Shown here: positions 1 through 64,000 of the stretch, piece by piece
Layout: each line of letters opens with the position of its first letter
How positions within the stretch are numbered: the stretch's first letter is position 1
Assembly: GCA_005954745.1 (NCBI GenBank)
Contig: CP040678.1
Location: 1,178,001 to 1,242,000 of the forward strand
Length of the DNA: 64,000 bases
From: Halostella pelagica
Lineage (GTDB): Archaea; Halobacteriota; Halobacteria; Halobacteriales; Natronoarchaeaceae
Direction: 5' to 3'
Position numbers and translations under genes: made by a program
The notes under the pieces: generated by a model
The model's database searches: none
Seen by the model: the letters and a program-made list of their open reading frames with translations, nothing else
Told to the model about the DNA's origin: nothing

Positions 1-898
1 CGTCGCCCGTGACTGCGGCGACGAACCGCTCCCGGTCGCCGCGGCGGTCGAAGCCGTCGGCGTCGAACTCCCGTTCGAGTCGCGTCCGCGTCTCGTCGGA
101 CAGCGTCCCCGACACCTGCATCTCGTAGGCCTGCGTTCGAAAGAGGTCGAGCAGGTCCTCGACGGTGTCGTCGGCGACGATACTCCCCTCGCTCATGATG
201 ATCACGCGGTCGCAGACGGCCTCGATGACGTCCATATCGTGACTCGACAGCAACACGGTCATCCCCTCGTCGTCGGCCAGCGTGCGTAGCTCCGACCGAA
301 GTTCGAGCGAACTCTCCACGTCCAGTCCCAGCGTCGGTTCGTCGAGAAAGACCACGTCGCCGTCCCGGGCGAGGGTACACGCCAGCGACACCTTCTGTTT
401 CATGCCGCGAGAGAGTTCGCGTACCGCCGTGTCGGCTTTCTCCGTAAGGGCGAACTGCTCCAGGAGTTCGTCGTGACGCTCGCGCACCGCCGACGGCCGA
501 CGCCCGGCGAGCGCGGCGTAAAACCACAGGTTCTCCCGAACGGTCAACCGCCAGTAGACGTTTCGAGCCCCTTCGAGCATCGCGCCGACGTGGCGGTACG
601 CCTCCGCCGGACGGTCGTGGACGTCGACGCCGCAGATGCGGGCCGACCCTTCCGTGGGCACGATCAGCCCTAGCAGCGACTTGATCGTCGTTGTCTTCCC
701 CGCTCCGTTCGGACCGAGTAAGCCGACAACCGTGCCCGGTTCGACTGAGAAGCTAACGTCGTCGACTGCGGTAACGGCGTCCTCACCGTCGCCGTAGGCC
801 TTTCGCAGGCCTTCGACGGCCACAGCCGGGGTCCCGCTACCGGTCAGTCTCGTTGCCGTGTCCGACTCCGTCGTCGGGTCTGTGTCAGCATCCGTCAT
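1..898 (-). CDS. ABC transporter ATP-binding protein (C terminus cut by window edge)
   Basis: ATPase subunit of an ABC transporter; it would hydrolyse ATP at the cytoplasmic face of the membrane to power a permease that must lie beyond the window. From the ATG at 898, 299 codons are open to the edge, so the C terminus is missing. Visible motifs are Walker A GPNGAGKTT (residues 62-70), signature LSRGMKQK (162-169), Walker B with FLDEPTLGLD (184-193) and the switch His in SSHD (His220). The region after residue 230 matches the short accessory domain of DrrA/CcmA-type exporters, so an export or multidrug role is likelier than import. The first 20 residues are an acidic, Thr-rich leader common in haloarchaea. 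The substrate cannot be inferred. Confidence 0.9.
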   Translation of the reverse strand, partial: MTDADTDPTTESDTATRLTGSGTPAVAVEGLRKAYGDGEDAVTAVDDVSFSVEPGTVVGLLGPNGAGKTTTIKSLLGLIVPTEGSARICGVDVHDRPAEAYRHVGAMLEGARNVYWRLTVRENLWFYAALAGRRPSAVRERHDELLEQFALTEKADTAVRELSRGMKQKVSLACTLARDGDVVFLDEPTLGLDVESSLELRSELRTLADDEGMTVLLSSHDMDVIEAVCDRVIIMSEGSIVADDTVEDLLDLFRTQAYEMQVSGTLSDETRTRLEREFDADGFDRRGDRERFVAAVTGD

Positions 899-1313
899 CT
901 GCTCGGTGTTCGTGTCCGGTCGTGCTTTCGGCGGCATTCGTTACGTCCTTATCGGGAGACGGGGTTAGTCCTTTCCAGAACGGCGCTTCGGTAATAAATC
1001 TAATACGTTCGCTCACGGATTTGTCTGGTGGGCTGGCAGTGATGCGAGACGTCGGATGACAGAGAGCCACCGACGGACGCGTTCGAGACACTCGGCAACG
1101 AAACACGACTCGTGTTCGTCCAGACGGTAACCGAGAAACGACGGACGAACTGGATCCCGGCGAGAATGACGTTCTCGGAGGTGCAAGCCGGAGGCGTCGG
1201 CGATGCAGGGAAGTCCAACTACCATCTCGGTGTACTGTTCGGACGTTCGGGGCGAGAGACACACTACAGTGCCGGCGACTCCGCCCGAGCGGAGTTGTTC
1301 CGGGGCTTCCCGG
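899..1313. other. 415-base gap without a convincing gene
   Basis: Between the ABC gene and the CBS protein gene. Open frames exist on both strands, but none has a recognisable domain, an acidic haloarchaeal composition or a matching promoter and start. The only plausible signal is an AT-rich TATA-like patch at 991-1000 (TTTATTAC on the minus strand), about 95 bases before the ABC start, which would give that gene a long leader. The remainder could be a decayed gene; nothing further is supported. Confidence 0.4.
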
Positions 1314-2213
1314 CTACTGTAACCGCTCGGTCGTCTCGACGAGCGGATGACGGGCGTAGTCGACGACTTCGACGTCTTCTAGATGCTCTAACCCCTCCTC
1401 GTCGGCAGTGCGTTCCATCCCGAGTTCCACGTCCTCGTCGACGACGATGACGTAAGCGTCCATCTCATCGATTTCGAGGCTGTCGGCGGCGAGTACTCGG
1501 TGATGTCCGTCGGCGAGTAGAAGCTTCTTCTCCGCTGATCCGTCGTCGTTCGACGCCGCTCTCTCGCTGTCGATGACGACCAGCGGTTCCGCCAGCCCCC
1601 GTTCGAGTTCGTAGCGCCGACCTTCCAGTTCGTCGGCGTACACGCGACCCTGTGTCGGAGTGAGGTCGTCGAGTTCGACCTCCCGTCGCTCCTCGCGGAG
1701 GTCGATGTTGTGAATGCTCTCCAGAGTCCGCCGAAGCTTTCCCACCTTCTCCGGAGTCGCGCGCTCTATCTGACTCCGAATGACATCGGCGTTGCTGATG
1801 ATCCCGACCAGATTGCCCGCGTCGTCGACGACCGGGAGCTTCTGGATGCCCGACCGGAGGATGACCCGTGCGGCGTCGGTCACCTTCATCTCAGGGTGGG
1901 CAACGATGAGGTCGTTCGTCATCACCTTGAAGATCGGTTCGTCGTCGTCGGCGAGCAGCAGGTCGCGGGCGCTGATGAACCCCTCTACGCGTCGGCGGTC
2001 AGTGACGGGGAACCCGTTGTGTTCCTCGCTTTCGTCGATGCGTTCCGCCACCGACCCGACCGTGTCGTCCGGTGACACCGTGGCCACGTTGTGGGTCATG
2101 TACTCGCGGACCCGCGGGTTTCCCTCGTCAGCATCGCTCATGAAGGATCCGTCGTCTTCGCCGGGCAAAAACCTCCCGTCCTCGTGGTTCGACCGGCTGA
2201 CGGTCCGTCTCAT
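1314..2213 (-). CDS. CBS-pair protein with a ParB-like C-terminal domain
   Basis: Probable ligand-sensing regulatory protein of unknown target. Two CBS motifs span residues about 35-155 (from REYMTHNVATVSPDDTV to NADVIRSQI); such pairs usually bind adenosyl nucleotides. After a helical linker, residues about 185-275 carry a ParB/sulfiredoxin-like segment with LLADGHHRVLAA, the usual nucleotide-pocket signature. The ATG at 2213 overlaps the stop of the DHH gene in an ATGA arrangement, indicating translational coupling; an internal ATG at 2141 (MSDADEGN) would give a more typical acidic N terminus and a 275-residue product. Either start is possible. The pairing with a DHH phosphoesterase suggests nucleotide or nucleic-acid metabolism, which is inference. 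Confidence 0.8.
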   Translation of the reverse strand: MRRTVSRSNHEDGRFLPGEDDGSFMSDADEGNPRVREYMTHNVATVSPDDTVGSVAERIDESEEHNGFPVTDRRRVEGFISARDLLLADDDEPIFKVMTNDLIVAHPEMKVTDAARVILRSGIQKLPVVDDAGNLVGIISNADVIRSQIERATPEKVGKLRRTLESIHNIDLREERREVELDDLTPTQGRVYADELEGRRYELERGLAEPLVVIDSERAASNDDGSAEKKLLLADGHHRVLAADSLEIDEMDAYVIVVDEDVELGMERTADEEGLEHLEDVEVVDYARHPLVETTERLQ

Positions 2214-3715
2214 ACGTCGTGATCCCCCATCTCTTCTTCGGAGTCGGCGGACACGAAGGGGAACTCGAACTGGCCGCTTTCCGCGCTGAACGGACTCCCC
2301 CTGTCGACGCGGCGTTCGCGCACTGCGTCGAAGAAGCGGTCAGTGACGACGTTTCTGATCACGTCTTCGAGACGTTCGTCGTCCTCCACCTCGCCGATGA
2401 CGCCGAGCGGTATCTGCGCTCCCGCCATGTCGGCGTGGCCGCCCGCGCTGCCTATCTGGTCGTAGGCCGACCGGAGCGTTTCGCCGAGGTCGAGGTCCGT
2501 GCCCCGCGACCGCGCCGAGAGATAGACGACGCCGTCCGATAATCCGTACACGACTGTGGCGTTGATCCCTTCCATCTCTAGCAGTTTGTCAGCCGCCTGC
2601 GCGAGCGCGTCCCGTTCCACGGCGTCACCGACGTACGAGCAGAGGACGTCGTCCTCTATCACCTGATGTCGGATCGCCTGCGCGATAGTGTCGAACGTGT
2701 CCTGGCTGATCGACGGCATTTCGACGCGTTCGAGAATGCCTGCGTCGGCGTGGGGCAACAGCGTCGCCGCCGCTTGAAAGTCAGCCGCTGACACCTCTCG
2801 GCTGAAATCTGCCGTATCGACCCGGATCCCGTATAAAAGTGCCGTCGCAACCGTCGTATCCAACTCTAACCCGAACTGGTTCAGATAGCCGGTGAGAAGG
2901 GTGCTCGTCGCGCCCACGTCGCTCCGGAGGTCGACGAACTTCGCCTCGACCGGTGCTCGCGGCGGGTGGTGGTCGATGACTACGTCTACTTCGGTGTCTT
3001 CGGGCAACTGGTCGTTCACTCCCGGTCGAGAATGGTCGACGAGCGCCACCCCGTCGAACTCGCTCACCCCCTCGTCCGGCGCAAGTTGACGGAGGTCGAG
3101 GTCGAGGAGGTTCACGAGCGCCCTGTTTTCCTGATGGCTGATCTCTCCGTAGTAACACAGCGTCGACTCGACTCCGATCGACGCGGCCAGCCGAGATAGC
3201 GCAACGGCGCTGGCGATGGCGTCCGGGTCCGGGTTGTCGTGCGTGACGATCGCGAGTCGTCCACCGACCCGCCGGAGCGTCCGGCGGAGTCGTCGGGACT
3301 GCGTCCCCGCCTCGCTGGCGACCAGGTTGGCCACGTACTCGGCCATCACTCCACCCGGGTCGACGAGCGAGTCTACGGCCTCCGATATCTTCGCTCGCTG
3401 AGCGTCGGTCGCGTCGACGCCGGCGTACGCCATCCGGAACGCGTCGGGGAACGCCACCTCCGCCAGTTGGGCCATCAGCACGTTGTGCTCGGGGTCGTCG
3501 CCGGCGATAAGTACGACGTCCGGGTCCGACGCTATTTCCTCGACCACCGCGGGGTCTGTCGGATCGGCTCCCTGTGCGCGGACGCTCTCGTTGCGAAGGG
3601 TCTCGACGCGGTCGCTGTCGCCACAGATGACGTCGAGGTCCCCCTCGCGGAGCGCTACTTTCTCGACCAGACGCTGGCCAACCGCTCCACACCCCAGCAC
3701 CAGTCGAGAGACCAT
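2210..3715 (-). CDS. TrkA-N/DHH-DHHA1 family phosphoesterase
   Basis: Probable manganese-dependent phosphoesterase of the NrnA/RecJ-like DHH superfamily, 501 residues. The N terminus (1-125) is a Rossmann TrkA-N (RCK) nucleotide-binding domain with GCGAVG near residue 8. The DHH domain follows with THDNPDPDAIAS, VDHSRPG and the eponymous VIDHHPP; the DHHA1 domain ends with GSAGGHADMAG. Family members degrade short oligoribonucleotides, pAp or cyclic dinucleotides; the substrate here is unknown. An in-frame extension upstream to 3997 was rejected because it overlaps nuoN and reads as Arg/Ser-rich shadow sequence. A GTG at 3727 is an alternative start. The downstream CBS/ParB-like gene overlaps its stop, so the two are probably coexpressed. 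Confidence 0.85.
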   Translation of the reverse strand: MVSRLVLGCGAVGQRLVEKVALREGDLDVICGDSDRVETLRNESVRAQGADPTDPAVVEEIASDPDVVLIAGDDPEHNVLMAQLAEVAFPDAFRMAYAGVDATDAQRAKISEAVDSLVDPGGVMAEYVANLVASEAGTQSRRLRRTLRRVGGRLAIVTHDNPDPDAIASAVALSRLAASIGVESTLCYYGEISHQENRALVNLLDLDLRQLAPDEGVSEFDGVALVDHSRPGVNDQLPEDTEVDVVIDHHPPRAPVEAKFVDLRSDVGATSTLLTGYLNQFGLELDTTVATALLYGIRVDTADFSREVSAADFQAAATLLPHADAGILERVEMPSISQDTFDTIAQAIRHQVIEDDVLCSYVGDAVERDALAQAADKLLEMEGINATVVYGLSDGVVYLSARSRGTDLDLGETLRSAYDQIGSAGGHADMAGAQIPLGVIGEVEDDERLEDVIRNVVTDRFFDAVRERRVDRGSPFSAESGQFEFPFVSADSEEEMGDHDV

Positions 3716-3773
3716 ACGCTCACTCACGACTCCGGTCGGTAAAACGTGCCGTTCCGAGCTAACAGCGAGTCCG

Positions 3774-5312
3774 TCAGGGCAGCAGCGACGACGCTGCGCT
3801 GACGGCGGTGTCGGAGACGGGGCCGAACGCGGGCAGCAACGCGACGGTCGCGACAGCCGCGAACAGGATCGCCGCGTACAGTCCAACGGGCTGGTTCGCG
3901 ATGCCGACCTTCCCCACGTCGTCGCTCGGGTCCTCGAACCAGAGGGCCTTGACGACCCGCGAGTAGTAGTACAGCGACAGCGCGCTGTTGACCGCACCGA
4001 CGGCGGCGAGCCACCAGAAGCCGGCGTTGACCGCGCCCATGAACAGGATGTACTTGCTCGCGAACCCGCCGAACGGCGGCAGGCCGGCGAGGCTGAACAT
4101 GAACACCGTCATCGCGAGCGACGCGACCGGCGCGCGGGTCGCCAGGCCGTTGTAGTCCTCGAACGTCCGGCCGACGTCCCAGTACTCGACCAGCGCGACG
4201 AAGAGGAACGCGCCGGTGTTCATGAAGCCGTAGACGACCAGATGCATCATTCCGGCACCGAGTACGATCTCGCTGTTCGAGCCAGTGATTGCGGCGAGAC
4301 CGATGAGCGCGTAGCCGGCGTGTCCGACCGAGGAGTACGCGAGCATGCGCTTGACTTCGGTCTGGGTCGCCGCCGCGAAGTTACCCAGGGTCATCGTGAC
4401 GACCGCGAGGATCTGGACTGCAAGCACCCAGTCGACGCCGAGGTCGAGGAACGTCTCGAACGGGAACGCGAGGGTGAACACGCGGAACGCGACGACGAAC
4501 CCGGCCGCCTTCGACGCGGACGAGAGGAACGCGCTGATCGGCGCGGGAGCCCCCTCGTACGCCTCCGGTGCCCAGAAGTGGAACGGCACGACGGCGGTCT
4601 TGAACGCGATACCGCCGAGTACCAGTATGACGCCTAGTCCGAGAACACCGACGAGTTCGGTCCCGGCGGCCGCCTGTGCGACGGCAGCCAACTGGAGCGA
4701 CCCGGTGACGGCGTACACCAGACTGATACCGTAGACGAACACCGCCGACGACAGCGCACCGATGAGGAAGTATTTCAGGCCCGCCTCGACGCTGCCGCGG
4801 TTTTTCTTCAGGAACGCGACGAGCGCGTACGACGAGAGCGACAGCAGTTCGAAGCTGACGAATACGGTCGCCAGACTCGCTGCGCTGGCCATCAGCGACA
4901 TCCCCGTCGCGGCCAGCATGACGAGCGAGTAGTACTCGGCCTGATAGCTGTGGCCGCGCAGGTAGTCATAGCTCGCGACGGTCACCATCGCCGTCACGCT
5001 CGCGAAGATGAACGTAAACAGCAGGCTCATCTGGTCGACGACGAGTTGGCCGCCGAACACCGTTCCGTCGACCTGCGCCGTTCCGAACAGCGAGACGATA
5101 CCGCGGCCGTTCGGGTCACCGACGCCGGCGACGAGATACCAGCCCGTGACCGCGAGTGCGAGCAACGCGCCCGTCGTCGCAGTTCCGGCCAGCATCGGGC
5201 GGTTCGTCGAATCGGGGTCGATACTATCGATGACGAGCAGGGCCAACGACGTCGCGGCGAGGACGAACGTCGGCGCGAGCGCGGCCCACTCCGGTAGTTC
5301 GAATAGAGCCAT
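3774..5312 (-). CDS. nuoN: NADH-quinone oxidoreductase-like subunit N
   Basis: Antiporter-like membrane subunit of the complex I-related respiratory enzyme, 512 residues and last gene of the nuo operon. It has about 14 hydrophobic segments and the proton-pumping family motif around FHFWAPEAYEGAPAPISAF, with a conserved Lys in SSASKAAG, plus the Lys/Glu-bearing helices typical of Mrp-type antiporter subunits. The start ATG shares one base with the nuoM stop (TAATG). Its role is to couple quinone reduction to proton or sodium translocation across the cytoplasmic membrane. Length and motifs are normal for the family. Confidence 0.96.
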   Translation of the reverse strand: MALFELPEWAALAPTFVLAATSLALLVIDSIDPDSTNRPMLAGTATTGALLALAVTGWYLVAGVGDPNGRGIVSLFGTAQVDGTVFGGQLVVDQMSLLFTFIFASVTAMVTVASYDYLRGHSYQAEYYSLVMLAATGMSLMASAASLATVFVSFELLSLSSYALVAFLKKNRGSVEAGLKYFLIGALSSAVFVYGISLVYAVTGSLQLAAVAQAAAGTELVGVLGLGVILVLGGIAFKTAVVPFHFWAPEAYEGAPAPISAFLSSASKAAGFVVAFRVFTLAFPFETFLDLGVDWVLAVQILAVVTMTLGNFAAATQTEVKRMLAYSSVGHAGYALIGLAAITGSNSEIVLGAGMMHLVVYGFMNTGAFLFVALVEYWDVGRTFEDYNGLATRAPVASLAMTVFMFSLAGLPPFGGFASKYILFMGAVNAGFWWLAAVGAVNSALSLYYYSRVVKALWFEDPSDDVGKVGIANQPVGLYAAILFAAVATVALLPAFGPVSDTAVSAASSLLP

Positions 5313-6850
5313 TAGTGACCACCTCCAACGCCGGCCTCGACGGCCGGGATATGGTTGACGGCGTCACGGATCATGTCGAAGAACAGCTCCGGCGCGACGC
5401 CGAGCGCGATGACTAACAACAGGAGGGCGAAAAGCGGCGCGACGTCGTGTAGCGGCGCGCGGCCCACCTCGTAGTCAGTGTCGAGCCTGAACGGCCCGAA
5501 CAGCGTGCGCTGCATCGCGAACAGCAGATAGCCGGCGACGATGACGATGCCGAACATCGCCACCCCGGTAAACACCGGTGCGCCCGATATCGTTCCCGAG
5601 CGGAACGCGCCGAGGAACACGAAGAACTCGGCGGCGAACCCGGACATCAGCGGCAGGCCCATGTAGCCGAACGCGCCGCCGATGAGGATGCCGACGGTGA
5701 TCGGCATCCGGTCGGCCAGCCCGGACATGTCCGTGACCATCCGGGTGTGCGTCGTGTTGTAGATGACGCCGACGGCCATGAACATCAGTCCCGAGATGAG
5801 ACCGTGCGAGAGCATCTGGAACGTCGCGCCGCCGACGCCGAACGTCGTGTACGCGACGAGACCCAGAAGGACGTACCCCATCGACGAGACGGAGGAGTAC
5901 GCGACGATGCGTTTCAGGTCCTGTTGAGCCAGTGCGAGCAGGGCCCCGTAGATGACGCTCACCACGGCGAAGATGGCGATTATCTCCGCGTTCGCGGTGG
6001 CGACGTCGGACATCATCGTGAAGTTGAACCGCAGCAGGGCGTACGTCCCCATCTTCAGGAGGACGCCCGCCAGCAACACGGACACCGGGGTCGGCGCTTC
6101 GACGTGAGCGTCCGGAAGCCAGGTGTGGAACGGGACAACGGGAACCTTCACGGCGAACCCGGCGAACATCGCGATGAACGCGCCGGTTTTCAGCGCGCTC
6201 GCGCTCGTCCAACTCGGCGACTGGAGTTCGCCCGCGTTGAGCGACTGTGCGACCGTTGGCAGGTCGAACGTGTCGACGGGGAGGTTAAACACCAGCGCGA
6301 CGAAGCCGATGAACATCGCGAGGCTGGCCACGTTGGTGTAGACGAACACCTTGATCGCCGCGTACTTCCGGCGCGGACCGCCCCAGACGCCGATGAGCAG
6401 GTACAGCGGCACGAGGACGGCCTCCCAGAAGACGAACCAGACGAAGAAATCGAGCGCGCTGAACACGCCGAGGAGGCCCGCCTCCATGAAAAGCACCAGC
6501 CCGTAGAACTGGGACTGTCGCTCGTCGATGGGCGTCCACGCCGAGACGATGGCGAGCGTCGTCAGCACCGTCGTCAACACGATCAGCGGGAGGCTGATCC
6601 CGTCGAGGCCGACGTGCCAGTTGAGCGAGTACGCACCGAGGGATATCCACTCGGCGGAGTTCTCGAAGGCGAGTTGGCCCCCGTCCATCAGGGCGTTCCC
6701 GCTTCCGTCGAATCGACTGTACAACACGAGGCTCCCGACGAGCGGAAGCGCACTGATTCCGAACGCGAGTTCGCCGGCGTAGCGGTCGGGTGCGATAAAG
6801 GCGACCAACGAGCCGACGAACGTGACTGCCATGAGTGTCTCTATGATCAT
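5312..6850 (-). CDS. nuoM: NADH-quinone oxidoreductase-like subunit M
   Basis: Second antiporter-like membrane subunit of the complex I-related enzyme, 512 residues from the ATG at 6850. That ATG is chosen because it forms an ATGA overlap with the nuoL stop; a GTG three codons upstream (6859) is less likely. The characteristic stretch FHTWLPDAHVEAPTPVSVLL lies near residue 230, followed by a Lys-containing helix (VLLKMGTYALLRF). Many transmembrane helices and the conserved GLPLMSGFAAEF segment near the C-terminal third are typical. It forms part of the proton-translocating membrane arm between NuoL and NuoN. Confidence 0.96.
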   Translation of the reverse strand: MIIETLMAVTFVGSLVAFIAPDRYAGELAFGISALPLVGSLVLYSRFDGSGNALMDGGQLAFENSAEWISLGAYSLNWHVGLDGISLPLIVLTTVLTTLAIVSAWTPIDERQSQFYGLVLFMEAGLLGVFSALDFFVWFVFWEAVLVPLYLLIGVWGGPRRKYAAIKVFVYTNVASLAMFIGFVALVFNLPVDTFDLPTVAQSLNAGELQSPSWTSASALKTGAFIAMFAGFAVKVPVVPFHTWLPDAHVEAPTPVSVLLAGVLLKMGTYALLRFNFTMMSDVATANAEIIAIFAVVSVIYGALLALAQQDLKRIVAYSSVSSMGYVLLGLVAYTTFGVGGATFQMLSHGLISGLMFMAVGVIYNTTHTRMVTDMSGLADRMPITVGILIGGAFGYMGLPLMSGFAAEFFVFLGAFRSGTISGAPVFTGVAMFGIVIVAGYLLFAMQRTLFGPFRLDTDYEVGRAPLHDVAPLFALLLLVIALGVAPELFFDMIRDAVNHIPAVEAGVGGGH

Positions 6851-8865
6851 ACGAACCACCCTCCGTAGAGGCCGACAACGACGAGTAACGCCACGAGCCC
6901 GAGCGTCAGCAACGCCGCGTAGTTCGTGACGATGCCGGTCTGAATGCGCTTGACACGCTGCCCAGAGCCGAGACTGACACTGCTGATGCCGTTGACCGCG
7001 CCGTCGACCACCGTCTGGTCGAACTTGTTCGCGGCGCGAGCGATCGGCTGCGTCACGCCCTCGGCGAGCCAGACCTGATACTCGTCCTGGTAGTAGTTGT
7101 GTTTCAACAGCGTGCGGATGCTGCCGAGCTTTTCAGTGTGGGGCTCCGGATCGGGCACGTTGTACAACTTGTGCGCGAGGCCGGCACCGGCGAGCGCCAG
7201 CGCCAGCGAGAGCGCCCCCGGCAGGTACGGACCGATGTCGGACGCGACGTAATGTGCCGCGTTCTCGTTGTGGAGCAGTTCCTCGTAGTGGTGGACCGAG
7301 GTAATGGTCTCCTCGGGCCCGTCGAGCCACTGGTGGAGGAACTCGATGTCAGCGTTGAGTAGCTCCGCCACCGGCACCATGTTGACGAAGCCGATGAACG
7401 TCGCCAGCAGGCCGAGGACGACCAGCGGGATCTTGACCGACCAGCCGACCGGGTGCGGGTCACGCGCGTCGTCCGAGCGCGGTTCGCCGTGGAACGTCAG
7501 GAACACCATCCGGAACGTGTAGAATCCCGTGAAGAACACGGCGATTAGTCCCATCGCGTACGCGCCGAGCAGTAACGGCTGGTTGCCGAGGCCGTAGTGC
7601 AGCGCCTCGAACAGTATCTCGTCCTTGCTCCAGAAGCCGGAGAACGGGATGATGCCCGCGAGCGCGAGCGACCCTGCGAGGAACGTGTAGTAGGTGACGG
7701 GGGCCTTGTCCTTCAGACCGCCCATCTTCCACATGTCCTGTTCGTGGTGCATCAGGATGATGACCGACCCCGACCCGAGGAACAGCAGCGCCTTGAAGAA
7801 GGCGTGGTTCATCAGGTGGAAGGAGCCGGCGACGAAGCCACCGGCCCCCAGGCCGAGCATCATATACCCGTACTGCGAGATGGTCGAGTACGCGAGTACG
7901 CGCTTGATGTCGTCTTTCACGACACCCATCGTCGCCGCGAACAGCGCGGTGAATCCGCCGACGAAGGCGATGATTCCGAGTGCCGTCGGTGACAGCGCGT
8001 AGAACCCGAACATCCGGGCGACCAGGTAGACGCCGGCCGCCACCATCGTGGCCGCGTGGATGAGCGCTGAGACGGTCGTCGGACCCTCCATTGCGTCGGG
8101 CAGCCAGGTGTGAAGCGGGAACTGGGCGGACTTGCCGATGACGCCGCCTAGTACCAGCAGGCCGAGAACGGTGACCCATGCCTGCTCGCCGAGGCCGAGG
8201 AACGTATCGATCGAGCCCTCGCCCCCGACGAGTGCGTGTTCGGCCAGAACCGGGAACGACCCCTCGCCCGCGAACTGGGCCGTACCGAACGTGGCAATGA
8301 TGCCGACCACGCCGATGAGGAAGAAGTAGTCACCGAACCGAGTGACCAGAAATGCCTTCTTCGCCGCGCTCGCCGCACTCTCCGTGCGGAACCAGAACCC
8401 GATGAGGAGATACGAACAGAGACCGACCAGTTCGAAGAACATGAACGCCATCAGCAGATTGCTGGCGTACACGAAGGCGAGCATGCTGAACGAGAAGAGG
8501 CCGAGCTCGGCGTAGTAGCGCGGCAGTCCGGTTTCGCCCTCGTCGTTCATGTACCCGAGACTGAACACGTGCACGAGGAGCGAAACGAGACTGACGATGA
8601 TCAGCATCATCGCCGACAGCGGGTCAATGAGGATGCCGAACTGGAGGGTTATCTCCTCGGCGGCGACCCAGGTGTAGAGGTCAGGTGCGTTGTACACCTC
8701 ACCGCCGCTGACCCGGAGGAACGCCCACACCGAGAGGAGCAGCGACCCTCCCATCGCGACGATACCTGCGAACGCTCCCTTCTTGGGCATGTAGTTGCCC
8801 ACGGAGAGCGCGACCAGAAACGATACGAACGGAAGCAACGCGATAGCCGGCGCATATTCGAACAT
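6847..8865 (-). CDS. nuoL: NADH-quinone oxidoreductase-like subunit L
   Basis: Distal antiporter-like subunit of the membrane arm, 672 residues. Hallmarks are FELVGLCSYLLIGFWF with the conserved Glu near residue 145, PLHTWLPDAMEGPTTVSALI near 250, and a long C-terminal part (residues about 500-670) corresponding to the lateral helix and final membrane segment of NuoL; the protein ends in a hydrophobic helix before GGWFV. Start ATG 8865 lies four bases after the nuoK stop. Length is in the usual NuoL range. It contributes to ion pumping and bracing of the membrane arm. Confidence 0.96.
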   Translation of the reverse strand: MFEYAPAIALLPFVSFLVALSVGNYMPKKGAFAGIVAMGGSLLLSVWAFLRVSGGEVYNAPDLYTWVAAEEITLQFGILIDPLSAMMLIIVSLVSLLVHVFSLGYMNDEGETGLPRYYAELGLFSFSMLAFVYASNLLMAFMFFELVGLCSYLLIGFWFRTESAASAAKKAFLVTRFGDYFFLIGVVGIIATFGTAQFAGEGSFPVLAEHALVGGEGSIDTFLGLGEQAWVTVLGLLVLGGVIGKSAQFPLHTWLPDAMEGPTTVSALIHAATMVAAGVYLVARMFGFYALSPTALGIIAFVGGFTALFAATMGVVKDDIKRVLAYSTISQYGYMMLGLGAGGFVAGSFHLMNHAFFKALLFLGSGSVIILMHHEQDMWKMGGLKDKAPVTYYTFLAGSLALAGIIPFSGFWSKDEILFEALHYGLGNQPLLLGAYAMGLIAVFFTGFYTFRMVFLTFHGEPRSDDARDPHPVGWSVKIPLVVLGLLATFIGFVNMVPVAELLNADIEFLHQWLDGPEETITSVHHYEELLHNENAAHYVASDIGPYLPGALSLALALAGAGLAHKLYNVPDPEPHTEKLGSIRTLLKHNYYQDEYQVWLAEGVTQPIARAANKFDQTVVDGAVNGISSVSLGSGQRVKRIQTGIVTNYAALLTLGLVALLVVVGLYGGWFV

Positions 8866-8869
8866 GTAG

Positions 8870-9175
8870 TTACCACCTCATCGTTGCTGGTTTGGTTACG
8901 TCCATATCCTGGAAGTTGCGGTAAAGGACGAGGATGATGCCGATACCGACGGCGACCTCCGCGGCGGCGAGCGCCATCGTGAACAGGCTAAACACCTGCC
9001 CCGTGAGGTTGCCGTGGTGGAACGAGAACGCGATGAAGTTGATGTTCGCCGCGTTCAACATGAGTTCGACGGACATCAGGAACATCAGCGCGTTCCGGCG
9101 GGTGAGAATCCCGAACAGGCCGATGCAAAACACCGCGGCCGACAGGAACAGGTAGTACTCGACCGGCGGTGCCAT
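8870..9175 (-). CDS. nuoK: NADH-quinone oxidoreductase-like subunit K
   Basis: Small three-helix membrane subunit, 101 residues, the family's normal length. The second helix holds the conserved Glu in MSVELMLNAANIN and the third a second Glu in AAAEVAVGIGIILVLYRN; both are part of the proton path linking the quinone site to the antiporter subunits. The ATG shares a base with the nuoJ2 stop (TGATG). Confidence 0.96.
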   Translation of the reverse strand: MAPPVEYYLFLSAAVFCIGLFGILTRRNALMFLMSVELMLNAANINFIAFSFHHGNLTGQVFSLFTMALAAAEVAVGIGIILVLYRNFQDMDVTKPATMRW

Positions 9176-9546
9176 CAGTCGTCACCCCCCGGACGGCCGC
9201 CGTCAGCGGCCGTCGTCTCGTCGTCCGCCTCGGACCGAAGCGGGTTGACGACTTCCCCTTCCTCCTCGCGCTTTGCGAGCATGATCGACCCCTCCAGCGC
9301 GGCGTCGAGGGCTATCGCGACGACGAGAAACGCGACGAGAAAGCCCTCCGCCTCGATGGTCTGGAGCGACGCCAGGTCGAACATGGCCAGCCCGAGGTTC
9401 TCGGTGATCGATTGGCCGCCCGGGAAGCCCTGCGCCTCGCCGAACGACGAGTTCAGGAACGTCATCGCGAAGACGGCAAACAGTGCGACTGCCCCGAGGC
9501 CGGGCAGGAGATGCTTCCCGAGTCGTATATCCGATTTGTTGCTCAT
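9175..9546 (-). CDS. nuoJ2: NuoJ C-terminal half (split subunit J, second part)
   Basis: Encodes 123 residues corresponding to the C-terminal membrane part of NuoJ. In haloarchaea nuoJ is commonly divided into two consecutive genes, and the pattern is seen here. There are two hydrophobic segments: one after LGKHLLPGLG (residues about 12-30) and one in EAEGFLVAFLVVAIALDAAL. The tail is acidic and low-complexity, ending GGRPGGDD. The ATG at 9546 overlaps the nuoJ1 stop as ATGA; an in-frame opening up to 9726 overlaps nuoJ1 and is Arg-rich shadow sequence. Confidence 0.92.
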   Translation of the reverse strand: MSNKSDIRLGKHLLPGLGAVALFAVFAMTFLNSSFGEAQGFPGGQSITENLGLAMFDLASLQTIEAEGFLVAFLVVAIALDAALEGSIMLAKREEEGEVVNPLRSEADDETTAADGGRPGGDD

Positions 9547-9812
9547 GTCTCGGCCACCTCCTGTGGACCCGGTTCGCGTGTGAGCATCACGGCGAACGTG
9601 ATGAGGATGAGGACCCCGCCCACGTAGACGAGGACCTGCATCGCCGCAATGAACTCCGCTTGCAGCATCACGTAGTGCACCGCGACGCTTAACAGCGCGA
9701 CGCCGAGCAGTAGTGCGGAGTGCCACACGTCCCGCATCAGCACGACGCCGATACTGCTCCCCACCGTGATAGCGGCGAACAGCGCGAACGCGATGGTCTC
9801 GTGTAGTGCCAT
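9543..9812 (-). CDS. nuoJ1: NuoJ N-terminal half (split subunit J, first part)
   Basis: Encodes 89 residues matching the N-terminal three helices of NuoJ, including the conserved HSALLLGVALLSVAVHYVML region and the VLVYVGGVLILITFAVML helix that lies near the quinone end of the membrane arm. It is the first gene after an unusually long gap within the nuo cluster, so it may have its own promoter or processing site. The ATG at 9812 begins immediately after GTATAAGCA, which is too close to be its TATA box. Confidence 0.93.
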   Translation of the reverse strand: MALHETIAFALFAAITVGSSIGVVLMRDVWHSALLLGVALLSVAVHYVMLQAEFIAAMQVLVYVGGVLILITFAVMLTREPGPQEVAET

Positions 9813-10068
9813 TGCTTATACTCTCTCTCCGGATGCCCTTTCAAGATTTCGAGACTGTTGCGAGGTCAGGGGACCTGATTGCTGGGGCGCTCGGGATCTC
9901 TCGCCCGAATTCGTGTGTGATGTTACCGGGTAACATTCCACTCACGTTCCGGCCGCTGTCGTCGTCACTGGGCGTGTTAACGTGATATCGACCGAGAGCA
10001 ACGAAAAGGATCGTTCGCGTCCGGTGAAATGGTTTCGTCGCGCGGTACACACCGTATGCTCACCGCGA
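9813..10068. promoter_or_regulatory. 256-base internal gap of the nuo operon with an inverted repeat
   Basis: All other nuo junctions overlap or are separated by at most four bases, so this gap between nuoI and nuoJ1 is an exception. It holds a near-perfect 15-base palindrome TGTTACCGGGTAACA at 9921-9935 (seven-base arms around one base). No convincing open frame is present. It may contain a second promoter for nuoJ1-N, an operator, or an RNA processing site; the sequence does not decide. Confidence 0.45.
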
Positions 10069-10530
10069 TTACTGGTAATCCAGTTCGCCTTCGCCTTCCC
10101 CGATCCAGGCACCGCGGTCCGGTTCGCGGGATTCGAGCGGGTCGATGTCCTTGTACCACGGAACGTTTTTCAGCTGTTCCTTGTTGTACACGAGGTCGTC
10201 TTTGGTGTCGCCCGTGAACTCGAAGTTCTGCGTGAGCAGGATGGCGTCGACGGGACAGACCTCCTCGCACAACCGGCAGTAGATGCACTGACCGATGTGG
10301 AGGTTGTACTGCTCGCCGTTGCGCTGGTCGTCAGTGACGATCTGGATCGTATCGTTCGGACAGACGTTCTCGCACTGTCGACACCAGATGCACCGCTCCT
10401 GGCTGAACTTGTGGACGCCGCGGAACCGCGGGCTTACTTCGGGCGCGGTTTCCGGATACTCGACGGTGAACGTGTTGCCGTCGAGCGCGTGTTTCATCGT
10501 CGTCGCCATGGATTTGAGAAGTCCGATCAT
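10069..10530 (-). CDS. nuoI: NADH-quinone oxidoreductase-like subunit I (2x[4Fe-4S])
   Basis: Ferredoxin-like peripheral subunit of 153 residues that passes electrons to NuoB. It contains two [4Fe-4S] motifs, CIWCRQCENVCP (48-59) and CIYCRLCEEVCP (82-93). The ATG at 10530 overlaps the nuoH stop in an ATGA arrangement, which fixes the start; the longer open frame upstream is a shadow of nuoH. Because no nuoE, nuoF or nuoG is present, NuoI is the outermost electron carrier encoded here and could be the entry point for electrons from ferredoxin or another donor (inference). Confidence 0.96.
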   Translation of the reverse strand: MIGLLKSMATTMKHALDGNTFTVEYPETAPEVSPRFRGVHKFSQERCIWCRQCENVCPNDTIQIVTDDQRNGEQYNLHIGQCIYCRLCEEVCPVDAILLTQNFEFTGDTKDDLVYNKEQLKNVPWYKDIDPLESREPDRGAWIGEGEGELDYQ

Positions 10531-11594
10531 ACTATCACCCCCACGATGATGGCCGTGAGCACCAGGTTCGCGAAGCTCAGTACGAGCATTCCTTTCCAAC
10601 CGATCTGAATAAGCTGATCGATCCGGACGCGCGGGATGGCCGAGCGGAACCACTGGGTCAGCAGGAAGACGGCCCAGATCTTGATGGTGAACCAGACGAT
10701 ACCGAGCGCCGCCGGACCGGGGCCGGCGGGACCGCCGAGGAACACCGTCGCGATGATGGCTCCGCCGAGGAAGATGTGCAGGAACTCGCCCAGGTAAAAC
10801 AGGACGAAGTAGACGGAGGAGTACTCCGTCTGGTATCCGGCGACGATCTCCGTCGGAGCCTCGGGCGTGTCGAACGGGTTCCGGCCGACTTCCGCGAGGT
10901 TCGCGACGACGAACAGCACGAACGCGAACGGGTTGACGAACGCAAACCACGACGGGATCGTGATCCCGGCGACGGTCACGAGCGGATCGGCCTGCTGTGC
11001 GACGATCTCGCTCATCTGCAGCGTCCCGGTGAAGATGACCACGGACGCCCCGGTGATGACCAGTGGGATCTCGTACGCGATGTTCTGTGCGATGGCGCGG
11101 AGGCCGCCCAGCAGCGAGTACTTGTTCGCCGAGGCGTACCCGCCCATCGCCAGACCGATGCTCGCGATCCCAGCGACGGCGAACACGTAGGCGAGGCCGA
11201 CCTCGGGGTCGGCGAGGTGGATGCCAGTCCCCATCGGAATGACCGCGAATCCGAGCAGCGCCGACGACGCGACGACGATCGGCGCGAGGTCGAACGCCGG
11301 GCGGTCGGCGTTCTTGGGGATGATCAGTTCCTTCGACAGCAGGCGGACGGCGTCGGCCACGATGATGAACAGGCCGAACGGTCCGATGCGGTCGACGGCG
11401 ATCCGGTCCGTGAACGCGGCCGTGATCTTCCGTTTCGCCCACGGGCCGGCGACACCGGTCATCGCCAGCATCAGGTTACCGACGAGGAAGGCCGCGAGAA
11501 AGGCGGCGACGAGGTCGCCGGCGACGCCGTACTGACCGAGGCCCAGCAGGCCACTGACTCGGTCGGGCAGCAGCGTCTTCTGCTGGGCGATCAT
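10527..11594 (-). CDS. nuoH: NADH-quinone oxidoreductase-like subunit H
   Basis: Membrane subunit of 355 residues that forms much of the quinone-access chamber. Conserved segments include AFTDRIAVDRIGPFGLF near residue 50 (the family's RxGPxxxG-type loop), EVGLAYVFAVAGIASIGLAMGGYASANKYSLLG, AEVGRNPFDTPEAPTEIVAGY near 215, and the C-terminal RSAIPRVRIDQLIQIGWK. Eight to nine transmembrane helices are apparent. The start ATG shares one base with the nuoCD stop (TAATG). Confidence 0.96.
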   Translation of the reverse strand: MIAQQKTLLPDRVSGLLGLGQYGVAGDLVAAFLAAFLVGNLMLAMTGVAGPWAKRKITAAFTDRIAVDRIGPFGLFIIVADAVRLLSKELIIPKNADRPAFDLAPIVVASSALLGFAVIPMGTGIHLADPEVGLAYVFAVAGIASIGLAMGGYASANKYSLLGGLRAIAQNIAYEIPLVITGASVVIFTGTLQMSEIVAQQADPLVTVAGITIPSWFAFVNPFAFVLFVVANLAEVGRNPFDTPEAPTEIVAGYQTEYSSVYFVLFYLGEFLHIFLGGAIIATVFLGGPAGPGPAALGIVWFTIKIWAVFLLTQWFRSAIPRVRIDQLIQIGWKGMLVLSFANLVLTAIIVGVIV

Positions 11595-13258
11595 TAGCGG
11601 TCCACCTCCCCGAGGATGATGTCGAGGCTACCGAGCGACGCGATCATGTCGGCGAGGAACTCGCCGTTTGCCATCTCCGGCAAGGTCGAGAGGTTGTGGA
11701 AACACGGGCTCCGGATCTTGAACCGGGCCGGTTTGTCCGTCCCGTCGCTCCGGATGTAGATGCCGAGTTCACCCTTCGCTCCCTCGACTGCTCGGTAGAT
11801 CTCCGTGTCCGGGTCGGGTTTGAGCGTTCGCGGGACGTTGCTCTGGATGTCGCGGTCCTCTTCGGGCCAGTCCTCCAGCAGGTCGATACACTGCTGGATG
11901 ATCTTCGCGGACTGCTCGACTTCCTGCAGTCGGACGAGGACGCGCGAGTAGTTGTCGCAACCGTCCTCGGTGACGACGTCCCAGTCGAGTTCATCGTAGT
12001 AGCCGTACGGGTCGTCCCGGCGCAGGTCGTAGTCGATGCCGGACCCGCGTGCGACCGGACCGGTCGCGCCGAGGGACTTGGCGGCCTCGGGTTCGAGGAT
12101 GCCGGTGTCGAGACAGCGCGACTGGAATATCTCGTTGCCGGTCATCAGGTCGTGGTACTCCTCCAGCGCCTCCGGCAGGTCGTCGAGGAAGTCCCGCGTC
12201 TTCTCGAAGAACTCGTCCCGTGGCTCGGGCAGGTCCCAGGCGACCCCGCCGAGTCGGAAGTAGTTGAACATCATGCGCTGGCCGGTCAGGTCCTCCAGGA
12301 TGGTCTGTACCTTCTCCCGGTCGCGCATGGCGTACATGAAGATCGCGGTGAAGTCGCCGTACACGTCCAGCGCGAACGTCCCGACCGCGAGCATGTGACC
12401 CGCGATGCGACAGAGTTCCGCTCCCATAGTCCGGATGACCTGTGCGTACTCCGGCACGTCGAGGTCAGCCAGATCCTCCGCGGCGCGCGCGTAAGCCCAC
12501 TCGTTGAGCAGGCCGGCCGAGGAGTAGTCCCAGCGGTCGGGGTACGGCATGATCTGGTGGCGGTAGGTCCCCTGCTGGGCCATCTGCTCCTCGCACCGGT
12601 GGAGATACCCGACGTCGGGGTCGACGTCGGCCACCGTCTCACCGTCCAGCGTCGTTTCGAGGTGGAGCACGCCGTGTGTCGCCGGATGGTGCGGCCCGAT
12701 GTTGACGAACATCGTGTCGGACTCGGCGTCCGCGTGGTCTTCCTGTAGCGGGTTGGCGTGCTCGTCGAAGGAGACGAGTTGCGGCTTGTCCTGGTCGTAA
12801 TCCTTCCCGAGCGGGTGTCCCTGCCAAGTCTCGGGCAGGAGGATCCGACGAAGGTCCGGGTGACCGTCGTAGTCGATCCCGATCAGGTCGTACGCCTCGC
12901 GCTCGTGCCAGTCAGCCGTGCGGTAGACGGGTTCTGCCGTCTGGCTGACTGGCTCTTCTTTCGATGTCGGGACGACGACGCTGACCTCCTCGGTCGGGTC
13001 GTCGTACTTCTTCAGGTGGTAGATGGACTCGTAGCGGTCCTCGTACTCCTGAGCGGTGAGACAGGAGAGGTGGTCGAACCCCGCCTCGTCGCGGAGCGTA
13101 AAGAGTGCGTCCTGGACCTCGTCGGGACGGACGACGAACCCCTCTGCGTTGAGGTGGGATTCGCGGTCTATCACCGTCTCGCCGAGCAGGTCCTCTAGCG
13201 CATCGTAGTCGACGCCCTCGACGACCGGTTTGTCGGGGGTTTCCTTCTGCGTGCTCAT
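11594..13258 (-). CDS. nuoCD: NADH-quinone oxidoreductase-like fused subunit CD
   Basis: Fusion of NuoC (residues about 1-180) and NuoD (about 185-554). The C part contains the family sequence [21 protein letters not shown] and ends with [11 protein letters not shown]; the D part begins at [17 protein letters not shown] and ends with [14 protein letters not shown]. NuoD shapes the quinone-reduction site next to NuoB. Fusion of C and D is common in prokaryotes. The ATG at 13258 overlaps the nuoB stop as ATGA. As expected for complex I, the NiFe-ligand cysteines of related hydrogenases are not evident. Confidence 0.96.
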
Positions 13259-13962
13259 GGCGAATCAGCCCAGTTGTAACGCATGACGAGCGTTTCCTCG
13301 TCGATCTCCTTTGCGAGTTCGTCGACGATCTCGTCCTGTTCGAGGTCGCCGAACTGCTCGAGTTCGTAGGGCTTGACCGTCACGGGTGCGGATTCGCCGT
13401 TTGCGATGCGCTCTTGAAGCTTGACGACGCCGTAGACCAGCGCCTCGGGTCGCGGCGGACAGCCGGGGACGTGAATGTCGACCGGAATGACCTCCTCGGC
13501 CCCCTTGACGACGTTGTACCCCTCCTGAAACGGACCGCCGGAGATGGTACACGAGCCCATGCCGACGACGAACTTCGGTTCTGGCATCTGGTCGTAGACG
13601 CGCTTCATCCGGGGAGAGAACTTCGAGACGATAGTTCCCGGAACGATCATCACGTCCGCCTGTCGCGGCGAGGCGCGCGGCACGCCGGAGCCGAAGCGGT
13701 CCAGGTCGTGTTTCACCGCGTACGTGTGCATCATCTCCAGGCTACAGCAGGCGATGCCGAACTGGAGCATGAACATCGACGACCCCCGCACCCAGTTCAT
13801 GAACTTGTCGAACTTCGTCAGGATGAACGGCGACGCGCCGAACGCCTCCCGAAGCTTCGAGTTGAAGCGGTCGTCGACGCCCTCGCCCATCCGAGCCTCT
13901 TGCGTATTTGTCTGTGCGGCTGTACTGTCGACGATCGACTCCCGCGGGTTATCGCTGCTCAT
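13255..13962 (-). CDS. nuoB: NADH-quinone oxidoreductase-like subunit B
   Basis: Peripheral subunit (235 residues) carrying cluster N2, the final electron donor to quinone. Ligand cysteines are visible as the pair in GIACCSLEM, one in [10 protein letters not shown] and one in VPGCPPRPE. The first 45 residues are a non-conserved Ser/Asp-rich leader. The ATG at 13962 lies within the last codons of nuoA (14-base overlap); an alternative ATG at 13887 (MGEGVDDRF) would remove the leader. An open frame up to 14073 is nuoA shadow. Confidence 0.95.
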
Positions 13963-14362
13963 TGGTGATATTCCGTGCTTGCTCGGGGCTTCGAGCCCAC
14001 TCGACTGCGCCATTGCGCCAGGCCCACGCGAGTGCGACGACGAGGATACCGATGAACGCGAGCATCGGGGCAAGAACCTGCATCAGACTGGCCCCGTTCT
14101 CGAGTGCGTTCCGATACATGACCGTCCACGGGAAGATGAGGACGGTCTCTATGTCGAAGACGAGGAACAACAGTGCGACCATGTAGTACTGTATGTTGAA
14201 TCGAACGTGTGTCGTCCCCGTCGGAATCTCGCCGCTCTCGTAGGTGGCGCGTTTACTGTCTTCCGGCACGGTCGGCCGGAGGAGACTCGACACCGCCATC
14301 ATTCCGAGCGGAATGAGGAGCCCCACCAGACCTAGCGCGCCGACTGCTATCCACTGGTTCAT
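13949..14362 (-). CDS. nuoA: NADH-quinone oxidoreductase-like subunit A
   Basis: First gene of the nuo operon; a three-helix membrane subunit of 137 residues with the family sequence YESGEIPTGTTHVRFNIQYY and the Asp/Glu-rich FLVFDIETVLIFPW helix. The ATG at 14362 is preferred over the upstream frame start at 14404 because a TATA box occupies 14401-14410; transcription should therefore begin near 14380, leaving the upstream ATG untranscribed. Confidence 0.95.
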   Translation of the reverse strand: MNQWIAVGALGLVGLLIPLGMMAVSSLLRPTVPEDSKRATYESGEIPTGTTHVRFNIQYYMVALLFLVFDIETVLIFPWTVMYRNALENGASLMQVLAPMLAFIGILVVALAWAWRNGAVEWARSPEQARNITNEQR

Positions 14363-14400
14363 ACCGTATTCTCCGTAACGTCCTGAGGTTAGAAACGCAC

Positions 14401-14410
14401 CCATATAAGG
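14401..14410 (-). promoter_or_regulatory. TATA box of the nuo operon
   Basis: On the minus strand the sequence reads CCTTATATGG, about 40 bases before the nuoA ATG, with a purine-rich possible BRE just upstream. Expected initiation is near 14380, giving a leader of about 20 bases. This promoter would drive at least nuoA-B-CD-H-I. Confidence 0.7.
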
Positions 14411-14521
14411 GTTGATTCTTGTGGTTTTGCGTCCGTTCGCGCCCGTCCGCGCCCGTCGCAGCGTCTACGCCGCCGATCGGCGTCTCGGGGAGACGCGTAT
14501 CACGCCACAGCGCGACGCTGA

Positions 14522-14539
14522 CAGGGTACTATCACCCTG
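14522..14539 (+). promoter_or_regulatory. TATA-like element inside an inverted repeat
   Basis: CAGGGT and ACCCTG arms flank the six bases ACTATC. The centre lies about 27 bases before the ATG at 14558, where a TATA box of a leaderless haloarchaeal gene would be. A dyad around the TATA element could allow a repressor to block promoter recognition. Confidence 0.45.
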
Positions 14540-14557
14540 GCGACCGTCAGTTCGCCC

Positions 14558-15088
14558 ATGAGAACGATAGAGGCCGAAACGACCATCGACGCGCCGCCGG
14601 AGTCGGTTTGGGCCGTCCTGACCGACTTCCGGTCGTACCCGGCGTGGAACCCGTTCATCACGCGGGTCGAAGGCGAACCGCGTCCGGGGAAGCGATTCAA
14701 AGTCCGCGTCGAACCGCCGGGATCGCGGGGGATGACGTTCCGTCCGCGCGCGCTGGCACTGGACCAACCCGAACAGTTCGCTTGGAAGGGCTCGCTGCTG
14801 GTTCCAAACCTCTTCGACGGTCGACACGAGTTCGTGTTGTCCCCGGACGACGGCCGGACGCGGTTCGTCCAGCGCGAGACGTTCGGCGGTCTGCTCGTCC
14901 CGCTGCTACTGGACGAGGAGAGCGTCCGCCGCGGGTTCGAGGCGATGAACGCGGCGTTGAAACTCCGCGTCGAGGAACGGGACGGGAAACCGGAGGAAGC
15001 GTCGAGCGACGGATCGGAACGCGACTCGGCGGACGAAGCGGGAGAAGAGCCGGCAGACGGGGCGGTTTCGGGGGCGGGAGCGGTTTAG
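14558..15088 (+). CDS. SRPBCC (START-like) family protein
   Basis: A 176-residue soluble protein of the polyketide cyclase/SRPBCC superfamily, whose members bind hydrophobic ligands in a helix-grip fold. Visible family features are AETTIDAPPESVWAVLTDF at the N terminus, YPAWNPFITRVEG, and FVQRETFGGLLVPLL before the long C-terminal helix (EESVRRGFEAMNAALKLRVEE). The final 40 residues are an acidic disordered tail. Ligand and pathway are unknown. It is transcribed away from nuo and converges on purE; the two stop codons overlap (TAG at 15086-15088, purE TAA at 15085-15087). Confidence 0.82.
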   Translation: MRTIEAETTIDAPPESVWAVLTDFRSYPAWNPFITRVEGEPRPGKRFKVRVEPPGSRGMTFRPRALALDQPEQFAWKGSLLVPNLFDGRHEFVLSPDDGRTRFVQRETFGGLLVPLLLDEESVRRGFEAMNAALKLRVEERDGKPEEASSDGSERDSADEAGEEPADGAVSGAGAV

Positions 15089-15726
15089 CGGTCCCGCTCG
15101 CGAAAGCCGGGCGTGCCGAGTTCGTGGAGGTCGCGGGACACCTCGCCCACGGACTGCTGGAGGCCGTCGTGGTACTCGACGAGTCGCTCGCGGAGTTCGT
15201 CGTACTCGCGGGCGAGCATCTGCGCCGCCGACAGCGCCGCGTTGAACGACTTGCCGGCGTCTACCGCGACCAGCGGCGCGCCGGTCGGCATGCCGATGAC
15301 CGAGTCGACGGATTTCTCCTGGACCGGGACGCCGATGACGGGGACGGGATACGCGATGGAGGCAGTCATGTTCGGCAGGTCGGCTGATTTCCCGCCTGCG
15401 CCGGCGATGATAACGTCGACGCCGCGCTCGGCGGCCGTCTCGGCATAGGCGTACATCAGTTCGGGCGTCCGGTGGGCGGAGACGACGTACGTCTCGAACG
15501 TGAACCGGGCCTCCGGCGGGTCGTCGTAGTCGGTCAGTTCCTCGAAGCCGAGTTCCGTCAGCGCGTCGTACGCGCCGGCGTCGTCGTCGGTGCCCATCAT
15601 CACGTCGAGGTCCGAGTCGCTCCCCATCACGATGCCCACGTCGGGCGTGTCCGTGGGATCGCGGTCCCGTTCGGCCTCGGCTTCCAGCGATGCGATCAGT
15701 TCTGAAACGGAGTCTGCCTGTGTCAT
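15085..15726 (-). CDS. purE: N5-carboxyaminoimidazole ribonucleotide mutase
   Basis: Catalyses the N5-CAIR to CAIR rearrangement in purine biosynthesis. Family motifs are MGSDSDLDVM, SAHRTPELMYAYA and AGAGGKSADLPNMTAS with the catalytic His in SAHR. The 213-residue product is longer than typical PurE because of an acidic N-terminal leader, an insert after DVMMG (TDDDAGAYD) and a C-terminal extension. It follows purK by 30 bases on the same strand, so K and E are probably one transcript supplying consecutive enzymes. Confidence 0.95.
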   Translation of the reverse strand: MTQADSVSELIASLEAEAERDRDPTDTPDVGIVMGSDSDLDVMMGTDDDAGAYDALTELGFEELTDYDDPPEARFTFETYVVSAHRTPELMYAYAETAAERGVDVIIAGAGGKSADLPNMTASIAYPVPVIGVPVQEKSVDSVIGMPTGAPLVAVDAGKSFNAALSAAQMLAREYDELRERLVEYHDGLQQSVGEVSRDLHELGTPGFRERDR

Positions 15727-15756
15727 AGTTTCGTCGAGTCCTCAGTCCGGTCGCGA

Positions 15757-16926
15757 TCAGGTGTCGAACGAGAGTTCGTCGCGTGCGTCGCGGGCTTTGC
15801 GAAGCAGTTCGTCGGGATCGCTGCTGCCCCCGAAGGCCGTCACGTGGCCCATCTTCCGGAGGGGGTACACCTCCTGCTTGCCGTACCAGTGGAAGCCGAT
15901 TCCGGGCGTCGCGAGGGCGTCGTCGACGCCGTGGAGTTCGGCGGTCTGGCGCTCGTCGACCTCCCCGAGGATATTCGCCATCGCCGTCGTCGACCGAAGG
16001 TCGGTCGCGCCGAGCGGCCGCCCGGTGACGGCGCGGACGTGTTGCTCGAACTGCGAGGTCGACGCCCCTTCGATTGTCCAGTGCCCGGAGTTGTGCGGCC
16101 GCGGGGCGATCTCGTTAACCTGGATGTCGCCTTCGCTCGTCTCGAACAGTTCGATCCCGTACACGCCGCGGCCGTCGAGAAACTCCAGCACGTCGCGGGC
16201 GACCGCCTCGGCGCGCTCGCGCACCGCGTCGCTCGTCCGTGCCGGGACGACCGTCTCGCGGAGGATCTCCGCCTCGTGGACGTTCTCGCCCACGGGGAAT
16301 GTCGCGACCTCGTCGTCGCCCTTGACGCCGATGACGGACACTTCGCGCTCGAAATCGACGAGTTCCTCGACCATCGCGCCGCCCTCGTCTGCCCCGACGG
16401 CGTCGAGGACGGCCTCGGCCTCGTCCGGGTTCTCGACCGGCGCGTTGCCGCGACCGTCGTATCCGCCGGTCCGGGCCTTCACCATGGCAGGCGCGCCGAG
16501 TTCATCCAACGCGTCTCGCAGGTCGTCGGCGTCGTCGGCGCGGCGGAACGCCGGCACCGGGATCCCGGCCTCGGCCAGTTCGCGCTTCTGGACGAGTTTG
16601 TCCTGAATCGTCCGGAGCGTGTCGGGTGAGGGTTGGACGGGAACGCCCGCGGTCTCGCTGACCTCCTCCAAGAGGTCGGGGTCCGCGAGTTCGATCTCGA
16701 AGGTGAGGAAGTCGGCGCGGTCGGCCAGTTCACGCATCGCGTCCGGGTCGTCGAATTCGCCGACGATCTGTTCGCGGACGACTGGCGATGCGGGACAGTT
16801 CGGTGTCGGATCGAGAACGACGAGTTCGACGCCCAGCGGCGCGGCGGCCTCGGCCATCATTCGGCCCAACTGGCCGCCGCCGACTACGCCGAGCGTCGGA
16901 CCTGGCGTCGAAAGCGGCGGGTTCAT
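15757..16926 (-). CDS. purK: N5-carboxyaminoimidazole ribonucleotide synthase
   Basis: ATP-grasp enzyme (389 residues) that makes N5-CAIR from AIR, bicarbonate and ATP, the step before PurE. The N terminus GVVGGGQLGRMMAEAAAPLG is the family hallmark; the ATP-grasp core shows VKARTGGYDGRGN (about residue 145) and the metal-binding region IQVNEIAPRPHNSGHWTIEG (about 275). The start at 16926 sits about 30 bases after a minus-strand TATA element (CTTATGCG, 16953-16960), consistent with a short leader or leaderless mRNA. Confidence 0.95.
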   Translation of the reverse strand: MNPPLSTPGPTLGVVGGGQLGRMMAEAAAPLGVELVVLDPTPNCPASPVVREQIVGEFDDPDAMRELADRADFLTFEIELADPDLLEEVSETAGVPVQPSPDTLRTIQDKLVQKRELAEAGIPVPAFRRADDADDLRDALDELGAPAMVKARTGGYDGRGNAPVENPDEAEAVLDAVGADEGGAMVEELVDFEREVSVIGVKGDDEVATFPVGENVHEAEILRETVVPARTSDAVRERAEAVARDVLEFLDGRGVYGIELFETSEGDIQVNEIAPRPHNSGHWTIEGASTSQFEQHVRAVTGRPLGATDLRSTTAMANILGEVDERQTAELHGVDDALATPGIGFHWYGKQEVYPLRKMGHVTAFGGSSDPDELLRKARDARDELSFDT

Positions 16927-16991
16927 CGTTGGGCGAGCGTTCCGGTCGCCGGCGCATAAGGGTTGTTACATCGGATCGCTGTGAGGCGCTC

Positions 16992-18914
16992 TTACGAAGA
17001 CTCGACGGCCTCGGGATCGACGTAGATCACTATCTCGGTCCCCGGTGACGTGAGCTCGTACGTCCGCGCCTCGTACCCGTCGGCGTGTGCCTCGACCAGA
17101 TCCGCGTCTTCGGCCCGGGCGACCACGACCGGCGGCGACTCGTTCTCGATCGTCCGGGCCAACGCGGACTCGTTGTCGACGCTCGCCGTCTCCGCGCCGT
17201 GCGCTTCGAAATACCAGGGGAGCGGCAGGCGGTGATACCAGCCGGAGTTGTCCTCGGTCTGGATTCCGTTCTCGTCGGTGGCGTTTTCGACCGGTAAGCG
17301 GGCGGCTCGGCTCTCGTTGTCCACGTGGAAGAACTCGCCGTAGTACAGCACGTCCTGGCCCTCGTTGGCTTCGATGGCAACGCCGGCGTCGTCGAGCGCC
17401 GGCCGCATCTCGCCGGCCGGCTGTCCGTACTGTACCATCGGGTTGTCCGCGGACTGGGGAGCGAGAACGCCGAAGTAGACGCCGGAGCCGGCGGCCGCGA
17501 CGATGACGGTGACGAGCAGGAGAGCGGTCAGTCCGGTGCTCACCGGGTCGTCGTCTGCGATGGCCTCCGCACCATAGCGGACGGCCGCGGCCAGACCGAC
17601 CGCGGCCGGAATCGCCAGCGGGACGACGACGTGGACCAGCGTCCACGGGGCTTTCGTCGCGCTGACGATAGGGTAGAATATCAGGCTCGCGCCGGCCCAG
17701 TATGCGCCCAGTGCGACGAGGTCTCTGGGGCCGTCTTCGGCGTAGCGGTCGGCGAGAAAGCCGACGAGAGCGAACGCCGTCACTGGCGCGGCGGCGACCA
17801 GCAGCGTTTCGCCGTAGTAGATCAGCCAGGACGTGTAGGGGTGGCTAAGCTGGACGCCGCTGATCCAGAATCCGATCCGGTCCCACGTCCCGGCCAGCGC
17901 AACGTCGACGAGCGCCGGCAACAGCGCCGGGTCGTCGAAGACGGTTCCGAGTCCGGGTTCGCCGGCCTCGGCCCCCCGAGGCGCGTAGAACAGGACCAGC
18001 AGAACGACCACCTCAACGAACGCCAGTGCGATGTGGCCGCCCCAGTAGCGAACGTCGGCGGCGTACGTCGCCACGTACTCCCTGACCTTCGACATCGGAT
18101 CCGTCGTCTGGCGGTCCGACGGGCCATCTTGAGCCGTCGCTGTCTCCGTCCCCTGCGGGTCCGTAGCGGACTCCGCCGTCTCGCCGCCGTCCGTCGATGC
18201 GGTCTCCGCGTCGCCGCCGTCGGACGGCCGGTCACCCGCTCCGCCGTCGGCCGACGGCGCGTCTCGGGACCCGTCGTCCGCGGTGTCTGCGGGTTCGGTG
18301 GCTCGTAACAGGTGGTGGTCCAGCAGCAACAGGCCGCTGCCCGCCCACGCGAGGAGATACAGTAACGCGTTCTCCTTCGTCGTCAGGCCGAGCGCGAGCG
18401 CGCCAGCGCCGGCGTAGAGGTGCCACGGGGACTTCGCATCGTACGCGCGGACGAAAAACCCTAGTGCGAACAGCATGAACGCCGCGACGAGAACGTCGTT
18501 TCGCATGAACCGCGAGTAGTACAGCAGGACCGGATTCAGCGCGAGGAAGAACCCGAACGCGACGGTCTCGACGCCGTCGAGTCGCGTCCGAAACAGCAGC
18601 GCCGCGAGCGGGAGCAGCCCGCCGACCAGCGCAACGATAAGGCGCGCGGTGAGATCAGTCGTCCCGAGCAGGCCGAAGAGGAACTCGTTGACGTGAAACA
18701 GAAACGGGCCGTGGAGCGACGGGTCGTACGTCCACGTCCCCGTGTCGCCGTACCGTAGTATCGCGTACCCGAGTCGCCCCTCGTCCCAGTGTGCGACGCG
18801 TGACCCCAGCGCGAAGAGCCGGACGGCCAGCGCGAGAACCGCGAAGCCGACGACTGCTAGAACCGTCCGGTCGCCGCGGAGGGTGCGGCCGCCGAGGGAG
18901 CGATCGTCTGCCAT
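16992..18914 (-). CDS. Agl23-type GT-C membrane protein (flippase-associated, TIGR03663-like)
   Basis: A 640-residue polytopic membrane protein resembling the GT39/GT-C-like family linked to haloarchaeal N-glycosylation and lipid-linked glycan flipping. The first extracytoplasmic loop has AHWDEGRLGYAILRYGDTG with the acidic pair expected in GT-C enzymes; about a dozen hydrophobic segments follow. A 70-residue Asp/Ser/Gly-rich cytoplasmic insert lies at about 205-275, and a soluble C-terminal domain starts near residue 480. A TATA-like AGATAAAGAG (18946-18955) precedes the start. The exact reaction is not established; assignment rests on overall resemblance. Confidence 0.75.
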   Translation of the reverse strand: MADDRSLGGRTLRGDRTVLAVVGFAVLALAVRLFALGSRVAHWDEGRLGYAILRYGDTGTWTYDPSLHGPFLFHVNEFLFGLLGTTDLTARLIVALVGGLLPLAALLFRTRLDGVETVAFGFFLALNPVLLYYSRFMRNDVLVAAFMLFALGFFVRAYDAKSPWHLYAGAGALALGLTTKENALLYLLAWAGSGLLLLDHHLLRATEPADTADDGSRDAPSADGGAGDRPSDGGDAETASTDGGETAESATDPQGTETATAQDGPSDRQTTDPMSKVREYVATYAADVRYWGGHIALAFVEVVVLLVLFYAPRGAEAGEPGLGTVFDDPALLPALVDVALAGTWDRIGFWISGVQLSHPYTSWLIYYGETLLVAAAPVTAFALVGFLADRYAEDGPRDLVALGAYWAGASLIFYPIVSATKAPWTLVHVVVPLAIPAAVGLAAAVRYGAEAIADDDPVSTGLTALLLVTVIVAAAGSGVYFGVLAPQSADNPMVQYGQPAGEMRPALDDAGVAIEANEGQDVLYYGEFFHVDNESRAARLPVENATDENGIQTEDNSGWYHRLPLPWYFEAHGAETASVDNESALARTIENESPPVVVARAEDADLVEAHADGYEARTYELTSPGTEIVIYVDPEAVESS

Positions 18915-19110
18915 CGATCCTCCCAGCGTAGCCCTGGGTTGAAACTCTTTATCTTCCGGTCCGCTAGGGACGCGTTCGTTCGAAGCTGGAACAGTACGAC
19001 GGAGAATACTTCGAATCCCCGTGCGCGTACGGAGTTGTCATCGCCGTTCCGACGACAGCGAAACTGTACGGCTGACGATGACCGTCGCCAGTCTCGCCAC
19101 GAACGGCAGT

Positions 19111-19120
19111 GCTTTTATCC
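19111..19120 (+). promoter_or_regulatory. TATA box for ribH-aminotransferase transcript
   Basis: GCTTTTATCC is centred about 28 bases before the ribH ATG at 19142, placing initiation at or next to the start codon (leaderless mRNA). This decides against the longer frame start at 19109, which would lie upstream of the transcript. Confidence 0.7.
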
Positions 19121-19141
19121 GCGGTGCTACATCCGACGAGT

Positions 19142-19549
19142 ATGGTAACGCTCGGACTGGTGGTCGCGGAGTTCAACGCTCCGGTCACCGAGAAGATGGA
19201 AGCGTCGGCCCGCGAGGCCGCTGCCGAGAGGGACGCGGAGATCGCGGAGACGATTCACGTCCCCGGCGCGTACGATACGCCGCTCGCCGCGGACCGACTG
19301 GCCCGCCGGGACGACGTGGACGGGGTCGCCGTCGTCGGCGCGATCATCACCGGAGACACCGACCACGACCAGAAGATCGCCGAGGCGTCGTACGGGCGGC
19401 TCACGGACGTGAGCCTCGACCGCGACACGCCCGTCGCTCTCGGCATCTCCGGCCCAGGAATGACGCCGGAGGAGGCCCGAGCGCGTACCGACAACGGCGC
19501 GAAAGCGGTCGAGAGCGCCGTTCAACTCGCCGAGGAGCTACAACCATGA
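19142..19549 (+). CDS. ribH: 6,7-dimethyl-8-ribityllumazine synthase
   Basis: Penultimate enzyme of riboflavin synthesis, condensing ribitylamino-uracil with dihydroxybutanone phosphate; usually assembles as an icosahedral or pentameric particle. At 135 residues it has the short archaeal length. Motifs are VAEFNAPVTEKM (substrate loop), VPGAYDTPLAADRL, and GAIITGDTDHDQKI with the catalytic His region. The stop overlaps the next ATG (ATGA). ribL, for FAD formation, lies nearby at 23923-24351 but on the other strand. Confidence 0.95.
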   Translation: MVTLGLVVAEFNAPVTEKMEASAREAAAERDAEIAETIHVPGAYDTPLAADRLARRDDVDGVAVVGAIITGDTDHDQKIAEASYGRLTDVSLDRDTPVALGISGPGMTPEEARARTDNGAKAVESAVQLAEELQP

Positions 19550-20697
19550 GCATGGATTTCGCAGACCGCGTCGAACGAGTCGAACCGAGCGCGACGCTCG
19601 CCATCAGCAACAAGGCCTCCAAGCTGGAGGCCGAGGGCGTCGACGTCGTGGACCTGAGCGTCGGAGAACCGGACTTCGACACACCGGAAAACATCCTACA
19701 GGCCGGCAAGGACGCGATGGACGCGGGCCACACCGGCTACACGACATCGAACGGCATTCCCGCACTCCGCGACGCCATCGCGGAGTACCTCCAGGAGGAC
19801 TGCGGCCTCCACTACGAGCGCGAGAACGTCATCGTCACGCCCGGCGGGAAGCAGGCGCTGTTCGAGACGTTCCAGGCCCTTATCGACGATGGGGACGAGG
19901 TCGTTCTGCTGGACCCGGCGTGGGTGTCCTACGAGGCGATGGTGAAGCTCTCGAACGGCAGCGTCTCCCGCGTCGACACTGCCGCCCACGACTTCCAGTT
20001 AGAGCCCGCACTGGACGACCTCGAAGCGACCGTCTCCGACGAGACGGAACTGCTCGTCGTCAACTCGCCGGGCAACCCCCACGGTGCGGTGTACTCCGAC
20101 GAGGCGATGGAGGGGGTCCGCGACCTGGCCGTCGAACACGACATCACCGTGATCTCCGACGAGATCTACCGCGAGATCACCTACGGCCCGGAGCCGACCA
20201 GCCTGGGGACGCTCGACGGCATGGCCGAGCGCACGGTCACTGTCAACGGCTTCTCCAAGGCCTACTCGATGACCGGATGGCGGCTGGGCTACGTCGCCGC
20301 GCCCGAGGAGCTTATCGACCAGGCCGGAAAGCTCCACTCTCACTCGGTCTCCTGCGCCGTCAACTTCGTCCAGCACGCCGGTGTCGAGGCCATCCGGAAC
20401 ACGGACGAGGCGATCGCCGAAATGGCCGAGGCGTTCGAGGAGCGCCGCGACATGCTCGTCGACCTCCTCGCCGACCACGGCGTCGACGTCGCCGTCCCCG
20501 ACGGCGCGTTCTACATGATGCTGCCCGTCGATGACGACGACATCGCGTGGTGCGAGGACGCCATCGAGGACGCCCACGTCGCCACCGTTCCGGGGAGCGC
20601 ATTCGGGACGCCAGGCTACGCTCGCATCTCCTATGCGGCCAGCAAGGAGCGCCTCCGAGAAGCCGTCGACCGTCTCGCCGAGGAAGGCTACCTCTAA
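19546..20697 (+). CDS. Class I/II pyridoxal-phosphate aminotransferase (aspartate aminotransferase-like)
   Basis: A 383-residue fold-type I aminotransferase. Seen are LSVGEPDFDTP near the N terminus, VTPGGKQALFETFQ, NSPGNPHGAVYSDE, SDEIYREITYG, and the PLP-Schiff-base Lys in NGFSKAYSMTGWRLGYV; Arg in GYARISYA near the C terminus would bind the substrate carboxylate. The ATG at 19546 is fixed by the ATGA overlap with ribH. The amino-acid substrate cannot be read from sequence; aspartate or aromatic amino acids are typical for this subgroup. Coupling to ribH is unusual functionally and may be operon coincidence. Confidence 0.92.
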   Translation: MSMDFADRVERVEPSATLAISNKASKLEAEGVDVVDLSVGEPDFDTPENILQAGKDAMDAGHTGYTTSNGIPALRDAIAEYLQEDCGLHYERENVIVTPGGKQALFETFQALIDDGDEVVLLDPAWVSYEAMVKLSNGSVSRVDTAAHDFQLEPALDDLEATVSDETELLVVNSPGNPHGAVYSDEAMEGVRDLAVEHDITVISDEIYREITYGPEPTSLGTLDGMAERTVTVNGFSKAYSMTGWRLGYVAAPEELIDQAGKLHSHSVSCAVNFVQHAGVEAIRNTDEAIAEMAEAFEERRDMLVDLLADHGVDVAVPDGAFYMMLPVDDDDIAWCEDAIEDAHVATVPGSAFGTPGYARISYAASKERLREAVDRLAEEGYL

Positions 20698-20781
20698 CGC
20701 CCTTTAGCGCTTTTTCCTCCCTCGAACCCATCCCACTCCGGCGAGCAGTCCCGCGACCGCCCCCATCGGGTCGAAGCCCGA
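20698..20781. terminator. Convergent intergenic region with a T-tract
   Basis: A TTTTT run at 20711-20715 follows the aminotransferase stop by 14 bases and is preceded by GC-rich sequence; archaeal transcription often ends at such U-tracts. The opposing sugar dehydrogenase gene ends at 20782. Confidence 0.35.
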
Positions 20782-22290
20782 CTATCCGCCGGACGCGGAA
20801 CCCCCGTCGGCGTCTCCCGCCTCCGTCTCCTCGTCCCCTGTCGTTTCTCCACCGTCCGACGACGCCCCGTCACCCTCTGCCGAGTCGATCCGGTACACCA
20901 CGCCGCTTTCGCCGTCCGGCGCGAGTTGCCGGGTCGTCAGGACGTAGAGGCGACCGTCGCGGTCGCGGCCGAACGAGAGGACGAACCGCTCCAGCGGCCC
21001 GTCCGCCGGTACCAGTCGCTTCATCGACCACTGCCCGCCGTCGTCCGGCGGCGTCGCGGCGAACAGCGACCCCGAAGGCTCGCCGAACGAGGCGCTGAAA
21101 TCGCCGAACACGTACGTCCCCTCCAGTTCGGGAACGTGGTCAGTCTCGGCGACGTGTCCGCCCACGACGGAACTGCCGATCCGCTCGCCCGCCGCTTGAT
21201 GTGGGTACTCGATTATCGGGTCGACCAGCGTCTCGCCGCCGCGGACATCCTCGGGCGTCTCGTCCGGGCAGTCCTCGGGCGGATCGCCGGGACTGTCGGG
21301 GCTGAAACACCGGCTTCCCTCCCGGACGTTCCAGCCGTAGTTGCCGCCTCGCTCGACGAGGTTCACCTCCTCGAACTGTTCCTGGCCGGCGTCCGCGACG
21401 AACAGGCGGCCGTCGCCGTCGAACGAGAACCGCCACGGGTTACGAAGCCCCCACGCGAAATATTCGTCCAGTCCGTCCTCGCCGACGAGGGGGTTGTCGT
21501 CGGGAATCGCGTACGGGGCGTCGTCCTCGCCGGCAGCGTCGGCGTCGTCGCCGCCGACTCCCGAGACGCGTAGCGCCTCGCTGTCGACATCGATCCGCAG
21601 TATCCCGCCCAGCAGGGTCTCCGTCACGTCCTGGCCGTTGCCGCCGGCGTTCTCGTCGTACCAGTCGTCGACGTGTCCCGTCCCGACGTCGTTCGCACCG
21701 CCGCCGTCCCCCGTCGCGACGTAGAGGAACCCGTCGGACCCGAACGCCACTGCGCCGGCGTTGTGGTTGCGTTGCGGTTGCGGGATCTCTAGCACCGTCC
21801 GCTCGCTCTCCGAGTCGGCCACTTTGCGGTTCTCGTCGGCCCGGAACTCCGAGAGGACGAACGTGTGGCTGTACTCCTCAGGTGTCCCCTCCCGCGGCGG
21901 CGCGCTGTACCTGACGAACAGGCGGCCGTTCTCGGCGAAGTTCGGATGAAACGCCAGTCCCAGCAGACCCCGCTCACCGAAGCCGGTTATCTCGTCGCGC
22001 AGGTCCAGAAACGGTTCTTCGCGGAGCCCGTCCGGGCCGTGTACGCGAACCAGACCGATCTGGTCCGCGACGAAGCGACGGTCGCGGTCCTCGTCCGCGA
22101 CGGCGAATCCGACGGGCGCTGTCAGGCCCTCTGCGACCGGTTCGAGCGCGACGGTCGGTCCCTTGGGTATCGGGCCGTTTTCCTGCGGGCTTCCGAAGTC
22201 CGGGAGGGAGCTACATCCGGCCAGCGGCCCGCCAGCGCCTGCGAACGCGAGGCCACGGAGGAGGGACCGACGGGTCGGTCTCGGAGCCAT
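20782..22290 (-). CDS. Tat-exported lipoprotein, PQQ-type (soluble) aldose dehydrogenase family
   Basis: Predicted secreted, lipid-anchored beta-propeller sugar dehydrogenase of 502 residues. The N terminus TRRSLLRGLAFAGAGG with lipobox LAGC (Cys25) is a twin-arginine lipoprotein signal. The catalytic propeller (about 45-460) shows GERGLLGLAFHPNFAENG, the family's NHNAGAVAFGSDGFLYVATGDGG, FAWGLRNPWRFSFD and GGNYGWNVREG, all characteristic of the GSDH/Asd group. The last 35 residues are Asp/Glu/Gly-rich. Whether it binds PQQ, and which sugar it oxidises, is unknown. A TATA-like GCTAAAGCAC (22317-22326) precedes the ATG. Confidence 0.9.
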   Translation of the reverse strand: MAPRPTRRSLLRGLAFAGAGGPLAGCSSLPDFGSPQENGPIPKGPTVALEPVAEGLTAPVGFAVADEDRDRRFVADQIGLVRVHGPDGLREEPFLDLRDEITGFGERGLLGLAFHPNFAENGRLFVRYSAPPREGTPEEYSHTFVLSEFRADENRKVADSESERTVLEIPQPQRNHNAGAVAFGSDGFLYVATGDGGGANDVGTGHVDDWYDENAGGNGQDVTETLLGGILRIDVDSEALRVSGVGGDDADAAGEDDAPYAIPDDNPLVGEDGLDEYFAWGLRNPWRFSFDGDGRLFVADAGQEQFEEVNLVERGGNYGWNVREGSRCFSPDSPGDPPEDCPDETPEDVRGGETLVDPIIEYPHQAAGERIGSSVVGGHVAETDHVPELEGTYVFGDFSASFGEPSGSLFAATPPDDGGQWSMKRLVPADGPLERFVLSFGRDRDGRLYVLTTRQLAPDGESGVVYRIDSAEGDGASSDGGETTGDEETEAGDADGGSASGG

Positions 22291-22337
22291 ACCTGCGCTT
22301 CGACGGCCAGGCAGTTGTGCTTTAGCCGCAGTGCGAG

Positions 22338-23042
22338 TTACGGTCTGCGCTCCCGAAGAACCGGTATCTCGGCTATCTTCTCCTCGTCGAGCGTCTCCCA
22401 GTCGATCCCCGCAGGCCGGACGTTCTCGCCGGTCGTTTCGACCGTTCGCTCCGGCGTCACGACGTAGTCCATCGGTACGTCGTGCGCCGAGGTCGGCAGG
22501 GGACCGTCAGCGACCTGAATCTCGTGGACGGTGGTGGCGACGGCCGTCGACGCGTCGACAAGTCCCACCTCTCGGAGGAGGGCGAACTCCAGGTCGCTGT
22601 ACCCCTCGCCTTTCCCGATGCGCGCGCCGCGGTCGTCGACGACGACGCTCCCGCTCACGATGAAGTCAATACACTCCATCTCGTCCGGCCCGACCTGCAC
22701 GCCGAGTTCCGACGAACCCGAAATCGTCGTCGCCGTGTCGTAGTCGTCGATGCAGTCGGGGTCGAGTTCGAGGAAACACTTCTCGTCGCGCAGGCGTGGG
22801 ACCGCCATGTACACCGTCTTGCCCGCCTCGAGGGCGCGCCGGCGGACGGGGCGCTGGGGAGAGTCGGGATTGGCCTTGACGGCGTCGGCGGCCTGCCACA
22901 CGTCCAGTTCAGCCAGGCGCGCTGCCGCCTCGTCAGCGCCGGCGAAGTTCGGAATGCGGCCGTGGGGCGGAAACGGAAAGCGCGCGTCCCCGCTCTCCTC
23001 GAGTCCGTCCCACGTCCGCTCGCGGAGTTCCTGCTTGTCCAT
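22338..23042 (-). CDS. 5-formyltetrahydrofolate cyclo-ligase family protein
   Basis: Probable 5-formyl-THF cyclo-ligase (234 residues), which converts 5-formyl-THF to 5,10-methenyl-THF with ATP. It begins KQELRERTWDGLEESG, has the substrate/ATP region VKANPDSPQRPVRRRAL, and the conserved RIGKGEGYSDLEFALL (equivalent to the G-x-G-x-G-Y-Y-D/S loop), then TTVHEIQV and HDVPMDYVVTPERTV. Residue spacing matches the archaeal and eukaryotic MTHFSD-like branch. It is the second member of a short minus-strand series. Confidence 0.88.
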   Translation of the reverse strand: MDKQELRERTWDGLEESGDARFPFPPHGRIPNFAGADEAAARLAELDVWQAADAVKANPDSPQRPVRRRALEAGKTVYMAVPRLRDEKCFLELDPDCIDDYDTATTISGSSELGVQVGPDEMECIDFIVSGSVVVDDRGARIGKGEGYSDLEFALLREVGLVDASTAVATTVHEIQVADGPLPTSAHDVPMDYVVTPERTVETTGENVRPAGIDWETLDEEKIAEIPVLRERRP

Positions 23043-23099
23043 ACAGAAGCGTTCAGAGGGCGGCCCCGTATCTCTGTCGTCACGGTGACGGGTCGTCTG

Positions 23100-23831
23100 T
23101 CACTCCGGCGGCGCTGTCCGCTCCGCGGCGTCGGCGAGTACGTCGAGAAACGCGGGGTCGTACGTCTCGTCGACGTGGTTCACGTTCCACAGGCCGGACG
23201 TACGGATCGCGTGGCTTCGGCTGTCCCGCCCGAGCCACCGGTCGTTGCGGGGATCTATCGTCTCCGTTCCGACGTTGCTGACGAGCGCTATCGCGTTGCG
23301 TTCGACGAACGCGCGGTCGCTGTCCGGTCCCGGTTCGTCGTCCAGGTCGACCCAGAGAAACGGCTGTTCGCGGATGTACGCGCTAACTCGGCGTTCGAGA
23401 ACGTACTCCTCGTCGCGGACCGCGTCGCGGTCCCGTCCGATACCGGCCCAGCGCGCGTCCCACGAGGGGTAGTCCTCGCGGAGACCGTACCGCTCGATGA
23501 TCGCTTCGCCGACGCGCTTGCGGTACACCGACCCGCGGTGGTTCCCGCCGTGGGGATGGCCGCTACTGCGAGCGCCCGTCCCGTAATGCTGTTTCAGCCG
23601 GTCCCACAGCGTCGTCCCGCTTCCGGCAGAGACAGCGTGGGTCCCGACGCGGGTCAACCGCCGCTGGTCCCCCGCTTCTCGGCGCTCGCCCGGTTCGAAG
23701 AAGAAGTAGACGCCGCGGTCGGGCCAGTCCATACGGCCGTGACAGTCCTTCAGTTTCCGCGCTCCACCGACCGCCGCCTCGACTCGGTCGAGGCTATCGT
23801 AGAACCGGTCGAGGTCGTCGCGTCGTGTCAT
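23100..23831 (-). CDS. GIY-YIG-like domain protein
   Basis: A 243-residue protein from the ATG at 23831. Residues about 40-130 resemble a GIY-YIG nuclease fold: GVYFFFEPGE stands for the GIY strand, RLTRVGTHAV for the YIG strand, and LWDRLKQHYGT supplies the usual Arg-bearing helix, followed by GGNHRGSVYRKRVG. The C-terminal half (ERRVSAYIREQPFLWVDLDD onwards) is unrecognised. It could be a structure-specific endonuclease or an inactive relative. An upstream ATG at 23903 adds 24 residues without family likeness. It stands 91 bases after ribL on the same strand. Confidence 0.6.
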   Translation of the reverse strand: MTRRDDLDRFYDSLDRVEAAVGGARKLKDCHGRMDWPDRGVYFFFEPGERREAGDQRRLTRVGTHAVSAGSGTTLWDRLKQHYGTGARSSGHPHGGNHRGSVYRKRVGEAIIERYGLREDYPSWDARWAGIGRDRDAVRDEEYVLERRVSAYIREQPFLWVDLDDEPGPDSDRAFVERNAIALVSNVGTETIDPRNDRWLGRDSRSHAIRTSGLWNVNHVDETYDPAFLDVLADAAERTAPPE

Positions 23832-23922
23832 CCGGCCGAGGCTGAGCTCGCTAGGCACTAAGTAGTATCCCAACTCGTCGGGACATCGAAGTCCCGCGTC
23901 CACCCACGCGACTGCACCGCCG

Positions 23923-24351
23923 TCACCCGCGTTCGTTCAGGATCCGCTCGATTATCCGACCCGTCGAGAGGAGTTCGCCCTCGAACCGTGGCTCCCGCGC
24001 AGACGCGCGCTTGACCTCGCAGTCGATCCCCCGCCGTCGCAGTTCGTCCTCGATAGCCGCCTCGTCGTGGTGCTGGTCGTGGCCGAGCACGATGTAGTCG
24101 GGAGCTATCTCTTCGATGGGGACGAAGATGTCCTCGCGATGGCCCAGACGGGCGCTGTCGACGACTTCGAGAGCGTCGACCATGTCCCGGCGCTGGCGGT
24201 CCGGCAGAATCGGTTTCGCCTTGTGCGTCACGTTCTCACGTCGGGCGACGATCACCTGTAGTTCGTCGCCCAGTTCCGCCGCCTCCTGCAGGTAGTGAAC
24301 GTGACCGGGGTGTAGTACGTCGAACGTCCCCTGTGCGATAACTGTTGTCAT
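23923..24351 (-). CDS. ribL: FAD synthase (archaeal cytidylyltransferase-like)
   Basis: Adenylates FMN to FAD; archaeal RibL type of 142 residues. The nucleotidyltransferase motif [14 protein letters not shown] (residues 8-21, with HPGH at 14-17) and the second motif [12 protein letters not shown] near the C terminus are clear, as is [15 protein letters not shown] with the conserved Lys residues. The ATG follows the JAMM gene stop by two bases, so both are probably cotranscribed. Two Cys are not visible where methanogen RibL has redox cysteines (only one Cys, in GIDCEVKR), a difference worth noting. Confidence 0.92.
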
Positions 24352-24353
24352 AT

Positions 24354-24872
24354 TTATCGTCGTCGGCGTTCGTCGTCGCGGCGCAGTTCGTCGTCGATGT
24401 CCATCTGGGTGAAATCGAAGAAGTCCTCGGCGTCGGGAACCCTGACGTCGACGACCTCCAGGTCTCGCGGGTCGCCGTTCCGGTCGAAGGCTTGCCAGTC
24501 AGTCCGGCCGTACGGCGCGCCGATGATGATGTGAACGTCGCCAGAGCCGAACGTCCGAAGGTCAGCATCGCTCGGGCGCAAAACGCCGTTGGGGTGCGAG
24601 TGGACTGACCCGATCGATTTGACGTCGTTCGGTTTCATGCTCGTCTTGACGGTCGCGCTGACGCTGTTCGATTCCGTGCCCGGGATCACGATGACGTCCG
24701 TGATGACGGTTCCGTCCCGGTTCAGCCCCAGTTCCCTGGCGTCGGTGCCGCGGAGAAATCCCATGTACTCGTCCGGGTGTGAGTCCTCCGAGGATTCGAG
24801 GACGAACTCCAGCGTCTCCTCGGCGATCCCCAGAATCTCGCCCGACCGGAACAACGACCCGAACAGGCCCAT
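24354..24872 (-). CDS. JAMM/JAB1 zinc metalloprotease (desampylase-like)
   Basis: A 172-residue single-domain JAB1/MPN protein. The complete JAMM signature is present: Glu35 in HPDEYMGF, His91 and His93 in SVHSHPNG, and Ser101-x-x-Asp104 in PSDAD. In Haloferax a protein of this type removes the ubiquitin-like SAMP modifiers; here that role is inferred from family alone. Start ATG 24872 is about 28 bases after a TATA-like GTTTAGCATC (24895-24904). Divergent from the RecJ-like gene and upstream of ribL. Confidence 0.88.
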
Positions 24873-24983
24873 GTCCCTGACTCGGGGATTCCGGATGCTA
24901 AACGTTCCGGATGCGGGCCGGCCACGGGGATGCCGTGCGTCTTAACAAGCGTTAAACCCGGGCCCGCCGAAACGGCAAACAAG

Positions 24984-26876
24984 ATGACTACAGACGATAC
25001 CGGCGGGAGCGCCGGCGACGCTACTGTCTACGATCTCACAGCGGACTGCACAATAGAGGATATCGAGGAGGGGAAAGCGTATCTCGCGACGGTAAACGGT
25101 GTCGTGGATTACGGCCTCTTCGTCGACCTCTCGGACAACGTCTCCGGTCTGGTCCACGAGTCGAACCTCTCGGGCACGTACGCCGTCGGCGACGAACTCG
25201 TCGTCGAACTCGGTCAGGTCCGCGAGAACGGTGACGTCGCATTCGAAACAGTCGACGTCGACGAATACGACACTACCCCGGTCGAACACGAGTACGAGAT
25301 CGCGGACGCGGGCGACCTCGACGAGCGCGTCGGCGAGACGGTTACCCTGGAGGGCGAAGTCGTCCAGGTCAAACAGACCGGCGGGCCGACCATCTTCCAC
25401 GTCCGCGACGAGACCGGGATCGTCTCCTGTGCCGCGTTCGAGGAGGCGGGCGTCCGCGCCCACCCCGAAGTCGACGTGGACGATGTCGTCCGAATTGGCG
25501 GCGGTGTCGAACGCCGCGAGGACGCGATCCAGGTCGAGGTCGACTCGCTGGAGGAACTCGAAGGCGACGACGCCACGTCGGTTCGCGAGCGACTCAGCGC
25601 GGCGATGGAGGAACGCGCCGAACCGCACGACGTCGACCCGCTCACCGATTGGCCCGAGTTCGAAAAGCTTCGCGACGACCTCCGCGAAGTCGCTCGGCTC
25701 CTGCGCGAGACGGTGCTGGAGAGTCGCCCCATCCGCGTCCGGCACCACGCGGACGGCGACGGGATGTGCGCCAGCGTCCCCGTCCAGTACGCGCTGGAGC
25801 AGTTCATCGAGGACACCCACGAGGACCCAGAAGCGCCGCGGCACCTCCTCAAGCGCCTGCCCAGCAAGGCCCCGTTCTACGAGATGGAGGACGCCACCCG
25901 CGACCTCAACTTCGCGCTGGAGGACCGCGCCCGCCACGGCCAGAAACTACCGCTCCTCCTGATGCTCGACAACGGTAGCACGGCCGAGGACGTTCCCGCC
26001 TACGAGAACCTCGCCCACTACGACATCCCGATCGCCGTCGTCGACCACCACCATCCCGACCCCGACGCGGTCGGAGACCTGCTCGACGCCCACGTCAATC
26101 CGTATCTCCACGACGAGGACTACCGCATTACGACGGGGATGATGTGCGTCGAACTCGCCCGGATGATCTACCCCGACATCGAGGACGAACTCCGTCACGT
26201 CCCCGCGGTCGCCGGTCTTTCGGACCGCTCGAAGGCCGACGCGATGAGCGACTACGTCGACCTCGCCCGCGAGGAGGGGTACGACGAGGAGACGCTTCGC
26301 GACATCAGCGAGGCGCTCGACTACGAGGCTCACTGGCTCCGCTACGACGACGGCCGCCACCTCATCAACGACGTGCTCAACGTGGACTGCGACGACGAGG
26401 AGCGCCACCGCGAACTCGTCGACTTCCTCGCCGACCGCGCCCGACAGGACGTCGAGGAGCAACTCGACGCCGCGATGTCTCACGTCGAACACGAAGCGCT
26501 CGACAACGGCGCACACCTCTACCGCATCGACGTGGAGAACTACGCGCACCGATTCACCTACCCCGCGCCGGGCAAGACGACCGGCGAGATACACGACCGC
26601 AAGGTCGAGGAGACCGGTGACCCTGTCATCACCATCGGCTACGGACCGGACTTCGCCGTCCTCCGGTCCGACGGCGTCCGCCTCGACATTCCGACGATGG
26701 TCTCGGAACTCGACGAGGGTATCGTCGGCGGCGGCGTCAGCGGCGGGGGTCACCTCGTCGTCGGTTCGATCAAGTTCGTCCAGGGCCGCCGCGAGGAGGT
26801 CCTCGACTCCCTCGTCGAGAAGATGGCCGCCGCGGACATCGACGAGGAACTGTCGAGTACGGTCCAGCGGGACTGA
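24984..26876 (+). CDS. RecJ-like DHH phosphoesterase with S1 and OB domains
   Basis: A 630-residue archaeal RecJ/GAN-type protein, likely a single-strand-specific 5'-3' DNA or RNA exonuclease acting in replication or repair. Domains: S1 (about 22-80; GVVDYGLFVDLSDNVSGLVH), OB (about 95-190; VTLEGEVVQVKQTGG and FHVRDETGIVSCAAF), DHH (about 235-480; RVRHHADGDGMCAS, LLLMLDNGS, VVDHHHPDPD) and DHHA1 with GGGVSGGGHLVVGS near residue 590. The ATG at 24984 is chosen because the preceding in-frame 18 codons lack the acidic composition of the rest. A T6 run downstream may end transcription. Confidence 0.9.
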   Translation: MTTDDTGGSAGDATVYDLTADCTIEDIEEGKAYLATVNGVVDYGLFVDLSDNVSGLVHESNLSGTYAVGDELVVELGQVRENGDVAFETVDVDEYDTTPVEHEYEIADAGDLDERVGETVTLEGEVVQVKQTGGPTIFHVRDETGIVSCAAFEEAGVRAHPEVDVDDVVRIGGGVERREDAIQVEVDSLEELEGDDATSVRERLSAAMEERAEPHDVDPLTDWPEFEKLRDDLREVARLLRETVLESRPIRVRHHADGDGMCASVPVQYALEQFIEDTHEDPEAPRHLLKRLPSKAPFYEMEDATRDLNFALEDRARHGQKLPLLLMLDNGSTAEDVPAYENLAHYDIPIAVVDHHHPDPDAVGDLLDAHVNPYLHDEDYRITTGMMCVELARMIYPDIEDELRHVPAVAGLSDRSKADAMSDYVDLAREEGYDEETLRDISEALDYEAHWLRYDDGRHLINDVLNVDCDDEERHRELVDFLADRARQDVEEQLDAAMSHVEHEALDNGAHLYRIDVENYAHRFTYPAPGKTTGEIHDRKVEETGDPVITIGYGPDFAVLRSDGVRLDIPTMVSELDEGIVGGGVSGGGHLVVGSIKFVQGRREEVLDSLVEKMAAADIDEELSSTVQRD

Positions 26877-26945
26877 GACTGCGGCTGTGATTGTGTAGAT
26901 ACGCACATAACGTACCGCGCTGTTTGCGACCGGTGAATCGAGCAG

Positions 26946-26951
26946 TTTTTT
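26946..26951 (+). terminator. T-tract after RecJ-like gene
   Basis: TTTTTT 70 bases after the stop at 26876, in the short convergent gap before the phospholipase-D-like gene. No stem is obvious; archaeal terminators often consist of a U-tract alone. Confidence 0.35.
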
Positions 26952-26988
26952 CACTCACCTCACGTGCTTTCAGCAGACAGGCTGACCG

Positions 26989-28674
26989 CTACTCGAACTC
27001 GATCTCTCTCCGTCCGTACGCCGCGGCCGAAAGCGTCACCAGAGCGAGCGCCGCTGCGACCCCAGCGGGCACTCGCGACGCCCCGCCGCGCCAGTCCGCA
27101 CGGAACAGGCGGGCGTAGTAGTGTCCCACCTCGTCGCCTACGAGGACGAGGGCGACCTCGCGGTTCTCCCGGAGCGAGTTGTTGTTCCAGTTGACGCTCC
27201 CCAAGACGACCCGCCGCTCGTCTATCACGACGCCTTTCGCGTGGATCTTCTCGTACCGCGAGCGTGGGTCCGCGACGCGAGCCTCCAGATCCAACCCCTC
27301 GCGCTCGCCGAGCGCGTTCAGCCAACGGACGCGCTTCCGGTTTTCCTCTCGGGCATACCACGCACCGGATAGCAGGACCCGCACGCGGACGCCGCGGCGC
27401 GCGGCGTCGACGGTCGCCCGCACGGGCGGCGTCTCCCGGCCGCCGAGCGTCACCTGCTCGACCAGGACCGACTCCTCGGCGTCGCGGATCTCTCCGACGA
27501 TGCCCGCTTCGGCGTTGTCCGGCGCGGTTAGTAGGCGGACGCGCTCCACGGAGACGTTCTGCGGTGCGAACCGCTCGGGGTAGGTCTCCCGAGAGGCGTT
27601 CCCGTCGACCGGATCGACGTCTTTGCGATGTGTTTCCCAGGCAACAGTGTCGCCGGCCTCCCAGTCCCCGCGGAACACGGCGGCGAGGTCTTCGGCGACG
27701 GCGGCGTCCCGGACCAACGCGCCCCACCCTCTGTTCGACCCGCCGCCGGTACCCGAGGGCTTCCAGTTCTCGGTGAGCACAAGCGCCCGGTCGTCGACGA
27801 CGGCGTATTTCGGGTGGTGAAACCGGTACCGTTCGCGCTCACCGCCGGCGACCCGCACGGTCGCGTTGCTCTCCGCGAGGCGGTTCAGCGCGTCGACCTG
27901 TCGCTCGCTCGTCCCGCCGACCGGGCTATCGTCCACGAGGACGTGGACATCGACGCCGCGCGCGGCCGACCGTTCGAGTTCGCGGACCGCGCGTTCCGAG
28001 GACAGCGTGTATCCGGCGAGCAGTATCCTGTCGTCGGCACCCGAGAGCGCTCGGACGGGAACGTCCGGCGAGTCTGGCAACGCGAACACCTCGACGCCGA
28101 CCTCGGCGGTAACCGCGGGTGAGTGGTCGCTCGCGCCCAGCGGGACCCACCCGTCGGCCGTCCAGCGTTCACCCTCCTTCGAGCGGTCGTAGGTTACCGC
28201 GTCGACCGTCGTATTCCCGCGTCGGAGTTCGACCGACTCCCCGCCGTTTGCGAGTTCGAGGCGGTCCCCCAGCGCCAGAACCCGACGGTCGGTGAGGTTG
28301 CGGGCCGCCGCGGGGTCAGGGCTGAGGGCCACTTGTCCCTCGACAGTGCGATTCGGGAGGGGCACCGCCGTCTCGCCGTCAGTGATCGACCACCCCGCGA
28401 GGTTCGTCGGTTCGGGAAAATCGACTTCGACGAATTCGCCGCGGTCACCCTCGGCGATGGGATCGGGATAGACAGCGACGATCCGGGGGTCCTCACACTG
28501 CCGGCTGTAATCCCTTGAAGCATCGCGGACCACCGGAGGTCCGAGTATCGTTCCGAAGGTACAGCCGACAGTATCAGACGCGCGAACGGAAGCGGTCGCC
28601 GCCGGGACAGCGCCGCCGCTTGCGGGAACTGCAAGCGCGACCAGCACGAGGACGGCCACCGTACGCGAGAGCAC
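26989..28674 (-). CDS. Secreted/membrane-anchored phospholipase-D-like protein with lamin-tail domain
   Basis: A 561-residue exported protein: N-terminal signal peptide (RTVAVLVLVALAVPASGGAV), a lamin-tail-like beta domain at about 60-170 (EFVEVDFPEPTNLAGWSITDG), two PLD half-sites and a C-terminal hydrophobic segment (VPAGVAAALALVTLSAAAYG) before a short RREIEFE tail. The HKD motifs are HHPKYAVVDDRALVLTENW (about residue 300) and HAKGVVIDERRVVLGSVNW (about 480), both with H-x-K-x4-D spacing, so the active site seems intact. Likely a phosphodiesterase or nuclease facing the outside, with its C terminus in the membrane. GTG start 28674 lies about 28 bases after GTTTATCAC (leaderless). Confidence 0.85.
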   Translation of the reverse strand: MLSRTVAVLVLVALAVPASGGAVPAATASVRASDTVGCTFGTILGPPVVRDASRDYSRQCEDPRIVAVYPDPIAEGDRGEFVEVDFPEPTNLAGWSITDGETAVPLPNRTVEGQVALSPDPAAARNLTDRRVLALGDRLELANGGESVELRRGNTTVDAVTYDRSKEGERWTADGWVPLGASDHSPAVTAEVGVEVFALPDSPDVPVRALSGADDRILLAGYTLSSERAVRELERSAARGVDVHVLVDDSPVGGTSERQVDALNRLAESNATVRVAGGERERYRFHHPKYAVVDDRALVLTENWKPSGTGGGSNRGWGALVRDAAVAEDLAAVFRGDWEAGDTVAWETHRKDVDPVDGNASRETYPERFAPQNVSVERVRLLTAPDNAEAGIVGEIRDAEESVLVEQVTLGGRETPPVRATVDAARRGVRVRVLLSGAWYAREENRKRVRWLNALGEREGLDLEARVADPRSRYEKIHAKGVVIDERRVVLGSVNWNNNSLRENREVALVLVGDEVGHYYARLFRADWRGGASRVPAGVAAALALVTLSAAAYGRREIEFE

Positions 28675-28725
28675 GGCGGCGTTGGCCGCCCCTTCAGTGA
28701 TAAACCTGTGGAGAGGAGAGTTCCG

Positions 28726-30024
28726 TCAGACTGCCTTCTCGGCTTCGTTCTGGACGCGGTAGGCCCGGTCGTCGGCGTAGTCGCCAAGCACTTCGAGCGC
28801 CCGTTCGGTGCCGATCTGGTTGAGCGCCCAGGCGGCGCTCGCGCGGACCGTGTTCGACTCGTCGTCGTCGAGCACGTCGGCGAGGGGGTCGATAGCGCGG
28901 GTGTCGCCGAGGAGACCGAGCGCGCGGGCGGCGTGGCTTCGGACTTCCTCGCTGTCGGCGTCGAGGGCGTTCGCGACCGCCTGCGTCGCGTCATCGCTGC
29001 CGATCTCGCCAAGCGCTTTCATCGTCACTTTCCGGAGGCCCGGGTTTCCTTCGTCACCGACGTACTCGACGAGCGTATCGACGGGTTCTTCGCTACCGAT
29101 CTTTCCGAGGACCTCGATAGCGTCCTTGTCGCGCTTGTTCGCGCGCTGGAGCATCGGATCAACGGCCTCCTCGGGGCCGAGGCGCTTCAGCGCGTCGAGG
29201 CAGTGGTCCTCCATGAAGTCGGACTCGAAACTATCGAGCGCAAGGAGGACCATGTCGGCGCGGCCGCGTTTGGTCCACACCTTCAGCGCGCCCCATTCGG
29301 GCGGGTAGTCCTTGCGGTGGTCGAGCACGTCGTAGTACCCCTGGGCCTGTAGCTGTTCGCGGACGGAGAGGTCGTCCCACTCCTCGGCCTCGTCCAGATC
29401 GCTCTGGAGTTCGCCGGTCGCGTCGAGCAGTGCCGCGATGGTTTCTGCGTCTGCGTCGGGGTCGAGGTCGGCCGTCTCGACGGCTGTCCCGGCGTCTTGG
29501 AGAGCGGCGGTCAGCTCCTCGATCGATTCGCCCGCGAGGGTGACGGACTCATCGAGGATGTCGTCGACGCTCTCGACGAACGATTCGACGGCCTCCGCGG
29601 CTTCGCTCTCGCCACGGTCGGTCCACTCGGTTTCGGCGACGGTCGTTTCGGCCGACTCGATGTCCGCGACCACGTCTTCGGCGTAGGGGCCGCGTGCTTC
29701 CTCTAGCTCCGACTCGAGGTCCTCTTTCTCGCTTTCTATCTCCTCGGCCGGCGCTTCCTCGTCCTCGTCGTCTGGTTCGGGAAGGTCGGCCGATTCGAGG
29801 TCAGATTCGAGCGATTCGATCTCGGCCTCGACGTCGTCCAGGTCGTCCTCCGTCTCGGCCTCGTCGAGTTGCGCCTCGATCGCGTCGAGTCGCTCGCGGA
29901 GTGACTCGACCGTGACCTCAGTGTCGGGGAGCGTCTCTTCGTCGGCGGGTCCGTCGTCCGCCGTCTCTTCTTCTGCCGGTTCTTCGTCCGGCGTCGCTTC
30001 GCTCTCGTCCTCTTCACCGCTCAT
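28726..30024 (-). CDS. HEAT-repeat protein with acidic coiled-coil N terminus
   Basis: A 432-residue cytoplasmic protein. Residues 1-120 are extremely acidic with predicted coiled coil (DTEVTVESLRERLDAIEAQL and following), residues 120-245 are helical, and residues about 265-432 are five to six HEAT/PBS lyase-like repeats such as AIEVLGKIGSEEPVDTLVEY and AARALGLLGDTRAIDPLADV. HEAT arrays usually mediate protein-protein contacts; no catalytic motif is visible. The ATG at 30024 is supported by the TATA box at 30081-30090; a much longer in-frame opening upstream to 30555 is antisense-like Arg-rich sequence. Confidence 0.85.
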   Translation of the reverse strand: MSGEEDESEATPDEEPAEEETADDGPADEETLPDTEVTVESLRERLDAIEAQLDEAETEDDLDDVEAEIESLESDLESADLPEPDDEDEEAPAEEIESEKEDLESELEEARGPYAEDVVADIESAETTVAETEWTDRGESEAAEAVESFVESVDDILDESVTLAGESIEELTAALQDAGTAVETADLDPDADAETIAALLDATGELQSDLDEAEEWDDLSVREQLQAQGYYDVLDHRKDYPPEWGALKVWTKRGRADMVLLALDSFESDFMEDHCLDALKRLGPEEAVDPMLQRANKRDKDAIEVLGKIGSEEPVDTLVEYVGDEGNPGLRKVTMKALGEIGSDDATQAVANALDADSEEVRSHAARALGLLGDTRAIDPLADVLDDDESNTVRASAAWALNQIGTERALEVLGDYADDRAYRVQNEAEKAV

Positions 30025-30080
30025 GCCGACACCTCCAGCGCGTCCCTTCGGCGCGCGGCGACTGCCGACGGCGCACTCGT

Positions 30081-30090
30081 GTTCATATAC
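30081..30090 (-). promoter_or_regulatory. TATA box of HEAT-repeat gene
   Basis: Minus strand reads GTATATGAAC; initiation is expected near 30058, giving a leader of about 33 bases to the ATG at 30024. Confidence 0.6.
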
Positions 30091-30113
30091 CTGCAACTGT
30101 GTCTGTACGCCCC

Positions 30114-30827
30114 CTAAGCGTTTCCGTTCTCGGCCGACTCCACGTCGCGCCAGTAGAACCACGGACTGAGCGCGAGATACGCGATTCCGAGCGTTAGCAA
30201 GGCGTACGGGAACGTCCGGCCGAGAAACTCGGGAAAGAGGACGGCCAGCGAGTGGACGACGCCCATCAGGAGGGCGTCCCGGGCGAGGAGGTCGGGGTAA
30301 CCGACCGTCGACACCATGAGGTAGACGAACACTGCCGTTCCGGCGAGCAACACCTGCGGTTGCGCGATGCCCGCGAGCACGGCCGACGCGAGGATCGTCG
30401 CCGCGAGCGTACTGGGGGCACCCTCCGTCGACGCCACGGCCGTGTCGTACGCCGTGTACATCCCCAGGCGCGTCACGGCCATGGCGACGAACAGGGCGGG
30501 GAGTCCGACTGCGAGTACCGTCTCCGCCGTGGGATCGACGAGCGAGAACGCCCACTCCGTCCGGACGGCAGCGACGACGACTGCGGCCGGCGCGACGGCA
30601 AAGGAGGCGACGTCCGCGAGCGAATCGAGATACTCCCCGGCCGCCGACCCGCCGGCCCAGCGGGCAACGACGCCGTCTAAACCGTCGGCGATAGCCGAGA
30701 GCAAGACGAGCCTCGCCGCAACCCGAGCGTTCACGGGCGCGACGATGACGGCGACGAAGCCGACGACTGCATTGAACACAGTGACGGCGTCGGCAGGACC
30801 GAGTCGCCCGACGAACCGCGGTTGCAT
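30114..30827 (-). CDS. pssA: CDP-alcohol phosphatidyltransferase, probably archaetidylserine synthase
   Basis: A 237-residue integral membrane enzyme with the full CDP-alcohol transferase signature D-G-x2-A-R-x7-G-x3-D-x3-D seen in DGLDGVVAR then GEYLDSLAD. The N terminus PRFVGRLGPADAVTVFNAVVG resembles the haloarchaeal PssA used to make archaetidylserine, a precursor of archaetidylethanolamine linked to archaeosortase-dependent protein anchoring. That specificity is from family resemblance. Six or more hydrophobic helices are present. It shares an AT-rich promoter region with the divergent halocyanin gene. Confidence 0.8.
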   Translation of the reverse strand: MQPRFVGRLGPADAVTVFNAVVGFVAVIVAPVNARVAARLVLLSAIADGLDGVVARWAGGSAAGEYLDSLADVASFAVAPAAVVVAAVRTEWAFSLVDPTAETVLAVGLPALFVAMAVTRLGMYTAYDTAVASTEGAPSTLAATILASAVLAGIAQPQVLLAGTAVFVYLMVSTVGYPDLLARDALLMGVVHSLAVLFPEFLGRTFPYALLTLGIAYLALSPWFYWRDVESAENGNA

Positions 30828-30856
30828 ACTGTCGGAGTTGCGTACCGCTCCCTTAC

Positions 30857-30866
30857 GCTTTTATGT
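30857..30866. promoter_or_regulatory. Shared TATA region between pssA-like and halocyanin genes
   Basis: The sequence CGCTTTTATG reads as a TATA box on the plus strand; its complement CATAAAAGCG serves the same role on the minus strand. It is about 32 bases from the minus-strand ATG (30827) and would start plus-strand transcription near 30886, ahead of the ATGs at 30917 and 30944. One element may serve both genes. Confidence 0.5.
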
Positions 30867-30943
30867 TCTACCCCGCAGGCGCTCCGGTCGGTCGGTCGTG
30901 CCGAACCGGCGAGCATATGTCGTCGCCGACCCGACACGAGAGT

Positions 30944-31375
30944 ATGAACCGCCGCACGTACCTCGCTGGCCTGGCGGGCGGAGGCGCAACGGCCCTCTCC
31001 GGATGTCTCGCGTCGCTCGGCTCCGCCGGCGCGTCCTGCGACGGCGACTGCGATATCGGCATGACCGCCTCGGCGTTCGACCCGCAGCAGTACGAAGTTA
31101 CTGTCGGCGAGACAGTCACCTGGAAGAACACGAGTTCGAAGGGCCACACTGTCACCGCCTACGGCGGCCAGATCCCCGAGGACGCGGCGTACTTCGCCTC
31201 CGGCGGCTTCGACTCGGAAGATGCCGCACGGGAGGGGTGGAGAGAGAGAAACGAGGGAGTTCTCACAACGGGCGACTCCTACGAACAGACGTTCGAAGTC
31301 GTGGGGGAGTACGACTACGTCTGTCTCCCCCACGAGGCTGGGAGAATGGTCGGTACTATCGTCGTGACGGAGTGA
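30944..31375 (+). CDS. Halocyanin-like blue copper lipoprotein
   Basis: A 143-residue Tat-exported lipoprotein with a plastocyanin-type cupredoxin domain, acting as a peripheral electron carrier on the outer face of the membrane. The signal is NRRTYLAGLAGGGATALSGC with lipidated Cys21. Type 1 copper ligands are His68 (KGHTVTAY), Cys127, His130 and Met135 (YVCLPHEAGRM). A second in-frame ATG at 30917 would add nine residues before the twin arginines and is possible, because transcription probably begins near 30886. It may take electrons from the respiratory chain, as proposed for halocyanins. Confidence 0.88.
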   Translation: MNRRTYLAGLAGGGATALSGCLASLGSAGASCDGDCDIGMTASAFDPQQYEVTVGETVTWKNTSSKGHTVTAYGGQIPEDAAYFASGGFDSEDAAREGWRERNEGVLTTGDSYEQTFEVVGEYDYVCLPHEAGRMVGTIVVTE

Positions 31376-31460
31376 TTCGTCCGATCCGGACGCGACCCGG
31401 GAACTGAACCGCTACCGGACCAGTATTTCTTCGAAACGAAAGCCGACCGGAACCGGTTGG

Positions 31461-34370
31461 TTAGCCGTCGTCGCCGACATCGACCTGAATCGGCGAGATG
31501 TCGATCACGTACTGATTGTCGTCGTCCGGATTCGCGTTGCTGTTCGAACCGCCGTTGCTTCGGTCGCCCGCGTCGGCATCGTACAGGAACACCGTGTAGT
31601 CGGTGTGGCTGGCGTTCGGATTGTCGAGTTCCATCACGATGATCGCCTGGTCGTCGCCGAGGTCGAACTCGCCGCCGCTGTGGTGGTCGTCGTCGAGAAT
31701 GCTCTCGATGTCGGGTTGCCACCACGCGGTCGACAGGGTCGGCAGATCTTCGCCGTCAGTGTATATCTGGTGGTCAGACTTCGAACTGTTGTCGACGTCG
31801 TCTATCGTCCCGCTCGTACCGTTACACGTCGTGTGTGCGTACGTGTCGCCGTTGTGGTCCGATTCGAGTCCGGTGTCAGTCCCGTTGGTACAGTCGACCG
31901 ACCGAGCCGAGAACGACAGCAGAGAGCCGATAGAAAGGTTGTCGACTCTGAACTTGACGGACCCGCTCCGCGTCGGATCATTGATGGCACCTCCGGGCCC
32001 ATCGGGATCGACGGGACCGTCGGCCGCGGACGGGTCGAGCGAGTACGTCTTGCCACCGATCTGGACTTCCGTCTCTACCGTCTTGTGTTCGACTGCGCGA
32101 ACACGATCTCGGGTCACGTTGCCGGCGATCTGGTCGAAGATATCTTCGAGGTCGCTCGCTTCGTCGACGTAGTGGTACTCTCCGTCCGTTTTGTTCGAAA
32201 CTTGCTTGAGTAGCGTCTCGTTCGCTCCATCTCCGAGACCGATCGTGTAGATCGTGATATTCTCGTCTGCGGCGTTATCCGCCTTTCTGAGGGTCTTTCT
32301 GTTCAACGGCCCTTCTGTTCCAGATCCTTCGTTGTTCTTTCCGTCGCTGAGTAGAACAACGACCTGATCGTCGTTCGAACTCGATTCCAGTTCAGACACC
32401 GATTGTTCAATACCGGAGCCGATGTCCGTACCGCTATTTGCGCGACCTCGAACTTCACCCTTGACGTATCCCAGATTGTGGTGGAGTCCGACGACGGTTT
32501 CGGCTTCTGTGTTGAACTCGACGAACCCCGCTCTGTCGCCCGCACTGGAGTTCAGCGCGTCGATGAAACTCCGGGTAGCGTCGACACGACGTTCGTTCGG
32601 ATCGCTCCCGACGGGCCCGTACTCGGCGTCTCGTACTTCGACTGTTGAATCAGGATCGGTTATCTCATCGCCCGGGGAATACGTCATCGTGCCACCCCAG
32701 CCACCGTCGGTTCGTACTTGAATACCGTCCGGTACAGTGTACTCAGTCCCCCAGTAGTCCTTGGAGATACTTTCCCACTCGATGTCACTTCTGGCCGTTT
32801 CGGTCCAGTTACTCGTCCCCTGCCACGCGCTGTATCCCTGATCCATCGAACCGGATTTGTCAAGGACGAACATCACGTCGAGTGGCGGACGCTCACCGAT
32901 GCTCTTGTTGATCGTCCGCTCTTCGGCGATCTCCGTCCCGAGGAGTTCGATCGTACCGGACGAACTGTTCAGTCGGAGCGCGTTTTCGTCCTTGGAGATG
33001 ACGCCGCAACCGTTCCGGCCCTCGCCGTCGACGTTCGGACACTCGTCGGCGTACTCCGGGACGCCGTCATCGTCGCCGATTCTCAGGTATCCCGTTCGTT
33101 TGCTGTCGTCGTCGTCGTTCAGTTTCACCGTCGCGTTGTAGTTGCCGGCACTGCCGGGGTTCGTTACCTTCCCGTCTTTGCCGTTGCGGTTCTGGCTGCC
33201 GAATTCGAGGGCGATCGTGTCGTTAGCGTTGATCTGGACGCTATCGTCGAATTGGAACTCGATCGTGTTGTCACTCGTGTCCACGCTGTAGCTATCGATG
33301 TGGTTCTTCAGGTCTACGGTGCCGCCGTCGGCGCGATAGATCTTGGACCGGTTTTGGTTGATGTGTCCACGCACACCGGGGCCCTTGCCCTTGAGGTCGG
33401 CCAGATCAGTCTCGCCGTCCTCGTACTTGATCTCGATATCTTCCAGTGTGTCCCCGGTGATCCCGTCCGATTCCTTGACGCCAAACGTTAGTTTGTGACT
33501 CGTATCCGCGCCTGCAGTGTTGTTCACTGCGACCAGCAGGTCGTCGTGGCCGGGAACTCCGATCGGACCGCCCTTGCCGAGTGGCAGGTCGCGGACTACC
33601 ACCGTCTGGTTGCCGTCGTAGACGGTGACGTTGCCGGAATCGCCCATCTTTGTCTCGAAGTATCGCCCCCACGCGTCGTAGTAAGTGCTGTTCTCGACCG
33701 TGATCTGGAGGCTCCGAACGCGGGTTACGTTCCCGTTGCCGTCGTCGCGGCAGAACATTTCGTTCGTTATCGTTTCTTGTCTCTCGCGCGTCCACGTCTT
33801 GTTCACCGCCGCGGTGGTTTCGCCCGAGTTGTCGATTCGACCCGTGAGGTTGGCGACGCTGAAGTCGAACGTTCGATACGTATCGCCGTCGATACGCTCT
33901 GATCGGTACGAGATCGACGGCGGCGACACCATCGTGCTCCCGCCGTTCGTTTGCTTCCAGACGCCGCCACCCTGATACGCGACGCGTTCCCCGTTGTCGT
34001 TTTCGTACTCGAACGAGTTGAGCGCCAGATTCGTCGTACAGTCGTCCCTGTACGTGCCGGTTTCTGTCCACCCGTGGATAGTGAACGTCATCTCGCCGTC
34101 GGCGGCGATCGAGACCTCGTCGTCAGCGTTCATACGCAGTTCAGTCGACCCTTCTCCGCGAGATGACAGCGAAGCGATGTCTGACCGAACTTCCTGCATC
34201 GACATCTCCGCGGACTGGACCTCGTTTTCCTGTTCTATCTGTTCGGTGGCCATTCCGCCGATGAGGAAAATAAGCGTGGCCCCCACGAGAACCATTCCAA
34301 ACAGTATGACGAGTCCGAGTGTGTTAGACGCACCTCGTTCGTCCTCCGATGATGGTAGATGTCGGTCCAT
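31461..34370 (-). CDS. Pilin-like secreted von Willebrand factor A protein
   Basis: A 969-residue surface protein. The N terminus carries an archaeal type IV pilin-like segment, EDERGASNTLGLVILFGMVL, with one hydrophobic helix to about residue 42. A large beta-rich region follows; residues about 428-455 contain a thrombospondin-3-like calcium motif (DDGVPEYADECPNVDG). The VWA domain spans about 495-760 with MIDAS motif DKSGSMDQG after DVMFVL and LSDGKNNEGSG; a further beta domain ends the protein. Likely a cell-surface adhesin. The ATG at 34370 lies 35-40 bases after a TATA box; a TTG at 34394 is less likely. Confidence 0.85.
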   Translation of the reverse strand: MDRHLPSSEDERGASNTLGLVILFGMVLVGATLIFLIGGMATEQIEQENEVQSAEMSMQEVRSDIASLSSRGEGSTELRMNADDEVSIAADGEMTFTIHGWTETGTYRDDCTTNLALNSFEYENDNGERVAYQGGGVWKQTNGGSTMVSPPSISYRSERIDGDTYRTFDFSVANLTGRIDNSGETTAAVNKTWTRERQETITNEMFCRDDGNGNVTRVRSLQITVENSTYYDAWGRYFETKMGDSGNVTVYDGNQTVVVRDLPLGKGGPIGVPGHDDLLVAVNNTAGADTSHKLTFGVKESDGITGDTLEDIEIKYEDGETDLADLKGKGPGVRGHINQNRSKIYRADGGTVDLKNHIDSYSVDTSDNTIEFQFDDSVQINANDTIALEFGSQNRNGKDGKVTNPGSAGNYNATVKLNDDDDSKRTGYLRIGDDDGVPEYADECPNVDGEGRNGCGVISKDENALRLNSSSGTIELLGTEIAEERTINKSIGERPPLDVMFVLDKSGSMDQGYSAWQGTSNWTETARSDIEWESISKDYWGTEYTVPDGIQVRTDGGWGGTMTYSPGDEITDPDSTVEVRDAEYGPVGSDPNERRVDATRSFIDALNSSAGDRAGFVEFNTEAETVVGLHHNLGYVKGEVRGRANSGTDIGSGIEQSVSELESSSNDDQVVVLLSDGKNNEGSGTEGPLNRKTLRKADNAADENITIYTIGLGDGANETLLKQVSNKTDGEYHYVDEASDLEDIFDQIAGNVTRDRVRAVEHKTVETEVQIGGKTYSLDPSAADGPVDPDGPGGAINDPTRSGSVKFRVDNLSIGSLLSFSARSVDCTNGTDTGLESDHNGDTYAHTTCNGTSGTIDDVDNSSKSDHQIYTDGEDLPTLSTAWWQPDIESILDDDHHSGGEFDLGDDQAIIVMELDNPNASHTDYTVFLYDADAGDRSNGGSNSNANPDDDNQYVIDISPIQVDVGDDG

Positions 34371-34404
34371 AGCTACGTACCTTTTGAACTTCAAATATCT
34401 CCAA

Positions 34405-34413
34405 CATAATAAA
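34405..34413 (-). promoter_or_regulatory. TATA box of VWA pilin-like gene
   Basis: Minus strand TTTATTATG within an AT-rich stretch; it predicts initiation near 34383, thirteen bases before the ATG at 34370. Another AT-rich stretch (TTTATATTA, 34421-34429) lies just upstream. Confidence 0.55.
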
Positions 34414-34465
34414 TTTGCCTAATATAAACGTCGGAAAACAATAGATCAGTTGGAGAAAGAATCGA

Positions 34466-35458
34466 CTACCGGTCGAGAGCGGCGGGCGGACCGCCGGGGA
34501 GACGGTCCCGGTCGTGGTCCACGGTGAAGTCGATATCGGGGCCCGCGGGAACGATCTGCTTCGGATTCAGGTCAGTGTGACTGCGGTAATAATGCGTTTT
34601 GATCTGCTCCAGGTTCACTGTCTCTGCTACTCCCGGGAGTTGGTACAGTTCGCGCAGATAGCTCCAGAGATCGTCGTAATCGGCGATCTGCCTGACGTTA
34701 CATTTGAAATGGGTGTGATACACGGCGTCGAACCGGATCAGCGTCGTAAACATCGCGATGTCGGCCTCGGTGAGGCGGTCCCCAGCGAGATATCGCCGAT
34801 CCGCCAGCATCTCGTCCCAGTGGTCCAACGCATCGAACAGTTCCCCGACTGCACGTTCGTACGCCTCCTGCGTGTCGGCGAACCCGGCGCGGTACACCCC
34901 GTTGTTGATCGGTTCGTATATCTCGTCGATGATCCGGTCGATGTCGTCCTGATACCCCTCCGGGTACAGGTCCACGTCGTTGGCGGCAATATCGTCGAAT
35001 GCCAGGTCGAACATCCGCATTATCTCTTCGGACTCGTTGTTGACGATAGTCTCTCGCTTACGGTCCCAGAGAACGGGAACGGTCACCCGGCCTGTGAACT
35101 CGGGGTCTGCCGCAGTGTACACCTCACGCAGGTAATCCGACCCGTGTATCGTATCCGACGTACAGTCCTCTTTCTCCGGCGAGAACTCCCAGCCGTCGTT
35201 CTGGCGATACGGGTCGACGACGTCCACGGAGATAGCGTGGTCTAATCCCTTCAACGCCCGGGTTACGAGCGTACGATGCGCCCACGGGCACGCGAGAGAA
35301 ACGTACAGATGGTATCGGCCCTCTTCCGGGGTGAATTTCGCGCCCGGCGCGTCCCGTACCCAGTCTCGAAACGAGGTCTCCTGACGTTCGAACTCACCCT
35401 CCTCGTTCGTCGATTCGTAGGCGTCGGTCCGCCACTCGCCGTCCACGAGCATGTTCAT
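34466..35458 (-). CDS. Xi-class glutathione S-transferase (glutathionyl-hydroquinone reductase-like)
   Basis: A 330-residue cytoplasmic enzyme of the YqjG/ECM4 family. The hallmark active-site CPW occurs in YVSLACPWAHRTL (Cys near residue 58), and the thiol-binding VPVLWDRKRETIVNNESEEI follows. The C-terminal helical domain has AGDRLTEADIAMFTTLIRFD and the family's VYHTHFKCN. Such enzymes reduce glutathionyl-hydroquinones; haloarchaea contain gamma-glutamylcysteine rather than glutathione, so the natural thiol is probably different (inference). The ATG at 35458 is used; an ATG two codons downstream is equally possible. Confidence 0.92.
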   Translation of the reverse strand: MNMLVDGEWRTDAYESTNEEGEFERQETSFRDWVRDAPGAKFTPEEGRYHLYVSLACPWAHRTLVTRALKGLDHAISVDVVDPYRQNDGWEFSPEKEDCTSDTIHGSDYLREVYTAADPEFTGRVTVPVLWDRKRETIVNNESEEIMRMFDLAFDDIAANDVDLYPEGYQDDIDRIIDEIYEPINNGVYRAGFADTQEAYERAVGELFDALDHWDEMLADRRYLAGDRLTEADIAMFTTLIRFDAVYHTHFKCNVRQIADYDDLWSYLRELYQLPGVAETVNLEQIKTHYYRSHTDLNPKQIVPAGPDIDFTVDHDRDRLPGGPPAALDR

Positions 35459-35758
35459 GGCTGACGATCAGCGTCCGACAGTGAAATGTTCAGTGCCTCC
35501 GGAACCGGGAAACCGCGTGATGAACGGTAAAATAACAGCATCTTCGCGTAAATTATCCAATTGTGAATAGTAAATAATAAACCAGTGGCGCTGAAACTCC
35601 ATTTCGCTGAGGGGTGAAAGACGATGGCAGTCGAAGCGGTGATAGCGTCGGTGAGCGACTTCCGACGTTCGAACGACCGTCTTCGTGTCGGCTCGACGGG
35701 GATCCTCCGGGGCTTGATCGCCAGTTGGGTGTCAGGTGAGTGGGCGTACAGTCCCGTT
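35459..35758. other. 300-base gap with an AT-rich pocket
   Basis: No gene is supported. Bases about 35525-35585 are conspicuously AT-rich (AAATTATCCAATTG, AGTAAATAATAAACC), which could hold promoters or transcription ends for the flanking genes, since the glutathione transferase is read away from it and the nuclease-like gene ends at 35759. Small open frames here lack family likeness. Confidence 0.35.
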
Positions 35759-36931
35759 CTACCAATCACCCTGAAACATTACACGAAGGCCGGACTGTCC
35801 CGCTAGTTCGCGAACTACCGCTTTTGCCGAGGATGCATCGAGCGTCGCGAGTAGACAGTAGCCGTTCGAGAGGCGTCGATGCGACCGCATCTCCGTTCCG
35901 TTCGGATGAACGGGAGTGCGAGCGAGCACCGCTCGACCCTTCTCGTCGCTGGCATCCGGACGCCACGGTAAGGTGAGCCGAGAGTCCAGAGCGTATCGGT
36001 CCAACAGGAGTTCTATCGCGTTCGCCATCGCTCCGACGGGGTCTTCGGTACCGACAGCGCCGACCGATGTCCGCCCGTCGAAAACTCGGACGACGTACTC
36101 ACCGCCTTCCGTCGTCGCGGACGAGGCGGACCTGCCGTCACCCGGGAAGCTACCCGCCCGGCCATCGTCGCCCGGCGATGCGTCTTTTCGCCCCGTCGCG
36201 GCAGGGTCGCCGTCAGTCGAGTCCGCCGAGTTACCTGCCGTCGCTTTCGGGGGCATCGCCGCGCCGCCGTCGTTCACGGCCGCGTCGTCCGGTCCGAGAG
36301 CGACGAGCAGGTCGTCGACGAACCCGTCGACGATGGCAGCGATCTCGTCCGTCGCCGCACCGTCGGCAGCCGCGACAAGAGTTTCGGTAAGAGACTCTGC
36401 CACGGCCTCTCTCCGTTTGGCGATACGTTCGGCAGCTATGCGTCGGTCCGCAGCCGGCCGGCGGGATTCGACTGCCGCCTTCGTGTACATCGAAACGGCG
36501 TCTTCGTACGAGGGAAGTCGGTCGAGTCGACACTCCAACCGCTCTACGTCGTCACCGTTTCTGGCGAGGAAGACGAACGACCGGCCGTTAGTGAGGATTC
36601 CCCAGTCGACACCGCCGGCGGTCATTCCGACCTCCAGACGGTCAATATCCGCTTCGCGGAGCGAATCCTCACAGGGAACAACATCTACGAAGACGGCGGG
36701 CCGGTCATCGACTCGAAGTACGTAGTCTACCGGGTTGCGGTCCGGAACATTCACGTCCGCTTCGACTTCCGGAAGGCGAACGTCCCATCCGAGCGCTTCG
36801 AGAAAGGGCTGAACGAGGCGGAGTTCGGTGTTCCGCAGCGAAAGGTCGTCCGATTCCGTGACTGCGGTGTGGGCGCGTTCGACGTACTCCCGCATGTCCG
36901 TACCGGTCATCGACTCCTCGTTGTCAGTCAT
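35759..36931 (-). CDS. HsdR-N-like (PD-(D/E)XK fold) protein, possibly inactive
   Basis: A 390-residue protein. Residues about 15-150 resemble the N-terminal nuclease domain of type I restriction R subunits: NTELRLVQPFLEALGWDV, NPVDYVLRVDDRPAVFVDVV, GVDWGILTNGRSFVFL. In active relatives the second strand reads like (V/I)EAK; here it is VDVV, so the catalytic Lys is missing. Residues about 240-290 are a disordered Ser/Asp/Gly linker, and the last 100 residues form an unrecognised domain. Start ATG 36931 lies eleven bases after a zinc-ribbon gene and about 25 bases after CTCTTTTACC, so it may be cotranscribed or have its own promoter. Confidence 0.7.
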   Translation of the reverse strand: MTDNEESMTGTDMREYVERAHTAVTESDDLSLRNTELRLVQPFLEALGWDVRLPEVEADVNVPDRNPVDYVLRVDDRPAVFVDVVPCEDSLREADIDRLEVGMTAGGVDWGILTNGRSFVFLARNGDDVERLECRLDRLPSYEDAVSMYTKAAVESRRPAADRRIAAERIAKRREAVAESLTETLVAAADGAATDEIAAIVDGFVDDLLVALGPDDAAVNDGGAAMPPKATAGNSADSTDGDPAATGRKDASPGDDGRAGSFPGDGRSASSATTEGGEYVVRVFDGRTSVGAVGTEDPVGAMANAIELLLDRYALDSRLTLPWRPDASDEKGRAVLARTPVHPNGTEMRSHRRLSNGYCLLATLDASSAKAVVRELAGQSGLRVMFQGDW

Positions 36932-36942
36932 CGCAGTTGTAC

Positions 36943-37068
36943 TTAGGGGTAAAAGAGGTCGGCGTGGTCGAACTGTCTGCCGCAGTCCGGGCACTCGTAC
37001 TTCGTTCCGTTTTCAGTCTCCACGACGGTACCGCAGTCGGGGCAGTCTGATCCGTTGACGAACGTCAT
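36943..37068 (-). CDS. 41-residue double CPxCG zinc-ribbon protein
   Basis: A very small gene easily overlooked: reading from the ATG at 37068 to TAA at 36943 gives 41 residues with two metal-binding knuckles, DCPDCG (residues 8-13) and ECPDCG (25-30), followed by RQFDHADLFYP. Two CxxC pairs fifteen residues apart form a typical zinc ribbon. Haloarchaea encode many such CPxCG micro-proteins, generally of unknown regulatory function. The stop is eleven bases before the HsdR-N-like gene, suggesting a two-gene operon. The acidic composition and perfect cysteine pattern argue that this is real. Confidence 0.8.
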   Translation of the reverse strand: MTFVNGSDCPDCGTVVETENGTKYECPDCGRQFDHADLFYP

Positions 37069-37173
37069 TCGCTCGTAGATGGACAGAGGGGTGACAAAAC
37101 GTTACCGGTCAGACCACCTGTCGGCTGGACGGGACGCCCGTCGCCGCCACCGAGAAGTCGTTACTATCGAGTA

Positions 37174-37548
37174 CTACGGACTGTCCTCGTTCTGGGCGTC
37201 CAGTCGGTCACCGACCTGTAGTGCGTTCTCCGCGGGCGAGACGGCGGCCAGCAACGAGTCGAACTCCACGACCCGAAGAGCCGTTAGTTTCGGAAGGTGG
37301 TCGTCGTAGATCGTCCCCTTGATCGCTTCCGGATCGCCCGCGTCCGCGTTCTCCGAGCCATCATTGCCTTCCCGCAAGGCGATCTGTCGGGCGATATCGA
37401 CGACCGGAACCGGATCCTCGGCCGCCAGAACGTGCGTTAGAAGCATACGCCGTCGCGGTGACTCGAGCACCTCGTCGACGACTGACTCCGGTAGCGGGCG
37501 GTCCGGACTGTTCGTCGGTTCGTCTGCGTCGGACGTGTCGAGAGACAT
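37174..37548 (-). CDS. Winged-helix protein (DUF7344-like)
   Basis: A 124-residue acidic protein with a probable winged-helix domain: LPESVVDEVLESPRRRMLLTH, VPVVDIARQIALRE and DDHLPKLTALRVVEFD match the helix-turn-helix and wing arrangement of haloarchaeal DUF7344-type regulators. The ATG at 37548 lies about 29 bases after GTATTTACC (around 37573-37582), fitting a leaderless mRNA. It is divergent from the chemotaxis transducer, but regulation of that gene is only a guess. Confidence 0.7.
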   Translation of the reverse strand: MSLDTSDADEPTNSPDRPLPESVVDEVLESPRRRMLLTHVLAAEDPVPVVDIARQIALREGNDGSENADAGDPEAIKGTIYDDHLPKLTALRVVEFDSLLAAVSPAENALQVGDRLDAQNEDSP

Positions 37549-37736
37549 GTTCGAACGATCCGTCCCAGAGGGTAAATACGGTAACACGTATCAAATAACC
37601 TGTACGCGCCAGGTTGGTCGCTTTTCTCCGGCCGTACACGAGTAGCACCCAGGTCGCTCGTACAGTCGTTTCGGGCGCGATTTCCCCGAAAGAACGACTA
37701 CGCAACGGGATATCAGTCGTGATAATAGCCGGTGAG

Positions 37737-37746
37737 GATTTATGTG
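37737..37746 (+). promoter_or_regulatory. TATA box of the transducer gene
   Basis: GATTTATGTG is centred about 29 bases before the ATG at 37770, so the mRNA should be leaderless or nearly so. This rules out the in-frame extension to 37614. Confidence 0.65.
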
Positions 37747-37769
37747 GTACTAGCGATGGTATCGACCAT

Positions 37770-40700
37770 ATGATAGGCGGCCTGCGATCACTAGTTCCGA
37801 AGTTTATAAGGCGAAGATACGCACTCAAGTTCGGAATCGTTCTGCTCATTCTCGGCCTGTCTGTCGGTACGATCGGGTACGTCGGTACCGCACAGATAGA
37901 GAACCAGGTGACCGAGGACGTGAACAATGACTACGCGGATCTCGCCCAACAAGAAGCGAACAACATCGAAAACTGGAACCAGCGAAACAAACTCCTGACC
38001 GAATCAGCCGCATCCTCCGCGACGGTGACGGGCGGCAACACGAGCGAGATTGACTCCGAGCTCAACAGACGTCAGGGGACGCTCGGAAGTGAAGCCCGAA
38101 GCATCGATTACGTCAATATGGTCGACGACGAAATCGTCGCGAGTTCCAACAGCGACCGCCAGGGAGTCGGAATTGATTCGCTCGACGAGCCGTGGACGGA
38201 GGACGTAAACGCCAGCATGGGGATGAACGTGTACGTCTCAGACATCTACAGTAAGGACGGCAGCGCGTATATTACGTACGTAAAGGCAGTCCCCGAAAGC
38301 AGCAGTAACGCGATAGCCTACACGTTCAGCGCCGACCAGTTCTCGACTCGGTTCCAGAGCGAAGGGAACGACGAAGTCGTGACTATCGTCGCCGACCGTG
38401 ACAACCGCATCCTCTTCGACGACGTCCCGATAACCAAAGAGGGCGACCAGTACGGCGCCACGTACTCGGCGAACAACTCTCTCGTCACCAGTGCCGCACC
38501 GGAAGGACAGGTGACTGTCATCGACGAGCCCACCGAAGGTCTCAGTGACAGCTACTACGAGATGGGCTCCGAAAAATACGTCGTGGGGTACGCGAGCGTC
38601 GAGGGAACCGATTGGGTCGTTCTCACTCACGAGTCGACCGACAACGCGTACGGTATCGTCGGCGACATCTCCCAATGGGGGATACTGGCGACGCTCGGCG
38701 GGGTTCTCCTGATCGGACTCGTCGGGGCCGTGGTCGGTCGTAGCACGTCGTCGGCGGTAGACCGCCTGACCTCCAAGACGGAGCAGATGGAGCAAGGGAA
38801 CCTCAACGTCGAGTTCGAGACCGCTCGGATCGACAACATCGGTCGGCTGTACGAAGGGTTCGGAAGCATGCGTAACGCGCTTCGCGAACAGATTCAAGAG
38901 GCGCAGGCCGCCCGCGAGGAGGCCGAGCAGGCCCGCTCGCAGGCCGAGCAGATGAACCGGCATCTGGAGCTCAAAGCCGACCAGTACAGCGAGATCATGC
39001 AGGAGTGTGCGGACGGGAACCTCACCGCACGGCTCGACCCGGAAAGCGAGAGCGACGCGATGACGGACATCGCCGAGGAGTTCAACGAGATGGTCGACGA
39101 GATCGAAGAGACCACCGAGCAGGTCAAGAACTTCGCGAACGAGGTCGCAACCTCCAGCGAGGAGGTCACGGCGAGTTCCGAGGAAGTTCGCTCGGCGTCC
39201 GAGCAGGTGACCGAATCCATCCAGGAGATTTCGGACGGTGCGGAACAGCAAAACGACTCCCTGCAGTCCGTGTCACAGGAGATGTCCGGCCTCTCGACGA
39301 CGGTCGAAGAGATCGCTTCGTCCTCGAACGAGGTCGCCGACATCGCGGAGCGGACCGCCGAAACCGGCCGCCAGGGTCGCCAGGCTGCCGAGGAGGCCAT
39401 CGAGGGGATGCGCCAGATCGAAGACGAGTCCGAACAGGCCGTCGACGAGATCGAACAGCTCGAAGCCGAGATGGAGCAGATCGACGAACTGATCGACTTC
39501 ATTACGGAGATCGCCGAACAGACCAACATGCTCGCGCTGAACGCCAACATCGAGGCCGCCCGGTCCGGCGAATCCGGTGAGGGTTTCTCTGTCGTCGCGA
39601 GCGAGGTCAAGGAACTGGCGGAAGACACGAAAGACGCCGCAGAGGAGATCGAGGAACGCCTAGAGCAGATCCAGGACCAGACCGAACGGACCGCGGAGGA
39701 GGTCCAGCGGACGAGCAGTCAGGTGGCCCAACACACCGACTCTGTCGAGAACGCGGTGGACGCGCTCGAAGAGATCGCCGGATACGCACAGGAGACCAAC
39801 ACCGGCGTTCAGGAGATCAGTGCCGCCACGGAGCAGCAGGCTGCCTCCACCCAGCAGGTCGTCGCGATGGTCGACGAGGCCGCGACGATCAGCGAGGACA
39901 CGACGAGCGAGGCGGAGAACGTCGCCGCCGCCGCGGAGGAACAGACCACCGCACTGACCGAAGTGTCCCGAAGCGCAAGCGACTTGGCGGAACAGGCAAG
40001 CCGCCTGAGCGAAGCGTTGGACCGCTTCGATACCGACGCCGACGCCAGCATGGACTCGTTCGAACCGGACGACGACCGGCCGGACGACTCGGCAGACGTG
40101 TCCGACATCACTGCGGCGGCCGAAGCGGCCGCCAGAAGCTCGGAACCGACGACGGACTCCGAGGACACCCCTGACGCCGAATCCGCTGACTCCGACGGTG
40201 ACACGGAGGACGAGGTCGTCGCACAGTCGACGCCGCAGACCGACACCGGGCAGGGTGCCGTCGAGTTCTCGGCGGGCGAATCCGACGAACCGGACGCGTT
40301 GGCTGGCGAGAACGAGACGGCGGAACGCACCGAATCGAACGGTCACACCGACGAGAGCGCGGATATCGCACTCGGCGATGAGGGCTCCGATTCGCAGACC
40401 GCCGGGTCTGACGCGGCCACGGACTTCGACGACGAGTCCGACGACCCTCTCGTCACGTCCTCGGACGGGGAGAGCGACACCGCGGCGGACGCGGTGGCCG
40501 CTCCCTCACCTGACGATCAGGAGAGTCAGGATCCGCTCGCTGACGACAGCAACGGCACGCCGGATCCGCTTGCCGATGACACCGACGATACGTCGGATCC
40601 GCTTGCCGACGACACTGACGATACGTCGGATCCGCTTGCCGACGACACCGATGATACGTCGGACCCGCTGGCGAACGCCGGAGGGGCCGCCGACAGTGAT

Positions 40701-40925
40701 GACACCAGTTCGCAAGCGGACGACGACGACGCTCTCGGTCTAGAGTTCGAGACGACTGACTCCGGAGTGGAGGACGAACCGGTCGAAGACGATGGGGCGG
40801 TCGACCCTGAAACGGACGATACCGAGGCGGACACCGACGACGAGTCCGTAGACGACGCTGCGGAGAGTGATGAAGACGAGAACGACGACATGTTCTCGTT
40901 CGTGCAGGACGAACCGGAGGATTAG
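37770..40925 (+). CDS. Haloarchaeal transducer (methyl-accepting chemotaxis protein) with a long acidic tail
   Basis: Membrane chemoreceptor of 1051 residues. TM1 spans about 18-38, an extracellular sensory (Cache-like) domain about 40-300, TM2 about 302-323, HAMP regions about 325-470, and the signalling coiled coil about 470-750 with hairpin tip [20 protein letters not shown] near 580. Residues 757-1051 form an Asp/Glu/Ser/Thr-rich tail including four tandem 11-residue copies such as [11 protein letters not shown]; such a long tail is unusual. Ligand unknown. The gene converges on cheR, and the two stop codons overlap by two bases (40923-40924), placing the receptor directly beside its methyltransferase gene. 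Confidence 0.93.
40529..40660 (+). repeat. Four in-frame 33-base tandem repeats in the transducer gene
   Basis: Units start at 40529, 40562, 40595 and 40628, each opening with GGATCCGCT; a partial fifth follows at 40661. Units 2-4 are nearly identical while unit 1 has diverged. They encode repeats of [11 protein letters not shown]. The 33-base period keeps the reading frame, so copy number can vary without breaking the protein. Confidence 0.9.
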
Positions 40926-41725
40926 TCGCGCCGGTATATCCGCAATCGGCCGTCGAGAACTTCGAACGCGCCTTTTAGATTCGGCGGGATCGTTTCTGCT
41001 TTACCGATGACCAGATAGCCACCGGGCCGAATCGATTCGGTGAGCGTCTCGAGGATCGGTTGCTTGTACTCGCTGTCGATGTAGATAAAGAGGTTCCGAC
41101 AGATAACCAGGTCGAACCCGGCCTTTGGCTGGTCGTTGATCAGGTCGTGATGTTCGAATGTAACGTGTCGTTGGATCTGGTCCCGGACCGAGAACGTGGA
41201 GTCCTGCTGCTCGACGAAGCGGTGATAGTTCGACAGAAAGTTCAGTTGCTCTTGAATGTCGATAGTCCGTGTCGTCTCGTAGACGCCTGCTCGGGCGGAG
41301 CGAAGCGCCTTGTCGTTGATGTCCGTAGCGAGGACGTTCAGTTTTTCCTCGTCGGTCCGAGGGTCGTCGTGGGCCAGCATCGCCAGCGAGTACGGTTCGC
41401 GTCCGTCCGCACAGGCGGCGCTCCAGGCGTGTATCTGCTCTTTTTCCTCCGACAGTTCGCGGAGAACGGAACGAATGCCCTCCCAGACGTCCTCGTTCCG
41501 AAAGAACCCGGTGACGTTGATGCTCAGGGCGTCCAACAGGGCTTCCCGTTCGTCGGTGTCCGCTCGCAGGACCTCGAGATACTCGTCGTAATCGTCGGAC
41601 CCCGTCCGTCGCATCCGGGATGCGAGGCGACGTTGGAGGTAGCTATCGTTGTAGTGACTCGTCGCGAAGTCCATCTCGTCTTCGATGAACCCGGCGAGTC
41701 GCGTGAACGACTCGTCGGTGCTCAC
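40922..41725 (-). CDS. cheR: Chemotaxis protein methyltransferase
   Basis: Methylates receptor glutamates with S-adenosylmethionine during adaptation; 267 residues. The N-terminal helical domain is followed by [19 protein letters not shown], the SAM-binding [18 protein letters not shown] and [23 protein letters not shown], and the C-terminal [14 protein letters not shown]. Translation starts at GTG 41725, which overlaps the cheD stop (GTGA). It is the last gene of the minus-strand che series. Confidence 0.95.
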
Positions 41726-42243
41726 AGTTCTGTCACTCCGCTCTCGTCCTCCGAGGAGTTGATCGATAGCGTCCCGTTACTTGCGTCGAACTCGACGGTG
41801 CGTCCGCGCTGTCCGCCGACTTCCTCCGCGACGATCGGGACGCCGAGTTTGTCGAGTTCCTCGCGGGCCGCGTCGACGTTGCGTTTGCCGACGGCCTCCC
41901 CGAAGCTCTCGAACTCGAACATGTCGCTCCCCCCGGCGATCTTCGCTTCGACGGACGTGTACGTTGCCCCCGCTTCGACCATCTGTCGAAGCATCGCCCG
42001 AATAGCAGTGTCCGCGAACTTTCCCGGATTGCCGTCGCTGTCCTCGTTCGAGTCGCCGTCCGGAAGCATCACGTGTGCGAGTCCGGCGACTCCGGAGTCG
42101 GCGTCGTACAAGGCGACGGCCAGACACGACCCCAGTCCGTACGACTTCAGCGTCACGTCTTCCGCGGTGATGTAGAACTCGGAGATGCCGACCTGAATCG
42201 GGTCCGGAGTCGGCGCTCCCGGTTCGCTGCCGTACGTTTTCAT
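41722..42243 (-). CDS. cheD: Chemoreceptor glutamine deamidase
   Basis: Deamidates receptor glutamines and interacts with CheC; 173 residues. The catalytic motif is GLGSCLAVALYD with Cys near residue 39 and His in AGLAHVMLPDGD near 58; a conserved Thr/Ala region AGATYTSVEAKIAGGSDMF follows. The ATG at 42243 overlaps the tandem-cheC stop (ATGA); the open frame extending upstream is a shadow of that gene. Confidence 0.95.
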   Translation of the reverse strand: MKTYGSEPGAPTPDPIQVGISEFYITAEDVTLKSYGLGSCLAVALYDADSGVAGLAHVMLPDGDSNEDSDGNPGKFADTAIRAMLRQMVEAGATYTSVEAKIAGGSDMFEFESFGEAVGKRNVDAAREELDKLGVPIVAEEVGGQRGRTVEFDASNGTLSINSSEDESGVTEL

Positions 42244-43487
42244 GTATCTGATTCGACCTCGTCGACCGGGAACTCCGCGGTCGTCTTCGCGTCCTCGACG
42301 CGGTCCACGTCGAGGTCGTTCAGCGCGCGCTCCAGGTCGTCTTCGTTCGGAATGGCGTAAATGTCGCAGTCGAACGCCCGGTCTGCGGCCTGGATCTGGG
42401 TGTCGAAGACGAACGCGTACTCCTGGTTCTCGCCGAGGTCGATCACGACGGGGTCGATGACCGCCGCGCCCATGTCGTGGATGAACTCCGGCGGCGAGTG
42501 GTCGATGGTCGTGTCGAGCACGTTCGCCCACCCGTCGAGGAAGCCGCTGGCCATGATATTGCCCAGTTCTTTGATGGCGCTCGTTCCCATCTCTCCGAAC
42601 TCGTTGTCGGGCGGCGACGGCACTGTCGCCTCGACTATCTCCCGCGCCGACGCCTCGTCGAACAGGAACAGGAGATAGCCGCTCGGCGTTCCGTCGAAGG
42701 AGAACGCGACGCCGACCTTCTTCTCGTTCGCTATCTCCTCGGGGATCGTCTCCAACGAGACGAAGTTGAGTCGACGGATCTCGACTACCGTCTCGATGCC
42801 GGTCAGCGTCGTCACCGCGCTCGCGACCTCCGTCGCCCCCTGCTGGGCGAGTTTGTCGAATCCGACCAGTTTGTCGTACTCGATGCCGTCGCTGCCGTCG
42901 ACGCGCTGGCGCTCTAGGATCTCCGACATCGAGTCGTGTTCGGGAAGCAGGTAATGCTTGTATCCGATCTCTCTGCCCACCGCCTCGATCTGGCTTCGGA
43001 ACAGGAGCGCGAGGTCCTCGTCGCTGGGGGCGGTTTCGAGGTCGCCGAAGAACGGCTCGGCCGTCTCGCCCTCGATGAAATCAGGCGTGGAGACGTCGAT
43101 CACCGTTCCGAGAACGTCGGCCCACCCGTCGATGAACCCGTTGGTCATGATCTGACCGACCTCCGTGACAGCGCTCTGGTCCATCTCGTCGAACTCTTCC
43201 GACGCGGCCTCCTTGACCAGCGTCTGAACGACCTGAAGGGCGGCGTCGCGGTCGAAAATGATGATCGAGTGCCCCTCCAGGCCGGCGCTCAGTTCGACTC
43301 TGACGCCGACTTTCTCGGAGCCGTCGTCGATCTCGGCGCGGATCTCGGAGCCGCGCATGAAGTTGAGTTTCGTCACGCCGACGCGAGTCTGGACCCCGGT
43401 CATACTCGTGAGACGACCGGCGGCCAGGCCCGCGCCTTCGCGAGCCATACGGTAGAACGTACCCAGCGCATTGACATCTAATTTCAT
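42240..43487 (-). CDS. cheC: Tandem CheC-domain protein
   Basis: A 415-residue protein with two CheC-like halves. Half one (about 1-200) has DQSAVTEVGQIMTNGFIDGW; half two (about 205-400) has MGTSAIKELGNIMASGFLDGW. The E-x2-N-x-M phosphatase signature is complete in the second half (ELGNIM), but the first has EVGQIM with Gln for Asn, so only one half may dephosphorylate CheY-P. Haloarchaea often have several CheC paralogues; CheC also binds CheD. SD-like GAGG lies nine bases before the ATG, which overlaps the end of a 13-codon mini frame. Confidence 0.9.
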   Translation of the reverse strand: MKLDVNALGTFYRMAREGAGLAAGRLTSMTGVQTRVGVTKLNFMRGSEIRAEIDDGSEKVGVRVELSAGLEGHSIIIFDRDAALQVVQTLVKEAASEEFDEMDQSAVTEVGQIMTNGFIDGWADVLGTVIDVSTPDFIEGETAEPFFGDLETAPSDEDLALLFRSQIEAVGREIGYKHYLLPEHDSMSEILERQRVDGSDGIEYDKLVGFDKLAQQGATEVASAVTTLTGIETVVEIRRLNFVSLETIPEEIANEKKVGVAFSFDGTPSGYLLFLFDEASAREIVEATVPSPPDNEFGEMGTSAIKELGNIMASGFLDGWANVLDTTIDHSPPEFIHDMGAAVIDPVVIDLGENQEYAFVFDTQIQAADRAFDCDIYAIPNEDDLERALNDLDVDRVEDAKTTAEFPVDEVESDT

Positions 43488-43525
43488 CTGAATTCCCTCG
43501 TAGCGTTATCTCTTCCGTCGCTCAT
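43484..43525 (-). other. 13-codon mini open frame bridging the two cheC genes
   Basis: Starts with ATG at 43525 overlapping the upstream cheC stop (ATGA) and ends with TGA at 43484, overlapping the next cheC ATG (ATGA). It would encode MSDGRDNATREFR. Its exact double overlap suggests a translational coupling device rather than a functional peptide, but chance is possible. Confidence 0.35.
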
Positions 43526-44124
43526 GCGGTTGCCTCTAACGCATTCACCATCTCTACGAACTCCTCCAGGTCGGGGAACGCGTAGATCTCGGCCTCGATC
43601 TCGTAGCTCGGGACGTTCATCTGCGAGTCGAAAAACAGCGCGAGGTCCTCTCCCCCGAGTCCCGCTGTCCGTTCGACGACTTCTCCCGCCGGCGCGTAGA
43701 CGAGTTGCGGCGTGGCGATGTCTATCGTTCGGCCGAGTACGTCGGCCCATCCGTCGATGAACCCGCTCGCCATCATGTTACCGAGTTCTTCGACGGCGCT
43801 TCGGGCCATCTCCCCCGAAACCGAGGACAGGTCGTCGACCATGTCAGAGAGCATGAGCGCCGTGATCTTCTTGGCGCTCGCCTCGGGAAAGAGGATGAGA
43901 ATGTGCCCGTGGGGCGGTTCCATGAGGCGGACGCGGACGCCGACGCGCTTCCCGTCGTCGAGTTGCGCTTTGATGTCCTCGATGTCGATGAAGTTCGTCT
44001 TCGTCACCTCCATCTGGGCGTCCTCGCCCGTGAGTTTGCTCATGTTGTCGGCGACGCCGTTCGTTCCGACTTTGGCCATTTCGTTGATGAAACTCAGCTT
44101 TCGGATGTCGACCTTCAGACTCAT
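43522..44124 (-). CDS. cheC: CheC, CheY-P phosphatase family
   Basis: A 200-residue single-domain CheC. The active-site helix is ARSAVEELGNMMASGFIDGW with the E-x2-N signature, and the second family helix corresponds to RKLSFINEMAKVGTNGVADN at the N terminus. It should remove phosphate from CheY and bind CheD. A strong ribosome binding site GGAGG lies a few bases before the ATG, unlike the leaderless genes around, as expected for an internal operon gene 22 bases after cheA. Confidence 0.93.
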   Translation of the reverse strand: MSLKVDIRKLSFINEMAKVGTNGVADNMSKLTGEDAQMEVTKTNFIDIEDIKAQLDDGKRVGVRVRLMEPPHGHILILFPEASAKKITALMLSDMVDDLSSVSGEMARSAVEELGNMMASGFIDGWADVLGRTIDIATPQLVYAPAGEVVERTAGLGGEDLALFFDSQMNVPSYEIEAEIYAFPDLEEFVEMVNALEATA

Positions 44125-44146
44125 AGTTGCCTCCGTTGGTGTTCTA

Positions 44147-47100
44147 TCATAGTGACTCCACGTCCAGGATGTTCACAACGTCTCCTTCTCCGAGCACTGT
44201 CGCACCGCTCAACCCCGGAATACCGCCCAGAACGCCCTCGTAGGGCTTCACCACGACTTCCTGCTGGCCGCGGACCTGGTCGCATTTGATCGCGACGGGC
44301 CTGATCTCGTCGCGGATGCGAACTATCATCCCGTCGTTGTTCCGACCGCTGCTCGGGGTGTCGAGCGCCTCGCTCAGGCGGAGCAACGGGTACTCTGTCT
44401 CGTCCCGGCGGACGATCTCTTCGCCGTCGACCGTCTCTATCTCGCCGACGGGACCGATCTCCTGGACGTTTTTGATCGGGATCCCGTACTCCTCCTCGCC
44501 GGACTGGACGAACAGAACGTCGGCGATGGCGACGGTGACCGGCAGACGAAGTCGGACTGTCGTCCCCTCGCCGGGGTCGCTCTCGACGTCGACGCTGCCG
44601 TCCAGGTCGGAGACGGTGGTAGCGACGACGTCCATGCCGACGCCGCGACCGCTAACGTCCGTGACCGTCTCGGTCGTTGAGAACCCGGAGTGGAAGATGA
44701 GGTCGTACACCTCGTCGTCGTCCATCTCGGCGAGTTCCTGTTCGTCCGCAACGCCTTCCTCGGCGGCCGACCGGCGGATCCGGTCGACGTCGAGCCCACG
44801 CCCGTCGTCCTCTATCTCGATGACGACTTCGTCGCGTTCGCGTCGCGCCCGAAGCTCTATCGATCCCTCCGGGTCCTTCCCGGCGGTTTCCCGCTCTTCC
44901 GGGGGTTCGATGCCGTGGTCGACCGCGTTGCGAACCAGGTGGACGAGCGGGTCGCCGATGTCGTTGAGGATGCTCCGGTCTATCTCCACGTCGCCGCCGG
45001 TCGTTTCGAACTCGACCTGCTTGTCCTGCTCGCGGGAGATGTCCCGGACGACGCGCGGCAGCCTGTTCGTCACGCTGGAAAGCGGAACGAGTCGGATGTC
45101 CATCACCGTATCCTGAAGTTCGCCGGTGATGTCTTCCAGTTCGTCGAGTTCGTCGTCGAGCACCGCGAGCGACTCGCCGCGTTCGATCGCCCGGCGGAGG
45201 CGGACGCGACTCGTGACCATCCCTTCGACGAGGTTCATCAGGTTGTCGATGTCCTCGACGTCGACCCGGACGGACTGCACGTCGTCGGTGCCGGACGACG
45301 ACCCGCTCTGGTCGATCGCGGCGCGCGAACCGTCGTCCCGTTCGTCGCCACCGGCGCTCGACCCGCCTTTCGCGTTCTCGTCGCCGGCCGCGGTCGACGC
45401 CTCGGCGACGCCGGAGTCGGCCGCACCGCTCGCGTCGGCGTCGGTTTCGGGGGAATCGAACCCTTCGAACTGTTCGTCCGCGACCGATCCCGTGTCGACT
45501 ACGGATCCGGTGTCGTCGATGTCCACGTCGCCGAATCCGCCGGTGTCGACGGCGTCGCCCGCCGCGCTGTCGTCGTCGTCGCTCGCCGAGTCGTCCTCGG
45601 GGACCGACGCGTCCGCGGCGTCATCAGTCGTGGTCGCGGCGGTCGTCGTCTCCGTCTCTTCGAGGGCGTCTGAGAGCGCGGATTCGCCGGAACTCGACCC
45701 GGCGTCCGCGTCTCCAGTCCCGTCGTCGCTCTCGGCCGCTCCGCCGAAGTCGATATCCCCGAGGGCGTCGTCGGGGTCCGTCTCGTCGGCGTGTCCGTCT
45801 CCGTCCCCGCTCTCTTCCCCGTCGCCGAGGCCGAGGTCGCCCAGCGAGGGTTCGCCGGAACTCGTCCCGGCGGCGTCCGCGCTCAGGCCGCTGTCGTCAC
45901 CGCTCGCCTCCGCATCGTCGCTTGCGGTCACGCCGTCAGCGGCGGGGTCGTCAGTACCGCCGCTTGCGGTCACGTCGTCAGTCGCGTCCTCCTCACCGAA
46001 CGCAACGTCGCCGAACGCGTCCCCCGCCTCGGAGGTCGCGTCGTCGTCTAACAGGTCGCCCTCCACGTCGACGTTGCCGGCGAGGCCATCCTCGATGCCG
46101 TCGGAGATGTCTTCGTCGCCGTCGAACGGTTCGAAGTCGTCGTCGTCCGCCTCCTCCCCGATCAGTTCGTCGAAGCCCACTTCGTCGTCTTCGTCCAGTT
46201 CGTCGAACTCCAGTTCGTCGAGTTCGTCCTGCAGTTCGTCGAAGCCGACCGGGTCGACTTCCTCCTGCAGTTCGGCGAACGTACTCGACGCGTCTTCGAC
46301 CTCGTCGTCCGCTTCAGGGGACGACTCGGCCTCGTCGGCGTCGGCGGCTTCGACCGTCGTCTCGGTGTCGTCGACGAGCGAGTCGTCGGCGCTGTCGTCC
46401 GCGCCCGACGATATCTCTGGATCGGCGTCGATGTCGGCGAACGACCCGGCTTCGCCGAGGTCGTCCAACCCCTCCATGTCGTCTACCTCGTCGACCATGT
46501 CGTCTAGGTCGTCGAACTGGTCGACTTCGTCGTCCTCCAGCAGTTCGTCGACGGACATATCGTCCGCCGCCTCGTCGTCTGCGGGTTCGTCGTCCGCATC
46601 CGCGTCGACCGCGGCGGCCGCATCCGACTCGTCCGCCGCTGCGGCCGAGGCGGCGACCTCCGTCGCGCCCGTGATGATCGCGTCGTCGACGGCGTCGACG
46701 GGTTCGAGCGCCGCGCTAATGGCTGTCTCGCCGACGGGGCTCGCGAACGCGGCGTCGAAGACGCCGCCGTAGTCGCCGCCCTCGATGTCTGGCTCCGGCG
46801 GGTCGGTCCCGAGCAGGTCGAACGCGTCCCGGAGCGCTTCGACGACGCGCACGCCGTTGCTGTCCCCGCCGTCCTCGGCGATGTCGAGGCGCACGTGGTA
46901 AACGTCGTGGGCGCTGTCTGCGGGCGTGTTCACCGCCGACAACAGGTCCTCGACCGTGGACTCGGTGGGAGCCGTTATCCCGGCGGTAGCGCCGTCCGCC
47001 TCGGCGCGGAGTTCGTCGATGACGGCCGACGGGTCGGTCTGCGGTTCGCCGTGGCGGCGCACCTCGTCGACCATCTCTTCGAGGAGGTCGACCCCGTCGA

Positions 47101-47362
47101 ACACCTGGTCCATCAGGGCCGGCGTGACCGGTTCGCCTCCGCTCCGGACTGTTTCGAGGAGGTCCTCCAACGCGTGCGCGAGGTTGCTCGCGTCGGTGAA
47201 ACCCATTGCGCCGCTGTTGCCCTTGAGTGTGTGGGCGGTTCGGAATATCTCCTCCATCGCCGCCTCGTCGTCGGGATCGTTTTCGAGGCGCAACAGCGCG
47301 TTGTTCAGTGCCGTGATGTTCTCTTCGCTTTCCTGAACGAAGTCTCGGACGTACTCATCCAT
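44147..47362 (-). CDS. cheA: Chemotaxis histidine kinase CheA with an exceptionally long acidic linker
   Basis: Autophosphorylates from ATP and donates to CheY and CheB. At 1071 residues it is far longer than usual. Hpt domain 1-110 with phospho-His44 in FRTAHTLKGNSGAMGF; a CheY-binding-like region about 130-230; an Asp/Ser/Ala/Glu-rich linker about 234-690; dimerisation helices from about 695; ATPase with LVHLVRNAVDHGIEPPEE (near 806), EDDGRGLDVDRI and GRGVGMDVV (near 904); CheW-like domain about 935-1071 ending VNILDVESL. ATG 47362 overlaps the cheB end by eight bases. The linker probably explains the GC-rich antisense open frame opposite. Confidence 0.95.
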   Translation of the reverse strand: MDEYVRDFVQESEENITALNNALLRLENDPDDEAAMEEIFRTAHTLKGNSGAMGFTDASNLAHALEDLLETVRSGGEPVTPALMDQVFDGVDLLEEMVDEVRRHGEPQTDPSAVIDELRAEADGATAGITAPTESTVEDLLSAVNTPADSAHDVYHVRLDIAEDGGDSNGVRVVEALRDAFDLLGTDPPEPDIEGGDYGGVFDAAFASPVGETAISAALEPVDAVDDAIITGATEVAASAAAADESDAAAAVDADADDEPADDEAADDMSVDELLEDDEVDQFDDLDDMVDEVDDMEGLDDLGEAGSFADIDADPEISSGADDSADDSLVDDTETTVEAADADEAESSPEADDEVEDASSTFAELQEEVDPVGFDELQDELDELEFDELDEDDEVGFDELIGEEADDDDFEPFDGDEDISDGIEDGLAGNVDVEGDLLDDDATSEAGDAFGDVAFGEEDATDDVTASGGTDDPAADGVTASDDAEASGDDSGLSADAAGTSSGEPSLGDLGLGDGEESGDGDGHADETDPDDALGDIDFGGAAESDDGTGDADAGSSSGESALSDALEETETTTAATTTDDAADASVPEDDSASDDDDSAAGDAVDTGGFGDVDIDDTGSVVDTGSVADEQFEGFDSPETDADASGAADSGVAEASTAAGDENAKGGSSAGGDERDDGSRAAIDQSGSSSGTDDVQSVRVDVEDIDNLMNLVEGMVTSRVRLRRAIERGESLAVLDDELDELEDITGELQDTVMDIRLVPLSSVTNRLPRVVRDISREQDKQVEFETTGGDVEIDRSILNDIGDPLVHLVRNAVDHGIEPPEERETAGKDPEGSIELRARRERDEVVIEIEDDGRGLDVDRIRRSAAEEGVADEQELAEMDDDEVYDLIFHSGFSTTETVTDVSGRGVGMDVVATTVSDLDGSVDVESDPGEGTTVRLRLPVTVAIADVLFVQSGEEEYGIPIKNVQEIGPVGEIETVDGEEIVRRDETEYPLLRLSEALDTPSSGRNNDGMIVRIRDEIRPVAIKCDQVRGQQEVVVKPYEGVLGGIPGLSGATVLGEGDVVNILDVESL

Positions 47363-48653
47363 CGGTATCACTCTCCGCGGTAGCGGCGTCGACAATGCCC
47401 TGCGAGATGTCGTCCGCCCCGAGGACACTGTCGACGCATCCTGTTTTGATGGCCTGCTGCGGGATGCCGAACACCGGACTCGACGCTTCGTCCTGAGCGA
47501 TCGTCTTCCCACCCGCCTGCTGTATCGCCTCGATGCCGGCGGCACCGTCGCTGCCCATGCCGGTCAGGGCGACGCCGACGAGCGGGGTCGTGACGGCGTT
47601 GGCCGCCGACTCCATCGTCACGTCGATAGCGGGACGGACACCGTGGCGGCGGTCGCTTCGCGTCAACCGAAGCCGCAGTTCGTCACCGTCCTCTTCGGCC
47701 ACGCGCATGTGGTATTCGCCCTTAGCGATGATCGCCTCGCCGGGTCCGACGCGGGTCCCGTGGGTCGCCTCCCGGACGTCGTACGCGGAAAGCGGGTCCA
47801 GTCGAGCGGCGAGACGGTCGGTGAAACTCGCCGGCATGTGCTGGACGACGAGCACCCGCGCCTTCAGGTCCGCCGGGAGTTCGTAGAGTATCCGTTCGAC
47901 GATTTTCGGGCCGCCCGTCGACGCCCCGACGACGATCGTGGGGTACTCTGGCGCGATACGATCGCCACTGGTAGTGACCCGGTCGGCGTTGGCTGGTTCT
48001 GTCGTCGAGATGGTGGGTCCGCCCGCCGAATCGGTTGTCGTCGGGCCGGTGGCCACGGTTTCGGTCGTCGTATCCGTCGGCGCTTTCCGCTCGGTCGACC
48101 CCGTCGCCGCCGTGCCGGTGGAAGCCGTCTCGGCGGCCGCCGCCTCAGCAGAGACCGCGTCCGCAGTCGCTGCTTCGGCGGTCGTTGCGTCGTCGTTCGT
48201 CGTCTCCCGACCGGACATCGCGGCCGTCCGAGTCGATAGCCGCTGGGCGATCACGGAGGAGATGTCGGCGCGCTCGACGGCGTCGAGCGCTTCGATCAGG
48301 CGCTCCTCCAGTTCGGCGATGTCCGTCTTCGTTCCGTCGCCGGCTTTCGCCATGAAGTCGACGGCACCTTTCGACAGCGCTTCGAACGTCGCGTCAGCGC
48401 CGTCATCAGTGTGTGCAGACAGCATCAGGATACGCGTCGGGTTCGACGACATAATGCAATCTACGGCCTCGATGCCGTCCATCCCCGGCATCTCGACGTC
48501 CATCGTGACGAGGTCGGGGTCGTGTTCCTCGACGGCGTCTACGGCGGTCTCGCCGTCCGCTGCTCGGTGGACCTCGTAGCCGTGTTTCGACAGGATGTTG
48601 CCGATCACAGTCCGCATGAACTGCGAGTCATCGACAACGAGGACGCTGGTCAT
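47355..48653 (-). CDS. cheB: Protein-glutamate methylesterase/deamidase
   Basis: Response-regulator-controlled esterase that resets receptors; 432 residues. Receiver domain 1-125 with acidic pocket Asp8/Asp9 and phospho-Asp52 (TMDVEMPGMDG). Catalytic domain about 240-425 with Ser in GASTGGPKIV, His in VQHMPASFTDRLA and Asp in GMGSDGAAG, forming the intact triad. The interdomain linker (about 145-235) is Thr/Ala-rich and longer than the family norm. The ATG overlaps the cheY stop (ATGA). Confidence 0.95.
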   Translation of the reverse strand: MTSVLVVDDSQFMRTVIGNILSKHGYEVHRAADGETAVDAVEEHDPDLVTMDVEMPGMDGIEAVDCIMSSNPTRILMLSAHTDDGADATFEALSKGAVDFMAKAGDGTKTDIAELEERLIEALDAVERADISSVIAQRLSTRTAAMSGRETTNDDATTAEAATADAVSAEAAAAETASTGTAATGSTERKAPTDTTTETVATGPTTTDSAGGPTISTTEPANADRVTTSGDRIAPEYPTIVVGASTGGPKIVERILYELPADLKARVLVVQHMPASFTDRLAARLDPLSAYDVREATHGTRVGPGEAIIAKGEYHMRVAEEDGDELRLRLTRSDRRHGVRPAIDVTMESAANAVTTPLVGVALTGMGSDGAAGIEAIQQAGGKTIAQDEASSPVFGIPQQAIKTGCVDSVLGADDISQGIVDAATAESDTDG

Positions 48654-49012
48654 GCCGGGACGACGTCTTTGAGAGCCTTTCTGACGCTCGGCTCCTCGAA
48701 CGGCTTCGTTACGTACCCGTCTGCGCCCGCCTTCACGGCGAGTTTCATCTTCTCGCGCTGGCCGACGCTAGTACACATGATGACGCGCGAATCGGGATCG
48801 AGTTTCTTGATGGCGGCCGTCGCCTTGATCCCGTTACATTTCGGCATCACGATGTCCATCATGACGATGTCCGGATTCTGTTCTTTGTACAGTTTCACCG
48901 CTTCGGCACCGTTGGACGCCTCTCCGACGATGTGGTAATCGTCTTCTAGTATCTGTCTGAGTAGATTCCGCATAAAATGAGAGTCGTCCACGATGAGTAC
49001 CCCAGTCGACAT
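48650..49012 (-). CDS. cheY: Chemotaxis response regulator
   Basis: Single receiver domain, 120 residues. Conserved Asp9, Asp10, phospho-acceptor Asp53 (MMDIVMPKCNG), Thr81 and Lys103 (VTKPFEEP) are all present. Phospho-CheY controls archaellum rotation, through adaptor CheF in haloarchaea (not in this window). First gene of the cheY-B-A-C-C-D-R series, with its own promoter. Confidence 0.95.
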   Translation of the reverse strand: MSTGVLIVDDSHFMRNLLRQILEDDYHIVGEASNGAEAVKLYKEQNPDIVMMDIVMPKCNGIKATAAIKKLDPDSRVIMCTSVGQREKMKLAVKAGADGYVTKPFEEPSVRKALKDVVPA

Positions 49013-49050
49013 TCAGTTGATACACCAGAAATCGCTTATCCCAGTGGAAC

Positions 49051-49060
49051 CATAAATGCT
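49051..49060 (-). promoter_or_regulatory. TATA box of the cheY operon with an upstream inverted repeat
   Basis: Minus strand AGCATTTATG, initiation expected near 49030, before the cheY ATG at 49012. Just upstream, CATTATC (49068-49074) and GATAATG (49081-49087) form a perfect seven-base dyad separated by six bases, placed where an activator or repressor could act. Confidence 0.55.
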
Positions 49061-49155
49061 GTCGCCCCATTATCGGGACTGATAATGCCCGCAACGGCCG
49101 GGACGCCCGAAGTAACGCGGCGAGAACAGGGAGAACGTATCCGGCACTGCCGCGC

Positions 49156-49728
49156 TCAATTCGCGTTGTCGAGGAGGCGGTCGGGGTTGAGAATAGAGAT
49201 TCGCTCGACTGTGGCCGGGTCGTCCTCGCTCCCGTCGTTGTCGTCCGGTATCTCGACGACTGCCTTGACGAGGTCACCAGCAGGCATTCCGAACTCGGCG
49301 TCGTCCCGGCGGATCTGACTGACGGGGAACGACTCGACGCCCTCCACGGTGTCGATGCGGACGCTCGCGCTCTGTTTGTCAGCCGACCGGTCGAACACCA
49401 CGATCCGCTGGTTCGCTTCGCTCTCGACCGGTTCCGAGACGGGCAGAAGCTTTCGCGGGTCGATGACGGCCGTGATGTCGCCGCGCATGTCCATGATACC
49501 GTCGACCGCCTCCCCGGATCGGGGGACGCGGGTCCGTTCTCCCACTTCGACGATGTTTCGAACCTCGCCGACATCGAGCCCGTATCGCTGTTCGCCGAGG
49601 CTGAAAACGAGAACGCGTTCGTGCTCTTCTTGCTCTTCGTCTCCCCCGTCGCCGTCCCGCTCCGTGTTCTCTTCCTCCAACCCGATGTCGTCGACGCCGA
49701 GTAGTTCTTCCGGGAGATCGGTAGACAT
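49156..49728 (-). CDS. cheW: CheW coupling protein
   Basis: Links receptors to CheA; 190 residues. An acidic N-terminal leader (about 1-40) precedes the CheW fold, beginning RVLVFSLGEQRYGLDVGEV, with VPRSGEAVDGIMDMRGDITAVIDPR split by conserved Gly residues and FDRSADKQSASVRIDTVEGV. ATG 49728 is preferred; the frame extends upstream to 49863 but overlaps the divergent cheW-like gene. It faces away from that gene, which has its own start at 49846. Confidence 0.92.
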   Translation of the reverse strand: MSTDLPEELLGVDDIGLEEENTERDGDGGDEEQEEHERVLVFSLGEQRYGLDVGEVRNIVEVGERTRVPRSGEAVDGIMDMRGDITAVIDPRKLLPVSEPVESEANQRIVVFDRSADKQSASVRIDTVEGVESFPVSQIRRDDAEFGMPAGDLVKAVVEIPDDNDGSEDDPATVERISILNPDRLLDNAN

Positions 49729-49845
49729 TGAGTGTAACGTATTCGCGGACAGATACAAAAACGTTGACCTCGACCCGTCCGGACAGTTCCACGAACCGAT
49801 CGACAGAAGAGAAAGTTCACGTACCGCCCAAACGACGGGAGTCGT

Positions 49846-50277
49846 ATGAGCGAGGACCGCCAAATGCTTCTCTTCGAACTCGGCGACGACCGCTACTGCG
49901 TGGAACTAAAGCGGGTGACGAACGTCGTCGAATGTGGTTCCTTACAGTCGGTCGATTCCGACCCGGAGTTTCTGGCCGGCCGAATGGACGTCCGTAGCGA
50001 GACGCTCCGCGTGATCGACCTGAAACATCTATTCGGCGTCACCGCGGCCGTCAGACACACCGGGGAGATCGACAACGCCGAACACGTCGTCGTCTTTAAC
50101 TCCCGGTCCGGCGGTGACGTCGACGCTTGGCTCGTCGACGAGGTACGGAACTCTGTCTCCGTCGACGACGACACCGTCCTGTCGGCGTCCGGTCCGATGG
50201 CGCACGTCGAGGGGACCGTCCAAACTGACCACGGGGAAACAGTGTGGGTCGACGCCGACGCGATCAACGGGATCTGA
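49846..50277 (+). CDS. cheW: Second, divergent CheW-like protein
   Basis: A compact 143-residue CheW domain without acidic leader: MLLFELGDDRYCVELKRVTN, FLAGRMDVRSETLRVIDLKH, VVVFNSRSGGDVDAWLVDEV. The loop that is usually L/I-RG in canonical CheW is MDVRSE here, so receptor or kinase binding may differ. It is separated by a 117-base divergent promoter region from the other cheW. Confidence 0.88.
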   Translation: MSEDRQMLLFELGDDRYCVELKRVTNVVECGSLQSVDSDPEFLAGRMDVRSETLRVIDLKHLFGVTAAVRHTGEIDNAEHVVVFNSRSGGDVDAWLVDEVRNSVSVDDDTVLSASGPMAHVEGTVQTDHGETVWVDADAINGI

Positions 50278-50318
50278 CGGTCTTCGTAACCTATCTCGCG
50301 GCCGGAAGATTCAACTAT

Positions 50319-50329
50319 GATAATTTAAT
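50319..50329 (+). promoter_or_regulatory. TATA box of winged-helix gene
   Basis: AT-rich GATAATTTAAT run centred about 20-24 bases before the ATG at 50344, consistent with a leaderless transcript. Confidence 0.5.
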
Positions 50330-50343
50330 ACTTTCCCGAAAGG

Positions 50344-50703
50344 ATGGCCGCTACGAAACTCGGAACCGACGAAACGGACTCGCACGTTCTTCTCTCCGCG
50401 CTAGGGAGCAAATACAGCGTCGAGATCCTCCACGCCACCCAATCACCGACCTCCGCTCAGAAACTAAGCGACGAGTTGGATGTCCCTATCGCGACATGTT
50501 ACCGACGCATCGAGGAACTCGTCGACGCCGGCCTGCTCGAATGCGAGGGTCGGAAACTATCCGAGGAGGGCCGTCGAACGAACGTCTATCGTCGGACACT
50601 CGACGAACTCTCGATCGACCTCACGCCCGATGCTCCGACGATCACTCGCGAGGAACGGTCGGAGGCGAAAAACCACATTCAGGACCAGATCGACAGGGAG
50701 TAG
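50344..50703 (+). CDS. Winged-helix (ArsR-like) transcription regulator
   Basis: A 119-residue DNA-binding protein. The HTH is AQKLSDELDVPIATCYRRIEEL (shown in part: LSDELDVPIATCYRRI) preceded by LLSALGSKYSVEILHATQ and followed by a wing, LLECEGRKLSEEGRRTNVYR. No metal or ligand-binding motif is seen. Its position between cheW and the queDEC genes does not identify its targets. Confidence 0.8.
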   Translation: MAATKLGTDETDSHVLLSALGSKYSVEILHATQSPTSAQKLSDELDVPIATCYRRIEELVDAGLLECEGRKLSEEGRRTNVYRRTLDELSIDLTPDAPTITREERSEAKNHIQDQIDRE

Positions 50704-50737
50704 GAAGTCCTAAGTATTCTCTGAATAAACTCTGGGT

Positions 50738-51193
50738 ATGACTCAGCCGACCGACGAGCCCCCGGCCCGCGACCTCGACGCGGGCGAACGCGTCCTGTAC
50801 GTCGGGCGTGATCGGCCGATCAGGATCAGTACTGGACATCGGATTCTCCACCACGACGGCAAATGTAGCCGGCCCCACGGCCACAACTACGAGGTCACCG
50901 TTCGCGTCGTCGGGGAGGTGACCGCCGAGGGGTGGGTCGTCGACAAAGGAGATATTACTGAGGTAATATCAGAGTGGGACCATCGGTTTCTGGTCGAGGA
51001 GGGCGATCCGCTCGTCGAAGCGTTCGCATCGTCGGGTGACGACGACGGCGTGGTCGTTCTCGACCACCCGCCGACCGCCGAGGTGATGAGCCTCGTTCTC
51101 GAACGACGCCTCGTCGACCGCTTGCCCGACAACGTAAGCGAGGTTTCGGTGCGAGTCCGCGAAACGGCGGAACTCTGCGGCGGAGGCTTCTGA
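50738..51193 (+). CDS. queD: 6-carboxytetrahydropterin synthase (preQ0 pathway)
   Basis: Converts dihydroneopterin triphosphate to 6-carboxytetrahydropterin, an early step to preQ0, used for archaeosine in tRNA. It is 151 residues long with zinc ligands His34 (STGHRI) and His47/His49 (PHGHNY), catalytic Cys43 in KCSRPHGH, and the C-terminal Glu in VRVRETAELC. A possible TATA, TAAGTATTCT (50711-50720), precedes the ATG. The stop lies one base before the queE GTG. Confidence 0.94.
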   Translation: MTQPTDEPPARDLDAGERVLYVGRDRPIRISTGHRILHHDGKCSRPHGHNYEVTVRVVGEVTAEGWVVDKGDITEVISEWDHRFLVEEGDPLVEAFASSGDDDGVVVLDHPPTAEVMSLVLERRLVDRLPDNVSEVSVRVRETAELCGGGF

Positions 51194-51194
51194 C

Positions 51195-51959
51195 GTGCCC
51201 GTAAGCAGCGACCCCGGATCTGATTCCGACGCCGCGGGGGACCTCCCGGTCAACGAACTGTTCTACTCGCTTCAGGGCGAGGGGAAACTCGCCGGTGTCC
51301 CCACGGTGTTCATCCGGACCAGCGGCTGTAACCTCAGGTGCTGGTACTGCGACTCCTATCACACCTCCTGGGAACCGACCCACGCCGCGATGGACGTAGA
51401 CGGGGTCCTCGACGACGTGCGCTCGCACGGCGACGCGGACCACGTCGTTCTCACCGGCGGCGAACCGATGATGCACGAGGCGTCCGTCCGCCTGCTCGAA
51501 CGACTCGACGACGCCGGCTACCACGTCACCGTGGAGACGAACGGAACGATCTACCGCGACGCCCCGATCGACCTGGCAAGCATCAGTCCGAAACTGCAAA
51601 ACAGCACGCCCACGGCCGACCGGGACCCGAAGGGCGAGGGCGAGTGGGCCGAACGACACGAAGACCGGCGGATCGATACGGATGCGCTCGCGGACCTCGT
51701 GGAAACCTACGACTTCCAGTTGAAGTTCGTCGTCACCGAAGCGTCGGACATGCCGGAGGTGAACGACCTGGTCGCCCGGATACGGGAGGTCGCTGACGCT
51801 CCCGTCCGGGACGACGACGTGCTCCTCATGCCGGAAGGCGCGACGCGGAAGCGCCTGAACGAGACTCGCGAGCGCGTCGCCGAACTCGCTATGGACCACG
51901 GCTACCGCTACACTCCGCGGCTTCACGTCGACCTCTGGAACGACGCGCCGGAAACGTAA
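51195..51959 (+). CDS. queE: 7-carboxy-7-deazaguanine synthase (radical SAM)
   Basis: Radical SAM enzyme (254 residues) that rearranges carboxytetrahydropterin to 7-carboxy-7-deazaguanine. The cluster motif is CNLRCWYC with Cys45, Cys49 and Cys52 (C-x3-C-x2-C), preceded by NELFYSLQGEGKLAGVPTVF; the SAM-binding TGGEPMM and ISPKLQNS motifs are also present. Translation begins with GTG 51195 one base after the queD stop, indicating cotranscription. Confidence 0.95.
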   Translation: MPVSSDPGSDSDAAGDLPVNELFYSLQGEGKLAGVPTVFIRTSGCNLRCWYCDSYHTSWEPTHAAMDVDGVLDDVRSHGDADHVVLTGGEPMMHEASVRLLERLDDAGYHVTVETNGTIYRDAPIDLASISPKLQNSTPTADRDPKGEGEWAERHEDRRIDTDALADLVETYDFQLKFVVTEASDMPEVNDLVARIREVADAPVRDDDVLLMPEGATRKRLNETRERVAELAMDHGYRYTPRLHVDLWNDAPET

Positions 51960-51984
51960 CGACCGTTTGCTCGCTTCCCCAAAC

Positions 51985-52725
51985 ATGACCGACAACTCAC
52001 CGACCACGACCGACGAATCGACCGACAAACGCGCCGTCGTCCTCGCCTCCGGCGGCATGGATAGCGCCACCGCCGCGTACGTAGCGCTGGAGCGCGGATA
52101 CGACCTCTACCTCCTGCACACCTCATACGGACAGCAGACGGAAGACAGGGAGCTAGAGTGTGCGCGTAAACTGGCGGAGACGACCGACGCCGCGGACTTT
52201 CTCCACGTCGAGACGGGCCACCTCTCGCAGATCGGCGCGTCGAGTCTCACCGACGAGGAGATGGCCGTCGCCGACGCGGACCTCGGAGACGACGAGGTTC
52301 CGTCGTCGTACGTCCCGTTCCGCAACGCCAACCTGCTGTCGATGGCCGTCTCCTACGCGGAGGCGAACGACTGCGACGCCGTCTTCATCGGCGCGCACAG
52401 CGAGGACTTCTCGGGCTACCCCGACTGTCGGCCCGAGTTCTTCGACGCCTTCCAGAGCGTGGTCGACGTGGGGACGAAATCCGAGACGAGCATCGACCTC
52501 GTCGCGCCGTTCGTCGAATGGTCAAAGACAGACATCGCCGAACGCGGCGTCTCGCTCGACGTTCCCTACGCGTACACCTGGAGTTGCTACCGCGATAACG
52601 AACCCGCCTGCGGCACCTGTGACGCCTGCGCGTACCGCTTGCAGGCGTTCCAGCGTGTCGGCGTCCGCGACCCTATCGAGTACGCCGAACGGCCGGACTA
52701 CGCCGACGGGCCTCCCCGTTCGTAG
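51985..52725 (+). CDS. queC: 7-cyano-7-deazaguanine (preQ0) synthase
   Basis: ATP-dependent enzyme converting the carboxylate to preQ0, completing the set with queD and queE. It has 246 residues with PP-loop SGGMDS (22-27), HTSYGQQTEDRE, and zinc ligands Cys201, Cys209, Cys212, Cys215 (ACGTCDAC). The ATG at 51985 is preferred over an in-frame TTG at 51967. preQ0 would be inserted in tRNA by archaeal TGT and modified to archaeosine; those genes are not here. Confidence 0.96.
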   Translation: MTDNSPTTTDESTDKRAVVLASGGMDSATAAYVALERGYDLYLLHTSYGQQTEDRELECARKLAETTDAADFLHVETGHLSQIGASSLTDEEMAVADADLGDDEVPSSYVPFRNANLLSMAVSYAEANDCDAVFIGAHSEDFSGYPDCRPEFFDAFQSVVDVGTKSETSIDLVAPFVEWSKTDIAERGVSLDVPYAYTWSCYRDNEPACGTCDACAYRLQAFQRVGVRDPIEYAERPDYADGPPRS

Positions 52726-52740
52726 ACCACTCTCCGACCA

Positions 52741-53640
52741 CTACGACGTGGGCTTGCCATCCCTCGCGGTCGTCGTCACGTAGATACCGCCGAGGACGAC
52801 GGCACCGGCGACGACCGTCGTGGCAGAGGGGACCTCCGCGAGCAACACCAGCGCGAGCAGCGTACTCCCGACGGGTTCACCGAGCAGAGAGACGCTGACG
52901 ACGCTCGATTCGACGTGTTCGAGCGCCCAGTTTATCACCGTGTGGCCGAACACGCCCGGGCCGATAGCCATGCCGAGAAAGAGCGCCCACTCCCGGGGCG
53001 GGTAATCGAACAGGGGGTACCCGTTCGCGACGACGAAGCCGAGCAGAACGACGGCACAGGCCGCATAGACGACGGTGACGTAGGGGAAGAGCCGAACGCG
53101 CTGACGGATCGACCGGCCCGCGAGGACGTAGCCCGCTGCCATCACGCCGCCGAGGACAGCAAGCGCGTTACCGAGGACCAATCGACCCGTCGTCGCGGGC
53201 GATCCGGCGTCGCCGAGCGTCATGACGGCCATGCCGACGACAGCTATCACGATGCCTGCGACGGTGCGGTGAGTCACACGCTCGTCGAGAAGGAGATACG
53301 CTCCGACGGCGACGAACAGTGGTTGTAACTGGACGAGCGTCACAGACGCCGCGACGCTCGTGTGATTCAGACTCTCGAACCACGCCGCGAAGTGGACGGC
53401 GAGCGCGACGCCCGCAACCACAGCGGCGGCGGCGTCTCTGCCCGAAAACCGCCGAAAGTCACCGGGGTTCCGGACGGCGGCGACCGGTGCCACGAGGGCC
53501 GTCGTGAAGAGGACGCGGTAGAACGCTTTGATCCCGCTCGGTGCGACGCTCCAGCGGACGAAGATAGCGCTCGTGCTGACGGCGAGTACGGCGACGACGA
53601 GCGCTCCCAGCGGCGAGACGCGACTGCCGATCCCTCTCAT
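52741..53640 (-). CDS. EamA/DMT-family transporter
   Basis: A 299-residue inner-membrane transporter with ten predicted helices in two EamA repeats: AVSTSAIFVRWSVAPSGIKAF and FALVV-like helices in the first, AIGPGVFGHTVINWALEHVE with VVSVSLLGEPVGSTLLALVL in the second. Substrate unknown (drug/metabolite type). ATG 53640 was chosen because it starts just before helix 1; an ATG at 53712 would add 24 basic residues. It converges on queC. Confidence 0.88.
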   Translation of the reverse strand: MRGIGSRVSPLGALVVAVLAVSTSAIFVRWSVAPSGIKAFYRVLFTTALVAPVAAVRNPGDFRRFSGRDAAAAVVAGVALAVHFAAWFESLNHTSVAASVTLVQLQPLFVAVGAYLLLDERVTHRTVAGIVIAVVGMAVMTLGDAGSPATTGRLVLGNALAVLGGVMAAGYVLAGRSIRQRVRLFPYVTVVYAACAVVLLGFVVANGYPLFDYPPREWALFLGMAIGPGVFGHTVINWALEHVESSVVSVSLLGEPVGSTLLALVLLAEVPSATTVVAGAVVLGGIYVTTTARDGKPTS

Positions 53641-53794
53641 CACCCGAACGTTCCTTCCTCGCCGCTTGGTCGTTACGGTCTCGGATAACTGACACTGACG
53701 GACGGGCGTCATCGAAGGCCCTCGCGAGGGCGTTTCCAAGAAGTGGTTGAAACGCTCCCGTCCGACAGTGTGAACCCTCGGCCGCGAACGTCCC

Positions 53795-54340
53795 TCACTC
53801 CGGCGTGTCGAAGTCGTGGAACGGTTCGCCTGCTTCCTTGCTGAGAATATCGACCGCCGCCACCGCACCGTCGCCGGCCGAGATGACGGCCTCCATCTTC
53901 TGGCCGCGTATCATACGCCCCGCCGCGTAGGCGTCGTCGATAGTCGTCTCGTTGTCGTTGTCGGTGACGACCGTGCCGTCGTCGTTCACGCCGCAACCGA
54001 GTCCTTCGGCCAGTTCCACCGAGTCGCCCGCCGCGATGACGACGTAGTCCGCGTTGTACTCCCCGTCCTCCGTTCGAAGCGAGAACCCCGCTTCCGTCTC
54101 TTCGACGGCCGTCACCTCGGCCTGCTGTCGGTCCGCCTCGAAATCGTCGACCTGACCCCGAGCGACCTCCATGAACTCCGATCCCCCTATCTCCTCGATA
54201 CCAAGATAGTTGTACAGGTGGGCCTTGTGCATCCACGTCTCGTCAGTGTCGAACACGACGGTGTCGAGGCCGTTTTTCGCCGTGAAAAGCGCAGCGCTCA
54301 ATCCTGCCGGTCCTCCGCCGATAACTGCTACGTCGACCAT
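53795..54340 (-). CDS. Short FAD-binding oxidoreductase (thioredoxin reductase-like, no CxxC)
   Basis: A 181-residue protein starting VDVAVIGGGPAGLSAALFTAK, the FAD dinucleotide fold of the thioredoxin-reductase family, and ending with an FAD-closing motif DDAYAAGRMIRGQKMEAVIS and AGDGAVAAVDILS. The NAD(P)H domain and redox CxxC of true thioredoxin reductases are absent, so it is about half the usual size. It may be a stand-alone flavoprotein whose partner is elsewhere. The frame extends upstream to 54583 without family likeness; ATG 54340 is used. Confidence 0.8.
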   Translation of the reverse strand: MVDVAVIGGGPAGLSAALFTAKNGLDTVVFDTDETWMHKAHLYNYLGIEEIGGSEFMEVARGQVDDFEADRQQAEVTAVEETEAGFSLRTEDGEYNADYVVIAAGDSVELAEGLGCGVNDDGTVVTDNDNETTIDDAYAAGRMIRGQKMEAVISAGDGAVAAVDILSKEAGEPFHDFDTPE

Positions 54341-54387
54341 ATCGGATCCGTCAACGCTCACGTCGATAATGCTTTCCTCGGGTTTCG

Positions 54388-55227
54388 CTACGACAGATCG
54401 TTTTCCAGTTCCGCTAATTGCGATCCGACGCTGTCCCAGGCGGCGTCGGCGACGACGGTCGTGTGAGTTCTCACCGCGGTGGCTTGCGCGAAGTTGTCCG
54501 TCCCGTTCGAGAAGGTGTCGGGAACGGTCCCCGACCCCGGCCAGGCCGTGTCCGAACAGGAGTCTCGGAAGGGACCGTCGCACTCCTCGCCGACGTACCG
54601 AACGTAGGCGGTCGACATCGGAGAGACGTTCGTGTAAACGCCCGCCTCTCCCCGGTCGCGAGAGACGTAGGTCACTTCGCCATCGGCGTGGTCGGCACCG
54701 AGCGCGTGGAGCACCTCGTGGATGATCAGGTTCGCGGCGACGCGGTTCCCGTCCCAGAACCGCGCGGCGCCGACGTTCGCCACGGTCGCCCCGTCAGCGT
54801 CGGCGGTCACCCGGTCGATCCGGTGGCCGTAGCCGTTATCAAACTGCCAGGAACCGCGCAGCAGGAACGCGTGGATCCCCGGCCCGTCAGTATCGCCTTC
54901 GGGGATACCCTCCCACTCGGACTCCAGATGAGTCCGGTCGGTCGACCAGTCCGACTCGGCCGTTATCGTCCACGATAGCGAGAACTCATCGAATCGCTCG
55001 TTGAACTGCCGAGACAGGAGTGTCGCCGCCCTTGACGCGCACTCGATGTCCTCGCTCGTACAGTCCTCGTGGACGTGCAGGTGCAGTGTGAGCGTCTGTT
55101 CGGCCGCATCAGTCGTCGCTCCTGCTGCGTGGGCGAACGGTCCTGCCGCCACGGCCGTCCCGAGGGCAGCGAGCATCGTCCGTCGGCGCGTTTCAGATCC
55201 GCCTCCGTGTTGCTTCCGTTCGGTCAT
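54388..55227 (-). CDS. Tat-exported metzincin-like zinc metalloprotease
   Basis: A 279-residue secreted protein, not recognised as a named family. The Tat signal is TRRRTMLAALGTAVAAGP with a likely cleavage near AHAAGA. The catalytic zinc motif HEVLHALGADH (residues 170-180) is a perfect metzincin H-E-x2-H-x2-G-x2-H, and SPMSTAYV (Met204) suits the downstream Met-turn. Two Cys at the end (EECDGPFRDSC) may form a disulfide. It is probably an extracellular peptidase. The start is three bases after the SRPBCC gene stop, so both are cotranscribed. Confidence 0.75.
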   Translation of the reverse strand: MTERKQHGGGSETRRRTMLAALGTAVAAGPFAHAAGATTDAAEQTLTLHLHVHEDCTSEDIECASRAATLLSRQFNERFDEFSLSWTITAESDWSTDRTHLESEWEGIPEGDTDGPGIHAFLLRGSWQFDNGYGHRIDRVTADADGATVANVGAARFWDGNRVAANLIIHEVLHALGADHADGEVTYVSRDRGEAGVYTNVSPMSTAYVRYVGEECDGPFRDSCSDTAWPGSGTVPDTFSNGTDNFAQATAVRTHTTVVADAAWDSVGSQLAELENDLS

Positions 55228-55230
55228 TGC

Positions 55231-55713
55231 CTATCCTTCGAACTGCTCCTTCGTTTTCCGGTGTCGGAACCGAAACATCGGTTCGAACCCGACGATAGCA
55301 ACGGGACTTGCCGCATTCCCGAGGCTGCCGCCGGGCAGTCGATACTCCACGTTGTCGCTAACTATCGTTTCGCCCCCGTCCGCGAAAAACCGGTGAGTGT
55401 GTACCCAGCGGTCGAAGGGACCGTCCTCCATGGTGTCCCGGAACACCGCCGTTCCGTCACCGTACTCGCGTTCGACGATAACCGAGGTCCACGACTGCCG
55501 GGGACCGACGCCGAACGGTTGCATCGACAGGGAGATCGCCGCGCCGACCTCTAGCACGTCGGGGTCGAACTCCCCGTCCGGACCAGTGACTGAGTCCACG
55601 CGAAGGTTCAGGAAATCCGGGGTGAGCGCCTGGAGGCCCGAGACGTTCGAGTGAAAGTCCCACACCTCCGAAAGCGGCGCGCCGACCCGGGTTTCGCGCT
55701 GATAAACGGCCAT
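55231..55713 (-). CDS. SRPBCC family protein (cyclase/dehydrase-like)
   Basis: A 160-residue START-like protein: ETRVGAPLSEVWDFHSNVSG, LEVGAAISLSMQPFGVGPRQ and FDRWVHTHRFFADGGETIVS correspond to the N-terminal strand-helix, central strands and turn of the fold. Ligand unknown. TATA-like GTTATACTCG (55735-55743) is about 26 bases before the ATG, fitting leaderless transcription of this gene together with the protease. Confidence 0.82.
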   Translation of the reverse strand: MAVYQRETRVGAPLSEVWDFHSNVSGLQALTPDFLNLRVDSVTGPDGEFDPDVLEVGAAISLSMQPFGVGPRQSWTSVIVEREYGDGTAVFRDTMEDGPFDRWVHTHRFFADGGETIVSDNVEYRLPGGSLGNAASPVAIVGFEPMFRFRHRKTKEQFEG

Positions 55714-55859
55714 GCACCATATTGGGTCGACGCGAGTATAACACCCGGGGGTCCGCGGAACTACCGTTCGTCAGATCGAGTAGCGCGTTTTACACGGGCG
55801 CAGGGACGTTCGCGCTCTCCGCGAGCACGTCGCGGCGTCTCGCCGAAAGAGAGCGTTCG

Positions 55860-56288
55860 TTACTTGAGGCGTTCTTGCAGAAACGACGGGTGAGCGGCGG
55901 TTACGCCGTCGATATCGAGGATAGATTCGCTGATGATCTCGCCGAGTTCGTCCCCGTCAGCGGCGCGGACTTCGGCCATAAGCATGTGGTCGCCGCTGGA
56001 GGTAAACAGCGCCTCGACCGCCGGCAGTCCCTTCAGGTTCTGGGTCGCTTCGACGTACCGCTCGCTCTCGACGTCGATGCCGACCATCGCGATGCTCTGA
56101 CTCGACAACTTCTTCGGGTCGATGTCGGCGGAGTAGCCGACGATAACGCCCTCGGATTCGAGTTTGTCGATGTACTTTCGGACCGTCGGTTTCGATACGT
56201 CGGCCCGGTTTGCTATCTCCGCGTAGGAGGCTTGCGCGTCTTCCTCCAGCACAGAGAGAATACGGTCTTCCGTGGACTGCGTACTCAT
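55860..56288 (-). CDS. Lrp/AsnC-family transcription regulator
   Basis: A 142-residue regulator: N-terminal HTH (ILSVLEEDAQASYAEIANRA then VSKPTVRKYIDKLESEGVI) and C-terminal RAM ligand-binding domain (SIAMVGIDVESERYVEATQN, LMAEVRAADGDELGEIISES). It would bind DNA as a dimer or octamer and sense an amino acid or related metabolite. It lies 161 bases from korB's end on the same strand, so control of the 2-oxoacid oxidoreductase genes is possible but not shown. The ATG at 56288 is set by the upstream TATA. Confidence 0.92.
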   Translation of the reverse strand: MSTQSTEDRILSVLEEDAQASYAEIANRADVSKPTVRKYIDKLESEGVIVGYSADIDPKKLSSQSIAMVGIDVESERYVEATQNLKGLPAVEALFTSSGDHMLMAEVRAADGDELGEIISESILDIDGVTAAHPSFLQERLK

Positions 56289-56290
56289 AA

Positions 56291-56321
56291 GGATATATTT
56301 TGCTCCGACGGAAAAATATCT
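56291..56321 (-). promoter_or_regulatory. AT-rich promoter of the Lrp-type gene
   Basis: Two AT-rich boxes occur: AGATATTTTTC (56311-56321), at the right distance for a leaderless start at 56288, and AAATATATCC (56291-56300) close to the ATG. The second could be an operator overlapping the initiation site, as autoregulated Lrp genes often have. Confidence 0.5.
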
Positions 56322-56449
56322 TTTGAACACGTAAACAGTCAGTGACCGAACCGGTTCGCGTACGTTGACGGTGGAAACGGACACTAGACGGGCCAGATGT
56401 GGAAAAATCGCGTCGGGGGTGAGTCAGCTTTCGGTCAGTGGCCGGCCGA

Positions 56450-57385
56450 TCACTTGTGGCGGTCGATCAGGTCCGCGCTCCGCTCCCACTCGTAGTCGTC
56501 GTCGAAGTACCGCTCCGCCAGCGGTTCCTCGGGCATCTCGCCTATGGCCCGCTTCTCCTCCTGATAGGAGGGGCGCTCGTCGTCGACGTAGAAGCGGCCG
56601 GTGAGAACCTCCCCCTCGTAGAGGGCGTCCTCCGCCTTGTACATCATCTCGGAGGCTTCGCGACGGTCGTGGATGTCGAAGTCGTACTCGTCGTTCTCCT
56701 GAATGTCGATGTACGGGACGTACTGCTTCGCGTCCTTGTTCCAGGTCGGACACTGGGTCAGGAAGTCGATATGCGCGAAGCCGTCGTGTTCGATGGCCTC
56801 CATGATGATCTCCTTGGCCTGGTTCGGGTTGACTGCGGCCGTCCGAGCGATGTAGGATGCCCCGGACGTCAGGCTCTGGGACAGCGGCCGGATCGGCGTC
56901 TTGGCGCTGCCCGAAGGCTGGGTCTTCGACTTGTGACCCTTCGGACTGGTGGGCGACGTCTGGCCCTTCGTCAGCCCGAATATCTCGTTATTGAACACGA
57001 TGTAGGTCATGTCGTGGTTCTCCCGGGCGGTGTGGACGAAGTGGTTCCCGCCGATACCGTAGCCGTCACCGTCACCGCCGGCGGCGATGACTTCGACGCC
57101 GGGATTCGCGAGTTTGGCCGCGCGAGCGACCGGGAGCGAACGGCCGTGGATCGTGTGGAAACCGTACGTTTCCAGGTAGCTGTTCAGCTTGCCGGAACAG
57201 CCGATCCCCGTCACCGTCAGTACTTCTTCCGGCGTTCGGCCGACTTCCGGAAGGGCTTGCTTCAACGCCTTGAGGACGCCGAAGTCGCCGCATCCCGGAC
57301 ACCAGGTCGGCTGCGGTTCGATACCGGGCGTGAATTCGTCTCGTTCGATGTCGCGTTCCTCACCGATTGCGTTGAATGCGCTCAT
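56450..57385 (-). CDS. korB: 2-oxoacid:ferredoxin oxidoreductase, beta subunit
   Basis: TPP-binding subunit (311 residues) of a pyruvate or 2-oxoglutarate:ferredoxin oxidoreductase. The cluster cysteines WCPGCGDFG near residue 28 and GIGCSGKLNSY near 60, plus the TPP motif GGDGDGYGIGGNHF followed by NNEIFGLTKGQTSPTS, are typical. It supplies reduced ferredoxin and acyl-CoA. The ATG follows the korA stop after two bases. Substrate (pyruvate versus 2-oxoglutarate) is not decided by sequence. Confidence 0.93.
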   Translation of the reverse strand: MSAFNAIGEERDIERDEFTPGIEPQPTWCPGCGDFGVLKALKQALPEVGRTPEEVLTVTGIGCSGKLNSYLETYGFHTIHGRSLPVARAAKLANPGVEVIAAGGDGDGYGIGGNHFVHTARENHDMTYIVFNNEIFGLTKGQTSPTSPKGHKSKTQPSGSAKTPIRPLSQSLTSGASYIARTAAVNPNQAKEIIMEAIEHDGFAHIDFLTQCPTWNKDAKQYVPYIDIQENDEYDFDIHDRREASEMMYKAEDALYEGEVLTGRFYVDDERPSYQEEKRAIGEMPEEPLAERYFDDDYEWERSADLIDRHK

Positions 57386-57387
57386 GA

Positions 57388-59283
57388 TTAGTCACCTGCC
57401 GCAGGTTCGATCCGGGTACCAGTCGCCAGGTTTTCGGTACTGTCGTCGATCTGGGCCTCGAAGCCCTTGACGACTTCGCCCGGTTCGAACGGGTTTCCGT
57501 TGTACTTGAGGAGGCTGGTCATCTTGTCGCCGTACAGTCCCAGTTCTTTCTGAGTCAGTCCGCGGAACTGGGCCGTCGCGTTCATCTCGACGACCAGCGC
57601 CTCCTCGACGCTCTCTAAGAACTCCGTCATCTCCTGTTCGGGGAACGGCATCATGTCACTGACACCGATAGATCTGACGGAGTGGCCCGCATCGTTCAGT
57701 CGGTCGACTGCTTCCTCGACAGCACCCTGCTGGCTCCCCCACGTGATGAGCCCGTATTCGGCGTCTTCCGGGCCGTAATACGTCTGCTGGGTTTCGTACT
57801 CCTCGTTTAGCTCCTCACGGATGGAATCGAGCTTCTGCATCCGCCTGTCCATCTGGTAGACGCGGTTTTCCGGGTCTTCGCTGATGTGTCCGGACTGATT
57901 GTGCTCGTTCCCCGTCGCGAGGTAGCGCCCGCCCTTCTGTCCCGGCAGGGACCGCGGGCTGACGCCGTTTTCGGTCTCGTGAAGGAAGCGGTGGAACTTG
58001 CCCGACTCGTCGTGAGCAGCTTCCGCGATCTCCTCTTCGGTCAGTACGCTCCCCGGGTCCGCGTTGGGCTCCCGGTCGAAGAAACTCGCCGGAAGATTCG
58101 TGTTCTCGCCGGAGAGCTTCTGGTCGAAGATGACGATAGACGGGATCTGGTAGTCGTACGCCATCTTGAACGCCATCCGCGTCTGGTCGTACGCCTCGCC
58201 GACGGTGCCCGGGGCGAAGACGACGCGGTTCGAGTCGCCCTGGCTGGAGTACAGGACGTGTTCGAGGTCACCCTGTTCCGGCTTGGTCGGCATCCCTGTC
58301 GACGGGCCAGCCCGCATCGCTTCGACGAGGACGACCGGCGTCTCGGTCATCTCGGCCAGGCCGAGCGGTTCGCTCATCAGCGCGAAGCCGCCACCCGACG
58401 ATCCGGACATCGACTTGACGCCGGCGTGGCTTGCGCCGACCGCGAGCGCTGCCGCCGCGATCTCGTCCTCGACCTGCTCTGAGATGCCGCCGAACTTCGG
58501 CAGGTTCTGGGACATGATAGTGAACACGTCTGTCCACGGCGTCATGGGGTAACCGGCGATAAACCGGCATCCCTCGTCCAGCGCACCGTAGGCGATGGAG
58601 TTCGACCCCGACAGCAGCACCTGTTCCTCGTCGTGGTCGCCGGTAGGCACGCGCAGGTCGTGTTCGAAGTCGTATTCGTCTTTGACCGTTTCGTAGGACT
58701 CCTGAAGGATCGTGAGGTTCGCCTCCAGGATGTCGCCGCCCATCGCGTCCTCCATCAGGTCCTCGATGTGTTCGAGGTCCATATCGAGCAACGCGGCGGT
58801 GGCACCGACACCGGCCGTGTTCCGCATAACCTCGCGGCCGTGTTCCTTGGCCAGTCCGCGCAGGTCGAGGTCGAACACGTGCCAGTTGTTCTCCTCGGCG
58901 CGCTCCTCGAAGTTCGGGATGTCCTCGGCGTCAAGCAGTCCCGAATCGTAGACGATGATGCCACCCTCGCGGAGTTCGTCGAGGTTCTCCGACAGCGGCT
59001 TCGTCTCCTCGTTGCCGTAGTACGCGTTCTCCTTCGGATTTCGAGCGAACGAGTCGCCCAGAGCCAGCAGGAAGTTGTACCCGTCTCCGCGTGATTTCAC
59101 CTCGTGCTCGGCGGCACGGATCTCCACGTACGTGTGGCCGCCGCGGATACGCGAGGGGTAGTGGCGATGCGTGAATACGTGTAGCCCCGCTCGCATCAGG
59201 GCCTTCGCAAAGTTCTGACTCGTCGAGTCGATTCCGTCACCGGAACCTCCTGCGACGCGCCAGATGAGTTCGTTGTCAGTCAT
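57388..59283 (-). CDS. korA: 2-oxoacid:ferredoxin oxidoreductase, fused gamma-alpha subunit
   Basis: A 631-residue fusion: gamma domain about 1-190 (WRVAGGSGDGIDSTSQNFAK, YPSRIRGGHTYVEIR) and alpha domain about 205-610 (GYPMTPWTDVF, AGVKSMSGSSGGGFALMSE, WGSQQGAVEEAVDRL). It forms the enzyme with KorB for CoA-dependent oxidative decarboxylation. Reduced ferredoxin could feed NuoI in the NuoEFG-less complex I-like enzyme of the same window (inference). The start is taken at ATG 59283 rather than 59313 because the conserved core begins TDNELIWRV. Confidence 0.93.
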   Translation of the reverse strand: MTDNELIWRVAGGSGDGIDSTSQNFAKALMRAGLHVFTHRHYPSRIRGGHTYVEIRAAEHEVKSRGDGYNFLLALGDSFARNPKENAYYGNEETKPLSENLDELREGGIIVYDSGLLDAEDIPNFEERAEENNWHVFDLDLRGLAKEHGREVMRNTAGVGATAALLDMDLEHIEDLMEDAMGGDILEANLTILQESYETVKDEYDFEHDLRVPTGDHDEEQVLLSGSNSIAYGALDEGCRFIAGYPMTPWTDVFTIMSQNLPKFGGISEQVEDEIAAAALAVGASHAGVKSMSGSSGGGFALMSEPLGLAEMTETPVVLVEAMRAGPSTGMPTKPEQGDLEHVLYSSQGDSNRVVFAPGTVGEAYDQTRMAFKMAYDYQIPSIVIFDQKLSGENTNLPASFFDREPNADPGSVLTEEEIAEAAHDESGKFHRFLHETENGVSPRSLPGQKGGRYLATGNEHNQSGHISEDPENRVYQMDRRMQKLDSIREELNEEYETQQTYYGPEDAEYGLITWGSQQGAVEEAVDRLNDAGHSVRSIGVSDMMPFPEQEMTEFLESVEEALVVEMNATAQFRGLTQKELGLYGDKMTSLLKYNGNPFEPGEVVKGFEAQIDDSTENLATGTRIEPAAGD

Positions 59284-59441
59284 AGTTGTAGGTCCCGGGC
59301 CCGCGTGGGCCACGACTAGTTACTTTCTTGGCTACACCCGGACTAAAGGCTTTGCTATACATTAACAAGGAACTATTGTGAGGGATTGGCTAGAAATAGG
59401 ATTCACAATGATGAATGCACATAACACTGTGAATAGGACTG
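59284..59441. other. Transition from GC-rich backbone to AT-rich island
   Basis: After about 59330 base composition changes abruptly to AT-rich, marking one edge of the accessory island that extends to about 62095. ATTCACAATG (59401-59410) and CACTGTGAAT (59425-59434) form an imperfect inverted repeat just past the channel gene stop. No direct repeat or integrase gene was seen at the edge. Confidence 0.5.
59401..59434 (-). terminator. Possible stem-loop terminator after the channel gene
   Basis: Ten-base arms with one mismatch and a fourteen-base loop, starting eight bases after the channel gene TAA at 59442 and followed on the minus strand by CCTATTTCTAG. Confidence 0.35.
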
Positions 59442-60560
59442 TTACCATATGGCTCTCCTGCTTAAAACGAAAACAAGGAGTGCTAAGAATATACCACCAA
59501 TAAGTGACTCTATACCTGCGAAAATCCTAGTGAACTGATCGCCTGGAATATATCCCGGTGGAGTTAATGTTACAAATGACGCTAAACTAAAGTATAAGTG
59601 ACCGAATGTTAACGATAGTGACTCAGAAGTAAGTGGTTCACCATTGTATAGAATTTCCCCATGGTGCTTGAATATAATTGACCAGGATAAAATAACGGCT
59701 ACAGATAGAGAAATCACCCGCCACGGACTATCTCCATAGAGCATTATCCCTCTTGATGTTTCTGCCATAATTCTTTTCAGAGGATTTTCAAATAATTCAT
59801 AGCATTTTCGCCGCGCATGCTTCTCCTTTACATAATAGTAGCGAGCCTGAGTCGCTAAAGAATTCCGTCTAGAGGAATCCATTAATTCTCGGTAGACTCT
59901 TGCTGCTTTCCGGTATTCATCACTCTCTTCGTAGGAGGAGTGTTCATCAAATACTGTATCTTCGTTTATTCTTGCATTCTCTAGAACTATATTATATAGG
60001 TTTGAATTTGTGAATTCTGTATCACCTAATACTGAATCTCGGAAAATTGCGCCCTCTAAATTCGCACTCACGAAGCTAGTTCTTGCTGCCTGAGCCTGTG
60101 TAAGATTCGTATTTCTGAACGATGATCCATCGAATTCGGCAAGAAATAATCTAGAACCGCTCAGATCTGCTTTGTCAAATCTACAGTCATGAAATTTGCA
60201 CGAATACAAATCTTGGCCTGATAAATCTGCATTTGTGAAAAGAGAGCCATTAAAATTCCCTGAGGAAAGTTCGGTATCACTAAGATTAGCTCCGCCAAAG
60301 TTACAACACCGGAGCGTTTTATTACTCAGATCTATACCCTCTAAATCTCCTTCTTCTAAGTATGCGTAGTCAATTTTATCCTCTGACTTTGCTTCCTCTT
60401 CGAGAGTGGAAGTAGGCTTATCTCGTACAATAGCGTGCCAAATACATCGATCCTGTTTCCAAACATCTCGCGTACAGGATTCTCCTGACCCATGATCTGT
60501 TTCCCACCATCTCTCTACTTCGTTTGAGTTGGGTGAAAATCCACATTGGTCCCCATCCAT
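59442..60560 (-). CDS. Pentapeptide-repeat protein fused to an ion-channel-like membrane domain
   Basis: A 372-residue protein not recognised as a named gene. Residues about 75-200 are pentapeptide repeats of A(D/N)Lxx type (GGANLSDTELSSGNFNGSLF, NADLSGQDLY, KADLSGSRL), predicted to form a right-handed beta-helix. After a helical stretch, a C-terminal membrane part (about 285-372) has a helix, a re-entrant FASFVTLTPPGYIPG-like pore loop (SLASFVTLTPPGY) and the inner helix SLIGGIFLALLVFVLSRR, resembling two-helix potassium channels with a degenerate selectivity filter. The ATG at 60560 follows the 101-residue gene stop after one base. AT-rich codon use unlike neighbours. Confidence 0.75.
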   Translation of the reverse strand: MDGDQCGFSPNSNEVERWWETDHGSGESCTRDVWKQDRCIWHAIVRDKPTSTLEEEAKSEDKIDYAYLEEGDLEGIDLSNKTLRCCNFGGANLSDTELSSGNFNGSLFTNADLSGQDLYSCKFHDCRFDKADLSGSRLFLAEFDGSSFRNTNLTQAQAARTSFVSANLEGAIFRDSVLGDTEFTNSNLYNIVLENARINEDTVFDEHSSYEESDEYRKAARVYRELMDSSRRNSLATQARYYYVKEKHARRKCYELFENPLKRIMAETSRGIMLYGDSPWRVISLSVAVILSWSIIFKHHGEILYNGEPLTSESLSLTFGHLYFSLASFVTLTPPGYIPGDQFTRIFAGIESLIGGIFLALLVFVLSRRAIW

Positions 60561-60561
60561 G

Positions 60562-60867
60562 TTAATCAAACCCAATGATTTGCCGAGACCGCTGGTGCTT
60601 CAATCGTTGCTGGAGGGTATAAGCGTCCCAGCGAGAACAATTGTCATATAGAAATCGGGTCCATTGATCTGCATGGGAAGCCTTTAATCGAATTCCATCT
60701 AACCCTTGGTCATCAATAAAATCCATTTGGATTAGGTCATAATAGGCATCTTCAGATTTCTCCCCCCAGCATTTTGCTAGCAGCTCACTTTTTGGAACAG
60801 GATCTCCAGACCCCAGATTATTAATCAGCATTCCGATCAGTTCGCAATGACTTTTCTGCGAACTCAT
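60562..60867 (-). CDS. 101-residue protein, possible winged-helix domain
   Basis: Unrecognised acidic-to-neutral protein: KSHCELIGMLINNLGSGD, VPKSELLAKCWGEKSEDAYY and LIQMDFIDDQGLDGIRL could be the three helices and wing of a winged helix, with a basic C-terminal tail (LQQRLKHQRSRQIIG). It is first in the minus-strand pair with the channel gene, starting about 33 bases after TATA-like TAGATATTTG, and its stop and the channel ATG are one base apart. It could regulate or gate its partner; function unknown. Confidence 0.7.
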   Translation of the reverse strand: MSSQKSHCELIGMLINNLGSGDPVPKSELLAKCWGEKSEDAYYDLIQMDFIDDQGLDGIRLKASHADQWTRFLYDNCSRWDAYTLQQRLKHQRSRQIIGFD

Positions 60868-60896
60868 TAGTCGTTAACACTGACGAGAACACAGGT

Positions 60897-60906
60897 CAAA
60901 TATCTA
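60897..60906 (-). promoter_or_regulatory. TATA box of the minus-strand island pair
   Basis: Minus strand TAGATATTTG, about 33 bases before the ATG at 60867. It lies twelve bases from the palindrome at 60918-60937. Confidence 0.55.
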
Positions 60907-60917
60907 CTGCACTAGGG

Positions 60918-60937
60918 GTGCCAATCTAGATTGGCAC
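60918..60937. promoter_or_regulatory. Perfect 20-base palindrome, probable operator
   Basis: GTGCCAATCTAGATTGGCAC is identical on both strands and lies between the two divergent TATA boxes, about ten bases from each. The adjacent TGCCATTGGCC (60954-60964), at the plus-strand TATA/initiation region, repeats the TGCCA and ATTGGC half-sites. The encoded winged-helix protein (60980-61444) is the natural candidate to bind here. Confidence 0.7.
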
Positions 60938-60945
60938 GGCCGCAA

Positions 60946-60955
60946 AACGCTTATG
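60946..60955 (+). promoter_or_regulatory. TATA box of the plus-strand island pair
   Basis: AACGCTTATG, centred about 29 bases before the ATG at 60980, indicating a leaderless start. The upstream in-frame ATG at 60953 overlaps this box and is therefore rejected. Confidence 0.55.
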
Positions 60956-60979
60956 CCATTGGCCCTTGGTCGTCAATAT

Positions 60980-61444
60980 ATGGTGCCACCAGAGGGGGCA
61001 GAAGAGCAGGATGACAGCCCCGATATGAAGAAGATTCGGCGGAATCATCCTAGTGGATGGCTATATCTCACGAAGAACGACAGCGTTAATTATGTACTGG
61101 ATGCATTGATAGATCTTCCCCCAGGTAAAGAATTTAATAAGACAGAGTTGGCTGATCAAGTGGGAATTAGTCGTGAATCTGTCCGGAAGCATATTGAACT
61201 CTTCTTAGAGTTAGGAATACTCGAAGAAGTTACTGGAACTAGTAACCAACGTTACCGCCTAAACATAGATGGAAGGGTAACCAATGAGGTGTTCGCAGTT
61301 AACAGCGCTGTGAATGCTGCTCGGGGAGAGGAAGAGATCACTATAGATCTTGATCCGCTTTTCCATAGTACACCTTCGCGGGGAGAGGCCTATTCAGTAA
61401 TGCAAAGTGTGAGTAATAACATAGAGAACAAGCTGAAAAGTTAA
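60980..61444 (+). CDS. Winged-helix regulator of the AT-rich island
   Basis: A 154-residue DNA-binding protein: residues about 40-110 form a winged helix with YVLDALIDLPPGKEFNKTEL, ADQVGISRESVRKHIELFLE and wing LEEVTGTSNQRYRLNI. The C-terminal part (TIDLDPLFHSTPSRGEAYSV) is likely for dimerisation or ligand binding. It is divergent from the 101-residue/channel pair and three bases before the 212-residue gene. Probably an autoregulator acting on the palindrome just upstream. AT-rich codon use. Confidence 0.8.
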   Translation: MVPPEGAEEQDDSPDMKKIRRNHPSGWLYLTKNDSVNYVLDALIDLPPGKEFNKTELADQVGISRESVRKHIELFLELGILEEVTGTSNQRYRLNIDGRVTNEVFAVNSAVNAARGEEEITIDLDPLFHSTPSRGEAYSVMQSVSNNIENKLKS

Positions 61445-61447
61445 AAT

Positions 61448-62086
61448 ATGTCTGAGAACATTTTTATGGATAGGATCGATGAATTGGAATCTAAATTTGG
61501 GAAAATAAGTGCAGAGACAGGAGAAGTTATAGAACAAACTGAAGAAAACGATGATGGAAATACAGAATATTATCGTGGATTTTACTTTGAGTTTGAGAAT
61601 TCCCACTTCTATATTCTTGGATCTGCTTCTAAGGAATATGTCGCTCTGAGATATCCATATAGTCTCACCAAGCACCTATCAAATAGAATAGATATAGAGA
61701 AAGCAAGAGAATTAGTTGAGGATAGTGGAGAGGATTTTGAGGAAGAAGAGTTAAAAGAAGAAGCAGCAACTGAACTGCTTCGAACCATACAAGATGAGGA
61801 GTTAGAACAATTAGAGTTCCATCTCTCGGAACGGCTAACTTCCTCCGAAGTTGAATACGATATTTCTCACAAAGAAGGTCTCCCTACTGGGTTTCAAGTA
61901 GAAACGCTATTATTCCCGTATGAGGGGTCAATCAGATTATCCACTCTATATGACGAATTACAAGCAGTCAATGCAATAGGGAAGCTTGGAAGTAGGTTCT
62001 TGGCATCCTCATTTAATTTATCAATTGACAGCGGAACAGATGGAGAAGATAAATCGTTTTCAATAAACCTTGCACAAGAAACTTAA
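61448..62086 (+). CDS. Unrecognised 212-residue island protein
   Basis: No family was recognised. The acidic protein has two beta-rich parts, GFYFEFENSHFYILGSASKE and GFQVETLLFPYEGSIRLSTL, separated by a Glu-rich helical middle (about 85-120: EDFEEEELKEEAATELLRTI); this layout recalls YbjN/secretion-chaperone-like folds, only as resemblance. It lies three bases after the winged-helix gene, so it is cotranscribed and may interact with it. Codons such as AGA, ATA and TTA are frequent, unlike surrounding genes. It ends ten bases before the convergent aroC stop. Confidence 0.75.
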   Translation: MSENIFMDRIDELESKFGKISAETGEVIEQTEENDDGNTEYYRGFYFEFENSHFYILGSASKEYVALRYPYSLTKHLSNRIDIEKARELVEDSGEDFEEEELKEEAATELLRTIQDEELEQLEFHLSERLTSSEVEYDISHKEGLPTGFQVETLLFPYEGSIRLSTLYDELQAVNAIGKLGSRFLASSFNLSIDSGTDGEDKSFSINLAQET

Positions 62087-62095
62087 TTAAGCAGT

Positions 62096-63250
62096 TTATT
62101 CCTCGTTCTCCGGACTACTCGGGTGATAGTCCGTATCGTACTCGCCGGGCCGGTCGTCGACTCGGTCGGGGTTCATGCGGCCACCGAGAAGCATGAAATC
62201 GACGAGCGTCAGCGCGAGCATCGCCTCCACCACGGGGACGCCCCGCGGCGGGAGGACGGGGTCGTGGCGGCCGATGACTTTCTCCTCTTTCTCCTCGCCG
62301 GTCTCCCAGTCGACGGTCTGCTGTGACTTCGGGATAGACGTCGGCGCGTGCAGGGTCACCTCGCCGTAGATGGGTTCGCCACTGGTGATACCACCCTGTA
62401 GGCCGCCGTGGTCGTTCTCGGCCGGGACGGGGTCACCGTCGTCATTAAATTCCCAGTGGTCGTTGCGCTCGTACCCGGTGTACTCACGCGCGTCTTTGCC
62501 GAGGCCGAACTCGAAGGCAGTCGTCGCGGGCACGGACATCATCGCCTGACCGAGTCGTGACTCGACGGAGTCGAACCGCGGTGCACCGAGGCCGCGCGGG
62601 ACGCCGCGGGCCTCGAAGTAGATGCTGCCACCGATGGAGTCTCCTTCTTCCTGATATTGCTCGATCAGTTCCTGCATCTCCACGGCTGTCTCGGGGTGGG
62701 CACAGCGGACATCGTTCTCCTCGGAGTGTGCTTTGATCTGTTCGAAGGATAGTTCGGGCGCTTCGACGTCGCCGATCTGATTGACGTGGGCTTTGAGTTC
62801 GACCCCTTCCTGTGCGAGGAGTTTCTTCGCAATGGCACCCGCCGCGACCCAGTTGACCGTCTCGCGGGCAGAGGAGCGACCGCCGCCGCCCCAGTTTCGG
62901 GTGCCGAACTTGGCGGAGTAGGTGAAGTCGCCGTGGCTTGGCCGCGGCGCGGTGATAAACGGTTCGTACTTACCGGAGCGGGCGTCCTTGTTCTGGATGA
63001 CCATCCCGATCGGGGTGCCCGTAGTGTAGCCGTCCTGTACGCCGCTTTTGATCGAGACGTCGTCGGGTTCACCGCGGCTCGTCGAGATCATCGACTGGCC
63101 GGGTTTGCGTCGGTCCAGGTCAGCCTGAATGTCCTCCTCGGAGAGCTCGATACCGGCGGGACAGCCGCTGACCGTCACGCCCATCGCCTCGCCGTGGCTC
63201 TCGCCGAAAGTGGTCACCTGAAAGAGGTGACCGAAGCTGTTGCCGTTCAT
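62096..63250 (-). CDS. aroC: Chorismate synthase
   Basis: Last common step of aromatic amino-acid synthesis, converting EPSP to chorismate with reduced FMN; 384 residues. Signatures are GESHGEAMGVTVSGCPAGIE, RRKPGQSMISTSRGEPD, FGTRNWGGGGRSSARETVNW and DHGGLQGGITSGEPI, with both catalytic His (GESHG and the RCAHPE area) visible. The ATG at 63250 gives the usual MNGNSFGHLFQ start; the in-frame 16 residues upstream are rejected. A TATA-like ATCTAAATGC lies around 63275-63284. Confidence 0.96.
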   Translation of the reverse strand: MNGNSFGHLFQVTTFGESHGEAMGVTVSGCPAGIELSEEDIQADLDRRKPGQSMISTSRGEPDDVSIKSGVQDGYTTGTPIGMVIQNKDARSGKYEPFITAPRPSHGDFTYSAKFGTRNWGGGGRSSARETVNWVAAGAIAKKLLAQEGVELKAHVNQIGDVEAPELSFEQIKAHSEENDVRCAHPETAVEMQELIEQYQEEGDSIGGSIYFEARGVPRGLGAPRFDSVESRLGQAMMSVPATTAFEFGLGKDAREYTGYERNDHWEFNDDGDPVPAENDHGGLQGGITSGEPIYGEVTLHAPTSIPKSQQTVDWETGEEKEEKVIGRHDPVLPPRGVPVVEAMLALTLVDFMLLGGRMNPDRVDDRPGEYDTDYHPSSPENEE

Positions 63251-63336
63251 TACGCATCCGTGGGGCCGCCTGGCATTTAGATGTTGTAGTACGCGCAAGA
63301 AGCGGCGTAGCAGGGCCCGTCGAGAACACTGTCGAG

Positions 63337-64000
63337 TTACTCCCGCACGTCCGACAGCCGAGCGGCGGCGAACGGAACGAGCATCTCGTGGGGATGCAGG
63401 CCGCCGTGCATTCCGACCAGATCGAGTTCTTCGGGTTCAGCGTCGCCGAACCAGGTGCCGAGGTTCCGGTGGGTGAGCACGATATCGCCCAGTCGTCTGC
63501 GGAACGTCTCGGACGGGTCGATGTCGCCGAACAGGTCGCTGTCGAGGACTTCCTCTCGGCGGAAGACGCGAGCGTCGAGTTCGTCAATCAGGCGTTCGCG
63601 GAGCGGTTCGACGCGGTCCGGCCGGAGCTGCAGATGGACGTTTCGCGGGCTTCCGCAGAACCGGATCGGCGTGCCATCGGCGCGCTGGCGGAGGCTCTCA
63701 GTCAGACCGTCGACCCCGGACAGTTCGACGTTTCGCTCGGGGTCGGTGTCGACGTGGCCGTGGTCCGCAGTGACCACGACCAGTGTGTCCTCTGCCGCCG
63801 CGTCGGCGACTCCGTCGAGCGCGTTCGCGACCGTTTCGTCGACGGCCGACAGCGCCTCTTGGTACTCGTCGGATTCGGTCCCGGATCCGTGGGACGCGTG
63901 GTCGACATGCGGGAAGTAGGCGAACACGTACGACGGCGGTTCCGCGGCGTCGACGGCGTCCCGGAGCGTCGATTCCGTGTCAGCAGCGTCCCCGTACTCG
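63337..64000 (-). CDS. Alkaline-phosphatase-superfamily protein (N terminus beyond window)
   Basis: C-terminal part of a phosphodiesterase/nucleotide pyrophosphatase-like enzyme, open to the window edge (about 220 residues visible). Metal-binding motifs of the superfamily are present: HVDHASHG and VVVTADHGHVDTD; the end contains MHGGLHPHEMLVPFAA. It would hydrolyse a phosphodiester or nucleotide substrate. The nucleophile Thr/Ser region is not in view. Confidence 0.85.
   Translation of the reverse strand, partial: EYGDAADTESTLRDAVDAAEPPSYVFAYFPHVDHASHGSGTESDEYQEALSAVDETVANALDGVADAAAEDTLVVVTADHGHVDTDPERNVELSGVDGLTESLRQRADGTPIRFCGSPRNVHLQLRPDRVEPLRERLIDELDARVFRREEVLDSDLFGDIDPSETFRRRLGDIVLTHRNLGTWFGDAEPEELDLVGMHGGLHPHEMLVPFAAARLSDVRE

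Follow-up and report, generated by a model that had tools for sequence, protein, structure and literature searches.

The question raised by this locus is how four AT-rich genes came to separate korA from aroC in a haloarchaeal genome of 3.94 Mb, and what they do there. The answer developed below, held tentatively and with nearly as much chance of being right as wrong, is that they form an acquired, self-regulated accessory cassette in which a two-state switch controls a pore that is not K+-selective.

Composition and gene content of the island

A GC scan was carried out over the window, i.e. the whole 64,000-nucleotide stretch of DNA analysed. Positions 59330–62095 have a GC content of 0.410, compared with 0.641 elsewhere in the window, where no other 2766-bp stretch falls below 0.573. 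At the left edge of the island, near 59300, GC drops from 0.58 to 0.43, and at the right edge, near 62100, it climbs from 0.41 to 0.67. The GC3 of the four genes, here called P1–P4, is 0.29–0.42, against 0.80–0.85 for korA, korB, and aroC. These values bear out the AT-rich island of the preliminary description, made from the sequence before any searches, and domain matches to KorA and AroC confirm where it was placed. The sharp change in codon use that had been described for it holds in part: judged by the combined share of AGA, AGG, ATA, and TTA codons (0–0.6% in the flanking genes), the shift is strong in P1 and P4 (9.9% each), lesser in P3 (5.2%), and only slight in P2 (2.0%).

As had also been described, the island contains exactly four genes, closely packed as two divergent pairs, P2–P1 on the minus strand and P3–P4 on the plus strand, which share a single promoter region. 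This region is 112 bp long and contains a strong palindrome. The ATG start of P1 lies one base past the P2 stop (an alternative TTG start at 60575 would add five residues), and three bases separate P3 from P4. The start of P3 was set inward, at the ATG at 60980, because its relatives begin near there and the longest frame starts too far upstream. The features are as follows.

57388–59283, flank of the island: KorA (POR_N and POR domains)
59330–62095, no strand: AT-rich island, in all likelihood acquired (GC 0.41 against 0.64; korA–aroC junction content differs among relatives)
59442–60560, minus strand: P1, 372 aa, pentapeptide repeats and a C-terminal two-helix K+-channel-like pore (Pentapeptide_4, Ion_trans_2, phrog_15350)
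60562–60867, minus strand: P2, 101 aa, winged-helix protein of an unnamed haloarchaeal family (family alignments, AlphaFold2 model)
60897–60906, minus strand: possible TATA-like element for P2–P1 transcription, some 30 bp upstream of P2; weak
60918–60937, no strand: perfect 20-bp palindrome GTGCCAATCTAGATTGGCAC, operator-like (shuffles, uniqueness in the genome, position matching related P2–P3 loci)
60951–60957, plus strand: TTATGCC, a TATA-like element for P3–P4 transcription, some 26 bp upstream of P3; resemblance to the consensus only
60980–61444, plus strand: P3, 154 aa, ArsR-like winged-helix regulator (alignments, profile match to Rv1994c)
61448–62086, plus strand: P4, 212 aa, unnamed haloarchaeal family with an LFPYE motif, in an operon with P3 (profile relatives)
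62096–63250, flank of the island: AroC (Chorismate_synt domain)

The korA–aroC junction among relatives

The same junction was compared across related genomes. Two congeners (G324 and G327) keep the korA–aroC synteny and carry another insert in the gap; in other genera the gap is short and holds no convincing gene (G004 and G128) or is filled by about 7 kb of different GC-rich genes (G005). In the remaining relatives examined, korA and aroC are not close together. Because the content of the gap differs or is empty among relatives, the site is considered variable. This variation, the low-GC composition, and the lack of P4 in the four congeners searched make it almost certain, as far as sequence comparison can tell, that the island was horizontally acquired, as had been proposed. 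A tRNA search found no tRNA at the island, and a repeat search found neither flanking direct repeats nor attachment repeats. A viral origin was considered and rejected, with no relatives of P3 or P4 found in viral contigs and none of P3 in phage records; phage matches to P1 lie mostly over its pentapeptide repeats.

The insert in the two syntenic congeners (L169:11493–14893 in G324 and L178:9590–13869 in G327) has a GC content of about 0.52 and consists of a gene for a very large extracellular protein with PKD/Ig-like stretches and a gene for a membrane-anchored protein of 312–316 aa.

P2 and P3 form a recurrent divergent pair

No match to P2 was found in any family library searched, and a PDB sequence search gave nothing meaningful. 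Alignments of its family show the motif C..W....RLKHYEGW, the island copy being divergent at its C-terminus. Its AlphaFold2 model (pLDDT 81.7) has the topology H-H-H-E-E-H-H, and on this model P2 is a winged-helix protein. The best fold matches of the model are the DtxR/MntR-type repressors DR2539 and IdeR, at a level that is not significant (E 0.045), and P2 differs from these in having only 101 residues with no further domain visible. The winged-helix region of P3 resembles that of ArsR-type repressors, among them the regulator Rv1994c (PDB 2jsc; matched by profile at 4.5e-6), although P3 differs from them in its operator and in having a divergent winged-helix partner. The winged-helix nature first ascribed to both proteins was thus upheld, by model for P2 and by profile for P3. 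PADLOC matches to P3 were weak and of a generic winged-helix kind (best 1.9e-4).

Matches to P2 were found in 46 of 341 genomes of the class, the source genome counted, and all 19 relatives fetched from this search are divergent from a P3-type gene. A divergent P2–P3 pair, annotated as hypothetical or generic HTH, is likewise present at each of the six plasmid loci examined. A P3 profile search of named genomes returned 67 loci, all archaeal and nearly all haloarchaeal by name, 46 of which have a detectable P2 divergent from P3. At the island itself the P2-type and P3-type genes lie divergently within 400 bp. On these sequence comparisons, P2–P3 is an unnamed divergent winged-helix module that recurs in haloarchaea, both on plasmids and on chromosomes. 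Members of the two pairs do occur together elsewhere, as the preliminary reading required, the P2–P3–P4 core recurring in the same divergent layout in G218, G173, and G123 and P2–P3 in dozens of genomes. A literature search returned no description of these island gene families.

A P1-like match lies within 5 kb of P3 at loci from Halorussus ruber (L216) and Halobellus captivus (L223). A second P3-like stretch in the source genome (L202, G000:C2:120005–120244) has a frame with one stop and is perhaps a decayed copy.

An operator-like palindrome between the divergent genes

The intergenic regions of P2–P3 loci can be aligned and show a palindrome enclosed by two back-to-back TATA-like elements. 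In the island, GTGCCAATCTAGATTGGCAC occupies the aligned position of this palindrome; an arm of equal or greater length arose in 1 of 5000 Markov shuffles, and no second copy of the palindrome occurs in the genome even when three mismatches are allowed. The element TTATGCC aligns with TTATACA of the related loci, and the P2–P1 element was placed by its position relative to their TATAAA. The palindromes vary between P3 subfamilies and tend to agree inside each, the subfamily grouping having been made after the motifs were seen. That of the common subfamily is CTGTTAA-N6-TTAACAG; the half-site GTGCCAA/TTGGCAC is found at three P4-linked loci (the island, L042, and L043) and is missing at a fourth (L034); L035, L036, and L048 carry AAACTGTTTTCC or similar; and L037, L039, and L049 carry TGCAT-TGCA types. 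Agreement inside a subfamily would be expected if P3 binds there, and the intergenic region probably acts as a switch controlled at the predicted operator.

P1 is a channel-like protein with an altered filter

P1 matches Pentapeptide_4 (1.1e-20), Ion_trans_2 (0.17), and phrog_15350 (5.4e-45), and the pentapeptide/ion-channel membrane protein of the preliminary description was recovered, albeit with a degenerate filter. The repeats span approximately residues 60–200. The own Ion_trans_2 score of P1 (12.2) is below the Pfam cut-off, and homology to two-helix pores is seen in that the whole pore can be aligned with GYGD channels. In most aligned relatives the filter reads T-x-G-Y-G-D or nearly so, whereas P1 reads TLTPPGYIPGD, a change which suggests that K+ selectivity has been lost or that the pore is dead. 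P1 has the architecture of the haloarchaeal pentapeptide-repeat/Ion_trans_2 proteins (phrog_15350-like), mostly at 30–39% identity, and differs from these in lacking the canonical filter and in being coupled to P2. The source genome keeps a GYGD-type paralogue (G000:C1:2559922), which has similar neighbours in a congener. We see slightly less than an even chance that P1 acts as an effector during conflict or stress.

The earlier suggestion that the four genes might be one conserved unit was not borne out in that form. P1-like matches occur in 173 of the 341 genomes, usually without P2–P4; P1 was not found beside P2–P3–P4 at other loci, the full four-gene set being found only in the island; and most P2–P3 pairs are accompanied by neither P4 nor a channel gene. 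This distribution, together with the degenerate filter, speaks for two unrelated modules, a plasmid-type P2–P3(–P4) switch and a hitch-hiking P1, itself a paralogue of the common haloarchaeal pentapeptide channel, that came to lie behind P2 by chance and may be decaying. Such an origin is nevertheless considered rather unlikely, since the single base between P2 and P1 leaves no room for a separate promoter, the 372-residue frame of P1 and its repeats are intact, and the low GC is common to all four genes.

P4 and its neighbours

P4 has no meaningful match in Pfam, NCBIfam, PADLOC, or PDB, in keeping with its first description as a novel 212-residue protein. A profile search found relatives in 25 of 341 genomes and 19 of 81 genera, the source genome counted. 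The gene immediately upstream is P3-type at 10 of the 26 other loci and a different HTH gene at one more. A single-sequence structure model of P4 (pLDDT 43) was too low in confidence for use. Only M1 and P157 are near-invariant, neither charged nor catalytic-looking, and for this reason P4 may be an adaptor or sensor.

P3–P4 might instead be toxin–antitoxin-like, with P3 as an autoregulating antitoxin, P4 as the toxin, and P2 and P1 as accessories. A small gene for a DNA-binding protein that immediately precedes another gene and is coupled to it, a matched operator, and a patchy spread are all consistent with this, and P3-type pairs often lie amid genes that look toxin–antitoxin-like when their first residues are read by eye. 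The lack of conserved charged or catalytic-looking residues and of any toxin family match for P4, and the wide presence of P3 without P4, nonetheless make a toxin–antitoxin pair quite improbable.

At three loci (L099:6111–6932, L104:7745–8752, and L108:5588–6445), homologous proteins with two predicted membrane helices are encoded convergently with P4, 10–26 bp away. This unnamed family, which has a C-terminal soluble domain and relatives in 17 of 292 genomes, is thereby linked to P4 in three genera other than that of the island. Membrane neighbours of P4 overall were not enriched (9 of 26 loci compared with 28% of control genes, p = 0.29).

Another copy of the P4-linked membrane protein family (G123:C2:3888–5765) is found next to P3-like matches within a frame of 406 aa. 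At L101:4649–7137 (G198), P4 follows a different HTH gene, divergent from genes for a 162-aa soluble and a 185-aa membrane protein, so that the four-gene layout of the island is built there from other parts.

Association with defence genes

No gene of the island matches a defence family above the cut-off, and none qualified as a PADLOC component. A convincing PADLOC match was found within 5 kb of the P4-family gene at 6 of 26 loci, compared with 3 of 60 controls (one-sided Fisher p = 0.02), the controls being random 11-kb stretches of the same contigs as the P4 loci. The case matches are type IIG or DrmMI-like enzymes (L103, L107, L111, and L121), a type I methyltransferase (L120), and TmtA (L104); those of the controls are a type IIG enzyme, a type II methyltransferase, and a Cas8b. 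The value becomes p = 0.07 if PADLOC matches to UvrD-type helicases in the controls are counted, and the first control set alone gave 1 of 20 (p = 0.098), after which the control was enlarged to 60. The minimum protein length in the scan was 480 aa for the second control set and 280 aa for the case set and first control; all six case matches exceed 480 aa. The enrichment is a plausible but fragile lead that concerns the P4 family and not the island itself. The defence role first proposed for the island thus gained a weak neighbourhood enrichment but no family match, and is still conjectural.

P1 was also compared with HalA of the anti-phage Hailong system, an ion channel according to PMC13275509. 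The HalA model (NCBIfam NF051894) matches residues 85–329 of P1 at 7.1e-11, extending over the pentapeptide region and into the membrane region; the score of 41.9 bits is far below the curated cut-off of 250 bits. Three other haloarchaeal channel relatives have no match to this model at 1e-5 and one scores 30.9 bits. HalB (NF051895) has no match in the genome at E 0.001, and the island differs further from Hailong in having the winged-helix P2 and P3 and the unnamed P4. From the low score and the absence of HalB, P1 is at most HalA-like in its working and not a member of the family. That the island is a diverged defence system of the Hailong type, its HalA-like channel effector being P1, is a reading to which the poorer matches of the other channel relatives lend some colour, but it is very improbable, the more so as the HalA match of P1 may owe much to its pentapeptide repeats.

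Proposed working of the island

The reading of the island as a self-regulated cassette draws on its composition, the variable junction, the recurrent divergent P2–P3 pair, the subfamily palindromes, and an operator unique in the genome, and further on the tight P2–P1 and P3–P4 coupling, the filter change in P1, the membrane protein near P4, and the defence-gene neighbourhood. P3, perhaps with P2, would bind the palindrome and repress both promoters, giving a two-state switch. A trigger, possibly acting through P4, would then relieve repression or gate P1, which would open a membrane pore that has lost K+ selectivity and so depolarise or arrest the cell; the setting might be virus attack, plasmid conflict, or another stress. 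Against the cassette reading were counted the failure to find P1 with P2–P3–P4 at other loci, the occurrence of most P2–P3 pairs without P4 or a channel, the lack of enrichment of membrane neighbours of P4, the p = 0.07 variant of the defence comparison, and the chance that P1 is a dead channel.

Defences in which a membrane effector kills the host cell are well documented for bacteria, and in archaea few are known. A broader proposal, which we think unlikely, is that the island exemplifies a new kind of haloarchaeal module for immunity or conflict, with exchangeable membrane effectors, here the P1 pore with its lost ion selectivity, restrained by a divergent double winged-helix switch and a P4 sensor. 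The P2–P3 pair may represent an undescribed two-regulator switch of haloarchaeal plasmids and chromosomes, mostly annotated as hypothetical or generic HTH, whose predicted operator code can be directly tested, and P4 represents a new family tied to membrane proteins at some loci.

Elsewhere in the window, positions 31461–34394 (minus strand; local GC about 0.57) encode a 977-aa protein whose N-terminus, when read by eye, resembles that of a pilin and which has a stretch resembling von Willebrand A.
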